Positions 1 through 64,000 of a DNA stretch of 64,000 bases are shown piece after piece. Location of the stretch: NCBI GenBank assembly GCA_947491935.1, contig CANLLF010000001.1:496001-560000 (forward strand), written 5' to 3'. This DNA is from an uncultured Roseicyclus sp. (lineage in GTDB: Bacteria; Pseudomonadota; Alphaproteobacteria; Rhodobacterales; Rhodobacteraceae). The position numbers and the translations under genes were made by a program. Within the stretch, counting starts at the first letter, position 1. The number at the start of each line of letters is the position of its first letter. The notes beneath the pieces were generated by a model that saw only the letters and a program-made list of their open reading frames with translations, made no database searches and had not been told where the DNA came from.

Positions 1-33
1 TTTACCCCTAACGCGCACATCAAGGAGACAGAT

Positions 34-1107
34 ATGCCAGAGGTATCAAACCGATCCCGCACAGCCCTTGTCCTGGGCGCAACCGGCGGCATTGGCGGCG
101 CAATCGCGCGCGCCCTTGGCCAACACGGATGGGCCGTTCGCGCGATGGTGCGAAATCCGGATCGCGCGAAAGCGGGTTGGCGATCGGCAGATCCCGCACC
201 TCACTTTGTCGCCGGCGATGCGATGGTCCAGAAAGATGTGATCCATGCCGCGGCCAAGGGCGGCACAGTCGATGTGATTGTCCATGCGGTAAACCCGCCC
301 GGGTATCGCAACTGGGACAAGGTCGTTCTGCCGATGATGGACAGCACGATCGCCGCCGCCCGCGCCGCTAACGGCGCGCGCGTCGTCCTGCCCGGCACGG
401 TCTACAACTACAACCCTGCGACAACATCGATTATCACCGAAACAACACCGCAGAACGCCAGCACCCGCAAAGGGCGCATCCGCATGGCGCTGGAGCAGCG
501 CTTGGCCGAGGCCGCGCCGGATGTTCCCAGCCTGATTCTGCGGGCGGGGGATTTCTTTGGGCCCGGTGCGCGGGCAAGCTGGTTTGGTCAGGCAATGATC
601 ACCCCGGGCAAGCCCGTGCGCAAGGTTACCAGCATGGCACCCGGTGTGCCGCATGCTTACGCCTATTTGCCGGACCTGGCCGAAACCTTTGCGCAGCTAC
701 TCGACATTTCCGACGGCCTGCGTCCGTTTGAGCGTGTCCAGTTTGAGGGAACATGGGACGCCGACGGACAGACGGTGCTGAATGCAATCCGCAACACCGT
801 TGGTCACGATGTGCCACAGAAAGCGTTCCCGTGGTGGTTCATGCACCTTCTTGCCCCGTTTGGCGGTTTCCCTAGGGAGGCTGTTGAGATTGAACCTGTC
901 TGGCGACACCCTATGCGGCTCGATAATAATCGGTTGATCCAGCTGCTGGGCGAAGAGCCCGAGACCCCGATTGACACAGCAATCGAGCGAACCCTGATTG
1001 ATATGGGGTGCCTGCCAAGACCCCCAGAAAATCCGTACCGGTTGTCGCCTGACGCTATCCGCCAGCGCCAGACCCGCATTCACTCAGATAGAAAGAACCG
1101 GGCATGA
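34..1107 (+). CDS. NAD-dependent epimerase/dehydratase family protein (extended SDR)
   Basis: 357 aa; N-terminal Rossmann motif GATGGIGGAIARAL; SDR-like YNYNP segment. Confidence 0.8.
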   Translation: MPEVSNRSRTALVLGATGGIGGAIARALGQHGWAVRAMVRNPDRAKAGWRSADPAPHFVAGDAMVQKDVIHAAAKGGTVDVIVHAVNPPGYRNWDKVVLPMMDSTIAAARAANGARVVLPGTVYNYNPATTSIITETTPQNASTRKGRIRMALEQRLAEAAPDVPSLILRAGDFFGPGARASWFGQAMITPGKPVRKVTSMAPGVPHAYAYLPDLAETFAQLLDISDGLRPFERVQFEGTWDADGQTVLNAIRNTVGHDVPQKAFPWWFMHLLAPFGGFPREAVEIEPVWRHPMRLDNNRLIQLLGEEPETPIDTAIERTLIDMGCLPRPPENPYRLSPDAIRQRQTRIHSDRKNRA

Positions 1108-1598
1108 CTTTCCGCAGCTATCTTATCGCGAACGCCTTTGGGGTCGCGTCGCTAAACACCTCAATCAATGGGGATTACGCATGGTTTCTCTGGATCGACA
1201 AGACGCAGCTGCCACTCAGCGAAATTAGGGCCGATATTGCCATGACCCCGATCTGGATCGGCCTGCTGTCTGTATTGCCTGGGACGTCCTTCATCCGCAA
1301 AGCGTTCGCGGATGGAACCATGTTGCGCCAAGCCGAGATCAAGCTGGCCGCAATCTTTCGGAAACTGCCCCGCCCAATCATCAAGCGGTCCGTTATCGTT
1401 GCGATCCTATGCGCGATGGCATTTGCTGTGCCATTGTCACAAATCTTGCCTTTGCTCGGGGATGGCATACGCACCCCAACGGCTGCGATTGGCACCAAGG
1501 TGATTGTGACGATTGCGTTCAGCCTTCTGATTGTTCCGCTGATCGTTTATGCAACCACGGCGGATTGCGAGCGTGTCCAGGCCAACGGTGCGATTTAG
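1104..1598 (+). CDS. Small multi-TM membrane protein, function unknown
   Basis: 164 aa with several hydrophobic segments; ATGA overlap with upstream SDR gene. Confidence 0.55.
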   Translation: MTFRSYLIANAFGVASLNTSINGDYAWFLWIDKTQLPLSEIRADIAMTPIWIGLLSVLPGTSFIRKAFADGTMLRQAEIKLAAIFRKLPRPIIKRSVIVAILCAMAFAVPLSQILPLLGDGIRTPTAAIGTKVIVTIAFSLLIVPLIVYATTADCERVQANGAI

Positions 1599-1984
1599 CA
1601 CCTGAACACTTCCGCAATACCGCTATCTGGACAAAGGCAGTTTAGCCCCTGCAAAGCAATGATGACAGCCAGTGTTATTGGCCGTTGGTATTTGCTTTGA
1701 CCCGGGTGTAGTTCTTAGGTGCGGACATTCGCCACTTCTCTGCACTCATACGGTGTTTGTGAATATCTCGGCGGCGGGCGCAGTAAGGTCAGTCAGGGCC
1801 AGGTTTCCGAGGCCGCACCGATGGATATTTCCATCTTCGATACGCGCGAGCCTTATTCGATCCACCAGGTGGTCCCGTTCGAACTCGTCTTGATCGCGGT
1901 TCCCTCCGGCTGGGTCGGGCCGCGTGCCTGCGCCTGCCACCCATTGAGCCGGACCGCGTCCCGGCGCGAACTATCAAGTCTTTT

Positions 1985-2830
1985 TTGAAGCTTTATCAAG
2001 CTTCTGCTGACGAGGGATGCCAACCGTGCGGACGTGGCGCAACAGATGGCCATTGCCTGACGCTCTCTCATACGTCCGACATGATCAACCCGATGGCCCG
2101 TGACTTGGCCGGTATCCGCGTTTTTGATGCCGTGCTGACAGGTACTGGAGCGTCTGAGCCAAGGCGCGTGGAGTGGCTCCGTCTGGGGATCGTCGAAGAG
2201 GCCTTTTTGCAGGCGTCGATGCAAGGATGGTGTGATCCTGTGGTGACCACCTGGACCGGCTTGTCGCGCAAGGAGTGGAGCTTGTGCCCCTGAGCGCGCC
2301 TGACCTGATAGATCTGTGCGATCAAATCTCCATGGGCATCGTCTTTCATGAAGCGAAAGCGTTCTGGGACGCATTCCTTGAGGATCGTGGTCAAGGCCTG
2401 TCCGCCTTCATCGACCGGACCGCCAGCCGCGACGTGGTCGGCGTATTCCAGATGATCGCCGATGACGCGGCACCCGATAGGCGTCCCACCGGGAAATGGT
2501 TGGGCCGAAGCGCCGGGCGATCCAGGCGAGGATCGTGGACCTATTAGCCGATGGGGACGGGGCTGATCTATCCGACATTGGCAACACCTTCCCTTCCAAT
2601 CGGCCGTACCGAAACGTACCTGATGAACGGTCAGACGGACGATCTGTTCACCGCTGAGACCTGCTGCACGCCGGTCGCCTCCATCACCGGCCATCCTGCG
2701 ATTTCGCTTCCGGCGGACCGCTTGGGCGGGTTGCACATCGGTCTGGAAATCCTCGGCAGACCCGGACAGGATCTGGCCTTGCTGGATATCGCGGCGCGTC
2801 TGGACCCATTACTGGACGGCAACGCCCTGA
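1985..2830 (+). pseudogene. Amidase (GatA/AmdA-like) C-terminal remnant, frameshifted with an in-frame stop
   Basis: Amidase-like blocks in two frames: INPMARDLAGIRVFDAVLTG (frame of 1985), then VELVPLSAPDLIDLCDQISMGIVFHEAKAFWDAFLEDR and TPVASITGHPAISLPADRLGGLHIGLEILGRPGQDLALLDIAARLD (frame of 2275/2551); TAG near 2547. Confidence 0.7.
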
Positions 2831-2831
2831 C

Positions 2832-3516
2832 ATGTACGTCCGTCTCGAGCGCATACAGTGGTTTCCCATCAAGGGCTTGTCGGCAGAACCGCTGCCGCGC
2901 GTCACCTTTACCGCGAGAACCGGGTCGCCCGGCGATCACATGTGCGGAGTTGCCCGCCATGGGTCCGGCTTCGATCCGGCCAACCCCCGGCCTTGTCCGA
3001 AGGACCGCTTTGAATCGTCTTGCTGACCCAGGCGGGGTTGGCGGAGCATCTGACGCTCACCGGCGCGACCCAACCTACCTTCGTATCCGCGACGCCGCAT
3101 CGCTTCACCGATGCCTCGGTCGTCTCCCTTCAGATGGTGGATGCTATATCCATCCTGAACCTCAATAACCGGCGCAATCTGGAACAGCGCCTGGGCGTCC
3201 GGACTAATCCGGCGCGCTTCCGGGTGAACCTGGAAATTGCGGGACTACCACCGGGATGGGAGCTGGAGAGTATCGGCTCAACACTCCATGCGGGCGGCGT
3301 AAGCCTGCGCCATATCAAGCGCACGAAACGCTGTGCGGTCACCGAGGACACCGCCCGACGCGACCTGATGTTGCCCTACTTGCTGTGAAAGAAGCTGTGC
3401 ATCTGGATACGGGAGCCTATGCCGAGGTCGTGCAGGGGGGCGATTTGAGTACCCACCAGCGGATCGTCTTTGGCGACGACCCGGCCTCACCCCAAGGCCG
3501 CGCGCGCCATCGCTGA
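2832..3516 (+). pseudogene. MOSC domain protein remnant, frameshifted
   Basis: Consecutive MOSC-like blocks in three frames: RIQWFPIKGLSAEPLPRVTFTARTGSPGD; RFRVNLEIAGLPPGWELESIGSTLHAGGVSLRHIKRTKRCAVTE; VHLDTGAYAEVVQGG. Confidence 0.7.
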
Positions 3517-4347
3517 GGCCTCGGTCCTGTTCTGTACCCCAAGTCGCTTGAGGATCGACGACATGTGCAGCTTCACCGTGCCCTCGGAAATGCCTAAGGA
3601 CGTGGCAATGTCGCGATTGGTGGCACCCTTGGACGCAATGTCGAGGATTTCGCGCTGCCGTTTTGTGAGGGCCGAGACGTCGTTTGCCTCAATCGTGTCC
3701 GGCGCAGCCCTTTCCCCGCCAGCACCATCCACCAGATCGCGGGCAGCCTGCATGCCGCGCTGGAATTCATCGAACACCGTTTGCACCTCACGGCTGGCAG
3801 TATCGTTCGGGTCAAGACGGGCCACAGCCTCTCGAAGGCGGAACAGCCCGTCGAGAATGTCTTGCGCCGCGATGTAGGAAAACCGGCCTTCAGAGGCTTC
3901 GTTTTCGCGGACCTGCGCCAATGTGCGTTCAAGCGCCAGCCGCGCTTCCCGGCGGTCCGTGACATCCAGCGCCACGCCGTCCCAGATAACCGACCCATCC
4001 GCCAATCGTCGCGGATTGCCGATGGACCGGACCCACCGATACCCGCCATCGGTATGGGCCACGCGCACCTCTTCATCAAAGCGTCCCAGATGGGCTGCCG
4101 AATTTTCCAGTGCGACGACGAACCCTTCGCGGTCTTCGGGGTGCACCCAATGATGGTCGACGCTGTCCTGCCGCATCAACACGTCGGGATCCAACCCGAA
4201 GGAGCTTTTGACCCCCGAACTGACATAGCTGTAGCGGTACTTTCCGTCCGGCGTGCGCATCCGCTGCATCGTGTGGCCTGCAAAGGCCCCGCTCAGCAGA
4301 TCGGCGACATGTTGGTTCGGATGGGAAGGGGCAAGGGTATCATTCAT
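3487..4347 (-). CDS. PAS domain LuxR-family transcriptional regulator
   Basis: PAS/PAC-like N-terminus (HPEDREGFV...YRWVRSIGNPRRLADGSVIWDGVALDVTDR) and C-terminal LuxR HTH (LTKRQREILDIASKGATNRDIATSLGISEGTVKLHMSSILKRLGVQNRTEA). ORF opens at 4371; Met at 4347 preferred. Confidence 0.85.
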   Translation of the reverse strand: MNDTLAPSHPNQHVADLLSGAFAGHTMQRMRTPDGKYRYSYVSSGVKSSFGLDPDVLMRQDSVDHHWVHPEDREGFVVALENSAAHLGRFDEEVRVAHTDGGYRWVRSIGNPRRLADGSVIWDGVALDVTDRREARLALERTLAQVRENEASEGRFSYIAAQDILDGLFRLREAVARLDPNDTASREVQTVFDEFQRGMQAARDLVDGAGGERAAPDTIEANDVSALTKRQREILDIASKGATNRDIATSLGISEGTVKLHMSSILKRLGVQNRTEASAMARAALG

Positions 4348-4350
4348 ACA

Positions 4351-4400
4351 ACTTAGGATATATATCGACATTCAAATTGCAAGATACATATATCTTAAGT
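4351..4400. promoter_or_regulatory. Inverted repeat in the LuxR/BKACE divergent intergenic region (candidate operator)
   Basis: ACTTAGGATATAT (4351-4363) versus ATATATCTTAAGT (4388-4400): 13-bp arms with one mismatch, 24-bp spacer. Confidence 0.55.
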
Positions 4401-4475
4401 CTGGATTTTTTGGAATCTATCCGCCATTCTTAAGTCGACTCGCCACTTGGCGAGCGCGTTTGGGAGGGCGCGGGG

Positions 4476-5375
4476 ATGGAGAAGATCATCATCGAGGCGC
4501 GGGTGAATGAACTGGCAACCCGGCAGGGCAACCCGCATGTGCCCTTCCTGCCGGCGGAGATCATCGCCGACGCCAAGGCGTGTTATGACGCAGGTGCTTC
4601 CATCGTTCATTTCCACGGTCGCGACGCCGATGGCACGCCGTCCCACGACCCGAATTTCTATCTTGAGACGAACGCGGGCATCCGCGCGCAATCCGATATC
4701 CTGATCCACCCGACGCTCGGTTATGTGGCCAATGACGCCGATGCGAAGGGCCGCTTTGCCGCCATCGAGGAAATGATGAAATCCGCCGACACCGCGCCCG
4801 ATTTCGCGCCGATGGATACCGGGAGCGTGAATGTCGATTGGTGGAACCCCACGGAGGGAAAATACGACACCACCGAATTGATATACAAGAACTCCACCGG
4901 CACGTTGATGTATTTCGCGGAGCGCATCCGCCACTACAATCTGACGCCCTACCTGGTCAGCTGGAACGTCAGCTTCACGCGCCAGATCGAGCAGTTTCTG
5001 AAGATGGGTGTGCTCGACGCGCCGGCGTATGTCTGCTTCTGCATGACCGATGAAATCATCTTTGCCGGTCACCCGGGCACCGAAGCCGGGCTGGATGCGC
5101 ACACCGCCTTCCTGCCGCCGGAATTTGAGACCGTCTGGACGGTTGTGAACTACAAGGGCGACCTGTTCGAGCTGACTGAAAAGATCATCCGACAGGGTGG
5201 CCACATCTCCATCGGCCTCGGTGATTACGCCTACATGGACGGCGCGCGGCATATGACCAATGCCGAGGTCATCGCCAAGGTCGCCGATCAGGCTCGCAGC
5301 CTTAGGCGCGAGCCCGCCACTGTGGCCGAGACGCGCAAGATCCTCAACATGAAGACCCCCCGCATCGCGGCCTGA
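4476..5375 (+). CDS. Beta-keto acid cleavage enzyme (BKACE, DUF849 family)
   Basis: 299 aa; metal-binding-type SIVHFHGRDADG motif; BKACE-like organisation. Confidence 0.85.
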   Translation: MEKIIIEARVNELATRQGNPHVPFLPAEIIADAKACYDAGASIVHFHGRDADGTPSHDPNFYLETNAGIRAQSDILIHPTLGYVANDADAKGRFAAIEEMMKSADTAPDFAPMDTGSVNVDWWNPTEGKYDTTELIYKNSTGTLMYFAERIRHYNLTPYLVSWNVSFTRQIEQFLKMGVLDAPAYVCFCMTDEIIFAGHPGTEAGLDAHTAFLPPEFETVWTVVNYKGDLFELTEKIIRQGGHISIGLGDYAYMDGARHMTNAEVIAKVADQARSLRREPATVAETRKILNMKTPRIAA

Positions 5376-5415
5376 GACCGCGAGCAAAAACCGACATCTC
5401 AGGGAGGAATACGAG

Positions 5416-6420
5416 ATGAAGATCAAGACCTTGCTGCTTGGCTGCGCGATGGGCGCAGTGGCTGGAACCGCCGGTTTCGCCGAAGAAATCCGAATGCAGA
5501 CCTTCCTTGGTGCGACCGCCGCCACAACCGTCGCGTTCGAGGATATGGCCGCTGAACTGGCCGAGGCCACCGATGGCGCGGTGCAGATCACCGTTCTGCC
5601 CGGCGGCGTGGTTGTCGGCGCTGCGGAAACCATCGAGGCGATCCAGAACGGCATCCTCGAAGGCCAGTACACCGCACCCACATATTTCGCCGGAAGCGAC
5701 CCCGCGATGGGCGTTTTGGGCGACACAATCGGCGCCTATCCCGACAGCGCCACGCGCAACCGTTGGTTCACTGAAGGCGGCGGGCTGGACCTCGCCCGTG
5801 CGCTTTATGCGCAATACGACATGATGTTCATCTGCCCGGTCTATTGGCCGTCCGAACAGATCCCCTCCACCGTGCCGATCAACACTGTCGCCGATTTCGA
5901 AGGTCTGTCGATGCGGGCGCCCGGGGGCCTCGCCTCGGACCTTTTGAGCCGGGCTGGGGCCTCGCTTGTCACGATGGGTGTGGGCGAAAGCGTCACCGCA
6001 ATGGAGACCGGCGTGCTGGATGCAACGGACCTTGCCAATGTGGCGCTCAACGTGGCGCTTGGTATGCATAACCAGGCCGAATACTCCGTCCTCGCCCGGC
6101 ACTCGATGGCCGTGACCGAGATGAGCGTGTCGATGGACACCTGGAACAGCCTGTCGCCGGAACACCAGCAGGCCTTCGAGGACGCCTGCAACGCAATGTC
6201 CGAGCGGCTGGCCGTGGAACTGCCCGAAGCCGATGAGGCGGCCGCCGAACAGGCGCGCACGGAAATGGGCGTGACCTTCATCGAATTCGGAGAGGAGGAG
6301 GCCGCAACCTTCCGCGCCCTGACGGACGAGGTCTGGACGGAATGGGGCGGACGCAGCCCGAACGCGCAGGCCATCGTCGACAGCCACCGCGCCTTCCTGA
6401 CCGAAATCGGCTTGAACTGA
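5416..6420 (+). CDS. TRAP transporter substrate-binding protein, DctP family
   Basis: Signal peptide; DctP-like architecture; followed by DctQ and DctM genes. Confidence 0.9.
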   Translation: MKIKTLLLGCAMGAVAGTAGFAEEIRMQTFLGATAATTVAFEDMAAELAEATDGAVQITVLPGGVVVGAAETIEAIQNGILEGQYTAPTYFAGSDPAMGVLGDTIGAYPDSATRNRWFTEGGGLDLARALYAQYDMMFICPVYWPSEQIPSTVPINTVADFEGLSMRAPGGLASDLLSRAGASLVTMGVGESVTAMETGVLDATDLANVALNVALGMHNQAEYSVLARHSMAVTEMSVSMDTWNSLSPEHQQAFEDACNAMSERLAVELPEADEAAAEQARTEMGVTFIEFGEEEAATFRALTDEVWTEWGGRSPNAQAIVDSHRAFLTEIGLN

Positions 6421-6426
6421 GCGTGC

Positions 6427-6450
6427 CGGGGTCACCTTCGGGCGGCCCCG
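6427..6450 (+). other. Stem-loop in dctP-dctQ intergenic region
   Basis: CGGGGTC / GGCCCCG, 7-bp stem including one G-U pair, 10-nt loop. Confidence 0.45.
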
Positions 6451-6467
6451 ACGAAAGGGCAACGCCT

Positions 6468-6959
6468 ATGCGATTTCTCGACACATTCGCCCTGTGGCTG
6501 GGGCGGACGGCGGCCTGGTGTTTCGGCGCCATCATCCTGGTGATGGTTTACGAAGTCGTCGCCCGTTATGGCTTTGGCGCGCCGACCGCCTGGGCCCATG
6601 AAATCTCGGTCCTGCTGGCAGGCTTCGCCTTCATCTTCGGGGGCGCGTTCTGCATGGCCGAGGGCACGCATATGCGGATCAGTTTCCTCGTGGAAAAGAA
6701 TCCGCGCACGGGTCGAATTTCCCATTGGTTGAGCATCGCGGCGGGGACGATCTACTTGTCCGGCCTCGCCTATGCCTCCTGGCGCATGGCCGAACGCGCG
6801 ATCTGGCGGTTTGCTCTGGACGGCTCGTGGATGCCTGAGCGCACGGGATCGACCTTCAATTCTCCGCTTCCCTCCTACCTCAAGGTCATGCTGTTTCTCG
6901 GGGCGGTCCTGTTCCTTCTGGTCCTGTTGCGCCGCGCGCTTCCGCAAAGGGCGCGCTGA
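6468..6959 (+). CDS. TRAP transporter small permease, DctQ family
   Basis: Small four-TM protein between dctP and dctM genes; Met at 6468 within the ORF opening at 6342. Confidence 0.85.
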   Translation: MRFLDTFALWLGRTAAWCFGAIILVMVYEVVARYGFGAPTAWAHEISVLLAGFAFIFGGAFCMAEGTHMRISFLVEKNPRTGRISHWLSIAAGTIYLSGLAYASWRMAERAIWRFALDGSWMPERTGSTFNSPLPSYLKVMLFLGAVLFLLVLLRRALPQRAR

Positions 6960-6962
6960 GCG

Positions 6963-8279
6963 ATGGATATCGGCACGATCACCCTTCTGATCATCGCGGC
7001 CATGGCGACGCTGTTGATGATGGGCGTGCCGCTGGCCTTCGTGTCAGGGTCCATCGCCGTCATTCTGGCGGTCACGTTCTTCGGCCCGAACTCGCTCTTC
7101 ATCGTGGCGAGCCGAACGGTCGATTTCATCGACAGCTTCGCGCTGATTGCCGTGCCGATGTTCGTCATCATGGCAAGCTTCATGGAGAAGTCCGGCGTCG
7201 CCAAGGACCTATACAGGGCGTTCCACGTCTGGGCAGGATCCTTACGCGGTGGCATCGGCGTGGTGACGATTTTCGTGGCCGTCATTCTGGGTGCCACGAC
7301 CGGCATCATCGGCGGCGAAATCGTTCTCCTGGGCCTGATCGCCCTGCCCCAGATGTTGCGGCTTGGCTATGACAAGAAACTGGCCATCGGCATCATCACC
7401 GCGGGCGGCTCACTCGGCACGATGATCCCACCCTCGATTATCCTGATCTTCTATGGCCTGACGGCCGAGGTGAACATCTCTCACCTTTTCCTCGCAACCT
7501 TGATCCCCGGCCTGATGCTCGCCAGCTTTTATGCCGCCTATGTGCTGATCCGCTGCGGATTGAACCCCGCCATGGGCCCCGCGCTTGGACCCGAGGAACA
7601 GGGTATGCCCCTGTCCGAGAAACTGGCGCTCTTTCGCGGCGTGGCCCTGCCGGTCGCCGTTGCGGGTGGGGTTCTGGTGTCGATCTACGCAGGTCTCGCC
7701 TCGATCACGGAAAGTGCGGCCCTTGGGGCATTCGGCGCTGCCGTCGCCGCATGGGTCCGAGGCACGCTCAGCTACGCGATGATCCGCGATGTGATGGTCC
7801 AGGCGCTTCGAACCTGCGGCATGGTTTTCTGGTTGGTCTTCGGCACAAACGCCCTGATCGGCGTCTATAATCTGATGGGCGGGATCGACTTCGCCTCCAC
7901 CGTTCTGGCGGGCGTGTCCAACAATCCGTCCGTCATCCTCGCGGTGATGGTTGGGGTTTTCGTCCTGTTGGGGTTCTTCATCGACTGGATCGGCATCCTT
8001 TTCCTGACCATGCCGATCTTCCTGCCGGTTCTGACGGAATTGGGCTACGATCCGATCTGGTTCGGCATCGTCTTCAACCTGTCGATGCAGATCGCTTACT
8101 TGACGCCACCTTTTGGCCCGGCCTGCTTCTACCTCAAAGGGGCTGCCCCTGAGGGCGTGACGCTGCAAGACATTTTCTCCGCACAATGGCCGTTCATCGG
8201 CTTGCAGATTATCGCCCTGGTCATCGTCATCCTGTGGCCAGACCTGTCCCTTTGGCTTCCACGGCTGGTCTACGGGTGA
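6963..8279 (+). CDS. TRAP transporter large permease, DctM family
   Basis: 438 aa polytopic; GGSLGTMIPPSIILIFYG and DWIGILFLTMPIFLPV motifs. Confidence 0.92.
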   Translation: MDIGTITLLIIAAMATLLMMGVPLAFVSGSIAVILAVTFFGPNSLFIVASRTVDFIDSFALIAVPMFVIMASFMEKSGVAKDLYRAFHVWAGSLRGGIGVVTIFVAVILGATTGIIGGEIVLLGLIALPQMLRLGYDKKLAIGIITAGGSLGTMIPPSIILIFYGLTAEVNISHLFLATLIPGLMLASFYAAYVLIRCGLNPAMGPALGPEEQGMPLSEKLALFRGVALPVAVAGGVLVSIYAGLASITESAALGAFGAAVAAWVRGTLSYAMIRDVMVQALRTCGMVFWLVFGTNALIGVYNLMGGIDFASTVLAGVSNNPSVILAVMVGVFVLLGFFIDWIGILFLTMPIFLPVLTELGYDPIWFGIVFNLSMQIAYLTPPFGPACFYLKGAAPEGVTLQDIFSAQWPFIGLQIIALVIVILWPDLSLWLPRLVYG

Positions 8280-8282
8280 TGT

Positions 8283-10313
8283 ATGGCTGATCCCTCCATC
8301 CTCGATACGCTTCGGAACGATCCGACTGGCAATACGCTGGGGCCGGAGGAGCGTTTGGCCGCCCTGAAGATGATGCTGCGTATCCGCCGGTTCGAGACCC
8401 GCGCGAAGGAGCTGTTCCTGCAAGGCATCATCAAGGGCACCGCCCATTCCAGCGTTGGGCAGGAGGCCATCGCGGCGGGGGCCTGCGCCGTGCTGGAGCC
8501 GCGGGACTTCGTCCTGACCCACCACAGAGGCCACGGCCACACCATCGCAAAAGGGGCCGATCTCGGTCGGATGTTTGCCGAATTGATGGGGCGCGAAGCG
8601 GGCTATTGCGCGGGCCTGGGCGGGTCCATGCATATCGCGGACTTCGATAACGGAATTCTTGGCGCGAACGGAATTGTCGGGGCGGGTATGGGCCTTGGCA
8701 CCGGTGCGGCGCTGGCCGAGCAGTTGAACGGCACCGGCGCCATCGGGATAACCTTCTTCGGCGATGGTGCGGCCAATGAGGGGATCTTTCACGAGGCGCT
8801 GAACCTCGCCGCGATCTGGAAGCTGCCGCTGATCTTCTTTTGCGAGAACAACCAATACGGCCTGACAACCGCGACGGAGGCCGTCACCGCCGGGCCAAGC
8901 ATCGCGGCGCGAGGCGATGGCTATGGCATCCCGAACGAGCGGGTCGATGGCAATGATCTGGCGGCAATCCACGCCGCCACAAGCCGTGCAGCCCTGCGCG
9001 CCCGCGCCGGCGATGGCCCGACCCTGATCGAGGCGCTGACCTATCGCTGGGACGACCATTCCATGCGCGCGAACCTCCCCACCTACCGCACAGACGCGGA
9101 GGAGGAAGCCTGGAAATCCCGCGATCCCATGGTCCGGCTTGGCGCGGATATGGCCCATCGGGCGGAGCTTGACGATGCTTCTTACACTGCGTTGCGCCAC
9201 GCTGCAGAGACCGAGGTGGAGGCCGCAATCGACTGGGCCAAGGCGCAATCCGAACCGACCATGGAGGCCGCACAGGCTTTGGTCCATCCGCCCCGCCCTG
9301 CCCTGCACACCGCACCGCCCGCGCCCGGCGACCGCGCCATCACCTATGCCGAGGCCATTACCGAGGCCTTCGCGCAGGAAATGGCGCGGGACGAGGATGT
9401 CATCTTCCTGGGCGAGGATATCGGCAAGACCGGCGGCATCTTTGGCCTGACGCGCGGCCTGTTGGAGCAATTCGGACCCGCGCGTGTCCGCGACACACCC
9501 ATCTCTGAAGGTGCGATTGCCACCTGCGGCGTCGGCGCGGCGATGCGTGGCAAGCGCGTGGTGGTGGAGGCTCAGTTGTGGGACTTCGTGACCCTGATGA
9601 TGGACGCCATTGTCAATCAGGCAGCCAAGGCGCGCTTCATGTTGGGCGGCAAGGCGAAAGTTCCCATCGTTTTCCGCGGTCCCCAGGGCGCGGGCATCCG
9701 GCTGGCCGCACAGCATTGCCAATCACTGGAGATGCTTTTCGCCAATGTCCCGGGGCTGGAGATCTATGCCCCCGCCTCCGCCTATGACGCAAAGGGTCTG
9801 ATGGCCGCCGCCATCCGCCATGACGGGCCGGTCGTGTTTCTTGAACACAAGCTTCTATACCTCGGACAACCGCAACCTGTTCCTGACGAGACCTACGCGA
9901 TCGAACCGGGCCGCGCGCGCATTGTGCGGCAGGGGACGGATTGTACAATCGTCGCCACCCTCGCCATGGTGGATCGCGCCGTTCAGGCCGCCGAGAAATT
10001 GGCTGGTGAAGGGATCAGCGTGGAAGTCATCGACCCGCGCACGATCAAGCCGCTTGATATCGACACGATTGCCGACAGCGTCCGCAAGACCAACCGTGCC
10101 GTTGTCGTGCACGAGGCGCCGCTCTTCGGCGGGTTCGGCGGAGAAATTGCCTCGGCCATCACCGAGTCCGCGTTCGATTGGCTCGATGCGCCCGTCGCCC
10201 GGATCGGCGCGCCCGAGATGCCGGTGCCCTACAACGACCGGCTGGAACGCCGATACATGCCCGATGCGCACCGCATCGCCGAGGCCGTGAAATCCGTCTG
10301 CTACAGGAGGTAA
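8283..10313 (+). CDS. Fused alpha/beta thiamine-dependent 2-oxo acid (or acetoin-type) dehydrogenase E1
   Basis: E1-alpha half (GDGAANEGIFHEALNLAAIWKLPLIFFCENNQYG TPP motif) and E1-beta half (FLGEDIGKTGGIFGLTRGLL...DTPISEGAI) in one 676-aa ORF. Confidence 0.88.
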   Translation: MADPSILDTLRNDPTGNTLGPEERLAALKMMLRIRRFETRAKELFLQGIIKGTAHSSVGQEAIAAGACAVLEPRDFVLTHHRGHGHTIAKGADLGRMFAELMGREAGYCAGLGGSMHIADFDNGILGANGIVGAGMGLGTGAALAEQLNGTGAIGITFFGDGAANEGIFHEALNLAAIWKLPLIFFCENNQYGLTTATEAVTAGPSIAARGDGYGIPNERVDGNDLAAIHAATSRAALRARAGDGPTLIEALTYRWDDHSMRANLPTYRTDAEEEAWKSRDPMVRLGADMAHRAELDDASYTALRHAAETEVEAAIDWAKAQSEPTMEAAQALVHPPRPALHTAPPAPGDRAITYAEAITEAFAQEMARDEDVIFLGEDIGKTGGIFGLTRGLLEQFGPARVRDTPISEGAIATCGVGAAMRGKRVVVEAQLWDFVTLMMDAIVNQAAKARFMLGGKAKVPIVFRGPQGAGIRLAAQHCQSLEMLFANVPGLEIYAPASAYDAKGLMAAAIRHDGPVVFLEHKLLYLGQPQPVPDETYAIEPGRARIVRQGTDCTIVATLAMVDRAVQAAEKLAGEGISVEVIDPRTIKPLDIDTIADSVRKTNRAVVVHEAPLFGGFGGEIASAITESAFDWLDAPVARIGAPEMPVPYNDRLERRYMPDAHRIAEAVKSVCYRR

Positions 10314-10318
10314 ACCCA

Positions 10319-10723
10319 ATGCCCACCCGCAAGGTCATCATCCCCGAGGGGATGGAGAACATCTACGACACCTACCACTACGCCCCCGGCATTCTGGTGG
10401 GCGACACGCTTTATTGCTCCGGCCAGGTGGGCCGGGACGAAAATCTCAACGTGGTCGAAGGGCCGGAGGCGCAGTTCACCCAGGCCTTCGAGAATGCGGG
10501 CAAGGTTCTGGCCGCTGCGGGGGCCGGCTTTGATGATGTGGTCGAGCTCGAAAGCTGGTTCGCGGGCTCCATGGACGAGCTGAAGACCTTCATGGCCGTC
10601 AAGGACCGGTACTTCACCAACCGATACCCGACTTGGACCGGCTTTTCGGTCAAGGGCTTCTCGATGCCGGGCATACTGGTCGAGATCAAATGCAAGGCCA
10701 TCCTCGGCCTGTCAGACGCATGA
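10319..10723 (+). CDS. Rid (YjgF/YER057c/UK114) family protein
   Basis: GDTLYCSGQVGRD...VVEGPEAQFTQAFENAGKVLAAAGAGFDDVVEL; start ATG at 10319. Confidence 0.85.
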   Translation: MPTRKVIIPEGMENIYDTYHYAPGILVGDTLYCSGQVGRDENLNVVEGPEAQFTQAFENAGKVLAAAGAGFDDVVELESWFAGSMDELKTFMAVKDRYFTNRYPTWTGFSVKGFSMPGILVEIKCKAILGLSDA

Positions 10724-11502
10724 CTCGCGACCTCAGAATACTTCTCGCATCAGACGGGGTGACGCTTGGCACATGGTCGCAAATCGCGGCACCCGAAATG
10801 GTGGACCTGATCGGACTGAACGGGTTTGGCTTCACCATCATCGACTGCGAACACGGCGTCTTTGGGATGGAGACTGCCGAGAACCTCGCCCGTGCCGCTG
10901 ACGCCAATGACATCGCTTGCGCCGTACGGGTGCCGCGCAATGATCCCGTGCTCATCATGAAGGCGCTGGATGCGGGCATCCGCCATGTCGTCGTCCCGAA
11001 CCTCTCCACGGGGGCTGAGGCTGCACAGGCGGTCGCGGCAACACGCTTCGGCCCACACGGTCTGCGCGGTGCCTGCCCCTGCTGCCGGTCCGGCGGGCAT
11101 TTCATCCGCAACTGGCCCGACTACGTCACCGAGGAAGAGGCGCGCGTGGGCATCATCGGCCTTGTCGAGACGGCGGAAGGGCATCGCAACATCGCGGAGA
11201 TCTGCGCGACAGACGGCCTGCGCGCATTGATGTTAGGAGCCTTCGATCTGTCGGTCTCCATGGGTTTGAAAGGCGATTGGCGACATCCGCAGGTTCAATC
11301 CGCGCTTGAAGACATGGTCGATTGCGCCAACGCGGCGGGCATTCCTGTGATGATGCCCGTATTTTCTCCAGACCCAGTGGAATGTCGTGCCCTAATGGCG
11401 GGATGGCAGGCGAAAGGTGTCCGGACCTTCGTCATAGGGTCCGACAAGATTTTGATTGCGAATGCTTTTTCGCAATGGACGAACCTCATCGTAACGCCGT
11501 GA
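10720..11502 (+). CDS. HpcH/HpaI aldolase/citrate lyase family protein
   Basis: TIIDCEHGVF motif, IIGLVETAEGHRNI, LGAFDLSVSMGL; ATGA overlap with Rid gene. Confidence 0.88.
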   Translation: MTRDLRILLASDGVTLGTWSQIAAPEMVDLIGLNGFGFTIIDCEHGVFGMETAENLARAADANDIACAVRVPRNDPVLIMKALDAGIRHVVVPNLSTGAEAAQAVAATRFGPHGLRGACPCCRSGGHFIRNWPDYVTEEEARVGIIGLVETAEGHRNIAEICATDGLRALMLGAFDLSVSMGLKGDWRHPQVQSALEDMVDCANAAGIPVMMPVFSPDPVECRALMAGWQAKGVRTFVIGSDKILIANAFSQWTNLIVTP

Positions 11503-11832
11503 CGGAACGTTCTTGGCTCTTGGTATACATCTCAGCCCCAAACACCATGCAAAGTGGGTACCATAGCCTCCAAACCGGCCTTTCCGAACCATCTGTGCTA
11601 TTGATCACCTGCCGGTCGGGGAGCGCAGTTTACCCAGACGAAACGATCAGCATTTCTAGGTCAATGCCGGGATGACGATAATCTTTCCGGCGGAGTGGCC
11701 GGTTGGTTTGACTCGCTGGTGCGGACGTCTGATAGCGAAACGTCCAGTAGCATAACCGGCTTGAGAAAAGGCGTTGCTGCAGCGAAGGCCGGCTTCCCGC
11801 CCCTACCTGACCCCCGCCGCCATCATTGTTCC

Positions 11833-13930
11833 CTACCGCCCCAGCCCCCTCTGCCTCCCGAGCGTCCAGTCAATGCCGCCTCCGGGCATCCCGACACCAG
11901 AGACCTGTCGCCCGATGCGCCGCTCCAGCACATCGTTCCATGGCACGAGGCTGAAGCCCAAGCCATCATCGATCATGGCGAAGCGCCCGCTGGCCAGTTG
12001 CCTGCTGCCAGTTAGTTGACCATCGAACTGACGGCCGGGCTCTACGGGTTGCCAGCGAAGACCCTGCCTCTTCGCCATCGCGCGCCCGACGCGTTCCACT
12101 TCATACCTCTCCAGACGCCGGATCAGATCCTTCGGCGTGCGGATACGACCATTGCCAAGATCGATGGCATCACCACGCTCCACCAGCACCCGCTTACGGC
12201 GGTCCGTCGCCTGGCCTGCCTCCGCGCCGAAGCCCGCCCTCCGTAGCGAGCCTTGCTGCTGCGCCGCCAGTTCCAGGTCGCACCAGGTTGCCCATCATGG
12301 GTCACCTGCCGCTCCAGACTGATGGGTAAAAGGACGGTCATGCGCGGGCCGGAACCGTGGCGATTGCGGTCGTAGGCCAGCCCCTGTTTGGGCAGGTCTT
12401 GCGGCACCGACCAGTGGTCCTCGTCCCATCGCTCGACGATTCCCGCGCAGCGCAGAGCTTCGAGCCGCCTTCCATGGGATGCCACATAGCGCTCCGGATG
12501 AGAGCTGATCTCCTGCTTCCGTGCGATCTCGATATGCCGCGACGGGCTGTAGGTTCCGTCGCTTGCCCTCGTCGCCAGGATGTTGTGGTCTGCCACGCGG
12601 GGCTCCGTTGGCGGCGGTGTTGCCGACACGCTCATGCCGCGCCCGATGCCGTCGCAATGGTCGGCATGCAGCTCGATCTGGTGCACCTGACCTTCGGTTC
12701 CGTCGATCACCATCTGCAGCCGATTGCCAGACTCATCGATGGCGAGTTCCTTGGCGAGCACGCGACCAACGGCCCTTTGCCGCAGATTTTCCCTATGTAG
12801 GGAGAGCGGCAGCTCCCCGCGCTGCACCGCAAGGTCGTTCGCCTCCAGCGCGCGATACATCGATTTGAGGATATCGCTCCGTTCGCCCATCGCCCGTCGC
12901 CCGTCGCCCGCAAAGCGGGTTCCGCGTTCTCGCGCAGGTGCCAGACGCCCGGAGCGATCTTCAGCGCCAATCCGAGTTTTTCGAGATATTGCGCCCTGCT
13001 GATCAGCAATGCACGGTTGCGCTTCATCGCCTCCAGCATGTCCTTGTCCGGTCCGAGATCGGCGAACGCGCTGTTGGTCCGCTGCTCGGCCATCAGCATT
13101 CTTTCGAGCCGGGTGAAGCGCTCCGCGTGCATCTCGCGGCGCAACTGATCGGTGACTTGAAGGTCGGTTTGGCGGCCCATTTCCAGCGTCAGGATTTCGC
13201 TCGCCCGCTCGCGTACACCATGCGCGATGTAATCTCCGGCGATGTTCAGGATCTTGCCATCATCGGTGATGCCTCGGACAAGGATGTGGGTGTGCGGATG
13301 CCCGGTATTGTAGTGATCGAAGGCGATCCAATCGAGTTTCGTCTGCAGGTCGGCCTCCATCTGCGCCATCAGATCGCGGGTCGTCTGACGCATATCGGCA
13401 AGCTGGACACCTTCCTCCGCCGAGACGATGAACCGGAACTGGTGGCGGTCCTCGCGGCCCCGGTCAAGGAACGCACCGCCTTCAGCGACGTCATCGTCTC
13501 TCGCGTAAACCTGACCCTTCTCGCCGTCCAGCGTGACGCCGTCCTGCTGCAGATACCGAAGATGCGCATCGACGGCCTTGGCGCTGACAGACTACCGCAC
13601 CCGAGCTGCGCCCCGCTGCGGGTTCAGCTTCACGATCCGCGCCTTCACGGTCACCCGACGGGCGCAGGTTCGGGTTCCATCGGCGCACCGGCTCCATTGG
13701 TTCCGGCCCTTCAACCCCGCCGCGACCTTCGCGCCGCGCCCGCGCGCTTTGTGCCGTCCGGTCGCTTTCCCTTTGCCGGCCGACTTGTGCGGATCACCGC
13801 CCGCCCGGCGGATCGCCCGATGCACATCGGCCAGGAAACCCCGCGCCGGGCGTGCCACGCGCTCGGCCCTCTGGGTGCGATCCCGGACCTTGCCCAGGCG
13901 AATGCGGATGTCGGTGTCATTGCGGGTCAT
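11833..13930 (-). pseudogene. Degenerate plasmid/ICE relaxase (VirD2/TraI-like, DUF3363 type)
   Basis: Successive minus-strand fragments in different frames: basic N-terminus (13592-13930), HPHTHILVRG three-His relaxase motif (12707-13393), C-terminal blocks (12123-12890) and QLTGSRQLASGRFAMIDDGLGFSLVPW (11833-12189). Confidence 0.75.
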
Positions 13931-14466
13931 GAGACAACCATTGGGGGCTGTTCTGAGCCGATCAAGCTGAGTTTTACGGTCGCCGCGACCTGCTGTGCAA
14001 CGAGAAGCAGTGGCGTGGAGTTACGCAAACGCACGGCGCGTTGGCGCGGTTCAAGCCACTGAAATCAAAACAAAACGCCAACGTGTTGGCATCATGGAAT
14101 CGAGTTTCGTGCCAAGTCGGCACTCAAAAAAATCAATGTGCAGACAACAGCTTAGGGCCGCAGGCCCGGCCAGCGAGGAACTCGCTTTATCTTGCCATCC
14201 CCTTTCTGCCCCCCCGACGACTCTCGCATCCCGCCCATCGAGGCAAATCCATTATGACGCCAATGCGTCAACCCAGCCAGCCGGACCGGTATGATTCGGG
14301 AGACACTTCCATCCCTTCGCGTTGCGACTGTGGGCGGTCGAATCTGCTGCGCGACGTCGGGACACCGGAAACGACTCCGTCCGATTTGCACACAGCGGCA
14401 CGTCGCCTTGCGAAGGTCGGTTTGATGCTCTGCACAAGTCAAACGCGCTGCCCCAAGCTATCTCGC

Positions 14467-14766
14467 ATGAACCCGTCGTCTCGCCATTCGAAGAAGCAGA
14501 CCCGTCCGTCCGGGACACTCGATGCCGAGCGGATCGAGGCGGCGTTGCTGAAGGTGGCCGCGCTGGTCGCAGATGACCCGGCCTTCTCGCCGGTCTTCGA
14601 GCGCTTGGAAGCGGAACTGGCCGCGGCCATGAAGAAGGAGAAACGGCTGTCGGAGGCGCAGCGACGGGCGCGGGCGCTGCTGGCTCAGAATGCGAGACGG
14701 GCGACGAGTTCTGCGACGTGTTCCAGCGACGCGCCCTTGCCGTACCGTTCCCGGTCGAGCCGATGA
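14467..14766 (+). CDS. Hypothetical charged protein
   Basis: Coiled-coil-like composition (AALVADDPAFSPVFERLEAELAAAMKKEKRLSEAQRRARALL); open frame only. Confidence 0.3.
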   Translation: MNPSSRHSKKQTRPSGTLDAERIEAALLKVAALVADDPAFSPVFERLEAELAAAMKKEKRLSEAQRRARALLAQNARRATSSATCSSDAPLPYRSRSSR

Positions 14767-15952
14767 CCGAAGAGGTCGCGGCGGATGCGGTCGTCGATCC
14801 CGGCGGCAAGCATGCGGTCTTCAAAGGCATGTCGCAGGGAGTACATTGAGTGGCGCGGCGTCTCGAGCAGGCCGTTTGCGCGGAGGAACTTGTTGACGAC
14901 CGCGCTCAGGGTCGCGCGGTTCCGGTAGCGGGGGAAGCCTTCGGGGAACTGCTTGAACGCCTCGAGCGAGACGCCGGTCAGCGGGATCACACGGCGGGCG
15001 AAGTGCGACTTCAACTGTCGTCCGTCAGGTTCGATGGAAATATGCGGCACGTCGCAGTCGAGCCGGATCGTATCCGCCGTCAGCGCCGCGCCCTCAGATG
15101 GGCGATAACCTGTGTTGATCATCCCGAGCAAAATGCCCCGCGCCTGGCCGTTCAACCCGTCCAGCGCGCCCAGCGGGAGCAGCCGCGTCCCGATCCACTC
15201 CTCGCTGAATGGCGGGCGCGTCAGCTTCTCGCCCTCCTTGAAGGACAACTCACCGAGTAGCAACGCAAGCCCCAGCCGCTTCATCGTGTTCACGGTCTTG
15301 AGCACGTCACCCAGATGGATCAAGTCCTTGTTCACCGCGTTCGCCGTGACCTCGCCCGCCTCGATCCGGTCGAGCCAGTGCTGACGGAAGTCCAGCATAT
15401 CGTCGCGGGTGATGTTGGCGATCTCCTTGTCGCCAACGACCGCGACGAAGGTCGTCACCGCCTTCTTGCGCGGCGCTTCCCAGCGGCGCAGCTGGTCCTC
15501 GCTCTTGCCGAAGGTCTTCTCACGGGCCAGCGTCCAGTAGAGCTCCAGCGCCTTGGTGACCGTGATGCGGGGTTCGGGGGCCGTACCGAGAAGGGCCGCG
15601 GCCTCGACGGGATCGGGCTGGTTCGCGAGGCCGGACCGGCCTCAACGCGTGCGACAACGTCCTCGACCGGCAGTTTGGCCACATTGCCTGCATCCAGATA
15701 CCGGAAGCCCCGCGCCTGGGCGAGGTCGCGGGCGGCTTCGTAACGGGACTCCGCATCCTCGCTGTTTCCGGCCAGACGGGCCTCCCAAACCTCAATCATC
15801 TGGCTCCACGCGCGACCTGCCTTGCTCCTCGCAAGCATTTCAGAGTCGGTGTGCGGGCTGATCCAGACCGTTTCGCGCGGCTCAACCTCGCGATACCGGC
15901 GCGGGACGCGGCAGTGGAGATGGTAGAGACGGCCTCGTTTCGCGATGCTCAT
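14685..15952 (-). pseudogene. Tyrosine recombinase/phage-type integrase disrupted by one frameshift (around 15620-15640)
   Basis: N-terminus (15455-15952: MSIAKRGRLYHLHCRVPRRYREVEPRETVWISP) and catalytic half (14685-15458: GMINTGYRPSEGAAL, HSMYSLRHAFEDRM, ERYGKG) in two frames; continuous protein is recovered by shifting frame near 15630. Confidence 0.8.
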
Positions 15953-16094
15953 GGCGGAGAAATCCCCACTTTGTGCAGCAAATTGTGGTGCAAAATGTGC
16001 AGCAAATAAAGCGAACCGAAAGTCGCCGTCAGTGCGAGAACGTCGAATTACGACCTACTATCATACTGTTACGAGGAGGCGATCTTGAGTAAAA

Positions 16095-16184
16095 TGGCGG
16101 AGGAGGTGGGATTCGAACCCACGGTACGCTTTCACGCACGCCGGTTTTCAAGACCGGTGCATTCGACCACTCTGCCACTCCTCC
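16095..16184 (-). tRNA. tRNA-Ser (anticodon TGA)
   Basis: Reverse complement GGAGGAGTGGCAGAGTGGTCGAATGCACCGGTCTTGAAAACCGG...GTTCGAATCCCACCTCCTCCGCCA: 7-bp acceptor, long variable arm, encoded CCA. Confidence 0.95.
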
Positions 16185-16403
16185 GGGCTGGTCGGCCCGA
16201 CCGCGATACTGGCTGAAGTGTGATTCTGAAACCCATCGTCAACGGCTTCTTTCAACTGCCGTCTTTTCAGAAGCGAATCAGTGTTGTATCGTCGCGTCAA
16301 TACAGGTGCGCCCCGCAATCCGGGCGCGGTCCGGCAACGACCGGGAAACATCAAAACACCTGCGCATCCAAAGCGCGGGGAGAGAGCGCAGAGAAGAGCA
16401 GTG

Positions 16404-17297
16404 ATGACCCCAATTCAGCTGATGCCCCGAATCCGTCTCGGTCTTGTTTTTGTACCGATTTTCGCCATCGCCGCCTGTATGGAGGAGGGCGAATTCAACT
16501 TCGGATCGCGCAATGCCGATGCCGATGGCCCCGCCCCGATCGGCGCCACCCGTCTGGTTGAACGCGACGTCGAGGCGCCCGAAGTCTTCGAGGTCACGAC
16601 GGAGGGCCTCTGGGATGGTCGCCCGTCGCTCGGCGGTGTTTGGGTGGCTCACCCGGATGTCGGTGATCCGGAACGTGTGATCATCCGCAACGACGAAAAC
16701 GGCCGTTTCGTGATCGGCGCGCTGTTCCGGCGCGAGCGGGACAATCCCGGGCCCGACCTGCAGATCTCGTCCGATGCCGCCGCGGCGCTCGGCGCACTGG
16801 CGGGCGATCCGACCATGCTCAACGTCACAGCCCTTCGCCGCGAAGAAGTCGCCGAAACGGCCGAGGCCGCACCCGATGCAATGGCACCGGGCGAAGACAT
16901 CGCCGCCTCTGCCGCGGCGGGCGAGATCACCGCCACCCCGCTGGATGACACCGGCGACCGTATCGCGACCACAGCCGCAGCCGCCATCGCGGCCGCCGAC
17001 GTCGCGCCACAACCACAGGCTCAGCCGCAACCCGAAGTCGCCCGCACGCCCGCGGCCACGGATCTTGAGCGATCCTACATCCAGATTGGCATCTTCTCTG
17101 TGCAAGAAAACGCCACCAATACCGGGCAGGCCTTGCGCAACGTGGGACTTGAGCCGACAATCTATGATCAGTCGAGCAACGGACGCCAGTTCTGGCGCGT
17201 CGTGGTGGGCCCCGCCGATAGCGCGCAAACCCGCGATGCCATCCTTGAAAACGTCCGGGAGCTTGGCTTTGAAGATGCCTTTTTCGTAAGACGCTAG
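16404..17297 (+). CDS. SPOR domain-containing lipoprotein
   Basis: Lipobox-like IFAIAAC near N-terminus; C-terminal SPOR repeat (SYIQIGIFSVQENATNTGQALRNVGLEP...FWRVVVGPADSAQTRDAILENVRELGFEDAFFVRR). Confidence 0.8.
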   Translation: MTPIQLMPRIRLGLVFVPIFAIAACMEEGEFNFGSRNADADGPAPIGATRLVERDVEAPEVFEVTTEGLWDGRPSLGGVWVAHPDVGDPERVIIRNDENGRFVIGALFRRERDNPGPDLQISSDAAAALGALAGDPTMLNVTALRREEVAETAEAAPDAMAPGEDIAASAAAGEITATPLDDTGDRIATTAAAAIAAADVAPQPQAQPQPEVARTPAATDLERSYIQIGIFSVQENATNTGQALRNVGLEPTIYDQSSNGRQFWRVVVGPADSAQTRDAILENVRELGFEDAFFVRR

Positions 17298-17303
17298 GAC
17301 GCC

Positions 17304-18506
17304 ATGCCCATTGCCATTCTGACCAGAGCCGCCGCGACCTTCATCGCGGCGGTTTTCGTTTTGACACCCATCGCCGCCTTGGCCCAGGGATACGAGACCC
17401 AGGCCGGATCGGCTTATGTCTATGATCACGGGTCCGGCCAGGTTCTTTTGGCCGTGAACGCCGATGAGCCCTTGCCGCCGGCCTCGATGTCGAAGCTGAT
17501 GACGCTACTGATGACGTTCGAGGCCTTGCGCGAAGGCCGGTTGACCCTCGAAACCCGCCTGCCCGTCTCGGCCCATGCGATGAGCTTCGGCGGCTCCACG
17601 ATGTTTCTCAACACGCAAGACCGCCCTACCGTAGAGGAATTGATCCGCGGCGTTGTGATCGTGTCTGGCAATGATGCGTCGGTCGTTCTGGGCGAGGCGC
17701 TGTCGCCGGACGGGACGGAGGCGGGCTTTGCACAGCTCATGACGCAGCGGGCGCGCCAGTTGGGTATGATGAACTCCACCTTCGCCAACGCCTCGGGCTG
17801 GCCTGCGGAGGGGCACGCGATGTCGATGCGGGATCTCGGTATTCTGGCCGCGCGCCTGATCGAGGAATTCCCCGAATACTATACCTATTTCGCCGAGACC
17901 GAATTCGATTACGAAGAGCGGTCCCCCGCCAACCGCTTCAACCGAAACCCGCTTCTGGGGCTCGGGATCGGCGCCGACGGGCTGAAGACCGGCCATACGC
18001 AGGAGGCGGGCTTTGGCCTTGTCGGCTCCGCGGTGCAAGGCGACCGGCGCGTGACTTTCGTCATCTCGGGTCTGCCATCGGCGGAGGTGCGGGCGGCAGA
18101 GGCCGAGCGGATCGTCAATTGGGCGTTCAGGCAATTCGTCATGCGCGAAGTCGTCGAAGAGGGCGTCGAGATCGCCCGCGCGCCGGTCTTTCTTGGGGCT
18201 GAGGAGAGTGTCGGCCTCGCGCCGGGGGAAAGCATCGATATGCTGCTCCCCGCGCTGCTCGATCCGGAGATCGAGGCGACGCTGACCTATTCCTCCCCCC
18301 TCTCCGCGCCGATTGCCGCCGGGGATGTCGTCGGTGAATTGCATGTGGTTCAGGGCGTCACGGGCTTTGAGGCCCGTGTTCCTGTGGTGACGATGGCCGA
18401 TGTCCCAACGGGCGGGCCGATGGTCCGCCTGCGCACTGCATGGGCGGATGTCCTGGGCCGCGTGACGGGCGGACCGACCGTGGCCGAGGACGCACCAGCC
18501 TATTAG
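17304..18506 (+). CDS. D-alanyl-D-alanine carboxypeptidase (DacA/DacF type)
   Basis: SxxK motif PASMSKLM, SGNDA, KTGHT motifs; signal peptide. Confidence 0.92.
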   Translation: MPIAILTRAAATFIAAVFVLTPIAALAQGYETQAGSAYVYDHGSGQVLLAVNADEPLPPASMSKLMTLLMTFEALREGRLTLETRLPVSAHAMSFGGSTMFLNTQDRPTVEELIRGVVIVSGNDASVVLGEALSPDGTEAGFAQLMTQRARQLGMMNSTFANASGWPAEGHAMSMRDLGILAARLIEEFPEYYTYFAETEFDYEERSPANRFNRNPLLGLGIGADGLKTGHTQEAGFGLVGSAVQGDRRVTFVISGLPSAEVRAAEAERIVNWAFRQFVMREVVEEGVEIARAPVFLGAEESVGLAPGESIDMLLPALLDPEIEATLTYSSPLSAPIAAGDVVGELHVVQGVTGFEARVPVVTMADVPTGGPMVRLRTAWADVLGRVTGGPTVAEDAPAY

Positions 18507-18633
18507 GCGGCGCCCGCTGGCTGGCCTCGGGCAGCCGCCAAGGCCGTATCAGAACCGTCCTGCGCTTGCCCTTCCGCGTGACCTCATGCAAACCGGCCCT
18601 CTACTGACCCATCGGACGACCTAACCCAGCACC

Positions 18634-19263
18634 ATGCCCCCTGCCCGCGGATTGTTCATCAGCCTTGAAGGCATCGACGGCTCCGGCAAGTCGACGCAAG
18701 CGCGGCGCCTGGCCGAAGCCCTGCGCGCCTTGGGGCGGGATACCGTTCTGACGCGGGAGCCCGGCGGTGCCTCCGGCGCCGAAGAGATCCGCCGCCTGCT
18801 CGTGGAGGGCGACCCCGACCGATGGAGCCCCGAGACCGAGATCCTTCTCTTCACCGCCGCCCGCCGTGATCATCTGGAGCGTACGATCCGCCCGGCGCTG
18901 GAGGCGGGGCGCGATGTGATAACCGACCGCTTCGCCGATTCCACCCGCGTCTATCAGGGCGCGACCCGGGGCGATCTGCGCGCGCTGGTCGACCAGATCC
19001 ACAGCGCCGCCATAGGCATGGAGCCGGACCTGACGCTGATCCTCGACATGGACCCCGAAACGGCGCTGGCCCGTGGCCTCGCGCGCGACAGCGGCGAGGA
19101 TCGGTTCGAGGATTTCGGCCTGCCGTTCCAGCAAAAGCTGCGCGCGGGGTTTCAGGCCCTTGCCCGCGAATATGCCGACCGGTGCCACCTGATCGATGCC
19201 AATGCGGGCCCCGACCAGGTCGCCTCGAATATCGCCGATATCGTACGCCGCAATCTGCCCTGA
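18634..19263 (+). CDS. tmk: Thymidylate kinase
   Basis: FISLEGIDGSGKSTQ P-loop, TREPGG, DRFADSTRVYQG. Confidence 0.95.
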   Translation: MPPARGLFISLEGIDGSGKSTQARRLAEALRALGRDTVLTREPGGASGAEEIRRLLVEGDPDRWSPETEILLFTAARRDHLERTIRPALEAGRDVITDRFADSTRVYQGATRGDLRALVDQIHSAAIGMEPDLTLILDMDPETALARGLARDSGEDRFEDFGLPFQQKLRAGFQALAREYADRCHLIDANAGPDQVASNIADIVRRNLP

Positions 19264-19362
19264 TCCCGGCGCCCATTGTCAGATCCACTGGTCGCGTTTC
19301 ATCTAATTGATATACCATTGATCTACCTGCACCCGGCTCGGCACCGTGCTACACCGCCTCCC

Positions 19363-20484
19363 ATGGTCGACGACACCTTGCCCGAATCCGATCGCCTCGA
19401 CGGCGCCCCGCATCCGCGCGATGCGGCGCGGCTCTTTGGCCACGGCGCGCAGGAGGCGGCGTTTCTGGCCGCTGCCACGTCGGGCCGCCTGCCCCATGGC
19501 TGGCTTCTGACCGGGCCGAAGGGCGTCGGCAAAGCCACATTCGCCTGGCGCGCCGCGCGGTATCTGCTGGCCACCCCACCGGCCCAGGAGGACAGCCTGT
19601 TCGGCGCGCCGCCGCCGCCCACATCGTTGGATGTCGATCGCGATCACCCGGTCGCGCATCGCATCGCGGCACTGTCCGAGCCGGGCCTGTTTCTGCTGAG
19701 ACGGCCTTGGCAGGAAAAGGAAAAACGCCTTGCCACACAACTGACGGTGGATGAGGTCCGCGGCCTGAAAGGCTTCTTTCACATGTCCGCCGGGAGCCAT
19801 GCGCGCGTTGTCATCGTTGACAGCGCCGATGAGATGAACGCATCCGCCGCCAATGCGCTTTTGAAGGAACTGGAGGAGCCGCCGGAAGGCGCCGTCCTGT
19901 TCCTGATCTCTCACCGCCCCTCGGGCCTTCTGCCCACGATCCGCTCGCGGTGCCGCACCCTGCGCTTCAACGCGCTCGGGGATGCAGATCTCGCCAGTGC
20001 CCTTGCCCAAGCCGGCGCGGAGCCCCCCGAAGGCGCGGCGCTGGCCACCCTCGCCCAAGGCTCCGTCGGGGCCGCCATCACCTTGGCTGAACAGGGTGGG
20101 CCACAGCTGTATTCCCAGCTAATACAACTGCTTGGCACGCTGCCCGCAATGGACCGGCAATTGGCCCTGAAGCTGGCCGATGCCACGGTCGGCAAGGGCA
20201 ACGAAGCGCGCTTTGACCTGACGCTGAACCTACTGGATACCGCGCTGTCCCGCGCGGCCCGGTTCGGCGCGACGGGCCAGACACCGCCCGAGATCGTACC
20301 GGAGGAGGCCGCGATCCTCGGCCGCCTTGCGCCGTCCCTGGCCCAGGCACGCGAATGGGCCAACCTCGCGCAGTCGCTGACGGCCCGCGCCCGGCGCGGC
20401 AAAGCGGTGAACCTTGACCCTGCCGCGCTGGTGTTTGATATCTTCCTCGACCTGGACCGCATGGCGGCCCGGCTTGCTGCCTGA
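19363..20484 (+). CDS. holB: DNA polymerase III subunit delta'
   Basis: HGWLLTGPKGVGKATFAWRAARYLL, ANALLKELEEPPEGAVLFLISHRPSGLLPTIRSRCR; follows tmk. Confidence 0.93.
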   Translation: MVDDTLPESDRLDGAPHPRDAARLFGHGAQEAAFLAAATSGRLPHGWLLTGPKGVGKATFAWRAARYLLATPPAQEDSLFGAPPPPTSLDVDRDHPVAHRIAALSEPGLFLLRRPWQEKEKRLATQLTVDEVRGLKGFFHMSAGSHARVVIVDSADEMNASAANALLKELEEPPEGAVLFLISHRPSGLLPTIRSRCRTLRFNALGDADLASALAQAGAEPPEGAALATLAQGSVGAAITLAEQGGPQLYSQLIQLLGTLPAMDRQLALKLADATVGKGNEARFDLTLNLLDTALSRAARFGATGQTPPEIVPEEAAILGRLAPSLAQAREWANLAQSLTARARRGKAVNLDPAALVFDIFLDLDRMAARLAA

Positions 20485-20491
20485 GGCGCCG

Positions 20492-21286
20492 ATGCCAGAG
20501 ACGACATTTCCGATCGTGGATAGCCACTGCCACCTTGATTTCGATAGTCTTTCCGCGGAGTTGCCGGACGTGGTGGACCGCGCGGTCGCGGCGGGCGTCA
20601 CGCGTATGGTCACCATCTGCACCCGCCTGCGCAACGCCCCCGCCGTACAGGCCATTGCCGAGGCCCACGTGCCCGTGTTCTGGGCCGGGGGCACGCATCC
20701 CATGTCCGTCGCGGCAGAGCCGATGGCAACGCTGGACGAGCTTCTGGCCATTGCCGCCCACCCGAAATTCGTGGGCATCGGGGAGAGCGGGCTGGATTAC
20801 CACTACACCGCCGAGACCAAGGCGGTGCAGCAAGAGAGCCTGCGCCTGCATATCGAGGCCGCCCGCCAGACCGAATTGCCGCTGATCATCCATGCCCGCG
20901 ACGCCGATGATGACATGGCGCGTATCCTGACGGAGGAACACCGCGCGGGGGCCTATTCCTGCGTCATGCATTGCTTCAGCTCCGGCGCCGCGCTCGCCCA
21001 AGCCGCGCTTGATCTGGGCTTCTACCTCAGCATGTCGGGCATCGCCGCTTTCCCCAAAAGCCAACCCCTGCGCGACATCTTCGCCGCCGCCCCGGTTGAC
21101 CGGGTGCTGGTGGAAACCGACAGCCCCTACCTCGCCCCCCCACCCCATCGCGGCAAGCGCAACGAGCCTGCCTTCACCGCCCATACAGCCCGGATCGGTG
21201 CGGAGGTGTTCAGCATGAGCTATGAGGACTTCGCGCGCCAAACGTCCGCAAACTTCGACCGCCTGTTCTGGAAGGCTGCCGCCTGA
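20492..21286 (+). CDS. TatD family hydrolase
   Basis: VDSHCHLDFD, GIGESGLDYHY, HCFSSG, ETDSPYLAP. Confidence 0.93.
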   Translation: MPETTFPIVDSHCHLDFDSLSAELPDVVDRAVAAGVTRMVTICTRLRNAPAVQAIAEAHVPVFWAGGTHPMSVAAEPMATLDELLAIAAHPKFVGIGESGLDYHYTAETKAVQQESLRLHIEAARQTELPLIIHARDADDDMARILTEEHRAGAYSCVMHCFSSGAALAQAALDLGFYLSMSGIAAFPKSQPLRDIFAAAPVDRVLVETDSPYLAPPPHRGKRNEPAFTAHTARIGAEVFSMSYEDFARQTSANFDRLFWKAAA

Positions 21287-22083
21287 TGGCGGAGTTGCGG
21301 TTTACCATCCTGGGCTGCGGCTCCTCCGGCGGGGTGCCGCGCCTTGGCGGCCATTGGGGCGATTGCGACCCGTCAAACCCCAGAAACGCGCGGCGGCGCT
21401 GCTCCGTGCTGGTGGAACGCGAGACCGATAATGGCACAACCACGGTCCTGATCGACACCTCTCCCGATTTGCGCGCGCAGCTCCTGGATGCGGGGATCGG
21501 GCGGCTTGATGCGGTACTGTACACCCATTCCCACGCCGATCACGTCCACGGCCTCGATGATTTGCGGATGATCGTCTTCAACATGCGCGCGCGCCTGCCG
21601 GTCTACGCCGATGGCCCCACGCAGAACGACCTGCTCAGCCGCTTCGGCTATGCCTTCGTGCAGCCCCCCGGTTCCGCCTACCCGCCGATCCTCGATCTCT
21701 ATTCGATTGATGGCGACGTCATCATCGACGGCGCCGGCGGGCCGATCATCTTCACACCATTCGAGGTGACGCACGGAAATATCGACGCGCTTGGGTTCCG
21801 TGTGGGGGATGTCGCCTATCTGCCCGATGTCTCGGACATCCCGGAAGACGTCTGGCCGATGCTGATGGGCCTCGACACTTGGATCCTCGACGCGCTCCGC
21901 CGCTCGCCGCATCCCAGCCATTCACATCTGGACAATTCACTGCGCTGGATCGAACGCGCCGCGCCGCGCCGCGCGGTGCTCACAAACATGCATATCGATC
22001 TGGACTACGCCAGCGTCGCGGCCGAGACGCCCCCGAACGTCACCCCCGCCCATGACGGCCTGATCCTCAGATACGAGGTCTAG
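21286..22083 (+). CDS. MBL-fold metallo-hydrolase (PhnP-like)
   Basis: LGCGSSGGVPRLGG and THSHADHVHGLDD metal-binding motif; ATGA overlap with TatD gene. Confidence 0.88.
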   Translation: MAELRFTILGCGSSGGVPRLGGHWGDCDPSNPRNARRRCSVLVERETDNGTTTVLIDTSPDLRAQLLDAGIGRLDAVLYTHSHADHVHGLDDLRMIVFNMRARLPVYADGPTQNDLLSRFGYAFVQPPGSAYPPILDLYSIDGDVIIDGAGGPIIFTPFEVTHGNIDALGFRVGDVAYLPDVSDIPEDVWPMLMGLDTWILDALRRSPHPSHSHLDNSLRWIERAAPRRAVLTNMHIDLDYASVAAETPPNVTPAHDGLILRYEV

Positions 22084-23010
22084 GTGGGCGATCTTCTCGC
22101 CATCGTTCTGCCGGTCTTCCTTGTGGTGGGTGCAGGGTATCTGGCGGTCTGGCGGGATCTCTTCAAGGACAGCGCGGTCGATGGCCTGATGGTCTTCACC
22201 CAGAAGTTCGCGATCCCCTGCCTTTTGTTCACGGCCATCGCCACGCTGGATCTGAGCGCCGAATTAAACATCTGGCTGCTGATTGCCTATTACGGCGGGG
22301 CAACCGCATGTTTTGCCATTGCGATTGTGGCCGCGCGGCTCGCCTTCGGGCGCCCTTGGCCCGATTGCATCGCGATCGGCTTCGCCACACTTTTCGCCAA
22401 TTCCGTCCTTCTGGGCCTGCCGGTGACCGAGCGGGCTTTCGGCGCGGACGCGCTGGCGCCCAACTACACGATCATCGCCTTCAACGCCGCCTATTGCTAC
22501 CTGATCGGCATCACCGCGATGGAGATCGTCCGCGCGGAAGCCCGCGGCTTCAGGCTGGCCCGGACCGTAGCCAATGCCATGTTCCGCAACGCGCTGATGA
22601 TCGGGATCGGGCTGGGGTTCTTGGTCAATTTCACCGGCCTGCCGATCCCGGCAGTGATCCAAGATGCGCTGGACCTGATGATCCGCGCCGCCCTGCCCGC
22701 CGCGCTCTTCGGCCTCGGCGGCGTGCTCTACCGCTACAAGCCTGAAGGCGATGCGGGCACCATTGCGATGTTATGCACCCTGTCGCTCGTGTTGCATCCG
22801 GCGATCACCTGGTCCATCGGCAGCCTTGCGGGCCTCTCGACCGGGCAGATGCGCTCGGCGGTGCTGACGGCTGCCATGGCGCCGGGGATCAACGCCTATA
22901 TCTTCGCCGACATGTATGGGGTCGCCCGCCGCGTTGTGGCCTCAACCGTCCTGATCGGCACCGGGCTCACCGTGATCGGCGCCTCGATCTGGCTCCTGAT
23001 CCTGCCCTGA
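22084..23010 (+). CDS. AEC family (auxin efflux carrier-type) transporter
   Basis: 308 aa polytopic, two-repeat architecture; GTG start. Confidence 0.85.
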   Translation: MGDLLAIVLPVFLVVGAGYLAVWRDLFKDSAVDGLMVFTQKFAIPCLLFTAIATLDLSAELNIWLLIAYYGGATACFAIAIVAARLAFGRPWPDCIAIGFATLFANSVLLGLPVTERAFGADALAPNYTIIAFNAAYCYLIGITAMEIVRAEARGFRLARTVANAMFRNALMIGIGLGFLVNFTGLPIPAVIQDALDLMIRAALPAALFGLGGVLYRYKPEGDAGTIAMLCTLSLVLHPAITWSIGSLAGLSTGQMRSAVLTAAMAPGINAYIFADMYGVARRVVASTVLIGTGLTVIGASIWLLILP

Positions 23011-23047
23011 TCCCATCTTTGTTCCAAAGTATGCCCGCCGGAGGCCT

Positions 23048-23082
23048 CGATGCGAAAGGGGCTCGATGCCCCTTTCGCATCG
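23048..23082. repeat. Perfect intergenic hairpin, 15-bp stem
   Basis: CGATGCGAAAGGGGC - TCGAT - GCCCCTTTCGCATCG, no T-tract. Confidence 0.75.
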
Positions 23083-23203
23083 CTCCCGGGCGACGTCCCG
23101 CAGGACGGCGCAAACCCTGACATAGCGTTAACAGAACCGTTGTAACGCCTCCAAATCAGTCGCTAATAGTACCTTATCAACGTGATAACCCTGGCGGATA
23201 CGC

Positions 23204-24214
23204 TCAACTCGGGGACATCCCACGCAGCCGCTCCGAACGGCGCCGGAGCAATTCGACCACTGTCAGAAGCACGATGGAGATCGCCACAAGGATCGTCGCC
23301 GCCGCAAGGATGACGGGGCTGATCTGCTCCCGCAGGCCGGTGAACATCTGCCATGGCAGTGTCTGCTGCCCGGCGGAACCCACAAAGATCACCACCACCA
23401 CCTCATCGAACGAGGTGATGAACGCGAAGAGGCCGCCCGAGATCACACCGGGCAGGATCAGCGGCATCTGGATGCGGAAAAACGTCGTCACCGGGTTCGC
23501 ACCCAAATTCGCCGCCGCGCGGGTCAGTGAGCGGTCGAACCCCACCAGTGTGGCGGTGACAGTGATGATGACAAACGGGATGCCAAGGGCCGCGTGGGCC
23601 AGAACAACGCCCATGAACGTGCCTTGCAGACCGATGCGGCTGTAGAAGAAGTACATCCCGGCCGCCGAGATGATCAGTGGCACAATCATCGGAGAGATCA
23701 GGATTGCCATGATCGCGCCCTTGAAGGGCACGTGGCTTTGGCTCAGGCCGATCGCCGCCAGGGTCCCGAAGGACACCGACAAGAGCGTCGCCACAGGCGC
23801 AATCCGAAGTGAATTGCGCAGCGGCGTCATCCATTCTTCGCCCTCCAACCCCCAGAGCTTGCCCACGATCAAGCCGAGAATGCCGAAGATCAGGATCGGA
23901 AACAGGTTCTTGGAGCCCAAGAAGTAGAACAGCGCACTGACCGCCGCGCCAAAGCCAAGGCCCACCAGCAGGCCGGTCCACGGGTAGCCGTCTTCCCCAA
24001 AGAACGCCGTGTAATGTCTGAGCGAATAGGCGTCGGCATCGAGCGCCAGCATACCGGGCGTGAAGGTGAAGAAATCCTCGGCGTTGAAGCTGAGCGGGAT
24101 GATGATGATGATCGGCGCGATCAGGAAGAAGAAGATCAGCCCGCAGATCACCCGGAACCCGTAGAACCACGCGCGCTGCCCAAAGGTCGCATAGGGAGGA
24201 AGTTTGGTGTCCAT
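23204..24214 (-). CDS. ABC transporter permease (PotC-like)
   Basis: Permease EAA-like loop (RAAANLGANPVTTFFRIQMPLILPGVISGGLFAFITSFDE). Confidence 0.88.
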   Translation of the reverse strand: MDTKLPPYATFGQRAWFYGFRVICGLIFFFLIAPIIIIIPLSFNAEDFFTFTPGMLALDADAYSLRHYTAFFGEDGYPWTGLLVGLGFGAAVSALFYFLGSKNLFPILIFGILGLIVGKLWGLEGEEWMTPLRNSLRIAPVATLLSVSFGTLAAIGLSQSHVPFKGAIMAILISPMIVPLIISAAGMYFFYSRIGLQGTFMGVVLAHAALGIPFVIITVTATLVGFDRSLTRAAANLGANPVTTFFRIQMPLILPGVISGGLFAFITSFDEVVVVIFVGSAGQQTLPWQMFTGLREQISPVILAAATILVAISIVLLTVVELLRRRSERLRGMSPS

Positions 24215-24220
24215 GTCTGC

Positions 24221-25840
24221 TTATCCCAGCTTCACGTTGTCGATGCCCACGATCCGGTCGTAGACCCAGTAGAGCACCAGCACGAGTGCCAGCAGGATCG
24301 TGCCCAGGGCCGCGGCGAGGCCCCAGTTGAGCGAGCTGGAAATGTGATACGCGATCCGGTTGGAGATGAACGTCCCCGTCCGTCCGCCCACCAGTTCCGG
24401 TGTGATGTAATAGCCAATGGCCAGGATGAAGACGAGGATACAGCCCGCCCCGATCCCCGGGATGCTCTGCGGGAAATAGACCCGGCGGAACGCGGTGAAA
24501 TTCGTGGCGCCCAGGCTCTTGGCCGCCCGCACATAGGAGGGCGGGATCGTCTTCATGACCGAGAACAGCGGCAGGATCATGAACGGCAGCAGGATATGCG
24601 TCATCGCGATGATCGTTCCAAGCTGATTGTTGATCAGCGCAAGCCGGGCGTCATCGGCGACAAGGCCGATCCAAACCAGCAGATCATTGATCACACCTTG
24701 CTGTTGCAGCAGCACCTTCCACGCGCTCGTCCGCACGAGAAGCGAGGTCCAGAACGGCAGCAGCACAAGGATCAGCAGAAGGTTCGAGGTGCGCGCCGGC
24801 AGGTTCGACAGCAGATAAGCAATCGGATAGCCCAACAGCACGCACATGAGCGTAATGGCCATCGACATGAAGATCGTGCGGTTGAACAGCAGCAGATATA
24901 CCCGCTGTTCCGGTGGTTGGCGTTCCACCCCGTCAGGTGTCAGCTGCAGGTCAATCGCCGACAGGAAATAGCCCGCCGTATAGGGGTCGGAGAACGCTTC
25001 GATCGTGGCCCACACCTCGGTATCCAGCCAATCGTCGTTGATATCGGCAAAGGCTTCGCGCGGTGTCATCCCCTCGAAATCGGGCACGGCGGCCGCCGCC
25101 TCGGCCAACAGATCAGCCATCAGGCCATCATAGCCGCTGACATCCCCGGTGCTCAGATCCCTATAGAGCGCAAGGTAGACGGTGTTCCACGGCTCCTCGG
25201 CAACCGGGTTGTCGTCATCCTCGGATTGCACGGTGCGCGCGAATGACCGGTAGGCGTCTGACGTCTCGGGCAGGACCTCTTGAATGGCAACACTCAGCCG
25301 AAACAGAAGCCCGGCACCGTCGACATCATCCGCCGACTGCGCCTCGACCCAATCCGGCGCCCCCATCAGGGCGGCCCATGTTTCGGGCTCTTCCCATGCT
25401 GGGTTCAGGTCATGGAACTGATCGGCATAATCTTCGCCAATATCGTCGACCCCACGCCCCGATTGGCGGAACAGCGACGAGATACCGGTCGTCTCGTAAT
25501 TCAGGCGGCTGCCCAGGCGCGTATGGTTGCGCCGCTCGGCAGCTTCCATGAAATCGTAAGCCAGCGCCGCATATACATCCTCGGACGGAACCCCCTCGGC
25601 ATCCCAGCCCTCCAGCTCCACCACGGTGCGCGGAAGCGTCTCCGACACGATCTGGTTCTCGACCGAGCGGAACAGCATATCCACGATCGGCGCGATGAAG
25701 GTGATCAGGATGAACAACAAAAGCGGCGCGATCAGCATCAGCGCCCGCAATTTCTGCGCCCGCAGCGCCCGGGACAGCGACCGCTTCAGCGGTGTGCCAT
25801 CGGCGGCAAGGACGGGGCCATCTTGGGTGGCGTCGCTCAT
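24221..25840 (-). CDS. ABC transporter permease (PotB-like) with long periplasmic insertion
   Basis: 539 aa; C-terminal permease domain (YVRAAKSLGATNFTAFRRVYFPQSIPGIGAGCILVFILAIGYYITPELVGG); about 250 aa hydrophilic segment between TM1 and TM2. Confidence 0.88.
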   Translation of the reverse strand: MSDATQDGPVLAADGTPLKRSLSRALRAQKLRALMLIAPLLLFILITFIAPIVDMLFRSVENQIVSETLPRTVVELEGWDAEGVPSEDVYAALAYDFMEAAERRNHTRLGSRLNYETTGISSLFRQSGRGVDDIGEDYADQFHDLNPAWEEPETWAALMGAPDWVEAQSADDVDGAGLLFRLSVAIQEVLPETSDAYRSFARTVQSEDDDNPVAEEPWNTVYLALYRDLSTGDVSGYDGLMADLLAEAAAAVPDFEGMTPREAFADINDDWLDTEVWATIEAFSDPYTAGYFLSAIDLQLTPDGVERQPPEQRVYLLLFNRTIFMSMAITLMCVLLGYPIAYLLSNLPARTSNLLLILVLLPFWTSLLVRTSAWKVLLQQQGVINDLLVWIGLVADDARLALINNQLGTIIAMTHILLPFMILPLFSVMKTIPPSYVRAAKSLGATNFTAFRRVYFPQSIPGIGAGCILVFILAIGYYITPELVGGRTGTFISNRIAYHISSSLNWGLAAALGTILLALVLVLYWVYDRIVGIDNVKLG

Positions 25841-26128
25841 CTACACACCCTCAACGACAAGAATGACGCTGTCGGCGGTGCGGCGGCGGATTTCGGCAAC
25901 CTCTTGATATTCGGGGTCGTTGTATGCGGCCAAGGCAGCCTCGTAGCTTTCGAATTCGAAGACGACGTGGCGCTGGAAGGTCTGTCCTTCCAGAATCTCG
26001 GATTTCCCGCCCCGCACAATAGGCTTCGCGCCGTGGCCGAGCAGGATCGGCGTGTCCTTCTCGACGTATTCCTTATACGCCTCGGGATCGTTCACCGTGA
26101 TATGGCCGATGATGTAGCCTTTGGGCAT
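25841..26128 (-). CDS. DUF1330 domain-containing protein
   Basis: MPKGYIIGHITVNDPEAYKEYVEKDTPILLGHGAKPIVRGG; start at 26128 preferred over 26170. Confidence 0.85.
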   Translation of the reverse strand: MPKGYIIGHITVNDPEAYKEYVEKDTPILLGHGAKPIVRGGKSEILEGQTFQRHVVFEFESYEAALAAYNDPEYQEVAEIRRRTADSVILVVEGV

Positions 26129-26155
26129 GGGGGCCGCCTTCGTCGTTTTGGGATG

Positions 26156-26182
26156 GGCGGGCCGATGCACGCGGCCCGCCCG
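26156..26182 (-). other. Stem-loop between the substrate-binding protein and DUF1330 genes
   Basis: GGGCGGGCC / GGCCCGCCC, perfect 9-bp stem, 9-nt loop. Confidence 0.55.
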
Positions 26183-26229
26183 TTGATCTGTGCCGCAGGG
26201 CGGGGATCACCCCGCCGCTGCGTCAAGCC

Positions 26230-27345
26230 TTACTGGGCCAGCCACGCCTGGAAGCGAGCGTCCAGATCGTCGCGGTAATCGGCCCACCATTCGTAGTTGA
26301 ACAGGAAGGTCCGCTCGGCATTGGCCGGGTCGGTCGGCATGTGCGGCGCCATGTCGATGCCCAGATCCGCGTGCTGACCCACCAGCGGTGCGGAGGATGC
26401 ACGTGCCGGACCGTAGGAGATGTACTGCGACTGGTCCGCCAGACGCTGGGTGTCCGTGGCAAAGCGCACGAAGTCCAGAACACGGGCCAGACGATCCTCG
26501 GGCAGGCCCTCGGGGATGATCCAACCGTCAAGGTCGAACACCTGCGCGTCCCACAGCATGGCGACGGGCTGATCCTGCTCTTCGATCAGGCTGAACAGGC
26601 GGCCGTTATAGGTCGAGCCCATGACAACTTCGCCATCGGCCAGAAGCTGCGGCGTGTCCGCACCTGCGTTCCACCACACGGTCTGGTCCTGAATGGTGTC
26701 GAGCATGGCGAAGGCCTGATCGATGCCTTCCTCAGTCTCCAGAACGTCATAGACGTCTTCCATCGCCACGCCGTCACAGATCAGCGCCCATTCCAGGTTG
26801 CCGATCGGGCGGCGCTCCAGCGACCGCTGGCCGGGGAAGTTTTCGAGATCGAAGATCGCGCAGATGTCGGACGGCGTGTTGCCGTTCCACTCATCCACAT
26901 CTGTGCGGTAGCCGACGGTCGTGGAATACACGATCTGCGGGATGAAGCAGTCGGACACGATCAGATCGCCGAAATCATCGGTCGGCGAGGAGCCGTCATC
27001 GCCCGGCGCGAGGATTTCATCGTGGTCGATTTCCATCGCCAGGCCTTCGTCGCACAGACGGATGGCGTCAGCGGCCACAACGTCCACGAGGTCCCAGGTG
27101 ATGTTGCCGGCCTCATTCATGGCGCGCAGGCGGGCCACGGCTTCGGCCGAGCTTTCGTCCCAGATGATTTCCAGGCCGTCATGCATTTCGGCGTAGGGTT
27201 CGGAATAGGCGCGCTGCTGGCTCACCTGATAGGCGCCGCCCCAGCTCACCAGTGTCATGGATCCGGCCATGTGGCCGTCGGCCATCGCGCCGGTTGCGGC
27301 AAGGCTTGCGCCGGTTGTCAGGAGCATAAGGCTCTTGAGATTCAT
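26230..27345 (-). CDS. ABC transporter substrate-binding protein (PotD-like)
   Basis: Signal peptide MNLKSLMLLTTGASLAATGAMADGHM; extracellular solute-binding fold; adjacent permease and ATPase genes. Confidence 0.88.
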   Translation of the reverse strand: MNLKSLMLLTTGASLAATGAMADGHMAGSMTLVSWGGAYQVSQQRAYSEPYAEMHDGLEIIWDESSAEAVARLRAMNEAGNITWDLVDVVAADAIRLCDEGLAMEIDHDEILAPGDDGSSPTDDFGDLIVSDCFIPQIVYSTTVGYRTDVDEWNGNTPSDICAIFDLENFPGQRSLERRPIGNLEWALICDGVAMEDVYDVLETEEGIDQAFAMLDTIQDQTVWWNAGADTPQLLADGEVVMGSTYNGRLFSLIEEQDQPVAMLWDAQVFDLDGWIIPEGLPEDRLARVLDFVRFATDTQRLADQSQYISYGPARASSAPLVGQHADLGIDMAPHMPTDPANAERTFLFNYEWWADYRDDLDARFQAWLAQ

Positions 27346-27416
27346 GTGGTCTCTCCTTGTTAAGACTTCGGGTTTCCCGTGGCTTGTTGGCCCTCGCCCG
27401 GCGACGGGCGTGGGCA

Positions 27417-28514
<1,098 letters not shown>

Positions 28515-28840
28515 ACCTCACTCCCCTGTTGTCCATGTGCTGGTGTCACCCGCCCGAGGGACGGGGCCCGCACTTAATACTGCGGAGACTACGCGCGCTT
28601 TGAACTGGTTTTCAACCGCGCGACCTGCCGCATCCCCAATCAAATGCCTATTGGCCAGATTTTTGGGCCATTTGCGACGATTTTCCGGTCAGTCGCGCCA
28701 AATTGCGGCGATCTGGCTAATTCTTGTCTGTCGGTGATACATCGCGTAACGCTGCGAGCAGGAGTTGTGACCACGTTGAAGGACGGCCCCCTGCCCCAAA
28801 TTCTGTTCAGCTTTGCAATCAGGCACGCGGTGTGGTGAGC

Positions 28841-30586
28841 ATGTCGGAGCCTCAGCCCCCCACACGCGTTCTGTTTCGCCGTCTTTGGTCGGAGCATATT
28901 CGCCAATACTGGCCGATCCTTGCCGTCGCCGTTGCATTGATGAGCCTGGAGGGTGCTGCCATCGGCGCCTTTGCATGGCTGGTGCGGCCGCTCTTTGACA
29001 CGCTCTTTACCTCCGGATCGATGGACGGCGTGACGTGGGTCGCCTTCGCTGTCGGCGGCCTGTTCTTGCTGCGGGCAACGGCGGGCTTCTTGCAACGTAT
29101 CCTTGTTGTCGGGGTCGGCCTGAAGGTTGTGACGGGCCTGCAGGCGCGACTGGTGCAACATCTGTTGTCGCTGGATATGCGGTTCTTTCAGGGCAACCCG
29201 CCCGGTGCGCTGATCGAACGGGTGCGGGGCGACACACAGGCCCTGCAATCGGTCTCATCCGCCGTCTTGATGTCGCTCGGGCGGGATAGCGTCACGCTGG
29301 TGTCACTGCTGACGGTCATGTTGGTCACTGATTGGCGCTGGACGCTGTTTGCGCTGGTGGGCGTCCCGCTTTTGATCCTGCCGCTTCTTGCGGTTCAGGC
29401 CTTCATCCGTCGGACGGCCTACCGGGCGCGGATCGCCGCGTCGCGCCTGTCCACTCGGCTCGACGAGATGTTCCACGGCGTGCAGACCATCAAGCTCAAC
29501 CGGCTTGAAGCGTCCGAACACCATCGGTTCCGCGACGAAATCCGCCTCTTCGTGCGCCCGTCGATCCAGGCCCAGATCGGCGTTGCCGCCAACCCGGCCA
29601 TGGTGGATATCATCGCGGCGCTCGGCTTTGTTGCCGTTCTCTATATCGGCGGCCAGGACATCATCGATGGCGAAAAGACCCTCGGTGAATTCATGTCGTT
29701 CTTCACCGCCCTTGGCCTATTGTTCGAGCCCTTGCGCCGTCTGTCTTCCATCGCGGGCCAACTCCAGACGGCCAGCGCCTCGCTTGAGCGCATCTATTCG
29801 GTCTTCGGCACAGCACCGACGATCCTGTCGCCCGGAACGCCCAAGCCACTCGCCCCGGGCGATATCCGGTTCGACGCAGTCGAGTTCGCCTATGACGACG
29901 CTCCGGTTCTGCGGGAGCTGAGCTTCACGGCCAAAGCGGGTGAGACGACGGCGCTGGTCGGTGCATCGGGAGCCGGAAAGACCACGGTCTTTGCCCTTCT
30001 GACCCGCCTGATCGATCCACAATCCGGGCGCGTGGAGATCGGTGGCGTGTCAGTGGAGGATCTGGATCTGGAGCAACTGCGCGATACGATCGCGGTGGTG
30101 GGCCAGGAAACGGCGTTATTTGACGAAAGCATCGCCGCCAATATCCAGATGGGCGATCTGACCGCCAACCGAGAAGCGGTTGAGCAGGCGGCGCGGAATG
30201 CCTCCGTGCACGATTTTGCGGATCATTTTCCGGGCGGGTTGGACACCGCCGTTGGGCCGCGCGGCTCGGCCCTGTCGGGGGGGCAACGCCAGCGCGTGGC
30301 CATCGCGCGGGCCATGTTGAAATCTGCGCCGATCCTGCTGCTGGATGAGCCGACCTCCGCGCTGGACGCGAAATCCGAGAAACTGGTGGGCGCAGCCCTT
30401 GACCGGCTTGCCGAAAACCGCACGACAATCGTGATTGCCCACCGCCTGTCGACGATCCGCGCCGCTCACAAGATCGTGGTGATGGAGGCCGGGCGCGTTG
30501 TCGAGGAAGGTACCCATGATGAATTGCTGGCGCGCAGTGGCGCCTATGCACGGCTGTATCAATTGCAGATCAGTGGCGAGGAATAG
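28841..30586 (+). CDS. ABC transporter ATP-binding protein/permease (MsbA-like exporter)
   Basis: TM domain plus NBD with [34 protein letters not shown]. Confidence 0.93.
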   Translation: MSEPQPPTRVLFRRLWSEHIRQYWPILAVAVALMSLEGAAIGAFAWLVRPLFDTLFTSGSMDGVTWVAFAVGGLFLLRATAGFLQRILVVGVGLKVVTGLQARLVQHLLSLDMRFFQGNPPGALIERVRGDTQALQSVSSAVLMSLGRDSVTLVSLLTVMLVTDWRWTLFALVGVPLLILPLLAVQAFIRRTAYRARIAASRLSTRLDEMFHGVQTIKLNRLEASEHHRFRDEIRLFVRPSIQAQIGVAANPAMVDIIAALGFVAVLYIGGQDIIDGEKTLGEFMSFFTALGLLFEPLRRLSSIAGQLQTASASLERIYSVFGTAPTILSPGTPKPLAPGDIRFDAVEFAYDDAPVLRELSFTAKAGETTALVGASGAGKTTVFALLTRLIDPQSGRVEIGGVSVEDLDLEQLRDTIAVVGQETALFDESIAANIQMGDLTANREAVEQAARNASVHDFADHFPGGLDTAVGPRGSALSGGQRQRVAIARAMLKSAPILLLDEPTSALDAKSEKLVGAALDRLAENRTTIVIAHRLSTIRAAHKIVVMEAGRVVEEGTHDELLARSGAYARLYQLQISGEE

Positions 30587-32036
30587 CGCCCACAGCCAGC
30601 GTGTCCGATACCGATTTCAGCGCCGGATAAAGTTGCCGATAGGCCACCAATCGCGCCGCATCCGGCCCCTGCCCCGACGGCTCGAACCACGTCGACACGT
30701 CGGGCTTACGCGCTACGTCGGCCGCTGATCCGCCCCCACTCGCCATCTGCGCCAATCTCGCCGCGCCAAGCGCCGGGCCGACATCCGCGGCATCGCTGCG
30801 CCCGATGGGGACGTCGATCACGTCGGCAATCATCTGCAGGAGCAGATCGCTGCGCGTGCCGCCACCAATCGCCAGCAGTTTTTCCGGCCGTGTGCCCGCC
30901 GCCGCTAGCGCCTCCACGGCATCGGCAAAGCTGAACGCAATCGCCTCGACCACCGCGCGCATCAGGCTGCCGGGGGTGGTATCTTCGCCCAGGCCCCAGA
31001 ACCCGGCGCGGATATCCGCATCGCCATGGGGCGTGCGCTCACCGGTCAGATAGGGCAGGAAGAGGGGTCCCGCCGGGGCCTCCGCCGCCTCCGCAAGCAT
31101 CTCGGCAATCGGTCGGCGCAACATCTCGGCCAGCCACGCCATGGGACGCGCGCCGTTCAGCATGCAGGCCATCTGAAACCATAGATCCGGCAAGGTGTGG
31201 GCATAGGCGTGGACAAGGCTTTCGGGGTTGGGCCGGTAGCTATCGGTTGTCACGAAGACCTGCCCCGAGGTGCCGAGCGACACGAACCCGTCCCGCGCAC
31301 CGATTGCACCAATCCCGATGGCCCCCGCCGCCGCATCCCCGGCGCCAGCGGCGACCGGTAAGCCAGCGGGCACGCCCAGATCGGCCGCTGTTTCGGGCAG
31401 CAGATGCCCGGCAATCGTATTCCCCGCGCGGATGTCCGGCAGCCAATCCAGCTTGGTCGCGCTGATCTCGCACAACCTCTCGGACCATGTGGCGCTGGCC
31501 TGGTCCAGCCAATGGGTTCCCGCCGCATCCGATGGATCGGTTACACATTCGCCGTGCAGCCGAAACCCGATGTAATCCTTTGGCAGCAGCACCTTGTGAA
31601 TACGCGCGTGGTCACCCGGCACGTGGCGTTCCATCCAAAGCAGTTTCGGCGCAGTGAAGCCCGGCATGGGCGGCACGCCCGCCAGATATCCCACCTCTGG
31701 TTCTCTCTCGATCATCAGGCCGCATTCGGGCGCGGAGCGTCCATCGTTCCACAAGATCGCCGGACGGATCGGGCGCATATCTGCATCCAGAATGACCGCG
31801 CCGTGCATCTGGCCAGAGAGGCCAATCGCGCGCACCTGATCCCGCAGATCTGACGGCACGTCCCCGAGCGCCCGTTTCAAAGCGTTGTACCACGCCTGCG
31901 GGTCCTGCTCGCTCGCGCCTGCGAAGGGATGTTGAGAGGTCAGTGGCGCATCAAAGCTGTCCACCACATGTCCGACCCCATCGATCAGACACAGCTTCAC
32001 CGCGGAGGTGCCGATATCAATTCCCAAGTAGAGCAT
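30570..32036 (-). CDS. xylB: Xylulokinase
   Basis: MLYLGIDIGTSAVK, QMHGAVILD, GAGDAAAGAIGIGA, LLAIGGGTRSDLLLQMIADV (FGGY family). Confidence 0.92.
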   Translation of the reverse strand: MLYLGIDIGTSAVKLCLIDGVGHVVDSFDAPLTSQHPFAGASEQDPQAWYNALKRALGDVPSDLRDQVRAIGLSGQMHGAVILDADMRPIRPAILWNDGRSAPECGLMIEREPEVGYLAGVPPMPGFTAPKLLWMERHVPGDHARIHKVLLPKDYIGFRLHGECVTDPSDAAGTHWLDQASATWSERLCEISATKLDWLPDIRAGNTIAGHLLPETAADLGVPAGLPVAAGAGDAAAGAIGIGAIGARDGFVSLGTSGQVFVTTDSYRPNPESLVHAYAHTLPDLWFQMACMLNGARPMAWLAEMLRRPIAEMLAEAAEAPAGPLFLPYLTGERTPHGDADIRAGFWGLGEDTTPGSLMRAVVEAIAFSFADAVEALAAAGTRPEKLLAIGGGTRSDLLLQMIADVIDVPIGRSDAADVGPALGAARLAQMASGGGSAADVARKPDVSTWFEPSGQGPDAARLVAYRQLYPALKSVSDTLAVGAIPRH

Positions 32037-32080
32037 ACGCGGCACCTTTCCCAATCTCACATCCCTGCGGACAGGTCAGA

Positions 32081-33592
32081 TCAGGTTGCACCATAGCGCG
32101 TCAACGCCGCGATGCAGCCCTGATCCCAGATCAGCCGAAGCCAACCGTGGAACGCGCCAACAAACACGGCGTCATCGGCAAGATCGCCATAAACCTGCGC
32201 CTGTTCGAGCCACGCCAGTGGGCGGGCGCGCGCCGCCTCGGCCGCCGCAACGCGCGCCTCCCAAAGCGGATCGTTCGGGGCGATGGCACTGCCATCCTCA
32301 CGCGTGCCAAAACACATCCGCGCCCAGAACGCCTCGACCAGCGCCAGGCCGGAAATCGGCGTGCCTGCCGCCAGCGCGTCCCGGACAGTCGGCAGCAGGA
32401 ACCCCGTATGCCGGGCGGAACCGTCGAACGCCACGCGCCTGGTCGTGTCGCGGATGCGCGGATTGGCAAAACGCCCGGCGATCAGATCCACATATTGTTG
32501 CGGCGTGCGGCCCGGCACGGTCGCCACATGGGGCGCGACCTCATCGAGCAGAACCTTGCGCAAAAGCGCGCTGATCTGGGGATGAGCCATGCAATCCGCG
32601 ATGGTCGGGACGGACAGGATTTCACCGACATTGGCGATCACCTGATGGCCCGCATTCAGAAGGCGGATCTTCATCGTCTCGTAGGCATGGACATCATCGG
32701 TGAAGGTCGCCCCCACCCGGTCCCAATCCGGCCGCCCGGCGCAAAACGCGTCTTCGATCACCCATTGGCGATACGGCTCATGAGTCACCGGGGCGGCATC
32801 ATCGACCCCCAAGGAGCGGGCCAGTTCAAGTTCGCTGGGGCCGGTGGCGGGCACGATGCAATCGACCATGGAATTGGGGAAAGCGCCCCGATCGCTGATC
32901 CAATCGGCCAGATCTGGATCGGTTCGGCGGGCCAGTTCGACCACAGTCTGGCGCAGGATATCGCCGTTGCCTTGCAGATTGTCGCAGCTAAGCCCCGTAA
33001 AGGGCCGATGACCGGCGGCGCGCCGTGCAGCCAGGGCAGCGACGATGGCACCGAAGGCCGTGCGCGGGGTATCGGGATGGGCAATGTCGTGTTGGATATC
33101 AACGTGGCCCACATCGAAGCCACCCGTGACCGGATCAATGTAATAACCCCCTTCCGTCACGGTCAGCGACACGATCCGGATTGCTGGATCGATCATCGCG
33201 GCAATGAGCGGGGCGTTGTCCGGCGCAATCGCGACATATCCGATCATCGAGCCGGTGACTTCGGCAGATGTGGTATTCGGGCTCAACTCGATCAGCGTGG
33301 TCAACCCGTCTTGCGCCAACAAGCGGTCGCGCATCGCCATATCAACATCCCGCACGCCTGCCCCGAGGATCGCCCAATCCTGTGCATCGCCCTGTTGCAT
33401 CAGCCGGTGCAGATACCATGCCTGGTGGGCCCGATGGAAATTGCCCAACCCGATATGAACGATCCCCGGTGTCAGGGTGGCACGGTCGTAGGCCGGGCGG
33501 GAGATCGTCTCGGGCAACGCATCGAGCGTCGCATTGGACAGCGCTGTAGGCGCAAGGGACGAGGGCGCGGCACGTGTCATCAGCTCATCCAT
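32081..33592 (-). CDS. mtlK: Mannitol dehydrogenase family protein (mannitol 2-dehydrogenase)
   Basis: IVHIGLGNFHRAHQAWY, TVTEGGY, KIRLLNAGHQVIANVGEI; within polyol operon. Confidence 0.88.
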   Translation of the reverse strand: MDELMTRAAPSSLAPTALSNATLDALPETISRPAYDRATLTPGIVHIGLGNFHRAHQAWYLHRLMQQGDAQDWAILGAGVRDVDMAMRDRLLAQDGLTTLIELSPNTTSAEVTGSMIGYVAIAPDNAPLIAAMIDPAIRIVSLTVTEGGYYIDPVTGGFDVGHVDIQHDIAHPDTPRTAFGAIVAALAARRAAGHRPFTGLSCDNLQGNGDILRQTVVELARRTDPDLADWISDRGAFPNSMVDCIVPATGPSELELARSLGVDDAAPVTHEPYRQWVIEDAFCAGRPDWDRVGATFTDDVHAYETMKIRLLNAGHQVIANVGEILSVPTIADCMAHPQISALLRKVLLDEVAPHVATVPGRTPQQYVDLIAGRFANPRIRDTTRRVAFDGSARHTGFLLPTVRDALAAGTPISGLALVEAFWARMCFGTREDGSAIAPNDPLWEARVAAAEAARARPLAWLEQAQVYGDLADDAVFVGAFHGWLRLIWDQGCIAALTRYGAT

Positions 33593-34347
33593 TGTCCGCC
33601 ATCAACGTTGAAACACTGGCTGACGATGTAGTCAGCCTCCGACGTGGCCAGAAACACCGCCATGCCGGTCAGATCCTCCGCGACACCCATCCGGCCAAAG
33701 GGCACGCCCTCACCCACTTCGCGCTTCTTCTGGCCCGGCGCCTTGCCCTCGTATTTTGCGAAGAACGCGTCGACACCATCCCAATGCTCGCCGTCGACGA
33801 CACCGGGTGCGATGGCATTCACGTTGATCCCGTGCTCGATGAGGTTCAGGCCGGCGGATTGTGTCAGGCTGATCACGGCGGCCTTCGTGGCGCAATACAC
33901 GGCCACCAGCGGCTCACCCCGGCGTCCCGCCTGGCTGGCCATATTGATGATCTTGCCGCCCAGCCCGTGCTCGATCATGTGCTTGGCAACGGCCTGCATG
34001 GTAAAGAGCGTACCGCCGACATTGATAGCGAAGACATCGGCGTAGTTTTTATATGTGATCTCAACCAACGGCGCCGCGGTGAAAACGGCGGCATTGTTGA
34101 TCAGGATGTCGATCTGCCCCAGCCCCTGGATCGCTGCGGCGACGCCATGCTTGATACTGTCTTCACTCGCGACGTCCATCTCAATGGCGATGGCCCCGAT
34201 CTCTTCTGCCGTCTGACGGGCGCGGTCCGGGTCGATGTCAGCGATGGCAACACGCGCGCCTTCACGGATGTAAGCCTCGGCGAAGCCCCGTCCGATACCG
34301 CGTGCCGCGCCTGTAATCAGGGCGCGTTTGCCAGCCAGCCGCGTCAT
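33580..34347 (-). CDS. smoS: SDR family L-iditol/sorbitol dehydrogenase
   Basis: [42 protein letters not shown]; polyol operon context. Confidence 0.85.
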
Positions 34348-35351
34348 CCCATCCGCATCCCGTCTGCGTCAAAGCGGTGAATGTTGTCGTCGGCCGGCGT
34401 CAGGAACACGGTATCGCCATGGGTCGCGGAAAACTCGCCACCGACACGCACCGTGATCGTCTCGGACGGGTTCGCCTCCGGATGGATATGCATGAACGTG
34501 TCCGAGCCAAGGTGTTCGGCCACGCCGACGGTGCCCTTCCACGTGCCTTCTGTGGTCGACACCGTCAGGTGTTCCGGACGAATGCCGATGGTATGGGCAT
34601 CGTGCTTGGCCGCTTCCGCGCCGTGAAAGAAGTTCATCTTGGGCGAGCCGATGAAGCCCGCCACGAAGAGGTTGCGCGGCGTCTTGTAGAGTTCCAGCGG
34701 GCTGCCCACCTGCTCGATCACACCGGCCTGCAGCACCACGATCTTGTCGGCCATCGTCATCGCCTCGACCTGATCGTGGGTGACGTAGATCATCGTGGTG
34801 TCGAGTCGCTTGTGCAACTCCGAGATTTCCAGCCGCATCCCATGGCGCAGGGCGGCGTCGAGATTGGAAAGCGGCTCATCAAACAAGAAGGCCGACGGCT
34901 CCCGCACGATGGCTCGGCCGATGGCGACGCGCTGGCGCTGGCCGCCGGAAAGCTGGCCGGGGCGCCGGTCGATGTAGTCCGACAGGTTCAGGACATCGGC
35001 GGCCGCCTGCACGCGGCGATCCTGTTCGGCTTGCTCCATCTTTGCCATCCGCAGCGGGAAGGCGATGTTCTTGCGCACCGACATATGCGGGTAGAGCGCG
35101 TAGCTCTGGAACACCATTGCCAGGCCGCGCTTGGCGGGCGGCACCGAGGTTGCGTCATTGCCATCGATACGGATCTGGCCACCTGTGACATCCTCCAGCC
35201 CCGCGATCAGGCGGAGAAGGGTGGACTTGCCGCAGCCCGAGGGGCCGACAAAGACCACGAATTCGCCGTCCTCGATCGTCAGATCAAGGGGAGGAATAAC
35301 CTCCACTTCGCCAAAGGCCTTCTGAACTTTATCAAGCGTGATACGTCCCAT
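34344..35351 (-). CDS. smoK: Polyol ABC transporter ATP-binding protein (MalK-like)
   Basis: [42 protein letters not shown]. Confidence 0.92.
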
Positions 35352-35398
35352 GGGTCGTCTCCTTTGCTTGCCCTGTCGCCTTGCGGCTGCTTGAGGGC

Positions 35399-36229
35399 TT
35401 ACTTAACCGCGCCGAAGGTCAGGCCCCGGACAAGTTGTTTCTGGCTGAACCAGCCAAGGATGAGAATTGGCGCAATCGCCATGGTGGAGGCCGCGCTGAG
35501 CTTGGCGAAGAAAAGGCCCTCGGGGCTGGAATAGCTGGCGATGAAGGCCGTGAGCGGGGCCGCGTCGACCGAAGTGAGGTTCAGCGTCCAGAACGCCTCG
35601 TTCCAGGCGAGGATGAAGTTGAGCAACAAGGTGGAGGCGATGCCCGGAATGGCCATCGGGGTGAGGACATACAGGATCTCCTCCTTCAGCCCCGCGCCAT
35701 CCATGCGCGCCGCTTCCAGGATCTCTCCGGGGATTTCCCGGAAATACGTGTAGAGCATCCACACGATGATTGGCAGGTTGATCAGCATCAGGATCACCAC
35801 GAGCGCCAGGCGATTGTCCAACACGCCAAGCTGAATGCACAGTAGGTAGATCGGGTAGAGGACACCCACGGCGGGCAGCATCTTGGTGGACAGCATCCAT
35901 AGCAGGATATCCTTGGTCCGCCGCGAGGGCACGAAGGCCATGGACCACGCGGCGGGCACCGCGATCAGGACACCGAGGATGGTCGAGCCGCCTGCGATGA
36001 TGACCGAGTTCCACAAGAACCGCATGTAGTTCGAGCGTTCCTGAACAACCGCGTAATTTTCCAGCGTCCAATCGAAGAACAGGAACACCGGTGGGTTCGC
36101 AATGGCCTCCGCCTCGGTCTTGAACGAGGTCAGGATCGTCCAGAGGATCGGGAAGAAGATCAGAAGCCCGATGATCCACGCGAGTGTGGTGTTGAGGGCT
36201 TTGCGTTGGGTCGTGACGGCACGTGCCAT
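35399..36229 (-). CDS. smoG: Polyol ABC transporter permease (MalG-like)
   Basis: [26 protein letters not shown] permease loop. Confidence 0.88.
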
Positions 36230-36242
36230 GGTCAGGTCCTCC

Positions 36243-37109
36243 TCAACGATCCAGGTTCTTGCCGACGATGCGCATCAGGAAGATGGCAACGATGTTGGCA
36301 AGGATGATGGCGTAGACGCCGCCCGCCGATCCAAGACCCACATTCTGGCTTTCCAGCACACGCTGGTAGATCAGGTAGGTCAGGGTCCGCGTGCCGAAGG
36401 CACCGCCGGTAGTCACGAAGATCTCGGCGAAAACGGCCAGCAGGAAGATCGTCTGGATCAGTATGACGATCGTGATCGCGCGGCTCAGATGCGGCAGGGT
36501 GATGAAGGCGAAGCGCGCCAGCGGATTGGCGCCATCCATCTCGGCGGCTTCAAGCTGTTCGCTATCGAGCGATTGAATGGCCGTCAGCAGGATCAGCGTC
36601 GCGAAGGGCAGCCATTGCCACGACACGATCATGATGATCGAGAAGACGGACGCATCGCTGAGCCAAACGATCGGATCGGCCCCGAAGAAACGCCAGAGAT
36701 GGGCAAAGAGGCCGTTCACGGGATCCATGAACATGTTCTTCCAGACCAGCGCGGACACGGTCGGCATCACAAAGAAAGGGGCGATCACCAGGATACGGAC
36801 AACGCCCTGGCCCCACATCGGCTGATCCAGAAGCATCGCAAGCAAGATGCCGAAGACGATCGAGATAAGAAGGACACCGCCGACGATAATGAGCGTGGTC
36901 AGGATGGCGGGCCAGAAGGCGCTGGACGTCACGAACCGTGTGAAGTTCTCAAGGCCGACGAAGCCCTGGTCACCGCCGCGCAGTGGAAGGTAGCTTCGCA
37001 CCGAGAACCAAAGGGTCATCGATAGCGGAACGAGCATCCAGACGAGAAGCAGGAAAACCGCAGGGGCCATCATGATCCGCGCCGCTGATCGGGAATGCTG
37101 GGTCGCCAT
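36243..37109 (-). CDS. smoF: Polyol ABC transporter permease (MalF-like)
   Basis: EAAEMDGANPLARFAFITLPHLSRAI permease loop. Confidence 0.88.
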   Translation of the reverse strand: MATQHSRSAARIMMAPAVFLLLVWMLVPLSMTLWFSVRSYLPLRGGDQGFVGLENFTRFVTSSAFWPAILTTLIIVGGVLLISIVFGILLAMLLDQPMWGQGVVRILVIAPFFVMPTVSALVWKNMFMDPVNGLFAHLWRFFGADPIVWLSDASVFSIIMIVSWQWLPFATLILLTAIQSLDSEQLEAAEMDGANPLARFAFITLPHLSRAITIVILIQTIFLLAVFAEIFVTTGGAFGTRTLTYLIYQRVLESQNVGLGSAGGVYAIILANIVAIFLMRIVGKNLDR

Positions 37110-37185
37110 GATGCATATCCTCTCTGTTCGGGCTCAGGGGCCCGTGAGAAACCGAGTGTAGCAAGACAGTACGGGAAAGTGGTGT

Positions 37186-37214
37186 CGGAAGGCGACGGCG
37201 GGCGCCGCCTTCCG
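37186..37214 (-). other. Stem-loop between smoE and smoF
   Basis: CGGAAGGCG / CGCCTTCCG, 9-bp stem, 11-nt loop. Confidence 0.5.
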
Positions 37215-37231
37215 GATCGCGGATGGGTCGC

Positions 37232-38554
37232 TTAGCGGTAGCCCGCAGCTTCCATCGCTTCGTTCGTGATCGCCTGGGCATTCGCCAGTGCCTCTTCGAC
37301 ACTCTGCTGACCGGCATAGGCGGACGCGAATTCCTGGCTGACTTCGGTGGCGATGCCAGCGAATTCCGGGATGGCCGCGAACTGGATGCCCACATAAGGA
37401 ACCGGATCGACCGTGGGGTTGTTCGGATCAGCCGCGAGGATCGAGTCCAGCGTCATCTGAGCGAACGGAACTTCCTGGTAGTTCGGGTTCTCGTAGAGCG
37501 AGGTCCGCGCACCCGGAGGCACGTTTGCCCAACCTTCGTTCTCTGCAACCAGCTCGATATAGCCGGTGCCGGTGGCCCATTCGATGAACTGCAGGGCTGC
37601 ATCGGCCTGCTGGGTGCCGGCTGGAATCGCCAGGGCCCAGGCCCAGAGCCAATTGGAGCGACGATCCACGCCTTCGCTGTTGGGGGCGAGGGCGAAACCA
37701 ACGCTATCGGCAACTTCGCTGTCGTTGGGGTTGGTCACGAAGGACGCCGCAACCGTGGCGTCGATCCACATGCCGCACAGGCCCTGCTGGAACAGCGACA
37801 GGTTCTCGTTGAAGCCGTTGTTCTCGTAGCCGTCGGGGCCGTAATCGTTCATCAGGTTGACGTAGAAGTTCAGCGCGTCGGCCCATTCAGGCTGATCGAA
37901 CTGTGCATTCCACTCTTCATCGAACCAACGTGCACCGAAGGAATTGCCGGTCACAGTGATGAAGGCACCGCCTTCGCCCCAACCGGGCTTGCCGCGCAGG
38001 CAGATTCCGTTGATGTCGTTTTCCGGATCGTCCATGGCCGCCGCGGCTTCGCGGATGAACTGCCAGGTGGGATCCGTCGGCATTTCGAGGCCAGCGGCTT
38101 CCATCAGGTCCGTGCGATACATGATCATCGACGATTCGCCGTAGAACGGCGCCGCATAAAGCGTGCCATCGTGGCTCAGGCCGTCGCGCATGGCGGGCAG
38201 GAGGTCATCGACGTTGTACTCGGCGGACAGGCCGTCAAGCGGAACAAGCCAGCCATTGGCGCCCCAGATCGGCGTTTCGTACATGCCGATGGTCATGATG
38301 TCGAACTGGCCACCATTGGTGGTGATGTCGGTCGTTACGCGCTGGCGCAGGACGTTTTCTTCCAGCGTCACCCACTCGACGGCAATGCCCGTCTCTTCGG
38401 TGAACTGGTCGGTGTAACCCTGCATGCGGATCATATCGCCGTTGTTCACGGTCGCGATGGTGATGGTGGTAGCGTGGCTATCTGCGAATGCGGTCGTTCC
38501 CGCGGCGCAGATGGCAATCGCACTGGTCGCGCGAAGCACGGTCTTACTGAACAT
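37232..38554 (-). CDS. smoE: Polyol ABC transporter substrate-binding protein
   Basis: Signal peptide MFSKTVLRATSAIAICAAGTTAFA; solute-binding fold; operon context. Confidence 0.9.
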   Translation of the reverse strand: MFSKTVLRATSAIAICAAGTTAFADSHATTITIATVNNGDMIRMQGYTDQFTEETGIAVEWVTLEENVLRQRVTTDITTNGGQFDIMTIGMYETPIWGANGWLVPLDGLSAEYNVDDLLPAMRDGLSHDGTLYAAPFYGESSMIMYRTDLMEAAGLEMPTDPTWQFIREAAAAMDDPENDINGICLRGKPGWGEGGAFITVTGNSFGARWFDEEWNAQFDQPEWADALNFYVNLMNDYGPDGYENNGFNENLSLFQQGLCGMWIDATVAASFVTNPNDSEVADSVGFALAPNSEGVDRRSNWLWAWALAIPAGTQQADAALQFIEWATGTGYIELVAENEGWANVPPGARTSLYENPNYQEVPFAQMTLDSILAADPNNPTVDPVPYVGIQFAAIPEFAGIATEVSQEFASAYAGQQSVEEALANAQAITNEAMEAAGYR

Positions 38555-38623
38555 CCGAATTCCTCCCTTATGGATGTGATGGCTAAGACTGTGCCAAAAG
38601 TCTCCGTCGCGTCAACAAATTTC

Positions 38624-38637
38624 TTTACGCGCGTAAA
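38624..38637. promoter_or_regulatory. Candidate LacI-family operator upstream of smoE
   Basis: Perfect 14-bp palindrome TTTACGCGCGTAAA; CGCGCGTAAA half repeated at 39755-39764 upstream of the LacI gene. Confidence 0.7.
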
Positions 38638-38647
38638 TTTCTGTCGG

Positions 38648-39679
38648 TCAAGCAGAGTCCCGCAAGACCAGGCGCGCCGGATAAAGCAATTCTTTTCGGT
38701 CGTTTAACGGCCGACCGCCTTCGATCAGTTCGAACAGGGTTTTTACCGCCTGCTCGGCCACAGCGTCGTAATCGTGGGCCGCCGTGGTCAGGGACGGGCA
38801 GGTGAATCGTGAAAATGGGTGGTCATCATGCGAGGCGACTCGCAGGTCGCTGCCCTCCGCGCGGCCCACTTTCAGGCCCCGCTCGTAACAGGCCGCCAGC
38901 AGGCCGATGGCCAGACGGTCGTTACTGCACAGGATCGAGCGCGAGGTCAGGGAACCGGCATCAAACGCATCATGGGTGCCCCGGCGCCCGATCTCTTCAA
39001 ATCCCCACCCCTCCCCTTCGACGCTGATCACGTCGGGCGCATGGCCCGCCCGTTCCATTGCCGCCAGATACGCCAGACGGCGCTTGTTGGCGTTCGGGTT
39101 CGCCGGTGTGCGCATCTCGAAAAAGCTTGGCGGCTCGCCAGTGCGGCACAGATATTCGACCGTCTGATCGACAAAGCTGATATTGTCCGATCCGATGAAG
39201 GCCTCACCGATATCCTCGATATTGCTGTCGAACAGGACGGTTGGAACATGCCGACAAAAGGTCTCGACGGCGCTTTTGTCCGAGGCCCGGCCCAACGGCG
39301 CGAGCAGCACGCCCGCGGGCTTGAGGGACCTGAGCGTTTCCAGGTTGTCGTTTTCCTGCTCAGTCCCGCCGTGGGATCCCAACACGACCGGGCGGAACCC
39401 CGCCTCGATCACCAGCGTTTCCAGCTTGCGCGCGATCTCGGCAAAGAACGGGTCCGACAGGAACGGTACCACGATGCCGATATTCTTGGTCAACCGCCGG
39501 TTCTGGTTCACAGCGTAGATGTTCGGGCGGTAGTCGTATTGATCGAGCGCGGCTTCGATCCGCACACGGGTTGAGTCCCGCACGCTGTCTGGATCGTTGA
39601 AATACTTGGAGACGGTCGGGCGGGAGATCCCGCTAGCGGCGGCAAACTCTTCCATGTTCCGGATCTTTTGGCCGCTCAT
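38648..39679 (-). CDS. LacI family transcriptional regulator (probable polyol operon regulator)
   Basis: HTH NMEEFAAASGISRPTVSKYFNDPDSVRDSTRVRIEAALDQYDYRPN; start Met at 39679 within the ORF opening at 40009. Confidence 0.92.
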   Translation of the reverse strand: MSGQKIRNMEEFAAASGISRPTVSKYFNDPDSVRDSTRVRIEAALDQYDYRPNIYAVNQNRRLTKNIGIVVPFLSDPFFAEIARKLETLVIEAGFRPVVLGSHGGTEQENDNLETLRSLKPAGVLLAPLGRASDKSAVETFCRHVPTVLFDSNIEDIGEAFIGSDNISFVDQTVEYLCRTGEPPSFFEMRTPANPNANKRRLAYLAAMERAGHAPDVISVEGEGWGFEEIGRRGTHDAFDAGSLTSRSILCSNDRLAIGLLAACYERGLKVGRAEGSDLRVASHDDHPFSRFTCPSLTTAAHDYDAVAEQAVKTLFELIEGGRPLNDRKELLYPARLVLRDSA

Positions 39680-40156
39680 CTTCCGCCCTTTCACGCAGGC
39701 CCACATGCGCCTCAGGCGTGCGATTGCTGACAAGAGACATAATAAACCACTTGTCGCGCGTAAAGTCTGGGCTGGTGGATGCGCCGATACGGCCCATGAA
39801 AAGATTAAAAACGACCCTATGCATTGCTGATCATGTGATCGTGCCGTCCAAAGGCGGGCGCCGAGTGAGCCTCTCAACAAGCGGAACCGACTTGATAGCG
39901 CGAACACCACTTCGCCTAGAAGCAGAAGATGCCATTGAGGGGAGAGGTTGTGGCACGACACGATCTCAATCGGCGCGATGGGCAACAAGCCAAGGGCGAA
40001 CCAGTGCAATCAACGCGCGGCCGCCTGGATGGAACCGGACGGAGCCCGTCGAGTCTGCTGGCTCGTGCCGGAAATAGGTATCTTCGATCCCCAGTGGGGG
40101 CCGAATGACCTCGGTAACACTGTCTTCGAAGGGTCGGCCCGACGCCTGAACTTAGA

Positions 40157-40837
40157 TCACAGCACGGCCCGAACGGCCTCGCGCAGTTCGGCGTGGAGTA
40201 TCCAGTTTCCGGTATCTTTCCCATCTTCCGGCTCACCTTGAAACCCAAGATACGAAAGGCCGTCGGTACCTTGGACAGCGCCGCTCGAAGGCGTACCCGA
40301 GGTCATGTATGTGGCGATCAATTGACCTGCGCTTGCGAACGATCTCTTGGCGGATGCATGGGATTTGTAGCCGCCTGCATGGGCCATGTGGGCCTCACTC
40401 ATCCCCTCGGCTTCGGCCAGCGACAGGGCCGTGAACATCGCGCGTTGCGGGACCGATAGGGCAACCTGGCCGATGGCTTCGACGAATTCTTCCACGCTCG
40501 GCACGGCCTGCCCGGTCCGGGTCTCCGTCCGGCGCTCTTCGGCCCTGCGGGTCTCGCGCGCGTCGATAACCTCATGCAGGGCTGTGATCGCGGCCTCTTC
40601 CGTCGCGCCGGTTGCCTCAGCGATCAGGCCGCGCGCCGTGGAGGGTGTTTTCGGGAATGCCCGCGCAACAAACTGGCCCGCGAGAAGGCCGGACTTGATC
40701 TGGTATCTGCCATGCTCGCCCACCTGGACCTGCGGGCGCGCCTCTTTCCTGCTATCCTTGGCCTTCTTTTTCTTTGCCATGCCTTTGAAAAGGTCGTGGC
40801 CTGTCTCTGATCCGTACGCTGAATTGGAATGTGCCAT
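40157..40837 (-). CDS. Hypothetical protein
   Basis: 226-aa open frame, Lys-rich N-terminus, C-terminal MAHAGGYKSHASAKRSFASAGQLI segment; no family confidently recognised. Confidence 0.6.
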   Translation of the reverse strand: MAHSNSAYGSETGHDLFKGMAKKKKAKDSRKEARPQVQVGEHGRYQIKSGLLAGQFVARAFPKTPSTARGLIAEATGATEEAAITALHEVIDARETRRAEERRTETRTGQAVPSVEEFVEAIGQVALSVPQRAMFTALSLAEAEGMSEAHMAHAGGYKSHASAKRSFASAGQLIATYMTSGTPSSGAVQGTDGLSYLGFQGEPEDGKDTGNWILHAELREAVRAVL

Positions 40838-41001
40838 CGGGGATCCTCTCTCGGATTGCGGCTTTGGAATGTCGATTTCGGCGGGCGGTCACGTCAGGTG
40901 GGGCGAATGCGCCATTGCGCCGATGCTGCACGCACCGGGGCGAACTCAACCTGTCGGGCGCTCCGCGATCATGCCGGGTCTTGTCCAACAATCACAACAA
41001 A

Positions 41002-41025
41002 CGGGCGCCCGCGGAGGGGCGCCCG
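41002..41025 (-). terminator. Putative terminator downstream of cspA
   Basis: CGGGCGCCC / GGGCGCCCG, 9-bp stem, followed on the minus strand by GTTTGTTGT. Confidence 0.6.
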
Positions 41026-41035
41026 ATCGAAAGAA

Positions 41036-41242
41036 TCAGGCAAGCGCGATATTGGTTGCGCTTTCGCGGCCATCACGTCCGGCTTCGACGTCGAAAGTGA
41101 CTTTCTGGTCGTCATCGAGGCTGGTCATGCCCGCCCGTTCCAGCGCGGAGATGTGCAGAAACACATCCTTGCCGCCGGTTTCCGGTGCAATGAAGCCGAA
41201 GCCTTTGGTGGAGTTGAACCATTTCACTGTGCCATTGGCCAT
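41036..41242 (-). CDS. cspA: Cold shock protein (CspA family)
   Basis: MANGTVKWFNSTKGFGFIAPETGGKDVFLHISALERAG. Confidence 0.95.
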   Translation of the reverse strand: MANGTVKWFNSTKGFGFIAPETGGKDVFLHISALERAGMTSLDDDQKVTFDVEAGRDGRESATNIALA

Positions 41243-41495
41243 GTGAAGTTTCCTTGTGTCATTGCTGCCCACAACATGCGGCAGCCCGGCTTGTCACAAC
41301 AGTGTCGAGCGCTGTGAGCCGATGAAGGAAAACAGAGGGTCGAATGGAGATCAGTAGCCTCTTACAAGTGGCATTCGGGCCGGGAAGTTACAAGGTGCCT
41401 GCCGACCAACGCCGACAACAGAAACACGACGGCTCAGAAAACGCGTGTGGCGATCCGCATGACTGGCGGTATCTCGGTCCGCAGGTGAACCGAGC

Positions 41496-42776
41496 TCACG
41501 GCGTATGCGCCCTTTGGCTGTCGGATGGCGCCTGCGCGCGGTCGAACATGCCGTAATCGCGGATAACCTTGGCGATGCGCAGTCGATAATCGTCAAAAAC
41601 GCCGCCCCGCCCCCGCCTCTGCGCCCCGCGATGCGCGCCCAGATTGCGCCAGCGGGCGATTGCGGCTTCGTCCTCGAAAAACGACAAAGACAGGATCTTG
41701 CGTGGGTCAGTCAGGCTCTGGAACCGCTCGACCGAGATAAACCCCTCGACCTCGCCCAGGGTCGGCCGCATCTCGGCGGCGATGTCGAGATACTCGTCCT
41801 TGCGCCCCTCTGCGGGCTGAACTTCAAAGATAACAGCGATTTGGCCATGTGCGTTCGCGCTGTCTTCAGGTTCGGCCCTGAGAAAATACCGTGTCGCTTC
41901 GTGAAGGCGAAAGCGGCCTGATTCCAGATGTGCGAGATGCGTCGCGCGCGCCAGCTTGATGTCCTGTTTATCGGCAACGTTCGTGAAGGCATCGTAAAGC
42001 CAAGCGGCATCTTCGTCCCGTGCGAGGCTATCCCATTCGCCTCGAACGATCAGAACGGGGCAAAGCACCTTTGATGGATTATAGGGAAACCGACCGCTCC
42101 ATGCCGCTGCGATGTCCGCAGCGGGACCGGAGGGCACAGTCACTGCCGGTGGGGATACCGTGCGGCTGTCGGGGTCCGTGTCCAGATAGGCCCGACCCCA
42201 TGCCGCAAAATGGGCATCCGATAGAACCGCAGCCGCGCCAGCGGGGACATCGGCCGTGAACCTATCATATTGGCTTTGCAGCGTAATGGCTCGGGTCGGC
42301 GAAATCATCGTGTCCGAAGCCGGATCGTCCCGACGCGCTATCGGGCCGAACAAGATCAATCGGTCAACCAGATCGGGATGGGATGCGGCGAAGCCACCAG
42401 CAGGAAGTGTTCCCCAAGAATGAGCAATCAGCGACACGCGGTGAGCCGCAGTCCGTTTCAGAATGTCCTGAACGGCCACCTCGATCTGTTCGACCGCGCT
42501 CCCGAAACGCCCCGGTACGGAGCCCTTTTGACCAGCACTTGCGCGATCGGATGATCCAAACCCGATCAAATCGAGGCCCCAGACGTCATATCCCGCATCC
42601 GCAAGATCGTCAGCCCACGACCGTCCATCGAACTTGAACCCCACCGAGAGAGCGCACGGGAACGTCGCGCCATGAATGTAGAGAACGGGGGGACGGCCCC
42701 GCTTATCATGATCGCTGGTGTAGTAATGAAGCGCGAGTTTATGACCATTTGGGCCATCAACGTGGATCAGAATCAT
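41496..42776 (-). CDS. Alpha/beta hydrolase fused to C-terminal antibiotic-biosynthesis-monooxygenase (ABM)-like domain
   Basis: Nucleophile elbow AHSWGT, VLYIHGATFP oxyanion region; C-terminal IAVIFEVQPAEGRKDEYLDIAAEMRPTLGEVEGFISVERFQSLTDPRKILSLSFFEDEAAIARWRN. Confidence 0.8.
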   Translation of the reverse strand: MILIHVDGPNGHKLALHYYTSDHDKRGRPPVLYIHGATFPCALSVGFKFDGRSWADDLADAGYDVWGLDLIGFGSSDRASAGQKGSVPGRFGSAVEQIEVAVQDILKRTAAHRVSLIAHSWGTLPAGGFAASHPDLVDRLILFGPIARRDDPASDTMISPTRAITLQSQYDRFTADVPAGAAAVLSDAHFAAWGRAYLDTDPDSRTVSPPAVTVPSGPAADIAAAWSGRFPYNPSKVLCPVLIVRGEWDSLARDEDAAWLYDAFTNVADKQDIKLARATHLAHLESGRFRLHEATRYFLRAEPEDSANAHGQIAVIFEVQPAEGRKDEYLDIAAEMRPTLGEVEGFISVERFQSLTDPRKILSLSFFEDEAAIARWRNLGAHRGAQRRGRGGVFDDYRLRIAKVIRDYGMFDRAQAPSDSQRAHTP

Positions 42777-43105
42777 TGCTGGATACGTCCTGTTTCATGC
42801 GGTCCGGAGACGAGCTTGAGCCAGGTCCGGTCTTCGCGGAGCAGGAATTTTTCCTCTTGGGCAAATTCATAGTTTTCACGGCCAAGCGGATCTGCTGCCA
42901 GTCGCGCGCGGTACGCCTCGTAATCCGCGAGGCTCGCGACGTTGTAGATGCCGTAGGCCAGCGTCGACGATCCTTCGTGTGGCGCATAATAGCCGATCAG
43001 GTCTGCGCCGCAGCGCGGGATCGCCTGCCCCCAGTTGCGCGCATATTCCTCGAACTGGGCCTTCTTCGTCGGGTCGATTCGGTAGCGAATGATGCAGGTC
43101 AGCAT
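42773..43105 (-). CDS. NIPSNAP family protein
   Basis: MLTCIIRYRIDPTKKAQFEEYARNWGQAIPRCGADLIGYYAPHEGSSTLAYGIY; ATGA overlap with hydrolase gene. Confidence 0.85.
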   Translation of the reverse strand: MLTCIIRYRIDPTKKAQFEEYARNWGQAIPRCGADLIGYYAPHEGSSTLAYGIYNVASLADYEAYRARLAADPLGRENYEFAQEEKFLLREDRTWLKLVSGPHETGRIQQ

Positions 43106-43161
43106 GGCGGACTCCTCTCAAGATGCTTCGTCCGGTCTAGACGATTGCGATGTCTGAATGC

Positions 43162-43177
43162 TTCGACTAAGGTCGAA
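43162..43177. promoter_or_regulatory. Candidate ArsR operator
   Basis: TTCGAC-TAAG-GTCGAA inverted repeat, three further paired bases after one mismatch each side; ends 2 bp before the ATG at 43180. Confidence 0.6.
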
Positions 43178-43179
43178 CC

Positions 43180-43881
43180 ATGAAAGAAGGCCCGGATATA
43201 GCCCACATCGCCGCCCTGATCGGCGACCCGGCCCGCGCTAACATGCTGACCGCCTTGATGAGCGGCAAAGCCCTGACGGTGAGTGAACTTGCCGAGGAAG
43301 CTGGCGTCACGATCCAGACAGCCAGCTCGCATTTGTCAAAACTCGATGCTGGCGGATTGCTTCGCCCCCGCAAACAGGGACGGCACAAGTATTTCTCGCT
43401 CGCGGGTGACGAGGTTGCACACGTCTTGGAAGGCCTGATGGGATTGGCCGCAGGATCGGGGCAATTGCGCAGGCGAACCGGGCCAAAGGATGCGGAACTG
43501 CGTCAGGCGCGCGTTTGCTACAACCATCTGGCCGGTGACATGGGCACGCAGATGTTCGACAGCCTGATCGCGCGGGGGCTTGTGGGGCTCGACGGTGAAA
43601 GACTTGTGCTCACCGACACCGGTGCGGCCTTCGCGGCGGATTTCGAGATCGACATCGAAAGCTTGCGCAAGGCCCGCGCGCCGCTCTGCCGGGAATGTCT
43701 GGACTGGAGCGAGCGCAGATCGCACCTGGCAGGCAGCCTTGGCCGCGCATTTCTCACCCGCTTCGAGGAACTGTCCTGGGCCAAGCGCGATCAGAAAACC
43801 CGTGTCGTATCGTTTTCACGCGACGGGATCCGGGCGTTCCACGACCTGTTCCCGACCGGCTCCCTGCCGGTGGGCGGTTGA
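43180..43881 (+). CDS. ArsR family winged-helix transcriptional regulator
   Basis: DPARANMLTALMSGKALTVSELAEEAGVTIQTASSHLSKLDAGGLLRPRKQGRHKYFSLA. Confidence 0.92.
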   Translation: MKEGPDIAHIAALIGDPARANMLTALMSGKALTVSELAEEAGVTIQTASSHLSKLDAGGLLRPRKQGRHKYFSLAGDEVAHVLEGLMGLAAGSGQLRRRTGPKDAELRQARVCYNHLAGDMGTQMFDSLIARGLVGLDGERLVLTDTGAAFAADFEIDIESLRKARAPLCRECLDWSERRSHLAGSLGRAFLTRFEELSWAKRDQKTRVVSFSRDGIRAFHDLFPTGSLPVGG

Positions 43882-43890
43882 GGTCGCAAC

Positions 43891-44691
43891 GTGCAGGTCA
43901 TGTGTCTCAACGGCTGGGGTGGCAAACTGCACGATAAGCTCGTGCCCTATGTCGAAAGCCTCGCTCCGGACATTTTATGCCTTCAGGAGGTCATTCACAG
44001 CCCTGCATCCGAAAAGGACTGGCTGACCTATCGCGACGGCGATCATATCCTGCCGCAACGCGCCAACTTCTTTCGCGATATCTGTGAGGCGCTACCGGAT
44101 CATACGGCGGTGTTCTGTCCCGCAGCGCAAGGCGTTCTCTGGGATGAAAGCAATCCCATTCCGTCGCAATGGGGGCTTGCGACCTTCGTGCACAAGTCAG
44201 TTCCGATCATCGGGCAGATCCAAGGCTTCGTCCACAAGGATTATTCGCCGATCGGCTATGGCGACCACCCGCGATCACGCAGCGCCCATGGCGTTCGCGT
44301 CTACGACTATAGCGCAAATAGGGCCGTCAGCGTCACGCATATGCACGGCCTACGTGATCTGAACGGAAAGATGGACACTCCAGAACGCGCCGATCAGTCA
44401 CGGAAGCTGCTTGATCTGTCGCGTCGGATGGCAAGCCCGGACGATGCCGTGGTTTTGTGCGGTGACTTCAACGTGGAACCCGACAGCGAGACTCTCAGGA
44501 TCCTTGCCGGTGCTGGTCTGACGGAACTGGTGACCGGGCGTGGCTTCGACGGCACCCGAAGCTCGCACTACAAGAAACCAGGAAGGTTCGCGGACTACAT
44601 GCTCGTCAATAGCAACGAGGTGGTGAAGAGCTTCGATGTGGTTCGCGACCCCGAGGTTTCCGACCACTGCCCGCTGCTGTTGGAGGTGTAG
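43891..44691 (+). CDS. Endonuclease/exonuclease/phosphatase family protein
   Basis: MCLNGWGGKLHDK...PDILCLQEV, VVLCGDFNVEPDSE, VSDHCPLLLEV. Confidence 0.88.
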   Translation: MQVMCLNGWGGKLHDKLVPYVESLAPDILCLQEVIHSPASEKDWLTYRDGDHILPQRANFFRDICEALPDHTAVFCPAAQGVLWDESNPIPSQWGLATFVHKSVPIIGQIQGFVHKDYSPIGYGDHPRSRSAHGVRVYDYSANRAVSVTHMHGLRDLNGKMDTPERADQSRKLLDLSRRMASPDDAVVLCGDFNVEPDSETLRILAGAGLTELVTGRGFDGTRSSHYKKPGRFADYMLVNSNEVVKSFDVVRDPEVSDHCPLLLEV

Positions 44692-45099
44692 TGCAAGCGC
44701 CTTGGGCCGGACGCGAGCGGCCCGCATCCCCTTCATCCTTGCGCGCGGCGGCCAAGCACTTTGACACCGCGTCCTGGGTGGCCGCACCGGACAACCATTG
44801 CTGACGGGTGATCAGGTTGCCGTCGCGAACCGCGAGGGCCTTGAACATGCCGTCGATGATCAAAATGGCGCCCTGGATCATGTGGGCGTCCTCCTCGATC
44901 CAGACCCGTCATCGGCGACGCGGTCGCTTACATTTCGGTCGATGCGAGCCACGTGATGACCCGGCAATTCACGTCTCGTCCCGTATCAGGGCGAAAGCCA
45001 ACTCAACCTGTTCCTCCGTAACTGCGTCCGTCCCCGAGCAAATCTGAAACTTACGTAGCGCTCTACACTCCTTAGAAGACTTCGGAGAGAAATCTCTTG

Positions 45100-45115
45100 C
45101 CGAAACCGGTTTCGG
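45100..45115. promoter_or_regulatory. Candidate LacI-family operator
   Basis: Perfect 16-bp palindrome CCGAAACCGGTTTCGG just upstream of the LacI-family gene. Confidence 0.7.
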
Positions 45116-45138
45116 TACTCATCCTCAGGCGTGGGAGG

Positions 45139-46227
45139 ATGGAAATGGCCGCGGCGCTGGCTCGACTGACGGATCGGAACGCACGAGATCGCGTTACCAT
45201 TTCGCAGATGGCGGATGCGCTTGGCGTTACGAAATCCACGGTCTCCCGTGCCATGAATGGCTATCCCGATATTTCCGAGGCGACGCAATTGCGTGTCAAA
45301 CGCATGGCCGAGAAAATGGGGTATCATCCGCTGAGCCACGCCCAGGCCATCAAGACAGGGCGCACGCGGTCGTTGGGCCTTGTCCTGCAATTTGCCGATC
45401 ACGATGCACAGCGTCCGTTCCTGGCCGAGTTTCTGGCCGGACTGTCATCGGGTGCCAGCACCGAGGGTTGGACCCTGACCGTGGCGGCTACCGACAATCA
45501 TGATGAGTTGATCGAGACCTTTCGCACCATTCTCAGGGACGGAAAGGCGGATGGGTTCATCTTGCCGCGCGCCTTGTCAGACGATCCGCGTGTGCGTTTG
45601 CTGCGCGAGGCCGATGTGCCCTTCGTCCTGTTTGGACGGCAGGAGATGGCGGATGGCTGTGCCTGGTTTGACGTTCTGGGCGAGGACGCGATGCGCGATG
45701 CCGTGTTGCATCTGGCAGAGCTTGGCCACCGCCGTATCGGCTTTATCAATGGCGGCCGACAATACGCTTATGCTGGATTGCGCGCGCGCGGGTTCGCCGA
45801 TGGAATGGCGCAGGCAGGCTTGGGCATCGACGATCAGTTAATCGCGACTGATGCGATGACCCTGGAAGACGGAGCGCGCGCCGCCGCGCAGATCCTTGAT
45901 GCCCCGGATCCTCCAACTGCGATCGTCTGTGCCGTCGATTTTACCGCGCTGGGATCCTACCGCGCGGCGGCGGAGCGAGGGCTCAAGATAGGCCGTGACC
46001 TGTCCATCGTCGGATATGACGGCATACCAGAGGGCGCATATGCCCATCCGCCGCTGACGACATTTGCAGTCGACAATCGCGCGGCAGGCGTCGCGTTGGC
46101 GACCCTGCTGATCCGTCGGATCAAAGGTGAGCCGCTGGACGCACTGCGCACAACTGTCCCTGCGACATTCGTCGTGCGCAGCTCCACCGGACCGGCCCCG
46201 ACACATAAACCAAAACGAGAACTCTAA
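45139..46227 (+). CDS. LacI family transcriptional regulator
   Basis: VTISQMADALGVTKSTVSRAMNGYPDISEATQLRVKRMAEKMGYHP; ORF opens at a TTG at 45097, ATG at 45139 or 45145 preferred. Confidence 0.92.
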   Translation: MEMAAALARLTDRNARDRVTISQMADALGVTKSTVSRAMNGYPDISEATQLRVKRMAEKMGYHPLSHAQAIKTGRTRSLGLVLQFADHDAQRPFLAEFLAGLSSGASTEGWTLTVAATDNHDELIETFRTILRDGKADGFILPRALSDDPRVRLLREADVPFVLFGRQEMADGCAWFDVLGEDAMRDAVLHLAELGHRRIGFINGGRQYAYAGLRARGFADGMAQAGLGIDDQLIATDAMTLEDGARAAAQILDAPDPPTAIVCAVDFTALGSYRAAAERGLKIGRDLSIVGYDGIPEGAYAHPPLTTFAVDNRAAGVALATLLIRRIKGEPLDALRTTVPATFVVRSSTGPAPTHKPKREL

Positions 46228-46240
46228 AGGGAGGAAGACC

Positions 46241-47593
46241 ATGAAACTGAGGACAAAGACGATCATGCGGACAGGCGCCGCGATGGCGTTGGTCTTGTCT
46301 GGTGCAGCGGCTCAGGCCGAAGAATTGCGCTTCTGGACAACCGAAGAGCAGCCAGAGCGCCTCGCGCGCCAAGAGGAAATGGCCGCGGCGTTCACCGAGG
46401 CGACAGGCCACACCGTTCAGGTGATCCCGGTGACCGAGACGGATCTCGGCACCCGCGCCACCGCCGCCTTCGCAGCGGGCGATCTGCCCGACATCATCTA
46501 TCACCCGTTGCAATATGCAGGCCCATGGGCCGACGCCGGTATCCTGGACACCGACGCTGCAACAGACGTGATAGAGGTTCTGGGTGCGGGAACGTTCGCG
46601 TCCGGCGCCCTTGAGATGGCAGCGGTGGACGGCGGCTACGCTTCCGTGCCCGTAGATGGCTGGACCCAGATGATTGTCTATCGTGCGGATCTGTTCGCCG
46701 AGGCCGGTCTGGAGCCGCCGAACTCCTATGCCAACGTGCTCGCCGCCGTTGACGCTCTGCACAACCCGCCAGAGATGTACGGATTCGTCGCAGCCACCAA
46801 GATCGACGAGAACTTCATGAGCCAGGTTCTGGAACACGTGTTCCTCGCCAACGGCGTCTCGCCCGTCGGTCCGGACGGCGTGCAACTACTGGACGAGGCC
46901 GCAACCATCGAGGTGCTGGAATTCTACCGGGCGATCGCAGAAGCGTCCCCTCCCGGCGATCTCTACTGGGATCAGTCGCGCACGCTGTATTTCAGCGGCA
47001 ATGCGGCGATGATTATCTGGTCGCCTTTCATCCTCGATGAGCTCGCGGGCTTGCGCGATAGCGCGCCGCCCACGATCAACGATGACCCGACCTCCCGCGA
47101 TCTGGCCGCAGCCACCGGCATCGTGACCAACTTCTCGGGCCCGTCCAACCCGGACGGCGCGGCCTGGGGCGACGTGCGGTATTTCGGGATCACCTCGGAC
47201 GCGGCAACCGATGCGGCAATCGAATTCGTCACCTACTCGATGAACGAGGGCTATGGCGCCACCCTGGCCATCGCGCCCGAGGGCAAGTTCCCCGTGCGTC
47301 GCGGCACGGAGGACAATCCGACCGAGTTCGCCGAGCTGTGGGCGACCCTCGACGTGGGTGTCGACCGGCGCGCGCCGCTGGGTGAGTTGTATGAGCAATC
47401 CATGATCGACGAGATCGTGGGCGGCCTGGACGTGGCGCAACGCTGGGGCGTGGCCGAGGGGCAGCTGACACTTGCCTCCGCGATCATCAACTCGCAGGTC
47501 ATCAACCGTCTGGTACGCGAATACATCGACGGCGAACGTGACGGGCCCGAAACCGTTGCGGCCCTCAACGAAGCGATCGCTGCGGTCGAATAG
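46241..47593 (+). CDS. ABC transporter substrate-binding protein (carbohydrate type)
   Basis: Signal peptide MKLRTKTIMRTGAAMALVLSGAAAQA; RFWTTEEQPERLARQEEMAAAFTEATGH. Confidence 0.9.
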   Translation: MKLRTKTIMRTGAAMALVLSGAAAQAEELRFWTTEEQPERLARQEEMAAAFTEATGHTVQVIPVTETDLGTRATAAFAAGDLPDIIYHPLQYAGPWADAGILDTDAATDVIEVLGAGTFASGALEMAAVDGGYASVPVDGWTQMIVYRADLFAEAGLEPPNSYANVLAAVDALHNPPEMYGFVAATKIDENFMSQVLEHVFLANGVSPVGPDGVQLLDEAATIEVLEFYRAIAEASPPGDLYWDQSRTLYFSGNAAMIIWSPFILDELAGLRDSAPPTINDDPTSRDLAAATGIVTNFSGPSNPDGAAWGDVRYFGITSDAATDAAIEFVTYSMNEGYGATLAIAPEGKFPVRRGTEDNPTEFAELWATLDVGVDRRAPLGELYEQSMIDEIVGGLDVAQRWGVAEGQLTLASAIINSQVINRLVREYIDGERDGPETVAALNEAIAAVE

Positions 47594-47602
47594 CAAACCA
47601 AT

Positions 47603-47632
47603 GCAGGGGTGCCCGACATCCGGCGCCCCTGC
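47603..47632 (+). other. Stem-loop between substrate-binding protein and permease genes
   Basis: GCAGGGGTGCC / GGCGCCCCTGC, 11-bp stem with one G-U pair, 8-nt loop. Confidence 0.55.
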
Positions 47633-47677
47633 CCTTCCTTGAATTCAGCCCCAACCTGTTCAGGAGCTCTGGCAGCA

Positions 47678-48922
47678 ATGGCGGACGCGACCCCACCATC
47701 CGGAACCGGCCCACTTGGCAAACGCGAAGCGCGGTTGGCGTGGGGCTTGCTGTTGCCGACCATAGCGGCCGTGGCTCTGGTGGTGGTGTTGCCGCTGCTG
47801 GCGATCTTCTGGATCTCGGTAAAACCTGTGGCGCTGGCGGATCTGCGCGCGCCCGAACCCGTGCTTCGCGAGGATTTGCGCGGCGGACCGGAGGTGGTCG
47901 GCGACGAAGCACAGATCCGCTATCGCCTTCGAAACTCATCCCAGGACCGGCCGATATCGGCTGTGTCTTTCAGCGATGTGGTGCCGGAGGGGTTGGTTGT
48001 TCAATCCGTGGACGCGCGCTGTGTGCTGGAGGGGCGCGACCTGTCGTGCGATCTTGGCGATTGGGAGCCCGGACATCGCGAGACGTTGAGCATTCCAGTT
48101 GTCGTGGAGCAGGCCTATTTCGACAACGACGTGGCCCCGCAGGACAGCGCCGCGTCGATCACCGGACAATCATCCAATGTCCTGACGAACAGCGACTTTA
48201 CGCTGGATAACTTCGCGCGGGTCTTTAGCGGCGACGAGTTTTTCGAGGTCGTTTGGGTGACCCTGTTCTACACCGTTTTCGGAACAATCGGCGCGCTGGT
48301 CGTGGGCCTGTTTGCGGCGCTGTTGTTGAACAAATCCTTCCGCGGACAGGGCATTTTGCGTGGCCTGTACCTGTTCCCCTACGTCGCGCCGGTGATTGCG
48401 GTCGCGTTTGCGTGGTTGATCCTGTTTGATCCGTTCTCGGGCTCGGTCAATGCGCTTTTGGTACAAATGGGTGTGTCGCCCCAAGCCATCAACTTCTTTG
48501 GTGAGCGGCCCTTGGCTTTGATCATGGTGACCGTGTTCGAGATCTGGCGATACTTTCCTTTGTCGTTCCTGTTCATCCTCGCCCGCATGCAAAGCATCGA
48601 CTCGGACATGTTTGAGGCCGCCGACATGGACGGCGCATCACCGTTTCAGCAGTTCTGGTACCTGAGTGTCCCCCAATTGTTGGGAATTTTGAGCGTCCTG
48701 TTCCTGCTGCGCTTCATTTGGACGTTCAACAAGTTTGACGACATCTTCCTGCTGACGGGCGGCAATGCCGGAACGCGGACCCTTACGGTCAATGTCTACG
48801 AGCAGGCATTCGCGGTCTCCAACATCGGCGCGGGCGCAGCGGTGGCGGTGGTGATTTTCGGTTGTCTGCTGACCTTCTCGATCTTCTTCCTCAAATACAT
48901 CAGTCAGGAGGAAGGGCTATGA
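47678..48922 (+). CDS. ABC transporter permease (MalF-like) with DUF11-like domain inserted between TM1 and TM2
   Basis: EAADMDGASPFQQFWYLSVPQLLGIL permease loop; inserted block VGDEAQIRYRLRNSSQDRPISAVSFSDVVPEGLVVQSVDARCVLEGRDLSCDLGDWEPGHRETLSIPVVVEQ. Confidence 0.88.
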   Translation: MADATPPSGTGPLGKREARLAWGLLLPTIAAVALVVVLPLLAIFWISVKPVALADLRAPEPVLREDLRGGPEVVGDEAQIRYRLRNSSQDRPISAVSFSDVVPEGLVVQSVDARCVLEGRDLSCDLGDWEPGHRETLSIPVVVEQAYFDNDVAPQDSAASITGQSSNVLTNSDFTLDNFARVFSGDEFFEVVWVTLFYTVFGTIGALVVGLFAALLLNKSFRGQGILRGLYLFPYVAPVIAVAFAWLILFDPFSGSVNALLVQMGVSPQAINFFGERPLALIMVTVFEIWRYFPLSFLFILARMQSIDSDMFEAADMDGASPFQQFWYLSVPQLLGILSVLFLLRFIWTFNKFDDIFLLTGGNAGTRTLTVNVYEQAFAVSNIGAGAAVAVVIFGCLLTFSIFFLKYISQEEGL

Positions 48923-50133
48923 ACCTGCTTCGGCAAGGCTATGTCACCGGCCCGGCATTGGGCGCGCTGTGGTTGGTTGTGCTGTCGGTCACCGTTTCGG
49001 TGGCTATGTCCTTCGCGACCGGTGAAGCATTCCGGCCAAGCATCGTGTTGTCTTTGGCGTGGGGGGCGGTGGCCGGCGCGGGGGTGGTGGCGTTTGGGCG
49101 CACCCGAGTGGTGCAACTGGCCGTTCTTGCCGTCATGATCGCTGTAATCGCAGTGGGCATTGGCCCGATGGAGACAGGCGCGGATACCGGAGCCTTGGCA
49201 GGTTTGATCGGCGCGGCGGTATTGGGCGCCGCATTCGCAACCTCTCTTGCACCGATCCTGAAAGACGTGGTGTCCGGCTCCCTGGGGCGCCACGAATTCG
49301 AGGCCGCAATCATCCGGTTCCTGACCGGGTTCGGCTACATCTTCTTCACCGCAATCGTGCTCATCCCCTTCTACGTCATGGTGATGACCAGCCTGAAGAA
49401 CCAGTCGGAACTGATCCAGAATCCATTGGATTTCTCGATTGATTTCAGCAAGGGGGCAGAGTTGTTCCGCTCGTATGACGAGTTGTTCAGCGACTTCAAT
49501 TTCGGCACCTACCTGTTCAACTCGTTCGTCATTTCGGTAACGACCGTTTTCATCACGCTGGCCTTTGCGATACCGGGCGCCTACGCGGTGGCGCGCCTGC
49601 GGTTCCGGGGACAGGCAGCGTTTTCAAGGTCCATTCTGCTGATCTACATGGTGCCGATGATCGTTCTGGCCCTGCCGATCTACATCGCGTTTTCGATGAC
49701 TGGCCTGCGCAATTCCTTTATCGGCATCGTGATGATTTATCCCGTCACCACGATCCCGGTGGCGCTTTACATGCTGCAAGGCTACTTCCGCGGGCTGCCA
49801 TCGGAAGTGGAAGAAGCGGGGCTGATGGACGGCCTGAGCCGGTTGGCGGTGATCTGGAAAATCACGCTCCCCCTGTCGCTGCCGGCTTTGGCATCGGTGT
49901 CGCTCTACGTCTTCATGATTGCCTGGAACGAGTTCCTGCTCGCCTTCATGCTGCTGGATGACCCATCGCGCTTCACGCTGACGCGCGGCATCGCTGCGCT
50001 CAATTCCTCGGAGATACCCCGCCAGCATCTGATGGCCGGGTCGGTCGTTGCGACCGTCCCGATCATGGCCCTGTTTCTCGGGCTGGAGAGGTTCATGACG
50101 AAGGGCCTCACCGCCGGATCGGTCAAAGGATAA
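48919..50133 (+). CDS. ABC transporter permease (MalG-like) with extra N-terminal TM region
   Basis: EEAGLMDGLSRLAVIWKITLPLSLPALA permease loop; about 115 extra N-terminal residues with several hydrophobic segments. Confidence 0.88.
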   Translation: MNLLRQGYVTGPALGALWLVVLSVTVSVAMSFATGEAFRPSIVLSLAWGAVAGAGVVAFGRTRVVQLAVLAVMIAVIAVGIGPMETGADTGALAGLIGAAVLGAAFATSLAPILKDVVSGSLGRHEFEAAIIRFLTGFGYIFFTAIVLIPFYVMVMTSLKNQSELIQNPLDFSIDFSKGAELFRSYDELFSDFNFGTYLFNSFVISVTTVFITLAFAIPGAYAVARLRFRGQAAFSRSILLIYMVPMIVLALPIYIAFSMTGLRNSFIGIVMIYPVTTIPVALYMLQGYFRGLPSEVEEAGLMDGLSRLAVIWKITLPLSLPALASVSLYVFMIAWNEFLLAFMLLDDPSRFTLTRGIAALNSSEIPRQHLMAGSVVATVPIMALFLGLERFMTKGLTAGSVKG

Positions 50134-50137
50134 CAAT

Positions 50138-51409
50138 ATGACATCACTCGACGATCAGGCCCGCGCGGTTTTGCGACAGAATGATCGGGGCGGCTATACC
50201 GTGCCCACCGCGGGCCTCTACCCCTATCAGTGGAATTGGGACAGTGTCTTTGCCGCGTGGGGGTTTGCGACGTTCGATTTGTCGCGCGCGTGGCAGGAGA
50301 TGGAGACCCTGATGGCTGCGCAATGGGATGATGGCATGGTGCCCCACATTATCTTTCATCAATCGGATCCCGGCTACTTCCCGGGTCCCGACGTTTGGGC
50401 CACCGGCAAAACCCCTGCGACATCCGGCATTTCGCAGCCACCGGTGGCCGCCATCATGACACGCCTGATTTGGGAGGAAGCGCCGGAGGACGGCCACGAA
50501 CGGATGGCGGCGCTCTATCCTAAACTCGTGAAATGGCATCGCTGGTGGCACGAGAAGCGGTGCACCTTTGGGCCCGCCGCTATCACCCATCCCTGGGAAA
50601 GCGGCCGCGACAATTGCCCGGATTGGGATATCGGTATGGCAGGCGTCGATGGCTCTGCCGTTGGAAGCTACATTCGTCGTGACACCGGCCATGTCGATCC
50701 GTCGATGCGCCCCGGCAAAGAGGATTACGACAGGTACATCGCCATGGTGCAGTTCGGTGTAAAATCCGGATGGGACCCCGAAAAGATCGTGGCAGATGGG
50801 CCGTTCCTGATGGCCGATCCTGGAATTACCTTCATATTGCTCCGTGCGCACGAGGATCTGGCATTCATGGGCAGCGCGCTCGGCGAAGATGTCAGCGAGA
50901 TCGAGGGGTGGGCGATGTTCGTTCGCAATGCCCTGCCGCTGATCTGGAACCCCGAGCTTGAAGCCTATGACGCGAAGGATTTGCGCACCGGTCAGTTCGC
51001 CGGGGTTCTCGGCTCGGGCGCGTTTCTGGCCTACCTTGCCGGCGCGTCAAATCCTCAACTAGATGCGCAGCTCATGCGGGTCTGGGACGCGGTGCGGTAT
51101 GGCATTCCATCTGCAGATCCCGAGGCCGCGATATTCGATCCACGCAGGTATTGGCGGGGGCCCACCTGGCCGGTGATCAACGCGCTGATGGCCATCGGTT
51201 TGCGCGATGCCGGGCGCGAAGACCTTGAGGCGCGCTTGCGGAACGAAACCGCCGAATTGATCGAAAAACACGGGTTCTTCGAGTATTTCGATCCTCACGA
51301 TGCCACGGCCTGCGGTGGTGATTGCTTCACCTGGACGGCCGCAATCTGGCTGACCTGGGCGGGCCGCGCACGCCCGCAGGCCGGGCATCTCGCAAAGGGG
51401 GCCACCTGA
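50138..51409 (+). CDS. MGH1-like glycoside hydrolase (GH63-type, mannosyl/glucosylglycerate hydrolase-like)
   Basis: YPYQWNWDSVFAAWGF, DGMVPHIIFH, THPWESGRDNCPDWD, YWRGPTWPVINALM motifs; no signal peptide. Confidence 0.78.
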   Translation: MTSLDDQARAVLRQNDRGGYTVPTAGLYPYQWNWDSVFAAWGFATFDLSRAWQEMETLMAAQWDDGMVPHIIFHQSDPGYFPGPDVWATGKTPATSGISQPPVAAIMTRLIWEEAPEDGHERMAALYPKLVKWHRWWHEKRCTFGPAAITHPWESGRDNCPDWDIGMAGVDGSAVGSYIRRDTGHVDPSMRPGKEDYDRYIAMVQFGVKSGWDPEKIVADGPFLMADPGITFILLRAHEDLAFMGSALGEDVSEIEGWAMFVRNALPLIWNPELEAYDAKDLRTGQFAGVLGSGAFLAYLAGASNPQLDAQLMRVWDAVRYGIPSADPEAAIFDPRRYWRGPTWPVINALMAIGLRDAGREDLEARLRNETAELIEKHGFFEYFDPHDATACGGDCFTWTAAIWLTWAGRARPQAGHLAKGAT

Positions 51410-52434
51410 TGTCATCAATCGAATTGAGAGCGGTGGAGAAGTGGTTCGGCGATGCTCAGGTTATCAAGGGCGTGGACCTGAGCATCGAAGAAGGTGAATT
51501 TGTCATCTTCGTCGGGCCATCCGGCTGCGGAAAATCCACACTTCTGCGGATGATCGCGGGGCTGGAAGAAACGTCGCGCGGGCAGATCATGGTCGGCGAC
51601 AGGGATGCAACCGCAGAACCGCCCAGTAAGCGCGGATTGGCGATGGTGTTCCAGTCCTACGCGCTCTATCCGCACATGTCGGTGCGCGACAATGTCGGGT
51701 TTCCACTGAAATCCGCCGGGCTGCCCAAACCTGAAATCGAAGCGAAGGTGAATGAGGCCGGGCGGATCCTGAAGCTCGACAGCTATATGGATCGCCGCCC
51801 CAAGGACCTGTCCGGCGGGCAACGCCAACGCGTAGCGATCGGGCGCTCCATTGTCCGCGATCCGACGGCGTTCTTGTTTGACGAACCCTTGTCAAATCTC
51901 GATGCATCTTTGCGTGTCGAGATGCGCTACGAGATCGCCAAGCTACACCAGACCCTGAAATCTACGATGATCTACGTCACCCACGATCAGGTCGAGGCCA
52001 TGACATTGGCCGACAGGATCGTCGTGCTGGAGTTCGGAAAGATCGCTCAGGTCGGCACCCCGCGTGACCTCTACGAGAACCCGGCCAATCTGTTCGTGGC
52101 CCAGTTCATCGGCTCGCCGCGGATGAACGTGATGCCAGCCGCCGCCGTGACCAATCAGGATCTGCCGGATGCCGTCGTTTCACTGGGCGTTCGTCCTGAA
52201 CATATCACCCTTGTAGAGGACGGGCTCGGGCAGGTGCAGGGAGTTGTGGACGTGCTGGAATACCTTGGTGCCGACACGTTCGTCATCATGGCATGTGGAG
52301 AGGCCGGCCAGATCACCGTTCGGATTGACGGCGATGTCGAAATGAAGCCCGGCGATACGGCGGGTCTGGCGTTTCGACCTGAGAAGCTGCATGGATTTGA
52401 CGGGAGCGGCCAAGCCGTGGCCCTCGAGGGCTAA
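51409..52434 (+). CDS. ABC transporter ATP-binding protein (MalK/UgpC-like)
   Basis: [46 protein letters not shown]. Confidence 0.93.
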   Translation: MSSIELRAVEKWFGDAQVIKGVDLSIEEGEFVIFVGPSGCGKSTLLRMIAGLEETSRGQIMVGDRDATAEPPSKRGLAMVFQSYALYPHMSVRDNVGFPLKSAGLPKPEIEAKVNEAGRILKLDSYMDRRPKDLSGGQRQRVAIGRSIVRDPTAFLFDEPLSNLDASLRVEMRYEIAKLHQTLKSTMIYVTHDQVEAMTLADRIVVLEFGKIAQVGTPRDLYENPANLFVAQFIGSPRMNVMPAAAVTNQDLPDAVVSLGVRPEHITLVEDGLGQVQGVVDVLEYLGADTFVIMACGEAGQITVRIDGDVEMKPGDTAGLAFRPEKLHGFDGSGQAVALEG

Positions 52435-52550
52435 GGAGAGCCGAAACCAGCTCATCTAAAGCGCTGGGGACGGGCAGCTGGCAGGAACCGAAATGGAAGA
52501 TGCCGCAGGACGTACCAACGTCCACTCAGGCTGATTAAGAGCACCCGGTT

Positions 52551-52919
52551 CTAGATCTTTGGTCCCAATTGCTCCCCAATCAGCACCCATCGTTCCGCCT
52601 GCCGAACCAAAACCGCCGTACCCCGCCCGGAGCCCGAAGCTTCTTGACCTTCGATGAAACCAAGCCAACGGAAGTCAAACATGTCCGCGGCATTAGCGGG
52701 TGTTTCCAGCAGCCAGTGAACATTCTCGATCCTGTACTCTTCATTTCTGATCGTGGTGAAGTTGCGCTCGTACGCGATCCTGATGGCCTCTTTGCCCGCA
52801 AGTAACGCGCCGTTGGAAAAACCCACTCTGGCGTCATCGCTGATCAGCGGAGCAACGACAGTCCAATCTTGGGTTCCAAGGGCGGCTTCATACTGCTTGA
52901 TGAAGTCTGTGTGCGACAT
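52551..52919 (-). CDS. SnoaL-like/DUF4440-type (NTF2-fold) protein
   Basis: YEAALGTQDWTVVAPLISDDARVGFSNGALLAGKEAIRIAYERNFTTI. Confidence 0.75.
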   Translation of the reverse strand: MSHTDFIKQYEAALGTQDWTVVAPLISDDARVGFSNGALLAGKEAIRIAYERNFTTIRNEEYRIENVHWLLETPANAADMFDFRWLGFIEGQEASGSGRGTAVLVRQAERWVLIGEQLGPKI

Positions 52920-53421
52920 GTCGGCATCCCTTTCTGCGAGACGTCACCAGCTCTATCACGACATGTGACGCCGCCAGACAACCAGTGGTACCCCGAGCCA
53001 CCGGTTGGCGATCCAGAGCACACCCTAACAAGTAGACTTTGTCTTTTGTGAAAGCCAACGGCCCTGGCAATCGTTTGATAAGCGAACATTCCCTCCAATT
53101 CGCGAGTGTCAGCATCGTCCCGCAGGGCCGACCTTGGCCCGGACTGAATACTACAAAAACAACAAAGGCACGCGATAAGTGAAACTGTGGCACGACAGAC
53201 GATCGAGGGGCGTGCGGCAGCTATCGGCCGGACGCTGATCCAGCGAGGCCGCATGACGGGCTCATGGGCTCGATGGTTCAACACGCGAGTTCTGGGCAAT
53301 GCAATGACGCTTAAACAAGCCACCAATCGGTCAAACATGCATTTGGCTTGGTTATGAGGAAAAACCCAGATCCCGCGCCCAAGCCTCAAGTAGCCCGAAG
53401 GGCGGTAGGCCAAGGATATGA

Positions 53422-53508
53422 TGGTGCGCTCGGCGAGACTCGAACTCGCACGGGAGTTACCCCACAGCGACCTCAACGCTGCGCGTCTACCAATTCCGCC
53501 ACGAGCGC
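53422..53508 (-). tRNA. tRNA-Leu (anticodon GAG)
   Basis: Reverse complement GCGCTCGTGGCGGAATTGGTAGACGCGCAGCGTTGAGGTCGCTGTGGGGTAACTCCCGTGCGAGTTCGAGTCTCGCCGAGCGCACCA. Confidence 0.95.
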
Positions 53509-53609
53509 ACGTGATCAGGTAGTGGGGCGGTCTCTAGCCGGTCGATTGCGGCTTGTGAAGGGGTTTGGTGCGGGTTGAGGCGATATTTTCCTCGCGCGTC
53601 CGACCCACG

Positions 53610-53636
53610 AAAAAGGCGGGCCCCGCAGGACCCGCC
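53610..53636 (-). terminator. Rho-independent terminator of the peptidoglycan-binding protein gene
   Basis: Minus strand GGCGGGTCC-TGC-GGGGCCCGCC followed by TTTTT. Confidence 0.75.
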
Positions 53637-53661
53637 GTAACTCGTTACTCAACTCGTCCGA

Positions 53662-55284
53662 TCAGCGCGACAGCGGGACAATCGTCACTTCTTCGGGATC
53701 CGCTTCGATATTGGGCTGGCTCGTCTGGAAGCTTGGCAAAACAGCATTGGGCTGAATGTTGATCGGCTCGGGGTTGACCGCGACGGGGGCCGGGCGCACC
53801 GGTTGCAATTGCGGCTGTGGCTGGGGGATGACCACGTTTTGCGGCGCGAACGTGGCTGCACCTGGGATCACCGGCACCGTCACGGCGGCGGGGACGGGCG
53901 TGGTGGGCTGTCCGCTGCCCAGGGTGATGGCAACGGCCTGCCGGATCAGCGGCAGACGCCCGGCATCGGCCGGGCTGAACACGGCGGGCGCACCGGCCTG
54001 GACTGCGGCAAGGCTGGCCTCGTACCACGCATGGGCCCGGTAATCGTCCTGTTCCACACCGACGCCTTCGCGCAGGTGGTGGCCCAGAAGCTCGCCATAG
54101 GCGGGCTCACCGGAGGCGACCAGCATCAGAGCGGAGCCAAGCGCCATCTCCATGTTGTCGTCACCATATCCCACGCCGAGGCAGACCCGCGCGGTGCCTG
54201 CAAGTTCGGCCTGCGGGATACCGGTGGAATAGGCGAAGCCCTGGGCCGCGGCCACGGTCTGGCCCGGCACGGTCGTGCCGATCAGGGCGGTCTGGCTGGC
54301 CACCGCGTTGGAGAAGCTGACGCATTGCTCGTGGATCTGGGTGTAGCTGAGGCCCGGGATCGCTTCGGTCAGGTCGTGGCCCTGGTTCACGGCGCTGGCC
54401 CGCGCGGTGCAGAACTGCTCGGACAGGGCAAAGGCCGGGTTCGTCAGGTTGCCAAGGGTCATCATCCCGCCATTGGCCTGGCCCTGAAGTGCGACGGCAT
54501 CGCAGCGCGAGGACAGGATCGGCGACGTCCCGGAATTGGCGAAGAGGTTGGGCACAGCACCACCGGGGGCCGCGGCCGTTGTGACCGGTGCACCGGCTCC
54601 GGGCGCGGGCACAACGGTGGTGGTGCCCGGGTTCACGACGATGGTGGTGTTGGGGCCAGGTTGGCCGTTATACCCCGCGGTTGCGGCCGGCGTGGTGCCG
54701 TTCAGAACGCCACGATAGGCCGCCAGAAGCGGTGTGCCGCTCAGGCCCGTCTGGCCCTGGCCTCCATTGGTGGCCCAGAGATAGGCCCCGATCAGGTATT
54801 GCGCCTGCGGCTCGGGGAAGCTGTTGCCATCCACCGGATAGCCCAGGGCGGCCTGATAGCGCTGCACGGCGGCGCGGGTGGCGGGGCCGACCTGTCCGTC
54901 GACATAACCGGCATCGAACCCGAAATAGTTCAGCGCGGTCTGGACCTGACGGCCTGCCTCGGTTGCAGGGATCGCCGGGCGCACGACGCGGCGCGGCGGA
55001 TTGTAGGGGGCGGGGCCGGCCTGCGGCGGCGCCGGGCGCGCGCCCGGGGGCGGCGCAGGGCGGTTGCCGTAGTTCGGATCGTATTGCGGATGGCGCGGAT
55101 CGTTGGGCTGAATGATTGTCGTGCGGGGCTGTTGCGATTGGGCAATGCCATAGCCGATCAATCCGCCCAGCAGCGCGCCGCCGATCACATCGCCTGCATC
55201 CTGGGCCTGGGCGGGGGCAATGGAAATTGGGCTGAAAGCAACGGCAGCGACCAAAGATGTTGTGGTCAAATATTTGATAAACAT
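53662..55284 (-). CDS. Secreted peptidoglycan-binding domain protein with glycine-zipper N-terminus
   Basis: Signal peptide MFIKYLTTTSLVAAVAFSPISIAPAQA; GGALLGGLIGYGIAQ; PG_binding_1-like VQTALNYFGFDAGYVDGQVGPATRAAVQRYQAALGYP. Confidence 0.8.
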   Translation of the reverse strand: MFIKYLTTTSLVAAVAFSPISIAPAQAQDAGDVIGGALLGGLIGYGIAQSQQPRTTIIQPNDPRHPQYDPNYGNRPAPPPGARPAPPQAGPAPYNPPRRVVRPAIPATEAGRQVQTALNYFGFDAGYVDGQVGPATRAAVQRYQAALGYPVDGNSFPEPQAQYLIGAYLWATNGGQGQTGLSGTPLLAAYRGVLNGTTPAATAGYNGQPGPNTTIVVNPGTTTVVPAPGAGAPVTTAAAPGGAVPNLFANSGTSPILSSRCDAVALQGQANGGMMTLGNLTNPAFALSEQFCTARASAVNQGHDLTEAIPGLSYTQIHEQCVSFSNAVASQTALIGTTVPGQTVAAAQGFAYSTGIPQAELAGTARVCLGVGYGDDNMEMALGSALMLVASGEPAYGELLGHHLREGVGVEQDDYRAHAWYEASLAAVQAGAPAVFSPADAGRLPLIRQAVAITLGSGQPTTPVPAAVTVPVIPGAATFAPQNVVIPQPQPQLQPVRPAPVAVNPEPINIQPNAVLPSFQTSQPNIEADPEEVTIVPLSR

Positions 55285-55380
55285 GAAAAATATCTCCGCA
55301 GTCAAGAAGGGGCAACTCTCTCTCCGACTCACCCTAGCAGAAGTTGAGATTATCCCGCAGACAGGATTCCCCTACCCTGT

Positions 55381-55875
55381 TCACAATATGGGCTTTTGTG
55401 TCCGCCGGAACGCCCATGCTCCGATTGCCAGCGCCCCAATCACGCCGATCACCCAATAAGCGGTCGTTTCGGCCTCCCCGAAGATCATCGCGTTCAGCCG
55501 CCGACCCGGCAACAGCGCGAGCAGCCCCGCAATCGCAAGACCCTGCCAATAGAGGCTGCGCATCTCATAGGCGTGCGTGGTGCGATCACCGCGCCGGATC
55601 GCCGAAACGCCCCGCCAGAGTGTCCAGATCACCCAAAACGACAGCAGGTGGATCGGTCCGAACGGTCCGATCAGGGGCAGGACAACGGCCGGGATCATCA
55701 GGCCGGTCGCGGCCAGAATGGCCATGCTCGTCACCCAGATACGTCCGATAATCCGGTGCGCCCGGTCCCGGCGGCGGCGATAGATCGCAACGGGGCCCAG
55801 CCCCGCCGCGATCAACGCGGCGAGGATATGGATCTGGATATCGACTGGCGCATCCGTCAACGGAGACAGGGTCAT
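55381..55875 (-). CDS. DUF2306-like four-TM membrane protein
   Basis: IQIHILAALIAAGLGPVAIYRRRRDRAHRIIGRIWVTSM. Confidence 0.75.
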   Translation of the reverse strand: MTLSPLTDAPVDIQIHILAALIAAGLGPVAIYRRRRDRAHRIIGRIWVTSMAILAATGLMIPAVVLPLIGPFGPIHLLSFWVIWTLWRGVSAIRRGDRTTHAYEMRSLYWQGLAIAGLLALLPGRRLNAMIFGEAETTAYWVIGVIGALAIGAWAFRRTQKPIL

Positions 55876-55976
55876 GGAACCTCCTTTGAAATTGGCTTGT
55901 GGCGCGGGCTGCGATAGGAATGCGGTGCCCGGCCGGAGCGCTCCAGCCCGGTTTCGCCAAGAACAAGGACAGCTTC

Positions 55977-56753
55977 GTGAGTGACGGCCCCGCGCAATCC
56001 GCGCTTCGTGAGTGGCGGACCCGACTGACCGACCCCGTGACGCTGGTGATCGTGGCGGCAGTGGCGGCGCTCCTCACCATTCTGGGCCCGTTCGGAACGG
56101 GGGAGCGTCTGGGCCTCGCGCCGCGCTTTGTCTATTGGATCGTGATGGTTGCAGGCACGTTTTCTGTGGGCCTGATCGTGGATGAATGGCTCGGCCGGGT
56201 TTTACCCACCCGCTGGCCCCTGCCCCTGCGCATCGCGGCCAGCGGCGGTGCCACCGGCGCGGCGATCATCCCGGTGGTGACCACGCTAAACTATCTGGCC
56301 TTCCGCTATGTCCCGTCGCTCGGCGAATGGCCCGCGCTCCTGGGGCAAGTTGTGGCCATCGCCGTGATCGTGACGGCGATCTTCCAGGTTCTCGGCGCCC
56401 GCGGTGCGGCGGCGGGGATCGCACCTGCCCCGCCCCGCCTGTTACAGCGCCTGTCCCTCGACAAGCGCGGCGCCCTGATCAGCCTGTCGGCGGAGGATCA
56501 CTATACCCGCGTGCGCACCGCCAAGGGCGAAGAAATGGTTCTGATCCGCCTGTCCGACGCGATGGCAGAGGCCGAACCGGTGGCCGGTCTGCGCGTGCAC
56601 CGCTCCCATTGGGTGGCGCTGGACGGGGTGACAGGCGCGGCGCGCAGGGGTGACGGTGCGGTGCTGAGCATGCGCGACGGGGGTGACATTCCGGTGAGCC
56701 GATCACATATCCAGGCGGTGAAAGATGCGGGCCTTCTGCCCCGGCAAGGATGA
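55977..56753 (+). CDS. LytTR DNA-binding domain protein with N-terminal TM region
   Basis: Four hydrophobic segments then [52 protein letters not shown]; possible GTG start 55977 (ORF opens at 55899). Confidence 0.85.
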
Positions 56754-56757
56754 TCCG

Positions 56758-57408
56758 ATGGTTGAATGGCTGACATCCCAGACGCCGGTTCCCTATGACA
56801 TTGCCGTGGCGGAGATGGAGGCCCGCGCCGGGGCCATCGCGCGCGGCGAGGCGGGTGAGGCGATCTGGCTTCTGGAGCATCCGCCGCTCTATACTGCTGG
56901 GACGTCGGCCAGGCGCGAAGACCTGAAGGATCCCGATCGCTTTCCGGTCCATGACACACGGCGCGGCGGTCAATACACCTATCACGGCCCCGGCCAGCGC
57001 GTGGCGTATGTGATGCTCGATCTCAACACCCGCGGCCGCGACGTGCGGGCCTATGTTCAGAAACTGGAGGCCTGGGTGATTGCGGCGCTGGCAGAATTCA
57101 ACGTGAAGGGTGAGATCCGCGAGGGCCGCGTCGGCGTCTGGGTGGCCCGGCCGGAAAAGGCCCCCCTGCCCGATGGCAGCCCGCGTGAAGACAAGATTGC
57201 CGCCATCGGGGTACGCCTCCGCAAATGGGTGAGCTTTCACGGGATCTCTGTGAATGTGGAACCGGACCTGAGCCATTTCGACGGCATCGTGCCCTGCGGC
57301 ATCGAAGGCCACGGCGTGACCAGCCTTGTCGATCTGGGGCTGCCGGTGACATTGCCGGATATGGATGTGGCCCTGAAACGCAGGTTTGATGATGTCTTTG
57401 CGCGGTAG
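56758..57408 (+). CDS. lipB: Lipoyl(octanoyl) transferase LipB
   Basis: [58 protein letters not shown]. Confidence 0.95.
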
Positions 57409-57413
57409 CCCCC

Positions 57414-58043
57414 ATGGCTGACCCGGACGAGACCGTCCCACCGGACACAACATCGCCGCCGCCCAAACAGGCCCGCGCGCTGACGCAGATCGTTGACGAG
57501 ATGGCCGCCACGGCAGAGGCCGGACAATCGGATGTAGATACTCTCGTCCGCGTGGCGGGCGGGCGCGGTGTGCTTCCGATCATGACCTTCACCGCCTTGC
57601 TGATCGTGTCGCCGCTCTCCGGCATCCCGTTCGTGTCGTCAATCTGCGGCACGATCATCGCGCTGTGCGCCCTGCAGGCGGCCATCGGACGGCGGCGGCT
57701 CTGGCTGCCGGGCTTTCTGAAACGCCGCCAGATCAACCCCCGCCGCCTCGTTGCGGCCATGGCGCGAATCCGGCGTGTGGCCCGCTGGCTGGAACGGCGC
57801 GCCACCCGCCGCCTCGGCTGGCTCAGCCTGCCCCCGGCCTCGCAGGTTTTCCTTGTGTTCGCCGCAAGTTACGGCGCGGTGATGCCGTTTCTCGAATTGG
57901 TGCCGATGTCCTCATCGCTTCTGGCACTGGCGGTTGTCCTGACCGGCCTTGGCCTGATGCTGCGCGACGGTGTCCTGCTCCTTATCTCGCTCCTTCCCCC
58001 GATCCTCGCTGCATTCATCGTCTGGTCGATCTGGTTCAGCTAG
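57414..58043 (+). CDS. ExoD family exopolysaccharide synthesis protein
   Basis: VLPIMTFTALLIVSPLSGIPFVSSICGTIIALCALQAAIGRRRLWLPGFLKRRQI. Confidence 0.85.
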   Translation: MADPDETVPPDTTSPPPKQARALTQIVDEMAATAEAGQSDVDTLVRVAGGRGVLPIMTFTALLIVSPLSGIPFVSSICGTIIALCALQAAIGRRRLWLPGFLKRRQINPRRLVAAMARIRRVARWLERRATRRLGWLSLPPASQVFLVFAASYGAVMPFLELVPMSSSLLALAVVLTGLGLMLRDGVLLLISLLPPILAAFIVWSIWFS

Positions 58044-58333
58044 AGGGCCTCGCCACCCCCCCGCTCAGATCGCTCCACGCCCCGACAATCGTGCACGATA
58101 TTGCAATTCGCTCTGGCGCTACGCCATGCCCGGCCCGGACTGCGCCAAAATAACCCACCCCAACACCACGCGCGCGCGAGTTGTCGCGTTGATCCCCACC
58201 GACCGTCGCACTACACCGTCAGGAAGAATTCAGACCAGCCAGGTTGCCCGTGCCGGTAACCTGTCGCGCTGGAGGCGTGATATCGATCTTCCGCGCCACC
58301 GCCGCGCGAGCAAGACGCGAACAGGAGACGACC

Positions 58334-60235
58334 ATGGCAGACGCCACCCTTACGGGACACGATCACCAAGATGATCGCGGGTTCTTCACCCGCTGGTTCA
58401 TGTCCACGAACCACAAAGATATCGGCATCCTCTATCTGTTCACCGCAGGCCTTGTGGGCCTCGTGTCGGTGGCCTTCACCGTCTACATGCGGATGGAGCT
58501 GATGGAGCCCGGCGTCCAGTACATGTACGAGGCGTTTGCCGCGGGTCCGGATGGCATTCAGGGCATTTTCGCGCGTCTGGGCGAGGCTTTGGCCGCCGCG
58601 GGCGGGGGCACAAACGCCTTCGCCGATCAGTTATCCGGGCTTGAGGGGCAGATCCTTGCCGCCGTCGACGGCACCGGTGAGGCCGCGATGGTGTCGATCG
58701 AGGGTGGTCTGCGGGCCGATATGGTCGACCAGTTCGAGGCGATGATCGCATCGGCCAATCCTGCGGAAGCCCAGGCTTTGTTGGGCACGATGGACCAGCT
58801 GGACGGCAACCCCGATGGTCACACCTGGAACGTCTACATCACCGGCCACGGCGTTCTGATGATGTTCTTCGTGGTCATCCCGGCGCTGTTCGGGGGCTTC
58901 GGCAACTACTTTATGCCGCTGATGATCGGCGCGCCCGACATGGCGTTTCCGCGCCTGAACAACCTCAGCTACTGGATGTATGTGGCGGGCACCACGCTCG
59001 CTTTCTGCTCGGTCTTCATCGATGGCGGGGCCGGTCCGGGCTGGACCTTCTATCCGCCGATTTCGGCCCAGGGGGTCGAAACCTCCCGCGCGGTGGATTT
59101 CGCGATCTTCGCCGTGCACGTTTCGGGCGCGTCCTCGATCCTCGGCTCGATCAACTTCATCACGACGTTCCTGAACATGCGCGCGCCGGGCATGACGCTG
59201 CACAAGGTGCCGCTCTTCGCCTGGTCGATCTTCGTGACCGCATGGCTGCTTCTGCTGTCGCTGCCGGTTCTGGCGGGCGCCATCACCATGCTGCTGACCG
59301 ACCGGAATTTCGGCACGACCTTCTTCGATCCCGCCGGTGGCGGCGACCCGATCCTGTTCCAGCACATCTTCTGGTTCTTCGGTCACCCCGAGGTTTACAT
59401 CGTGATCCTGCCGGCCTTCGGCGTGATCTCCCACGTGGTGTCGACCTTCTCCAAGAAGCCGATCTTCGGCTACCTGCCGATGGTCTACGCGCTGGTGGCC
59501 ATCGGAGGCCTCGGCTTCGTCGTCTGGGCGCACCACATGTACACGGTCGGCATGACGCTGACGCAGCAGGCCTACTTCATGGTGGCAACCATGGTGATCG
59601 CGGTGCCCACGGGCATCAAGATCTTCTCGTGGATCGCAACGATGTGGATGGGCTCGATCAGCTTCAAGACACCGATGATGTTCGCCCTTGGCTTCATCTT
59701 CCTCTTCACGCTCGGTGGCACGACGGGCATCATCCTGTCCCAGGCCGGTGTGGACCGCGCCTATCACGACACCTACTACGTCGTAGCGCATTTCCACTAT
59801 GTGATGAGCCTGGGTGCGGTCTTCGGCATCTTCGCGGCGGTCTACTACTGGCTCGCCAAGATGTCCGGGCGGCAATACCCCGAATGGGCCGGTCAGGTGC
59901 ATTTCTGGGTGTTCTTCATTGGTGCAAACCTGACCTTCTTCCCCCAACACTTCCTGGGCCGTCAGGGCATGCCGCGCCGCTACATCGACTATCCGGAGGC
60001 GTTTGCGCTCTGGAACTACGTTTCGTCGATTGGCGCGTTCATCTCGTTCGCCTCGTTCATCTTCTTCATCGGCATCGTGTTCTACACGCTGGCCGCAGGC
60101 CGCCGCGTGACCGAGCCCGCCTATTGGGGTGAGCATGCCGACACGCTGGAATGGACCCTGCCCAACCCACCGCCGGAGCACACGTTCGAGGAGCTTCCGA
60201 CGCGCGAGATGTGGGACAAGCAAGGCCACCACTAG
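58334..60235 (+). CDS. ctaD: Cytochrome c oxidase subunit I with expanded TM1-TM2 loop
   Basis: [62 protein letters not shown]. Confidence 0.97.
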
Positions 60236-60244
60236 GGGCCGTCC

Positions 60245-60781
60245 ATGCCGATCCTGACCGAAATCACGGAGGCCCCGGCAATGTCCGGGGCCTTTTCATC
60301 TCCGACGCGCGGCACGCCGCGGTTGGCCTTGCGTCTCGTACCCTACAAGAGCCTCACGCCCGAAGGGTTCGTCTGGTTCATCGGTGTCACGGCAACGCTG
60401 ATTTCCCTGCCGCTGCTCTCGATCCTTGGAACCTCCGTGTTCTGGGCGCTGCTGCCATTCCTTATTGCCGCTGTCTGGGGCATCTGGGCGGCGCTGCAAC
60501 GCTCCTGGCGGGACATGGACCTCTATGAAGACGTCATGATCTGGGACGACCTGATCCGTATCGTCCGCCACGACCCCCGCAAGTCACCCCGCGATTGGGA
60601 GGCAAACCCCTATTGGGTCCGCGCCATTCTCCACACCAAGGGCGGCCCGGTGCCCAACTACCTGACCCTCAAAGGCGGCGCGCGGGAGGTGGAATTGGGC
60701 GCGTTCCTGACCCCGCTTGAACGGGTGGAGTTGAAAGAAATCCTCGAACGCAGCCTCGGATCAGCAACGCCCGTCACCTGA
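60245..60781 (+). CDS. DUF2244 domain-containing protein (true start probably downstream of 60245)
   Basis: LRLVPYKSLTPEGFVWFIGVTATLISLPLLSILGTSVFWALLPFLIAAVWGIWAALQRSWRDMDLYEDV. Confidence 0.75.
   Translation: MPILTEITEAPAMSGAFSSPTRGTPRLALRLVPYKSLTPEGFVWFIGVTATLISLPLLSILGTSVFWALLPFLIAAVWGIWAALQRSWRDMDLYEDVMIWDDLIRIVRHDPRKSPRDWEANPYWVRAILHTKGGPVPNYLTLKGGAREVELGAFLTPLERVELKEILERSLGSATPVT
60270..60296 (+). terminator. Rho-independent terminator downstream of ctaD
   Basis: AGGCCCCGG-CAATGT-CCGGGGCCT followed by TTT. Confidence 0.8.
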
Positions 60782-61049
60782 CCCGCCCGGCAAATTCTTC
60801 CTGTTCCGCTAATCCATTCTTAACCCAACCGGCGGATAAAGCCCTCGGTCGACCAGGCAGGTCCCGGGGCAAAGCCCGCATCTGCCACCCAGGATCTTTG
60901 AGCGTTTGCACCCGATCCGCGCCCCCAAAGGCCAAGATCGGGTTGGACATTCCCTCGCGCATTCTGTCCCATCGGGGTCTTTGACACAGGCCCCTTGCAA
61001 ACCGGTCCGCCCCTGGCGGCGCCGCCTCTTTTACAGAGAAACCCACGCC

Positions 61050-61086
61050 GATTCCTGCAAATCGGCGGGATTTCGAAAAATCGGTG
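61050..61086. promoter_or_regulatory. Two overlapping operator-like repeats upstream of the 7TM-AraC gene
   Basis: GATTCCTGCAAATCGGCGGGAT (61050-61071) and GATTTCGAAAAATCGGTG (61069-61086); resemble 62231-62251. Confidence 0.55.
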
Positions 61087-61155
61087 CGTCAGCCGCACAG
61101 CCATGCGATAAGCTGCCTCCCAACCGATGTGGATGTCTACAAGGGGAAGGCCGCG

Positions 61156-62232
61156 ATGGAGTTTCTCGATCTTGCCATGCGCGGGGCCTCGATCAGCCTC
61201 CTGATGCTGCTCGCGGGCCTGCTTTGGCGTGCGCCCATCGGGTGGGAGGGCCGTATCTCGATCCTCGCAGTCGCCGTCACGAAATCCGCGATGCTCCTGA
61301 GCTACGCCGCCCTGCCCCTCGATCTGCCGCCGCTTGTCACCGCCAACTTGGTTCTGTTCTCCAGTCTCGTGCCCAACGCGATCACCTGGCTGATCGTGAC
61401 GATCTTCCTCGACCCGCCCGGCCGACGCTGGCCGTGGCTCGTCGCCTCCTCCGTGGTGTCGGCGCATTTCTATCTGCATCAAACGGCGCCGGATTGGGTG
61501 ACGCTTGTGCCCTGCGCGGCCAGCGCGACGCTCCTGTACGGCGCGCTGTTCGGCTTGGCGCTCTGGTCCTCCCGCGACGATCTGGTTGAGTGTCGCTGCC
61601 GCGCGCGGCCGGGTTTCGCAGTGGCCATCGCGGGGCTCGGGCTGGTTCTGACCGGCGTGCAGGCGCTTGGCGTGATGGATCCGGGGTCTGTCTCCTTCGC
61701 GCTTCTGCAATCCGCGGGCGTTCTGGCCGTGACCACGGCATTCGCGGTGTGGATCCTTGCGCCAAATATCGATCTCTGGCCCGGTGCCCACGATCACCCG
61801 GCCCCGGCCCCGCGCGCAAGCACCAGCCATCCAGATGCCGCCCTGATTGCGCGCGTACGGGCCGCCATGGCCGAAGGCATCTGGCGGGAAGAGGGGCTGA
61901 CGATCGGCGCGCTCGCCGCCCGGCTCAGCGTGCCGGAGCATCGCCTGCGCCGTGTGATCAATGGCGGGCTGGGACATCGCAACTTCTCAAGCTTCATCAA
62001 CGCCCATCGCATCGCTGCCGCCAAGACACAGCTTAGCGATCCGGAGGCGGAGGGCACGACGGTTCTGGAGATTGCCTATGACGTGGGCTTTGCCTCCCTC
62101 GGGCCGTTCAACCGCGCCTTCCGGGCGGAGACCGGGCAAAGCCCGACGGAGTTCCGGCGCGCGGCCCTGTCGCCCCCGACCCACGGCGCCGATTCCGAAC
62201 ATCCCGCGCCGATCCCGGCAAATCTGCACTGA
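61156..62232 (+). CDS. Membrane-anchored AraC family transcriptional regulator
   Basis: About seven hydrophobic segments, then AraC HTH: EGLTIGALAARLSVPEHRLRRVINGGLGHRNFSSFINAHRIAAAKTQL...VLEIAYDVGFASLGPFNRAFRAETGQSPTEFRR. Confidence 0.88.
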   Translation: MEFLDLAMRGASISLLMLLAGLLWRAPIGWEGRISILAVAVTKSAMLLSYAALPLDLPPLVTANLVLFSSLVPNAITWLIVTIFLDPPGRRWPWLVASSVVSAHFYLHQTAPDWVTLVPCAASATLLYGALFGLALWSSRDDLVECRCRARPGFAVAIAGLGLVLTGVQALGVMDPGSVSFALLQSAGVLAVTTAFAVWILAPNIDLWPGAHDHPAPAPRASTSHPDAALIARVRAAMAEGIWREEGLTIGALAARLSVPEHRLRRVINGGLGHRNFSSFINAHRIAAAKTQLSDPEAEGTTVLEIAYDVGFASLGPFNRAFRAETGQSPTEFRRAALSPPTHGADSEHPAPIPANLH

Positions 62233-62251
62233 TTTCTGAAATCGGACGGAT
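62231..62251. promoter_or_regulatory. Operator-like motif upstream of the small secreted peptide gene
   Basis: GATTTCTGAAATCGGACGGAT; contains GATTTC-T-GAAATC palindrome; matches repeats at 61050-61086. Confidence 0.55.
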
Positions 62252-62271
62252 CGCGCGGCGCGAGCATCCCA

Positions 62272-62300
62272 TCCTGATGGCATCACGCAACCCATCAGGA
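62272..62300 (+). promoter_or_regulatory. Leader stem-loop overlapping the Shine-Dalgarno sequence
   Basis: TCCTGATGG (62272-62280) / CCATCAGGA (62292-62300), perfect 9-bp stem, 11-nt loop; 3' arm contains most of the AGGAG at 62297-62301. Confidence 0.6.
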
Positions 62301-62308
62301 GATCTTCC

Positions 62309-62464
62309 ATGCGCCCTCTCATCCTTGCCGCCCTTGCAGCCACCGCGCTCAGCGCGCCACTTGCGGCTCAGAGCATCGCGTTTCCGTCACTCACATTCCC
62401 TGAGCCGGGCACGTTTTGCGGCCCGCTGCAACTCTGCACACCGGAGGTGACCCGCAGCAATTAA
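62309..62464 (+). CDS. Small secreted two-cysteine peptide (51 aa), not in the supplied ORF track
   Basis: MRPLILAALAATALSAPLAAQSIAFPSLTFPEPGTFCGPLQLCTPEVTRSN; signal peptide, AGGAG 7 nt before ATG, TAA at 62462. Confidence 0.65.
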   Translation: MRPLILAALAATALSAPLAAQSIAFPSLTFPEPGTFCGPLQLCTPEVTRSN

Positions 62465-62542
62465 GGCTGTGTCATGGTGCCGGACCTGGTCCGGCGGGCA
62501 GGACGTTGGCCGCCCACCATGCCCGACTTTGGCAAGATCGGC

Positions 62543-63001
62543 TCAGCTGAGCCGGTCTTTCACCATCGGCCCGACGAGGCCGAAATCCATCTGGCCGGCA
62601 TATCTGCCCTTCAGCGCGCCCATCACGCGACCCATGTCGCGGATGCTTTCGGCACCGGCCTCGGAAATCGCCGCCTCAACCGCGGCGGCGGTTTCCTTTT
62701 CAGACAATTGGCGCGGCAGGAATTCCTCGATCACCGCGATCTCTGCCTTTTCCTGCTCGGCCAGTTCCAGCCGCCCGCCCTCTTCATAGGCCCGCGCGCT
62801 TTCCTGGCGTTGCTTCACCATCTTGGCCAGGATCGCCAGCACCTCGGCCTCGCCCACACCATCGGCATTGCCCTTGGCGCGCGCCGCGATGTCCTGATCC
62901 TTCACCGCCGCATTGATCAGGCGCAACGTCGACAGGCGCACGCTGTCCTTCTCGCGCATCGCGCTTTTGATCCCGTCGGTGATTTTTGTCCGCAAACCCA
63001 T
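62543..63001 (-). CDS. GatB/YqeY domain-containing protein
   Basis: MGLRTKITDGIKSAMREKDSVRLSTLRLINAAVKDQDIAAR...EEFLPRQLSEKE. Confidence 0.92.
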   Translation of the reverse strand: MGLRTKITDGIKSAMREKDSVRLSTLRLINAAVKDQDIAARAKGNADGVGEAEVLAILAKMVKQRQESARAYEEGGRLELAEQEKAEIAVIEEFLPRQLSEKETAAAVEAAISEAGAESIRDMGRVMGALKGRYAGQMDFGLVGPMVKDRLS

Positions 63002-63141
63002 GGTCACACCCGCTGCGTTGATCCGTTGAGCCCCGGCAGATAAGGGAAAGAACGCCCGGCAACAAGGCGCAGCTTGACCTGCGCGCACCCCGGCCATACA
63101 CCGCTGGAAGTTTGCCCGGACCCTGCCAACGGAGCTGCCCC

Positions 63142-64000
63142 ATGAGCGATCACCCCACCGCCTGCCTCGTCCTTGCCGATGGCACGATTTTCTACGGAAA
63201 AGGGTTTGGGGCGACGGGGCTGCGCGTGGCCGAGCTGTGCTTCAACACCGCCATGACGGGATATCAGGAGATCATGACCGACCCGTCTTATGCGGGCCAG
63301 ATCGTGACCTTTACGTTCCCCCATATTGGAAATACTGGCACCAACATCGACGATGACGAAACCGCCGATCCGGTGGCCGAAGCGATGGTGGTGAAATGGG
63401 ATCCGACCGAGCCGTCGAACTGGCGAGCGCAAGGCCACCTCGTGGATTGGCTGGCCCGCACCGGACGCGTGGGCATCGGCGGCGTCGATACGCGGCGGCT
63501 GACCCGCGCGATCCGGCAACAGGGCGCCCCCCATGTGGCGCTGGCCCATGACCCCGACGGCAATTTCGATATCGAGGCGATGGTCGCTGCGGCCCGCGCC
63601 TTTAGCGGGCTCGAAGGGCTAGATCTGGCCAAGGATGTGACCTGCGCGCAGAGCTACCGCTGGGACGAGATGCGGTGGGCCTGGCCCGACGGCTATCCCA
63701 AGCGCGAAGGTCCCGCGCCGAAGGTTGTGGCTCTGGATTACGGAGCGAAACGCAATATCCTGCGCTGCCTCGCCTCGGCCGGGCTGGACGTGACCGTGAT
63801 GCCCGCCACGGCCACGGCGGACGAGATTCTGGCGCAATCGCCCGACGGCGTGTTCCTGTCCAACGGTCCCGGTGATCCGGCGGCGACCGGCGCGTACGCC
63901 GTGCCGATGATCAAAGGCGTGCTGGAGGCCGGCATCCCCACCTTTGGCATTTGCCTGGGCCACCAGATGCTGGCGCTGGCGCTTGGCGCAAAAACCATCA
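63142..64000 (+). CDS. carA: Carbamoyl-phosphate synthase small subunit (partial, runs off window)
   Basis: Starts [66 protein letters not shown]; glutamine amidotransferase region reaching FLSNGPGDP and GICLGHQM near the end. Confidence 0.95.

Follow-up and report, generated by a model that had tools for sequence, protein, structure and literature searches.

Comparative analysis of a 64,000-nt stretch of DNA (hereafter the window) from a 4.65 Mb Rhodobacteraceae genome whose nearest match is Roseicyclus indicates that a gene for a seven-helix (7TM) AraC-type regulator and the gene for a 51-aa exported peptide behind it are a genuine, conserved and uncatalogued unit in marine Rhodobacteraceae. 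We judge it reasonably probable that this unit works as a one-component membrane switch that regulates its own gene and one dedicated target, with a read-through lock, and that its product is an exported envelope effector. For a wider proposal we see roughly even chances: Alphaproteobacterial 7TM-AraC activators would use one cassette, made up of a tandem operator, a -10 element at a fixed position and a transcription start within an inverted repeat that hides the Shine-Dalgarno sequence, to drive an exchangeable envelope gene insulated from read-through, and in Rhodobacteraceae this gene would encode a new exported micropeptide of the P-x-L-T-W/F/Y-P kind with probable kin under TetR.

The regulator gene and its partner

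The regulator gene (61156..62232, + strand) encodes 358 aa, and its product is 97% identical to an AraC protein of an uncultured Roseicyclus. ATG 61156 is the best reading of its start, because similarity to relatives begins there; an alternative GTG-started frame at 61084 is longer and would be translated through the operator. The HTH_18 model matches with E=7e-17 (Pfam; 61.9 bits, curated cut-off 33.6), the second AraC-type HTH model in the HTH_18/HTH_AraC test reaches 33.6 bits at a cut-off of 26.6 (Pfam), and an AraC HTH was matched in 38/38 relatives of the regulator (Pfam). AraC DNA-binding domains were also the top-ranked matches in a fold search. The AlphaFold2 model (mean pLDDT 87.8) consists of seven long helices (residues 2-24, 30-49, 59-84, 88-110, 114-138, 145-171 and 179-200) followed by the HTH (domain at residues 228-338), so that the roughly seven hydrophobic segments originally noted in front of the AraC HTH are borne out by the seven TM helices predicted and by the significant HTH_18 match. 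Provided that the C-terminal HTH faces the cytoplasm, inspection puts loops that carry conserved basic residues (e.g. ~142-151) on the cytoplasmic side. The 7TMR-DISM model PF07695 matched two of the 38 regulator relatives (best E 0.0066) and did not match the window protein. Homology of the 7TM half to rhodopsin/GPCR proteins was considered and rejected, as the fold matches were weak, generic for 7TM proteins and had E >0.03.

CadC is a membrane one-component regulator, and ToxR, TcpP and CadC are each built from one TM helix and a winged helix. The window regulator resembles these three proteins in the fusion of a membrane-embedded sensor to a cytoplasmic DNA-binding domain, but differs from them by its seven TM helices and its AraC HTH. 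ToxR and TcpP likewise belong to the membrane one-component regulators (PMC8546550).

Behind the regulator gene, the ORF at 62309..62464 (+) translates into MRPLILAALAATALSAPLAAQSIAFPSLTFPEPGTFCGPLQLCTPEVTRSN, a 51-aa product with a signal peptide (residues 1-20) ending in an A-x-A type site and a mature part containing FPSLTFPEPGTFC-x5-C. It is preceded by the Shine-Dalgarno sequence AGGAG (62297..62301, +), and the short ORF with a signal peptide and a strong Shine-Dalgarno sequence is thus present as the original prediction described it; the cysteine spacing given there as C-x6-C has to be corrected to C-x5-C (C37 and C43). As judged by inspection of the alignment, the basic start, the hydrophobic core and the A-x-A cleavage site are kept across relatives. 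Full-length open homologues, each with a short signal-peptide N-terminus, were found in 11/13 genus genomes and also in several other genera. Their dN/dS values (Nei-Gojobori, whole ORF) are 0.05-0.26 in every genus pair computed, and 0.03-0.17 for the mature part with the exception of two pairs, namely the closest pair, with almost no changes, and one with saturated dS. Because of the open homologues and the low dN/dS, we take this ORF to be a real gene and not a chance frame; stops or frameshifts in relatives and an identity confined to the DNA level were looked for, and neither was found. In agreement with the initial remark that no family was recognised for the peptide, Pfam and NCBIfam returned none at E up to 1.

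The pairing itself is stable. In ten of the 11 genus genomes that have the peptide, its gene lies directly behind araC with YqeY on the other side, and in a scan of named genomes every araC with an identity of about 57% or more was followed, across genera, by the peptide gene at a distance of 74-80 bp. The pair was found in Roseicyclus, Tateyamaria, Zongyanglinia, Shimia, Roseibacterium and MAGs, and two loci from two other genera (L063 and L064) carry it without the YqeY/DUF2244 neighbours of the genus. Strong peptide matches (E<=2e-13) occur in six of 397 family genomes, all six with an AraC relative; many weak family-wide matches rested on the signal peptide alone and were left out of these counts. 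The cysteines are missing in the versions behind more distant AraC relatives (Nioella, Amylibacter, Roseovarius). In consequence, a disulfide, if there is any, is not essential.

A further genome (G199) carries the peptide gene between DUF2244 and YqeY with araC absent there, and a search of this genome with the operator model gave zero matches. Despite the loss of araC, its peptide is under purifying selection, and hence the peptide is retained without this regulator. G199 groups with genomes carrying both genes (support 0.85, short alignment). In G201 and G202 neither araC nor the peptide is found in this interval.

Operators and predicted promoters

At both promoters, the operator consists of GATT(T)..AAATCGG boxes repeated in tandem at a spacing of 19-21 bp. 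The araC gene is preceded by two GATT..AAATCGG boxes with a spacing of about 19 bp (61048..61088, +), which are conserved in relatives, and a three-box operator (62189..62250, +; CCGATT 62189, CCGATC 62209, CTGATT 62229) overlaps the araC 3' end and is kept in all loci with a Cys-type peptide and araC. A degenerate operator pattern applied to 18 genomes was too unspecific, and a sequence-only operator model (R1) was used instead. The best R1 match in the own genome is 62209-62245 (E=6.6e-8), the site upstream of araC has E=3.5e-7, and these are the only two credible sites among the best 150 of 2715 first-look candidates that were scored, a selection by which weak sites may be missed. A third match (9e-4) falls within the coding frame of an electron-transfer-flavoprotein dehydrogenase-like protein and was not accepted as a site.

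The predicted -10 elements of araC (TAAGCT, 61109..61114, +) and of the peptide gene (CATCCT, 62270..62275, +; predicted start about 62282) both follow the operator tail by 26 nt. With operator anchors hand-set for 16 of the divergent loci, this offset is a single peak for the -10 of peptide and other target genes (44 loci; 0/1000 shuffles reach the score), and it is again a single peak for the -10 of araC (14 lineages; mean score 5.04, next -2.34; 0/1000 shuffles). Due to the fixed 26-nt offset, the operator tail takes the -35 position, which corresponds to a class II activator layout. The system shares with the AraC/XylS class II activators a two-HTH DNA-binding domain, a tandem direct operator that has a spacing of about 20 bp and overlaps the -35 and, as a prediction here, autoregulation, but the sensor half of the window regulator is a seven-helix membrane bundle without an accepted Pfam family.

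This layout predicts that AraC auto-activates its own gene and activates the peptide gene. The araC -10 hexamers are near consensus across lineages (e.g. TATATT, TAAGAT, TATCTT) and the peptide -10 is poor, so that the peptide gene should depend more on the activator. In G199, an extended -10 (TGGTATGAT) is found at the place matching the peptide promoter. The closeness of operator and promoter would also suit an AraC that represses both promoters, or a pair that is merely adjacent with unrelated regulation of the peptide. We regard either arrangement as very improbable, since the class II activator geometry recurs at two promoters and since the poor CATCCT is replaced by the extended -10 where araC was lost.

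An inverted repeat over the Shine-Dalgarno sequence

Just before the start codon of the peptide, an inverted repeat covers or encloses the Shine-Dalgarno sequence in most loci. In the window, its 5' arm (62272..62280, +) is located upstream of the predicted transcription start and its 3' arm (62292..62300, +) covers the Shine-Dalgarno sequence. The arms vary by species yet pair, as in TCCTGATGG/CCATCAGGA (window), TCCAATCA/TGATTGGA (L033) and TCCTGTCAT/ATGACAGGA (L037). Compared with dinucleotide shuffles, the peptide leaders fold with a mean z of -1.99 and all 23 loci are below 0; the mean z is -1.76 for the leaders of other slot genes and -0.09, that is to say absent, for araC leaders. By a simple criterion, the leaders of L133 and L139 have no clear uninterrupted stem. 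From the operator tail to the loop centre the median distance is 44.5 (IQR 41-46.5). As the -10 occupies +26 to +31, the start is predicted at about +38, where the loop begins, and the proper message would then lack the 5' arm.

This placement is most simply explained by a read-through lock, in which the inverted repeat probably silences read-through from araC. In the mechanism that we propose, the 7TM half of the AraC protein would sense the state of the inner membrane or a hydrophobic molecule, and the cytoplasmic HTH would bind the tandem operator, whose tail overlaps the -35, and activate two promoters of the same geometry, its own and that of the peptide gene, as suggested by the conserved anatomy. 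RNA reading through from araC would carry both arms, so that its Shine-Dalgarno sequence would be hidden and the peptide untranslated. RNA begun at the peptide promoter, with its predicted start inside the inverted repeat, would lack the 5' arm, would be unable to fold and could be translated. According to its signal peptide, the product would be exported and probably act as a periplasmic or envelope stress effector, and in other Alphaproteobacteria a lipid-modifying enzyme or another exported protein takes the same slot.

A comparable arrangement is described for sigG of Bacillus subtilis, one gene behind spoIIG, where a hairpin of 20 or more pairs has been proposed to hide the ribosome-binding site and so block read-through translation, and cannot form from PsigG (PMC5942855). 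In the window, too, the stem hides the Shine-Dalgarno sequence; the 5' arm would lie upstream of the start if transcription begins where the fixed-offset -10 predicts it. In contrast to sigG, the stem is short, changes in sequence and is kept across Alphaproteobacteria behind one regulator family.

Because the start site of the peptide gene is a prediction only, the main rival to the lock is a leader RNA element: the regulator and its target would be the same, but the hairpin would be a true element of the leader (a thermometer or the target of an sRNA or protein), with transcription starting upstream of the 5' arm. A stem of changing sequence that covers or encloses the Shine-Dalgarno sequence in most loci is what such an element would look like. 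Nevertheless, we consider it unlikely, given that the -10 sits at a fixed offset inside or beside the 5' arm, that the operator tail fills the -35 and a start upstream of the arm hence needs another promoter, and that the leader had no Rfam match in the eight sources scanned. Within the window, two tRNA genes (16098-16184 and 53425-53508 (-)) are the only Rfam matches.

Exchangeable slot genes and probable kin of the peptide

More distant AraC relatives in Caulobacterales, Hyphomonadaceae, Sphingomonads, some Rhodobacterales and others are followed by other genes, with a similar box in front of these. Of ten slot genes searched against Pfam, three encode fatty-acid hydroxylases (PF04116), and an N-terminal sequence pattern common to these enzymes recurs in most of the other listed slot genes. 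The slot is also held by DUF2147, Acyl_transf_3, beta-lactamase-like and UrcA proteins. UrcA (TIGR04433) and FA_hydroxylase (PF04116) genes stand in the identical regulated slot as the peptide gene, following the operator and a member of the same AraC family, but their sequences are unrelated to the peptide. PF04116 genes in the slot behind 7TM-AraC relatives are located at L163:3736-4539, L146:3978-4832 and L126:4075-4851, and UrcA-family slot genes at L153:3926-4312 and L174:3909-4325; in some lineages, UrcA proteins may thus be under the control of this AraC family. In Candidatus Rhodobacter lobularis, the operator is followed by a small lipoprotein-like ORF that begins with MTRIVAFTLLAATLTACTG (L171:3993-4300; L070 is the same locus).

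Besides, many genomes from many genera of Rhodobacteraceae encode small exported peptides that share a P-x-L-T/S/D-W/F/Y-P core, and the gene directly following is that of a conserved TetR regulator. Examples of the P-x-L-T-W/F/Y-P kind are L004:1501-1680, L230:1501-1662 and L232:1501-1695, and more are present in L259, L261, L262, L264, L265, L271, L275-L277 and others. Aligned as mature-part profiles, the peptide and the TetR-linked group score 18.9, compared with <=10.6 in 40 column-shuffled controls; since the hhalign probability of this match is just 27%, we regard the TetR-linked peptides only as probable distant kin of the 51-aa peptide. TGAAC-N6-GTTCA boxes are visible in several TetR-linked leaders. 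The folding of these leaders (mean z -1.05) was not counted as the same hairpin, as their inverted repeat is mainly the TGAAC-N6-GTTCA operator. In the genus of the window a TetR relative exists, and no peptide of the TetR-linked kind was seen before it. Upstream of a TetR relative, a 91-aa exported protein with a good Shine-Dalgarno sequence is encoded at L287:1072-1344 and L284:1075-1347 (reverse-complemented locus); it is present in the genome of the window and in its closest relative, and its similarity to the 51-aa peptide is not evident. Searches of an open literature collection gave no relevant report on AraC regulators of the 7TM or membrane type, on fatty-acid hydroxylases together with AraC or on TetR together with small secreted proteins.

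These data also bear on the original proposal of a signalling or stress-response pair, of which the pairing of a membrane AraC protein with an exported small peptide proved real and conserved. An exported peptide that is tightly linked to a membrane sensor and co-occurs with the AraC relative in the family could be the ligand or the brake of the 7TM sensor in a signalling or feedback pair. This role is unsupported and appears quite improbable to us, because G199 keeps a constrained peptide without araC, the slot elsewhere holds unrelated membrane enzymes and the probable distant kin adjoin TetR. The stress or envelope role fits better, and based on the signal peptide, the 7TM sensor and the slot mates, our best guess is an envelope-related effector under membrane-state control.

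In this way, the 51-aa ORF becomes a member of a widespread, uncatalogued family of exported micropeptides, for which a regulator, an operator, a promoter and a start site can be predicted. Our analysis also suggests a 7TM-AraC sensor class with a dedicated target slot that has repeatedly been refilled with envelope-related genes, and the slot contents give a handle on what this sensor detects. The proposed read-through lock, in turn, would represent a regulatory design that recurs in Alphaproteobacteria.
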